This document shows, piece after piece, positions 1 to 11,003 of a DNA stretch of 11,003 bases (its first letter is position 1; the number at the start of each line of letters is the position of its first letter). Source of the stretch: an uncultured Porphyromonadaceae bacterium (lineage in GTDB: Bacteria > Bacteroidota > Bacteroidia > Bacteroidales > Muribaculaceae); assembly GCA_905193485.1 (NCBI GenBank), contig CAJJOX010000060.1:1-11003 (forward strand). The letters are read 5' to 3'. The position numbers were made by a program, and so were the translations under genes. Under the pieces are notes generated by a model. It did not search any database. It was not told the origin of the DNA and saw only the letters and a list, made by a program, of their open reading frames with translations.

Positions 1-209
1 CACCCCGCTACAGCTCGGCTTTCGTCGCCCTGCCTTCGGATGCCGATGCCTGCGGCATACCGCGGCGATGGGTGTTTCGCGGGGCCGGATGGGGTCACGG
101 CGTCGGCCTGTGCCAGATAGGTGCCGCAGTGATGGGAACGCGTGGCTACGGCTACCGGGACATCCTCGCGCACTATTTCCCCGGGGCATCCCTCACACGC
201 ATTTACTGA
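1..209 (+). CDS. SpoIID/LytB domain protein, C-terminal end (partial)
   Basis: Only the last 68 codons are present; the gene enters from the left edge in the frame beginning at base 3 and stops with TGA at 207-209. The visible part carries the C-terminal SpoIID/LytB signature: [17 protein letters not shown], then a Tyr-rich stretch and [16 protein letters not shown] at the very end. Family members bind or cleave denuded peptidoglycan glycan strands (SpoIID is a lytic transglycosylase in Bacillus). In non-sporulating Bacteroidetes the domain occurs in envelope proteins linked to muropeptide turnover. The next gene, 30 nt downstream on the same strand, is an AmpG/MurT-type transporter, which fits a cell-wall recycling operon. 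Signal peptide and catalytic Glu lie outside the window, so activity cannot be judged. The family call is firm, the precise role inferred. Confidence 0.88.
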
Positions 210-239
210 TCTCCCTACACACTATAAATCTCTGCCATT

Positions 240-1496
240 GTGAAACACGACAACATATCCCGTGGCTGGCTGTGGGTTCCGACGCTCTACATTGCCGAAG
301 GCCTCCCCTACGTGCTCCTGATGACGGTGTCGGCCGTCCTGTTCAAACGGATGGGCGTTTCCAACGCCCAACTTGCATTCTACACTTCGCTTTTCGGCCT
401 CCCGGCCATGATAAAGCCGCTGTGGAGTCCGCTTGTCGACATGTTTCACACACGGCGTGCATGGATCATAGTCATGCAGGTTCTCATAGCTCTCGCTCTC
501 GCAGCAATCGCTTTCGTCATACCCGGGCATGTATGGTTCAAGGCGTCCGTGGCTTCGTTCTTGGTCATGGCTTTCTTCTCCGCCACCCACGACATCGCTG
601 CCGACGGATTTTACATGCTCGCACTGCCGGAACGCGGGCAGTCGTTCTTTGTCGGCATACGCGCCACGGTGTTCCGCCTTGCCATGCTCATCGGTCAGGG
701 ACCGTTGGTAATGTTCGCCGGTTTTCTCGAATCTTCCTACGGCGATATTCCCCGGGCATGGGCCGTCGTGTTCTATATTCTCTCAGCCTTGATGGCGTTC
801 ATCGCCCTCTATCACATCATCATGCTTCCCCATCCACCCGCCGACCGCTCAACACGCATATCATCGGCCGCCATGGTCTGGCGTGAATTTGCCGACACCT
901 TCGTGCGTTTCTTCACAAAGCCCGGCATACTCGTCGCCATGCTGTTCATGCTCCTTTACAAACTCCCCGAAGCCCAGCTCATCAAACTCATCCAGCCGTT
1001 TCTGCTCGACAGCCGGGAGGCAGGCGGACTGGCTCTGTCGACCGCACAGGTCGGTTTCGCCTACGGCACGGTCGGCGTCATCGGCCTTCTTTCGGGCGGC
1101 ATAATCGGTGGCATTCTGGTAAGCCGCAGCGGTTTGCGACGATGGATGATGCCTATGGCCTGGAGCATGTCGCTCTCCTGTTTGGCTTTCGTCTGGCTTT
1201 CGTCCGGCACAAATCCCTCGTTCTTCATGATCAATGTCTGTGTGTGCGTCGAACAGTTTGGCTACGGATTCGGCACCACAGCCTATATGCTCTATCTCAT
1301 CAATTTCTCCAAAGGACAGCATGCCACTGCCAATTATGCCATCTGCACCGGCGTTATGTCGCTCGGCATGATGCTGCCGGGGATGGTGGCCGGATGGCTA
1401 CAGCAAACGATAGGCTACGGACCGTTTTTTATCTGGACCGTAGCCTGTTGTGTAGTTACCATTGTGGTCGCGCGCCTCGCGCTGCGCCATTGCTGA
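240..1496 (+). CDS. MFS transporter, AmpG/MurT type (muropeptide or MurNAc uptake)
   Basis: A 418-residue, very hydrophobic inner-membrane protein with about 12 membrane segments. The N-terminal block resembles AmpG permeases: AEGLPY at residues 19-24, then a Gly-Val-Ser turn and KPLWSPLVD at 59-67, equivalent to the family's 'KFLWAPLLD' motif. AmpG imports anhydro-muropeptides for peptidoglycan recycling; a related Bacteroidetes protein (MurT of Tannerella forsythia) imports MurNAc, so the substrate may be either. The start is GTG at 240; no in-frame ATG lies upstream before the previous gene, and the next Met (residue 28) would cut into the first membrane segment. It begins 30 nt after a SpoIID/LytB gene and is probably cotranscribed with it. 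It converges on the ArgC-like gene with only 6 nt between stop codons. The MFS/AmpG class is confident, the substrate inferred. Confidence 0.85.
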   Translation: MKHDNISRGWLWVPTLYIAEGLPYVLLMTVSAVLFKRMGVSNAQLAFYTSLFGLPAMIKPLWSPLVDMFHTRRAWIIVMQVLIALALAAIAFVIPGHVWFKASVASFLVMAFFSATHDIAADGFYMLALPERGQSFFVGIRATVFRLAMLIGQGPLVMFAGFLESSYGDIPRAWAVVFYILSALMAFIALYHIIMLPHPPADRSTRISSAAMVWREFADTFVRFFTKPGILVAMLFMLLYKLPEAQLIKLIQPFLLDSREAGGLALSTAQVGFAYGTVGVIGLLSGGIIGGILVSRSGLRRWMMPMAWSMSLSCLAFVWLSSGTNPSFFMINVCVCVEQFGYGFGTTAYMLYLINFSKGQHATANYAICTGVMSLGMMLPGMVAGWLQQTIGYGPFFIWTVACCVVTIVVARLALRHC

Positions 1497-1507
1497 TGAA
1501 GATCAGC
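1492..1507. terminator. short hairpin spanning both convergent stop codons
   Basis: GCTGAT (1492-1497) and ATCAGC (1502-1507) form a perfect 6-bp inverted repeat around a 4-base loop. The TGA of the transporter (1494-1496) and the TGA of the ArgC-like gene on the other strand (complement of 1503-1505) each sit in one arm. There is no T-tract on either side, so it is at best a weak bidirectional end; it may be chance. Confidence 0.25.
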
Positions 1508-2450
1508 TGCAGGCATGCGATTTGAGCATAAGCCCGACACGCTCCTGCAATCCGAACAGCAGGTTCATGTCGTGGACGGCCATGGCCGCCGAGCCTTTGA
1601 TCAAATCATCGATCACAGCGTTGATCACCAGTCTGTCGCCCACACGCTGAACATTGATGATGCATTTATTGGTTCCGGCCACTTCATTGAGATTCGGCAT
1701 ACTCGAAGATATGAACGTGAAACTGTGGTCGGAATAATAATCGTTATACAACTCGACAGCCTTTTCCTCAGACATCGGCGATTTGAAGTGAATAGCCACG
1801 GAAATGCCTCGCCGCCAACCGCCGCACATCACGACAAATGTCATCGGAGTGGCAAAATCGGGCTGCAACGACCGCAATGCGCGCACTATGTCGTCGGCCT
1901 CTTCAATATCTATCAGCGCAAGCGTTTCTCCCGGTTCCGCATTCTCTTCGGCAACGACGGCATTGACATGTATGTCGCCGCATGAAAGAGCGTGCTCTTT
2001 GGCAAGAGGCATAAGCGCCAACAGCACTGCCGAAGTCAAAGCCGGCGGTAGCGACGCACGTACACCCCCGCGCACCAGTGGTTTGCGGCTCAGTTCGGGC
2101 AATCCGAATATCCATTCGTCGCCGTCGGCAAACGTGCTCCGCGGCAGCATATCGCCGCTCACATCCAGCAGTTTGACCCGATCAGGCACCGGATATTGCT
2201 CAAGGAAACGGATGCCTTCACCAGGCTCCTCATAGCAAAGGAAAAGCACGTCGATATTTTCCATGTCGGGCTTGGCCGAAAAACGCATGTAGGTTTCCCC
2301 CCGCAAGCCTTTGTGCAACTGTGAAACAAGGGCACCTTCGGCTCGAGGCTCAAGCACCCACGACAGTTCGATATCGGGATGGTTGATAAGTAGTTTTATG
2401 ATCTCGCCGGCTACTGGCATTGATCCGCCGGTCACTGCTGCTCGTATCAT
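1503..2450 (-). CDS. ArgC-family protein (N-acetyl-gamma-glutamyl-phosphate reductase fold) lacking catalytic residues; probable pseudoenzyme
   Basis: 315 codons, intact, close to the length of Bacteroidetes ArgC. Homology is clear from INHPDIEL (22-29), a hydrophobic IDVLFLCYE strand (66-74), IFGLPEL (114-120), RRGI (213-216), AGTNKCIINV (258-267) and the C-terminal block IDDLIKGSAAMAVHDMNLLFG (280-300). ArgC normally reduces N-acetylglutamyl phosphate with NADPH, using a Cys nucleophile and a His. Here the dinucleotide loop GATGYTG reads GGSMPVA (8-14). The PGCYPT nucleophile motif reads PPALTS (135-140), with Ala137 (codon at complement of 2040-2042) at the Cys position and no Cys between residues 72 and 157. 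SGxSGAG is replaced by AEENAEPG, and the H-x-H-x-x-E region before LQPDF (195-199) has no His. Automatic annotation would call it ArgC, but I infer it cannot catalyse that step. It follows argR by 48 nt, so the two are probably one transcript. Confidence 0.85.
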   Translation of the reverse strand: MIRAAVTGGSMPVAGEIIKLLINHPDIELSWVLEPRAEGALVSQLHKGLRGETYMRFSAKPDMENIDVLFLCYEEPGEGIRFLEQYPVPDRVKLLDVSGDMLPRSTFADGDEWIFGLPELSRKPLVRGGVRASLPPALTSAVLLALMPLAKEHALSCGDIHVNAVVAEENAEPGETLALIDIEEADDIVRALRSLQPDFATPMTFVVMCGGWRRGISVAIHFKSPMSEEKAVELYNDYYSDHSFTFISSSMPNLNEVAGTNKCIINVQRVGDRLVINAVIDDLIKGSAAMAVHDMNLLFGLQERVGLMLKSHACS

Positions 2451-2498
2451 AATCTTCGTATGGTCTTGGTTTGTTGTTCAGTTTATCATCTTTGTCGT

Positions 2499-2999
2499 TC
2501 AGAAAAAATATTGCTTGCCGGCCTCCATCACATTCGAAGGAATGATCTCTGACAGGACAGCATATATTTCCGGGCGCGAAATATCATCGTCCACAGCCAC
2601 AAACACCGTATCGGCTCCGGCGATTGTACCCAGAATATGGGGCGACGAAAGCTCGTCGATATCATAAGCCACTCCGCCTGCATAACCGTTGCGGGTCTTG
2701 ATTATGGCCTGACGCCCCGAGAACGAAACCGACAGGATCGACGCCTGACGCACCGTGTTCATAGCCTGCGTCGCCACTTCGTCGGCGGCTGTTCCGTTTG
2801 CGGCTATCACATAGCGGTAACCGCCCAGTTCGGTGGCCACTTTCGATGTCCGCAATGTCTTCAGGTCACGTGATAGAGTAGCCTGCGTCACATTGCAATT
2901 GCTCGCCTCAAGAAGATCCATCAGCTCTTCCTGACTGCCTATTGAATTGTTAAGCAGAATTTTTACGATAAGAGCCAGCCGGGCTTGTCGTTTGTTCAT
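2499..2999 (-). CDS. argR: ArgR-family arginine repressor, variant ligand site
   Basis: 166 residues from the ATG at complement 2997-2999, starting MNKRQARLALIVKILL, which matches the usual ArgR N-terminus. Longer in-frame starts exist (3032 and 3065), but they lie at or upstream of the transcription start predicted from the promoter at 3035-3065, so I chose 2999. The N-terminal winged helix carries GSQEEL and TQATLSRDLKTL (recognition helix with the SRD triad). The C-terminal half has the oligomerisation/arginine-binding domain with KTRNGYAGGVAYDID and GTIAGADTVFVA. The family's arginine site has two adjacent Asp (GDDT; Asp128/Asp129 in E. coli ArgR). Here the first is Ala129 (codon at complement of 2613-2615), the second is kept as Asp130. 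ArgR normally represses arginine synthesis when arginine is bound; this change may weaken or alter ligand response (inference). It is followed by the ArgC-like gene; no argG, argD or acetyltransferase gene is attached. Confidence 0.9.
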   Translation of the reverse strand: MNKRQARLALIVKILLNNSIGSQEELMDLLEASNCNVTQATLSRDLKTLRTSKVATELGGYRYVIAANGTAADEVATQAMNTVRQASILSVSFSGRQAIIKTRNGYAGGVAYDIDELSSPHILGTIAGADTVFVAVDDDISRPEIYAVLSEIIPSNVMEAGKQYFF

Positions 3000-3034
3000 G
3001 GTGTATGTTAATGAGTTACGTTTCTTATTCATTG

Positions 3035-3065
3035 CAAATTTAATATATCTGCCATAAATATGCAA
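3035..3065 (-). promoter_or_regulatory. Bacteroidetes-type promoter of argR
   Basis: On the minus strand TTG (complement of 3063-3065) is followed after exactly 20 nt by TAAATTTG (complement of 3035-3042), a perfect TAnnTTTG -7 element. Transcription would begin near 3028, giving a leader of about 30 nt before the ATG at 2999. The spacer and -33 TTG overlap an imperfect palindrome, TGCATATTTATGGCA on the minus strand (3050-3064), which has the size and AT-rich centre of an ARG box. Autoregulation by ArgR is therefore plausible but not shown. Confidence 0.7.
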
Positions 3066-3180
3066 CTTTTATCATAAAAATCCACTTTTCAATCACTTTA
3101 CGCCGACGGCGATCCACCGGACATCCGTCCGCAACAACATGTCGGTCACCGGGACATTTCCTTCAGGCCGAAAATGAAAG

Positions 3181-3209
3181 CGTCGTGCCGGATGCATTCC
3201 GGCACGACG
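3181..3209 (-). terminator. intrinsic terminator of galK
   Basis: CGTCGTGCCGG (3181-3191) and CCGGCACGACG (3199-3209) form a perfect 11-bp GC-rich stem with a 7-nt loop, 28 nt past the galK stop. On the minus strand it is followed by the T-rich CTTTCATTTTC (complement of 3170-3180), as expected for a factor-independent terminator. Two smaller inverted repeats lie further on in the spacer: CGGAC/GTCCG (around 3119-3132) and ATGTC/GACAT (around 3139-3157). Confidence 0.75.
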
Positions 3210-3236
3210 TTCCACATTATCTTATCCGGCCTCGGA

Positions 3237-4379
3237 TTATTCTTCGTAACGACGTGCTCCGTCACTCACAATCACAGGATAAATTTTAGGCTCATGGCCA
3301 TATTTCTCCTTGAATTTCTTTGTGACCGTAGCTATGAAATTGTCATATTTGTCATCTTTCACCAGATTGACCGTGCAGCCGCCAAAACCGCCACCCATTA
3401 TACGCGAGCCGGTGACGCCGCATTCCTTAGCGACATCATTCAGATAGTCAAGCTCCTCGCAGCTCACTTCATAAAGTTTCGACATACCTTCGTGCGTGCC
3501 ATACATGCACCGGCCGACAGTTTCATAATCTCCTTTTACAAGGGCATCGCAAACGTCGAGTACACGCTGTTTCTCTTCAATCACATATTCAGCACGTTTA
3601 TAGTCTTCTTCCGAAATTTTGTCCTTTGCGGCGTTGAGCATTGCCATGTCGGCATCGCGAAGCGTTTCGACACCAAGCGTTTTGGCAACGCGTTCACACG
3701 ATTCGCGACGTTTGTTATAGGGGGAGTCCACGAGTTCGTGCTTCACGCGGGAATCAACAAGCACGAGTTTATAACCGTCAAGCTTGAAGGGGAAATATTC
3801 AAATTCTCCCGACCGGCAGTCAAGACGCATCAGGTTGTCTTTCTTGCCATGAACCGATGCAAACTGATCCATAATGCCGCAGTTGACGCCGCAATAGTTG
3901 TGTTCGGTGCTCTGGCCGATCTTGGCAAGCTCCATCTTCGGGAAACGGTTGTCATTGAACAATTCATTCAACGCATTGGCGAAACAGCTCTCGAGAGCTG
4001 CGCTTGACGAAAGACCTGCGCCAAGAGGCACATTGCCGGCAAAAACGGCATCGAAACCTTCAACCTTTCCACCGCGTTTGATGATCTCACGGCATACTCC
4101 GAAGATATAGCGAGCCCACTGCTGCTGAGGGGCATCCTCTTCGTTCAATCCGAATTCAACATACTCGTCGATGTCAATCGAATAAACGCGCACCTTATCC
4201 GTGCCGTTGGGCTTTATCTCGGCCATAATGAATTTGTCGATGGCGCCGGGGAACACGAAGCCGCCATTGTAATCGGTGTGCTCACCTATAAGGTTGAAAC
4301 GTCCGGGAGCGACAAAAAGGATACCATTCTCGCCGAAGCGCGATTTGAATTCGTTCTGAATCTTTTCTTTCATGATCAT
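3237..4379 (-). CDS. galK: galactokinase
   Basis: 380 residues, typical galactokinase length; a cytosolic GHMP kinase that phosphorylates alpha-D-galactose with ATP to galactose 1-phosphate, the first committed step of the Leloir pathway. Motifs appear in order: the galactokinase signature GRFNLIGEHTDYNGG (26-40), the ATP-binding loop GNVPLGAGLSSSAALE (115-130), the catalytic Asp171 in GIMDQFAS, and the C-terminal GHMP motif MGGGFGGC (328-335). The start is ATG at complement 4377-4379; Met3 (MKEKIQ) is an equally good alternative. The gene stands alone: no galM, galT or sugar transporter lies beside it in this window, unlike many Bacteroides loci. It is bounded by its own terminator at 3181-3209 and read away from the divergent PurF-like gene. 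All key residues are present, so an active enzyme is expected. Confidence 0.96.
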   Translation of the reverse strand: MIMKEKIQNEFKSRFGENGILFVAPGRFNLIGEHTDYNGGFVFPGAIDKFIMAEIKPNGTDKVRVYSIDIDEYVEFGLNEEDAPQQQWARYIFGVCREIIKRGGKVEGFDAVFAGNVPLGAGLSSSAALESCFANALNELFNDNRFPKMELAKIGQSTEHNYCGVNCGIMDQFASVHGKKDNLMRLDCRSGEFEYFPFKLDGYKLVLVDSRVKHELVDSPYNKRRESCERVAKTLGVETLRDADMAMLNAAKDKISEEDYKRAEYVIEEKQRVLDVCDALVKGDYETVGRCMYGTHEGMSKLYEVSCEELDYLNDVAKECGVTGSRIMGGGFGGCTVNLVKDDKYDNFIATVTKKFKEKYGHEPKIYPVIVSDGARRYEE

Positions 4380-4699
4380 TTTATGATTTGGGTTAATTTT
4401 TCATGGTTGACGTGTTGAATTCCACATCGGGATTTCAATGTAGCGAATTTACGAATTCTATCACCCACAACCCTGATACCGACTGTTAAAAATCCCTAAC
4501 CGGAAATATCCTGCTGCAGGAAATGCACATGGCGTCATTCAATCTTTTGCATAGGAACGATTCTGCGTGCCGGAGTTTTTTCTTTTTTGCATTATTCGTC
4601 AAGCGTTTTTTTGATTAAATCAAAACAGCTCCTTAATTTTGCAGAGTGATATTCATGATGCCCTGCAGCACGGATATCAGGATTAACGTCAGCTTAATT
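4380..4699. other. divergent intergenic spacer galK / PurF-like gene
   Basis: About 320 nt without a gene, serving both divergent genes. The right part holds the PurF-like promoter and its leader of about 50 nt. On the minus strand a -7-like element, TAAATTCG (complement of 4444-4451; one mismatch to TAnnTTTG), could drive galK, with a leader of about 58 nt. The nearest upstream TTG is 16 nt away rather than 19-21, so this is a weak call. A near-palindrome TCCTGC-T-GCAGGA lies around 4509-4521. I see no riboswitch or small ORF I can support. Confidence 0.4.
4611..4641 (+). promoter_or_regulatory. Bacteroidetes-type promoter of the PurF-like gene
   Basis: TTG (4611-4613), a 20-nt spacer, then TAATTTTG (4634-4641), a perfect TAnnTTTG element. 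The expected start is near 4647-4649, so a GTG start at 4646 would be at or before the transcript's 5' end. This supports the ATG at 4700 as the true start of the downstream gene. Confidence 0.72.
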
Positions 4700-6592
4700 A
4701 TGGAACCTCTCAAGCATGAATGCGGCATCGCGATGATTCGCCTGCGCAAACCTCTTTCATTTTATAAAGAGAAATACGGCACCCTGCGATATGGCCTCGA
4801 AAAGCTTTATCTCATGATGGAGAAGCAGCACAACCGTGGACAGGAAGCCGCCGGCATAGGCGTGGTGAAACTAAACGCCAAACCCGGAAACGAATACGTG
4901 TGGCGCGAACGTGCGCTCGGGACGCAGGCCATACAGGAAATCTTCGGAAATGTATTTCCAAAACTAAACGAAATGGACATCGCGTCGATGTCAGCCGTCC
5001 AGGCCGAAGACGAAGCTCCATACATTGGCGAGATACTGATGGGACACCTCCGTTACAGCACGACCGGACGGTCAGGCATCAGCTACGTCCATCCGTTTCT
5101 TCGCCGCAACAACTGGCGCTCGCGCAATCTGTTGATGTGTGGCAATTTCAACATGACAAACGTCGACGAAATCTTTGCCGACGTCGTTTCTTCCGGACAA
5201 CATCCGCGACTCTACAGCGACACAGTCATCATCCTCGAACAGCTTGGGAATGCACTTGACAAGGAAAATCATCGACTCTACCGGCAATTCCGCGACACCA
5301 TGCGCGACCCGATGCTGGCCCGTGCCATTGAAGACAACATCGACATGTGCAATGTCATCTCGGCAGCCGCCCCGAAATGGGATGGAGGATATGTGATGTG
5401 TGCCGCGACCGGCTCGGGCGACATGGCGGTCGTGCGCGATCCCGCAGGCATACGGCCGGCCTTCTACCATATCGACGACGAGGTGGTGGTTGTCGCGTCA
5501 GAACGCCCGGTAATCCAGACCGTATGGGATGTCGACGCCGACAGCGTGACCGAGCTTGACCCCGGAAACGCCATAATTGTAAGGCGCGACGCCTCAGTCA
5601 ATGTGGTCAATCTTCTGGAGTCCCGGCCAAATGCCCGCTGCTCTTTTGAACGGATTTATTTTTCGCGCGGCAGCGACGTCGACATCTATCGCGAACGCAA
5701 GCTTCTGGGACGGAATATCGTGCCGGCCGTACTCGACAGCATCGACGGCGACTTCGACCACACAGTGTTCTCTTTCATCCCGAACACAGCCGAAGTGGCT
5801 TTCTATGGCATGCTTCAGGGGCTTGAAGAGCATCTCGATCGCCGCAAGTCAAATCATATTCGTCACCTCCTTGACCACGGGACACTCACCCCGGAAAAGC
5901 TCCGTGACATCATGCGCCGGAAAGTCAGAGTTGAGAAAGTGGCGATAAAGGATATCAAACTCCGCACTTTCATCTCCGAAGGTGATGTGCGCAACGACCT
6001 CGCCGCCCACGTCTACGACGTCACCTACGGAAGTGTTTCTTCCGGCGAAAACCTCGTGATCATCGACGACAGCATCGTACGCGGCACCACCCTCCGGCAA
6101 AGCATCCTCAAGATTCTCGACCGGCTGCATCCGCGAAAAATCGTTGTCGTGTCGTCGGCTCCGCAAGTGCGCTATCCCGACTATTACGGCATCGATATGT
6201 CACGCCTAAGTGAATTTGCCGCATTCCGGGCCGCCATCGAACTTATCCATGACCGTGGCCTCGACGATATCCTCGACAAAACATATGAGCGTTGCATCAG
6301 CGCACGCGACTGCCCTGCCGAACAGCTCGAAAACCATGTCACCGCAATATACCGTCCGTTTACAGAGCGCGACATATCGCAAAAAATGGCCCGGATGCTC
6401 ACTCCCGCAGGAATAGGAGCCGAAGTGCAACTCATCTTTCAGTCACTCGAGGGAATGCACAACGCCATCCCCGGGCATCCCGGCGACTGGTATTTCTCAG
6501 GACAATACCCGACTCCCGGCGGAACACGCCTCGTCAACGAAGCTTTCATAAGCTACTACGAAACATCACGACAGGCACGCCACAACCGCTAA
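4700..6592 (+). CDS. PurF-like glutamine amidotransferase/phosphoribosyltransferase (long Bacteroidetes paralogue)
   Basis: 630 residues from ATG 4700 (MEPLKHECGIA); canonical PurF is about 470-510. The N-terminal Ntn-glutaminase domain has predicted nucleophile Cys8, needing removal of a 7-residue propeptide as in Bacillus-type PurF. It also has NRGQEAAGI (45-53), GHLRYSTTG (115-123), NFNMTN (149-154), SDT (173-175) and RDPAGIRP (246-253). The phosphoribosyltransferase domain has FERIYFSRG (316-324) and the PRPP loop NLVIIDDSIVRGTT (451-464). PurF makes phosphoribosylamine from PRPP and glutamine, the first step of purine synthesis. Deviations: NFN in place of the family's NGN in the oxyanion region, PNTA (361-364) in place of PDSG, extra sequence around 375-430, and a C-terminal extension after about 540. 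Bacteroidetes usually also carry a standard purF, so this may be a second, specialised enzyme (inference). It is transcribed alone and ends at a strong hairpin. Confidence 0.87.
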   Translation: MEPLKHECGIAMIRLRKPLSFYKEKYGTLRYGLEKLYLMMEKQHNRGQEAAGIGVVKLNAKPGNEYVWRERALGTQAIQEIFGNVFPKLNEMDIASMSAVQAEDEAPYIGEILMGHLRYSTTGRSGISYVHPFLRRNNWRSRNLLMCGNFNMTNVDEIFADVVSSGQHPRLYSDTVIILEQLGNALDKENHRLYRQFRDTMRDPMLARAIEDNIDMCNVISAAAPKWDGGYVMCAATGSGDMAVVRDPAGIRPAFYHIDDEVVVVASERPVIQTVWDVDADSVTELDPGNAIIVRRDASVNVVNLLESRPNARCSFERIYFSRGSDVDIYRERKLLGRNIVPAVLDSIDGDFDHTVFSFIPNTAEVAFYGMLQGLEEHLDRRKSNHIRHLLDHGTLTPEKLRDIMRRKVRVEKVAIKDIKLRTFISEGDVRNDLAAHVYDVTYGSVSSGENLVIIDDSIVRGTTLRQSILKILDRLHPRKIVVVSSAPQVRYPDYYGIDMSRLSEFAAFRAAIELIHDRGLDDILDKTYERCISARDCPAEQLENHVTAIYRPFTERDISQKMARMLTPAGIGAEVQLIFQSLEGMHNAIPGHPGDWYFSGQYPTPGGTRLVNEAFISYYETSRQARHNR

Positions 6593-6611
6593 CCGCTATG
6601 GCTTACACCTT

Positions 6612-6638
6612 TAATATATAAATCAGTAATATATAAAT
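6612..6638. repeat. 12-bp direct repeat TAATATATAAAT
   Basis: Two perfect copies of TAATATATAAAT (6612-6623 and 6627-6638) are separated by CAG, immediately before the terminator hairpin. The A+T tract would help termination of the minus-strand transcript coming through the hairpin. The duplication may be slippage. Confidence 0.7.
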
Positions 6639-6672
6639 AGCGGCCGGTTTCCCGATTGAAACCGGCCGCTGT
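6637..6672. terminator. bidirectional terminator between the PurF-like gene and the thioredoxin gene
   Basis: AGCGGCCGGTTT (6639-6650) and AAACCGGCCGCT (6659-6670) make a perfect 12-bp stem with an 8-nt loop, extendable by a G-T and an A-T pair. It lies 44 nt after the PurF-like stop and 18 nt past the stop of the convergent thioredoxin gene. The flanks are A+T rich on both sides rather than a clean T-run. Confidence 0.8.
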
Positions 6673-6690
6673 ATGAATAAATGTGATGAA

Positions 6691-7182
6691 TCAAAGATTC
6701 TTATTCAGGAATTCCTTGAATTCAGTTTCATCCATGTTGCCCACTGACGAAACAGGCGCCTTTCCTGTCGACGAAGGATAAATGATCACAATCGCAGGGA
6801 TCGACGAAATTTTATATTCATCAGCCAGATTTTTACATACATCCACATCGGCCGAAGCGAAATTTGCCTTAGCCTGATATTCGGCGGCAACCTTGTGGAA
6901 CACCGGACCGAACTTCTGGCACGGGCCACACCATGTGGCATTGAAATCAATGACCAAAGGATTCGTCATATCGGCGGGACGGATATAGTCATCAGCCTCA
7001 AGCTCAACAACTGCATCTTCGACTGACGGCTCAGCCGCCGGCGTTGCGTCCTGCTCGATCCGGTCAGTCTGCTCGGTCTGGTCAGTGCTCTCCAATTCTT
7101 CTTTACCGGAATCAGTCTTGCCGCTGCAGCTCGCCAGAGCCACTGCTGCGAACAACGACATAACAATTGCTATTTTTTTCAT
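6691..7182 (-). CDS. thioredoxin-fold lipoprotein
   Basis: 163 residues from ATG at complement 7180-7182. A longer in-frame ORF reaching 7275 overlaps the end of mdh, and only the inner start gives a proper signal sequence. MKKIAIVMSLFAAVALASC is a lipoprotein signal with Cys19 as the predicted lipidated residue, so the protein is envelope-anchored. Residues 20-65 are a low-complexity acidic/Thr/Gln linker. The thioredoxin domain follows, with DFNATWCGPCQKFGP (79-93; redox CGPC at 85-88) and the cis-Pro in SSIPA (Pro129). The WCGPC motif is that of true thioredoxins; attached to the envelope it more likely reduces or maintains periplasmic disulphides, or acts in oxidative defence, but the partner is unknown. 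It begins 22 nt after the mdh stop on the same strand, so it is probably the second gene of an mdh operon. Confidence 0.9.
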   Translation of the reverse strand: MKKIAIVMSLFAAVALASCSGKTDSGKEELESTDQTEQTDRIEQDATPAAEPSVEDAVVELEADDYIRPADMTNPLVIDFNATWCGPCQKFGPVFHKVAAEYQAKANFASADVDVCKNLADEYKISSIPAIVIIYPSSTGKAPVSSVGNMDETEFKEFLNKNL

Positions 7183-7204
7183 TTTTTCAATATAATTTAG
7201 TGTG

Positions 7205-8134
7205 TTAACATGAAAGTGCGGAATTGGTCTTGCGCACAGCAGCCGCGCTTGCTGCAAACAATGCCTTCTCTGCATCGGTCAATTCAAACTCGACGATCTT
7301 CTCAATGCCGTTTTTGCCAAGTATACAGGGCACCCCTATGCAAATGTCTTTTTCGCCATATTCACCGTCAAGCAGAGCCGAACAGCTGATCAGTTTCTTA
7401 CTGTCGTGAAGCACAGCGCTCACTACCTGAGCGGCAGCAGCTCCCGGAGCCATCCATGCCGACGTCCCCAGAAGTCGGGTCAGCGTAGCACCGCCGACCA
7501 TTGTGTCTGCGGCAACTTTCTGAAGCTGCTCCTCGCCTAAAAAGGATGTAGCCGGCACACCGCGGTAAGCGGCATAGCGCACCAACGGAATCATTGTGGT
7601 GTCACCGTGACCGCCTATAACGATTCCCTCCACTTCCGTAGCGTTCGCTCCGAGAGCAAGACTCAGGAAGTATCTGAACCGGGCGCTGTCCAATGCTCCG
7701 CCCATTCCGATGACGCGATGCTTTGGCAGTCCGCTTATCTTATGTATAAGGTAAGTCATCGTATCCATTGGATTCGAAACACAAAGGATCACGGCATCCG
7801 GCGAATATTTCAGGACGCTTTCAGTGACCGATCTGACTATGCCGGCGTTAACTCCGATAAGTTCTTCGCGTGTCATGCCGGGCTTACGGGGTATACCCGA
7901 TGTTATCACCACCATATCGCTTCCGGCTGTCTTTTCATAGTCGTTGGTCACGCCCACAAGACGGCTGTTAAGGTTCAGGATATTGGCGGTCTGCATGATA
8001 TCCATGGCTTTGCCTTCGGCAAGACCTTCTTTGATGTCGATCAGCACAACTTCATCGGCAATCGATTGCGTCACCAAAACATTTGCACAAGTGGCACCTA
8101 CATTACCGGCACCCACAACAGTTACTTTTGACAT
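7205..8134 (-). CDS. mdh: malate dehydrogenase (LDH-like type)
   Basis: 309 residues, the normal size for LDH-like bacterial malate dehydrogenase. It catalyses NAD-linked interconversion of malate and oxaloacetate in the cytosol; in Bacteroidales it normally runs oxaloacetate to malate in the fumarate/succinate branch of fermentation. Visible features: Rossmann GAGNVG (8-13) and Asp33, which favours NAD over NADP; the mobile-loop motif GIPRKPGM (80-87), whose Arg83 is the dicarboxylate-selecting residue of MDH rather than the Gln of LDH; VSNPMD (119-124); ALDSARFR (147-154); and the catalytic-His motif GGHGDTTMIP (174-183, His176). The start is ATG at complement 8132-8134 and fits the family N-terminus MSKVTVVGAG. 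The thioredoxin lipoprotein gene follows after 22 nt. All catalytic residues are present. Confidence 0.96.
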   Translation of the reverse strand: MSKVTVVGAGNVGATCANVLVTQSIADEVVLIDIKEGLAEGKAMDIMQTANILNLNSRLVGVTNDYEKTAGSDMVVITSGIPRKPGMTREELIGVNAGIVRSVTESVLKYSPDAVILCVSNPMDTMTYLIHKISGLPKHRVIGMGGALDSARFRYFLSLALGANATEVEGIVIGGHGDTTMIPLVRYAAYRGVPATSFLGEEQLQKVAADTMVGGATLTRLLGTSAWMAPGAAAAQVVSAVLHDSKKLISCSALLDGEYGEKDICIGVPCILGKNGIEKIVEFELTDAEKALFAASAAAVRKTNSALSC

Positions 8135-8439
8135 ATTCTTTATTTTTATAGGTTATTGCTTTTGAGGGTAATCCTTTTTTTGTTATTGCCCCGTTGGGGT
8201 TATCATTCATCTGCTTCAGGCCGGCCGGTGACCGCGTTTCAGGAAAACCGGATCTCAATCCGGGCATCCACGCCGAGATCATTGAACGTCTTCGCCGACC
8301 GATACAAAATTAATGTTTTTTTCCGTAATAAAATATCCGCTTGATCCTTTTCACATTAATTCATACATTATCGCATGATTCCGGTCGTTTTTTCATTACC
8401 TTCGCATTGAAAAAAACGACGATATCCATTCTTCACACC
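8135..8439. other. divergent intergenic spacer mdh / binding lipoprotein
   Basis: About 305 nt without a supportable gene. On the minus strand TAATTTTG (complement of 8305-8312) is a perfect -7 element for mdh but lacks a TTG at the right distance. If used, it gives a leader of about 165 nt. That stretch contains a GC-rich core with small inverted repeats: CCGGAT/ATCCGG around 8249-8264, CCCC/GGGG around 8189-8199, and GATCTC pairing with GAGATC. It also has two direct copies of GTTATTGC (8152-8159, 8182-8189). On the plus strand a -7-like TACCTTCG (8397-8404) precedes the lipoprotein gene. I looked for a cobalamin riboswitch and did not find its conserved boxes. Confidence 0.35.
8384..8420 (+). 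promoter_or_regulatory. inverted repeat around a putative promoter
   Basis: GTCGTTTTTT (8384-8393) and AAAAAACGAC (8411-8420) are perfect 10-bp inverted arms with a 17-nt spacer. The spacer holds TACCTTCG (8397-8404), one mismatch from TAnnTTTG. The arms would bracket the -7 region and start site of the lipoprotein gene, whose ATG is at 8440. No TTG is found at the -33 position, so promoter assignment is tentative. Confidence 0.4.
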
Positions 8440-9555
8440 ATGACCACACGCAAGACACTCCCGACAACTTTATTCCTGATATTATTATCAATTATCCCTT
8501 CATGCCGGCACCACAGCGCAGGGCGGATCTCGGGAGGCGACACCATCACCACACAAGCCGGATTGCTTACCCTCGTCGACAAAGACGGATACACAATAGC
8601 CGACATAAAAAATCCTTGGGCCGACGATTCTTCGGCAATACTCCAACGATATATCCTTGCCCCGCGCGACTACAGCGGCCAACTGCCGGAAGGTACCGTA
8701 GTGCGCGTGCCTCTGCGCACGTCATTGGTCTATAGCGGAGTGTATGCCGGTGCCATCGACGAGCTCGGTGCCACGCAAGCCATCACAGGCGTAGCCGACG
8801 GAAAATACTTCACCACGCCCTCGGTGGTCGAAGGGCTCGTGGCGGGACGCATCACCGACGTCGGCAACTCGATGTCGCCATCCATCGAGCGGGTTGTCAG
8901 CCTCAACCCGGAAGCCATCATCCTATCTCCCTATCAAGGTATGCAGGCCGGTGCTATCGAAAAACTCGGCATTCCCGTCATTCAGTTCGTCGACTACATG
9001 GAAGCCACTCCGCTCGGACGCGCGGAATGGATCAGGCTACTCGGCATTCTCTACGGGAACCGCACAGGCGCCGACTCCACATTCAAGGCCGTCACGGAAA
9101 CTTACGACTCACTACGCAGGAGCATCGCCTGCTACGATTCACGTCCCATAGTCATCACCGAACAACCGCTGGCCGGTGGCTCATGGGATGTTCCGGCCGG
9201 CGGAAGCTACATGGCCAGAATGCTCGCCGATGCCGGAGCATGCTATCCTTGGAACGACACTGAAGGCTCCGGCTCTCTGAAACTCGATGCGGCCGCCGTG
9301 CTCGACCGCGGCGTCGACGCCGACTTCTGGCTTATACGCAATTTCGGGCCTATGACCCTTCAGTCGCTTGGCGCCGGCAATCCACTCTCTTCACACTTTA
9401 AAGCATTCAAAAGCGGCGGCGTATACGTTTGCGACACATCCATATCGCCTCTGTTCGATGAATTTCCATTTCATCCCGAACGCCTGCTCGCCGACTACAT
9501 CGCCATATTTCATCCCACAGTCGGTTTGACGCTCCGCTATTACCACCGTCTTTGA
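8440..9555 (+). CDS. ABC-type substrate-binding lipoprotein (iron/cobalamin/corrinoid class, FepB/BtuF-like)
   Basis: 371 residues from ATG 8440. Longer in-frame starts exist upstream (to 8341), but this one gives a clean signal, MTTRKTLPTTLFLILLSIIPSC, with Cys22 as the lipidated residue. The rest fits the two-lobed periplasmic-binding family of iron, haem and vitamin B12 importers: a strand-turn SLVYSGVYAGAIDELGA (95-111), GVADGKYF, VGNSMSPSIERVVSLNPEAII, then IPVIQFVDYMEATPLGRAEWIRLLG (partly the interlobe helix), and a C-terminal FPFHPERLLADYIAIFHP. Such proteins deliver ligand to a permease/ATPase pair (BtuCD or FecCD type), but none is encoded beside it here, so partners must be elsewhere. 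Substrate cannot be read from sequence. No cobalamin riboswitch is visible upstream. The fold assignment is strong, the ligand open. Confidence 0.87.
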   Translation: MTTRKTLPTTLFLILLSIIPSCRHHSAGRISGGDTITTQAGLLTLVDKDGYTIADIKNPWADDSSAILQRYILAPRDYSGQLPEGTVVRVPLRTSLVYSGVYAGAIDELGATQAITGVADGKYFTTPSVVEGLVAGRITDVGNSMSPSIERVVSLNPEAIILSPYQGMQAGAIEKLGIPVIQFVDYMEATPLGRAEWIRLLGILYGNRTGADSTFKAVTETYDSLRRSIACYDSRPIVITEQPLAGGSWDVPAGGSYMARMLADAGACYPWNDTEGSGSLKLDAAAVLDRGVDADFWLIRNFGPMTLQSLGAGNPLSSHFKAFKSGGVYVCDTSISPLFDEFPFHPERLLADYIAIFHPTVGLTLRYYHRL

Positions 9556-9556
9556 C

Positions 9557-9634
9557 ATGCGGATGCCGCACGCACAGTAAAAAGCATGTGCCGCATCCCA
9601 GAAGGACACGGCACACACAATGCCATCGGATGGC
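9557..9634. terminator. hairpin-rich convergent spacer, possible terminator
   Basis: Several mutually exclusive inverted repeats lie between the convergent lipoprotein and glnN genes: TGCGG/CCGCA (9558-9562/9566-9570), TGTGCCG/CGGCACA (9587-9593/9609-9615) and GCCAT/ATGGC (9622-9626/9630-9634). None is followed by a clear T-tract, so termination here is plausible but not well supported. Confidence 0.4.
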
Positions 9635-9641
9635 GATATTA

Positions 9642-11003
9642 TCAACGTATAAACAGCAATTCACGATACTTGGGCAAAGGCCACATCTCATTGTCGACCA
9701 TCAGCTCAAGTTTATCTATATGATATCGGATAGTATCCATCTGCGGGACAACGTTGTCATGATATGCAATGGCCTTTTCCCGTTCAGATCCGATACGGTT
9801 GGCCGCGCGGCGTGCGTCAACCATCTTCTCAACCTCGGTCTTTATGATGCGGGTATGTTCTGAGATCGCCTCTATGGTCGACATATCCGCCTCTACCATC
9901 AAACGGCTTTTTTCGGGCGGGAATACTGACTGGATCTTGCCGACGTTGTCAAGCAATATCGACTGATAGCGCACGGCCACAGGCAATATATGGTTAAGCG
10001 CCAGATCGCCGAGCACTCGGGCCTCGATCTGCACTTTCTTGGTGTACATCTCCCATTTCACCTCATTGCGGGCGGCCAGTTCGACCTCGGTCATCACACC
10101 GGTCGAACGGAACATATCAATCGACGACTGACGCAGATAAGCGTCGAAAATCGCAGGCACCGACGTTTCGCAATCAAGTCCACGGCGCTCGGCCTCGGCT
10201 TTCCATTCGTCGGAATAACCATTGCCGTCAAAATGTATCGGGCGCGACAGCTCGATGAGGCTTCTGATCTCTTCGAGCAAAGCATGACGGAGTGTTTCAC
10301 CCCGTGCAATGCGCTCGTCGATCTTGGATTTGAACTCGATAAGCTGCTGAGCCACACACGCATTGAGCGCGATCATGGCTGATGCGCAGTTGGCCGACGA
10401 ACCGACAGCACGGAATTCGAAACGGTTGCCTGTGAATGCGAAAGGCGAAGTGCGGTTGCGGTCGGTGTTATCGAGCATGATTTCGGGGATTTGCGACACA
10501 TTGAGCCGCAAACCCTCTTTGCTCGACAGATCGGTCAGTTCTTCGTTGCTTGAAGTGGCGATACGCTCAAGGATATCCGCCAGCTGCGAACCCGTGAATA
10601 TAGATATGATGGCTGGAGGAGCTTCGTTGGCGCCAAGACGATGGGCGTTTGTGGCCGACGCGATGGAAGCCTTAAGCAAGCCGTTGTGACGGTAAACGGC
10701 GGCCATCACGTTTACCACGAATGTAATGAACTGAAGATTATCCTTTGATGTCTTGCCGGGGGAGAAGAGAAGCACTCCGTGATCAGTGCCCAGACTCCAA
10801 TTGTTATGCTTGCCGGAACCGTTGATGCCGGCGAAAGGTTTCTCATGCAGAAGCACACGGAAATGATGGCGGCGCGACACTTCGCCAATGAGCGACATCA
10901 ACAGGAGGTTATGGTCGTTGGCAAGATTGGTTTCTTCAAATATCGGAGCAAGCTCAAATTGATTGGGAGCCACCTCGTTGTGGCGTGTTTTGGCAGGAAC
11001 GCC
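9642..11003 (-). CDS. glnN: glutamine synthetase type III (partial, N-terminus outside window)
   Basis: 453 C-terminal residues are visible; the frame is open to the right edge, and type III enzymes are about 730 residues, so roughly 280 are missing. The first visible residues are the GSIII-specific GVPAKTRHNEVAPNQFE, followed by EKPFAGINGSGKHNNWSLGTD (partly the glutamate/ATP site) and a C-terminal EMWPLPKYRELLFIR. The GTG near 10973 is an internal Val, not a start. The enzyme makes glutamine from glutamate, ammonia and ATP and is the main glutamine synthetase of Bacteroidales, where it forms dodecamers of larger subunits than type I. No GlnB-type regulator or ammonium transporter is in the window. 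The gene converges on the binding-lipoprotein gene. No broken motifs seen in the visible part. Confidence 0.96.
   Translation of the reverse strand, partial: GVPAKTRHNEVAPNQFELAPIFEETNLANDHNLLLMSLIGEVSRRHHFRVLLHEKPFAGINGSGKHNNWSLGTDHGVLLFSPGKTSKDNLQFITFVVNVMAAVYRHNGLLKASIASATNAHRLGANEAPPAIISIFTGSQLADILERIATSSNEELTDLSSKEGLRLNVSQIPEIMLDNTDRNRTSPFAFTGNRFEFRAVGSSANCASAMIALNACVAQQLIEFKSKIDERIARGETLRHALLEEIRSLIELSRPIHFDGNGYSDEWKAEAERRGLDCETSVPAIFDAYLRQSSIDMFRSTGVMTEVELAARNEVKWEMYTKKVQIEARVLGDLALNHILPVAVRYQSILLDNVGKIQSVFPPEKSRLMVEADMSTIEAISEHTRIIKTEVEKMVDARRAANRIGSEREKAIAYHDNVVPQMDTIRYHIDKLELMVDNEMWPLPKYRELLFIR

Follow-up and report, generated by a model that had tools for sequence, protein, structure and literature searches.

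A Cys-less descendant of N-acetyl-gamma-glutamyl-phosphate reductase is kept in Muribaculaceae genomes without a detected arginine pathway

The window (the whole stretch of DNA analyzed here, 11,003 nucleotides from an uncultured Porphyromonadaceae bacterium) encodes a 315-amino acid, Cys-less descendant of N-acetyl-gamma-glutamyl-phosphate reductase (ArgC) at positions 1503..2450 of the minus strand. The protein, termed ArgC' in the following, was recognized by profile, alignment, and predicted fold. Its intact retention, even in relatives that seem unable to make arginine, makes another job very probable. With somewhat better than even confidence, we regard ArgC' as a pseudoenzyme with the ArgC fold whose non-catalytic role persisted after the catalytic one was lost.

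Results

Sequence and predicted fold of ArgC'

The intact, ArgC-like frame of 315 codons claimed by the original prediction was confirmed and lies on the minus strand, a point absent from that prediction; translation of 1503-2447 on the plus strand gives five stops. The window protein matches TIGR01850 with 122.9 bits (1.7e-35), which is below the curated cut-off of 233.6 bits, and passes the Pfam gathering cut-offs of PF01118 (31.3 bits, cut-off 26) and PF22698 (54.8 bits, cut-off 27). Judged from these matches, its kinship with ArgC is well above chance. The ArgC motifs AGTNKC and KGSAAMAVHDMNLLFG are present, and by alignment the C-terminal stretch of residues 285-296 reads KGSAAMAVHDMN (1563..1598, minus strand), including His293 (1572-1574). 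Modeling of the fold, proposed earlier as a check, gave a predicted structure that retains the ArgC fold and whose 12 best structure matches are all ArgC/LysY-type entries.

The predicted loss of the active site was borne out in each segment. At residues 8-14 (2409..2429, minus strand), the NADP glycine loop reads GGSMPVA where canonical type-A ArgC has GGAGYTA. The nucleophile motif is PPALTS (residues 135-140; 2031..2048, minus strand), and Ala137 (2040-2042) takes the position of the nucleophilic Cys: it pairs with the Cys of canonical ArgC in the multiple alignment and, when alignment letters are counted, with residue 148 of the LysY mutant C148A (5EIN). Within residues 166-188 (1887..1955, minus strand), the SGxSGAG loop and the Y...HxHxxE catalytic segment are replaced and shortened. 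Aligned with canonical ArgC, the window protein has deleted W178, R179, and the Tyr of the YKPF(R/K)HQH stretch, and the two canonical His positions are occupied by Ile182 and Glu184. In PMC8220418, Tyr211 and His217 of Mycobacterium tuberculosis ArgC are predicted to stabilize the acyl-enzyme; the Y...H spacing of this pair probably maps to YKPFRHQH. The window protein contains neither the Cys of the PGC motif, nor the Tyr and His, nor the GxxGYxG loop by which ArgC is recognized. It combines the loss of catalytic residues with a kept frame and fold and with purifying selection (dN/dS from the relatives L004/L007), which by sequence is the pattern of a pseudoenzyme.

Relatives of the window protein

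A protein search scored 7999 candidates and found 4834 relatives among them. None of 121 aligned sequences (the query and the best 120 of the 4834 relatives) has a Cys at the nucleophile site, and some of the listed relatives are named N-acetyl-gamma-glutamyl-phosphate reductase in their source records. Scanning the named genomes gave 12 loci. Eight of these (L001-L008), all from MAGs labelled Muribaculaceae, Paramuribaculum, Bacteroides, Porphyromonadaceae, or Bacteroidales, carry ArgC'. The remaining four (L009-L012) encode an ArgC that has the PGC motif; they come from Bacteroidales, Marinoscillum, an archaeon, and a Melainabacterium. The search of related genomes suggested with the original prediction thus found a Cys-less protein that recurs family-wide and is not private to the window genome. 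ArgC relatives also occur in 51 plasmid records, none of them reaching 60% identity to the query.

A second, canonical argC, which had been proposed as a further check, was sought in the genomes of the relatives and found in part of them: seven of the nine genomes behind L001-L009 have an ArgC over the cut-off, but G004 and G008 have none. Six of the seven also contain ArgC', with the canonical gene in argG-argC-argD order (L014-L019), and G009 has canonical ArgC only.

ArgC' and the arginine pathway

We surveyed 149 genomes of the family of G005 (labelled Muribaculaceae), mostly draft assemblies in which gaps affect single genomes; all counts are raw and ignore kinship. TIGR01850 at 1e-6 finds an ArgC-family match in 147 of the 149, although weak hits can be other semialdehyde dehydrogenases, and the ArgC' profile A1 at 1e-20 finds one in 145. 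For the pathway, argR is matched in 101 genomes, argB in 104, and argG in 96, which leaves 45 genomes without an argB match. Full-length argB matches of 118-143 bits, below the cut-off of 151.3, were classed as weak (G026, G049, G069, G088, G104, G131, G144, and G155), and two genomes below the cut-off were counted as argB-positive, namely G096 (149.7 bits, a partial match where a contig begins) and G114 (match in two pieces). ArgC-family proteins were read in 143 genomes; left out were G054, G057, G102, and G136, which have no A1 match, and the fragments of G076 and G108. In G057, G102, and G136, the argR/argG matches are cut short or close to the beginning of a contig, and the argC of these genomes probably fell in an assembly gap.

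With canonical ArgC defined by NPGC, TGSTGA, and HQH, all 91 genomes read that possess argB contain it, compared with one of the 44 read that lack argB (G027, which has argG and argH) and none of the eight with weak argB, which all hold ArgC'. Altered ArgC, that is ArgC', is the only form in 51 of the 52 genomes read with absent or weak argB. Overall, ArgC' is kept in 43 of the 45 argB-less genomes, the exceptions being G027 with its canonical protein and G054 without any ArgC match. Among 66 genomes chosen for argH, the match is strong in all 13 prototroph controls, in G027, and in G088, and in none of the other 51, nine of which show weak matches of 47-61 bits. Searches of the draft genomes found canonical ArgC, argB, argG, and argH in none of the 43 ArgC'-bearing argB-less genomes, and no argR match in 24 of them. 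These gene contents support a function of ArgC' that would be independent of argB, argG, and argH, and often of argR.

Seven of the eight genomes with weak argB lack argG and argH, and besides ArgC' they may have kept N-acetylglutamate kinase as another altered member of the pathway. The eighth, G088, has argG, argH, and weak argB, yet its ArgC is present only as a strongly altered ArgC' (VVPSPEAMA); this organism perhaps makes arginine from imported citrulline.

As an order-wide control, 295 genomes were searched, of which 90 matched profile A1 and 103 matched argB. When argB matches that are merely weak and partial (15 genomes, E 1.2e-12 to 8.3e-11) are discounted, 88 genomes have argB and 207 do not. 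Only four of the 207 have an ArgC-family match: G031, which belongs to the family set and has ArgC'; G178, with ArgC' located behind argR; G431, whose ArgC' reads VPGAFASA though with an HxH; and G168, whose canonical gene lies inside argR-argG-argC-argD, so that argB is probably missing by a gap. Set against 43 of 45 in the family, four of 207 indicates that loss of the pathway normally takes ArgC along, but not in this family.

At least two ArgC-family matches occur in 33 family genomes (G146, whose ArgC' is split across two contigs, was left out). Canonical argC lies within ~3.2 kb of argB on one contig in 32 of the 33, G076 being fragmentary, and the second copy is ArgC' in all 31 that were read (G076 and G122 fell outside the reading). 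Other genomes with canonical argC show a single match only. From the single match elsewhere and ArgC' as the second copy, it follows that nearly every family genome encodes one type-A lineage protein, be it active or dead. In lineages with canonical argC close to argB in a cluster, the ArgC there is of type B, and ArgC' is still kept alongside. The motif DLAQ split the canonical rows into 65 of type A and 27 of type B, a division that, according to FastTree, wrongly assigned six rows from two-copy genomes to type A and G027 to type B.

Descent and selection

In a quick maximum-likelihood tree of 110 proteins (without 19 near-identical type-A rows, fragments, and the outgroups L010-L012), all altered copies and the window protein form one group of 83 rows (SH-aLRT 98) nested inside the type-A ArgC of the family, where the order among the most altered rows is unsure owing to long branches flagged by a program warning. 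Nine canonical rows of two-copy genomes, together with G027 and G175, make up a separate group of 11 (88). FastTree with 170 survey rows likewise separates the 32 canonical rows of two-copy genomes as one branch (0.96) and unites the 78 altered rows (0.93), but the canonical row G033 falls among the latter. The trees support an origin of the ArgC' group from ordinary type-A ArgC within the same bacterial family. By parsimony, the Cys needs three changes and the residue at that place 33; independent losses of the Cys were considered, but open forks and long branches cannot separate several losses from one loss followed by regains.

dN/dS was calculated by the Nei-Gojobori method for unsaturated pairs over 80% identical. 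Cys-less pairs gave 0.026 (L104/L109 and, from the clade of the window, L004/L007), 0.023 (L107/L110), 0.024 (L079/L080), 0.054 (L075/L076), 0.072 (L143/L144), and at most 0.120 (L112/L104). This range of 0.023-0.12 falls within that of canonical pairs (0.008 to 0.16), single ratios being rough because many dS values exceed 1. Frames are open in the listed family matches, and the stops flagged in G041, G080, G124, and G026 are all terminal by comparison of coordinates. The dN/dS check advised with the original prediction thus gave values that are not near 1. Its central suggestion, selection for a non-catalytic role and not decay, gains support from the intact frames across the family, from these ratios, and from the retention in 43 of 45 argB-less genomes.

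Residues kept and lost

Columns were compared between 77 ArgC' and 92 canonical rows. There are 23 columns fixed in canonical rows and kept in <30% of ArgC', mostly in the catalytic segments, and 50 columns that stay at ≥85% in ArgC', 16 of them at positions 290-316; borderline columns of either class may shift because the DLAQ split misfiled six canonical rows, and the recount after retyping covered the kept count and ten columns only. In type-A numbering, the lost columns are A10, G11, Y12, T13, S36, H75, C133, F134, Q139, S163, T164, G165, A166, W178, R179, S184, K187, F189, Q192, H193, F214, I225, and A296. Residues identical in all 77 ArgC' rows include E115, R118, D290, H302, L306, and E312 (119, 122, 281, 293, 297, and 303 in the window protein). 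H302, the His293 of the window protein, is shared by all single-copy canonical rows except G027, which has Gln (59 of 60), but by only two of 32 canonical rows of two-copy genomes, where the others have Gln or Glu. Its presence does not indicate a special role, since it also occurs in ordinary ArgC of other members of the order (L168-L170).

Only one column, A297, holds a group-specific residue common to ≥70% of ArgC'. On the sequences alone, this scarcity fits a retained old role, but it would also fit conservation of the fold by itself. The clade of the window has conserved residues of its own (GGW at 210-212, G174, and E175), and in many of its rows the catalytic loop is replaced by a conserved A-E-P-G-E. 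At the former nucleophile position, ArgC' proteins have Ala, Pro, Ser, Glu, Gly, Asn, Asp, Thr, and others. Among the 78 ArgC' rows, nine (L065-L071, L106, and L111), counted as ArgC' by descent and loop changes, keep the Cys, the Tyr, and the first His, as does the copy of G099; two of the nine belong to argB-less genomes (G082 and G151). Some of these Cys-keeping members might still be active.

Genomic context

In the window, a homologue of the arginine repressor gene argR (2499..3065, minus strand; 112.5 bits to TIGR01529, cut-off 130.45) sits 48 bases upstream of ArgC' on the same strand, and the two probably form a two-gene transcript. A terminator-like hairpin between galK and argR (3181..3209, minus strand; 12 pairs, 9 of them G-C), identified by consensus, suggests that argR-ArgC' is transcribed separately; the scan found six terminator-like sites in the window, compared with 3.9 ± 2.0 in shuffles. 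A promoter scan of the window gave three sites against 4.5 expected, and an Rfam search at gathering scores gave no match. Elsewhere in the window, a thioredoxin-like frame (6691-7275) and a malate dehydrogenase frame (7205-8134) overlap by ~70 bases (7205-7275), and the thioredoxin-like gene probably starts further in than the listed frame.

Immediately upstream of ArgC' lies argR, both in the window and at eight of the nine nearest loci read (L001-L005, L007, L088, and L089; not L006), with overlapping gene ends at some of them. This arrangement suggests a regulatory context in the window. The neighbors of ArgC' vary by clade and comprise galK, argR, gltX, waaA, lysS, tilS, or a PorE-like/CstA-like pair; gltX-waaA-(argR)-ArgC' looks like an ancient gene order. 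At the argR-less loci L104, L105, L107-L110, L065, and L068, the ArgC' start overlaps the gltX stop by four bases, and lysS comes next after ArgC' in L104, L105, and L107-L110. Another ArgC' clade (L072, L073, L075, L076, L078-L080, and L087) is coupled to a PorE-like gene and a CstA-like transporter gene, with unchanged order at all eight loci. No function could be derived from the gltX-waaA-(argR)-ArgC' order, and the idea of a functional operon partner was rejected. We also rejected the idea that the ArgR beside ArgC' is without an arginine site: among 29 aligned ArgR proteins, the effector-site region is mostly GADT, with a few GTDT, GANT, or GINT, and GADT also predominates in the ArgR of three canonical clusters (L114-L116). 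In other bacteria this region reads GDDT.

Discussion

We prefer an inherited role of ArgC' to a gained one for two reasons: the conserved positions were present in type A beforehand, and every genome retains one member of the lineage. The ancestral type-A ArgC would already have carried a second, non-catalytic job beside its chemistry. Loss of the arginine pathway would have freed this job, and ArgC' retains the fold and core of ArgC while its nucleophile, cofactor loop, and acid/base segment are gone. The job would most likely be the binding of a partner protein or ligand via the conserved C-terminal part and neighboring residues, with ArgC' probably acting as a dimer or higher oligomer. Tentatively, at a little under even confidence, we propose that the ArgC of this family has an overlooked second, non-catalytic function, so important that nearly every genome retains exactly one protein of the lineage, active or dead, whether or not arginine synthesis or ArgR is present, and that an invariant site around His293, Glu119, Arg122, Asp281, and Glu303 would carry this function.

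The role could instead have arisen at the origin of the ArgC' clade once the enzyme was redundant, so that ordinary type A never had it. ArgC' being one group nested in type A (with one canonical row inside by FastTree), the single match without ArgC' in genomes with ordinary type-A ArgC, and the own conserved residues of the window's clade all speak for such neofunctionalization; A297 is nevertheless the only residue both new and common to ≥70% of ArgC', and kept residues such as His293 pre-exist in type A, which makes a gained role rather unlikely. Still less probable is a changed reaction that needs neither Cys nor NADP, as the many residues at the former nucleophile position leave no common new catalytic set visible, even though the conserved loop replacement and GGW in the window's clade and the nine copies with Cys, Tyr, and first His could be read that way. 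A slowly decaying relic whose loss is pending might show, as ArgC' does, replaced residues that differ among clades under relaxed active-site constraint, but it is refuted by dN/dS of 0.023-0.12, by frames open apart from terminal stops, and by retention in 43 of 45 argB-less family genomes against four of 207 argB-less genomes with any ArgC-family gene across the order.

The position of argR next to ArgC' in the window and most of the nearest loci would suit a partner or effector sensor of ArgR that would modulate the repressor by binding either it or a metabolite. We consider this unlikely, since the two genes do not constantly co-occur: 24 of the 43 argB-less ArgC' genomes have no argR match, gltX or waaA takes the place of argR ahead of ArgC' in 18 of these 24, and the ArgR effector-site region is much alike beside ArgC' and in canonical clusters. 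The kept fold and C-terminal motif, and the 31 genomes read that hold both proteins, would allow mixed oligomers in which ArgC' regulates or stabilizes canonical ArgC, but the canonical and altered copies of one genome lie on distant branches. As a general role this is refuted, and with it the earlier suggestion of a regulator of a true ArgC, because 43 ArgC'-bearing genomes show no canonical ArgC, argB, argG, or argH; even as a role in some genomes, it is very improbable. A scaffold or a sensor, the other roles suggested earlier, may still apply.

The finding also has a practical side. Cys-less proteins of G070, G089, G132, G025, and G034 exceed the curated ArgC cut-off with 237-268 bits (up to 267.8 in G070, L105), so the TIGR01850 cut-off is no test of activity, and argC is no reliable basis for predicting arginine prototrophy in this family. 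Databases label some of the ArgC' proteins as working enzymes. A biosynthetic enzyme that is conserved as a dead protein after its pathway has gone, across a family of gut bacteria, would be a clean natural experiment on the second functions of metabolic enzymes, in which the catalytic role is subtracted and the other remains. A search of open-licence papers returned no account of a dead ArgC in Muribaculaceae.

Among known proteins, yeast Arg5,6 contains an ArgC domain and is thought to have a second, non-catalytic role, as are other moonlighting metabolic enzymes. Arg5,6 is still an active enzyme, whereas in ArgC' the catalytic residues are gone and often the pathway as well. Compared with ArgC proper (TIGR01850, e.g. 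1vkn from Thermotoga maritima), the window protein lacks the Cys, the Y...HxH, and the SGxSGAG loop, has a changed NADP glycine loop, and, unlike canonical ArgC, is encoded outside any argG-argC-argD cluster. LysY C148A (5EIN), a LysW-aminoadipyl-phosphate reductase, resembles it in having Ala at the same position (A148, corresponding to A137). LysY C148A was engineered by changing a single residue, whereas ArgC' is natural and has lost the rest of the site too.
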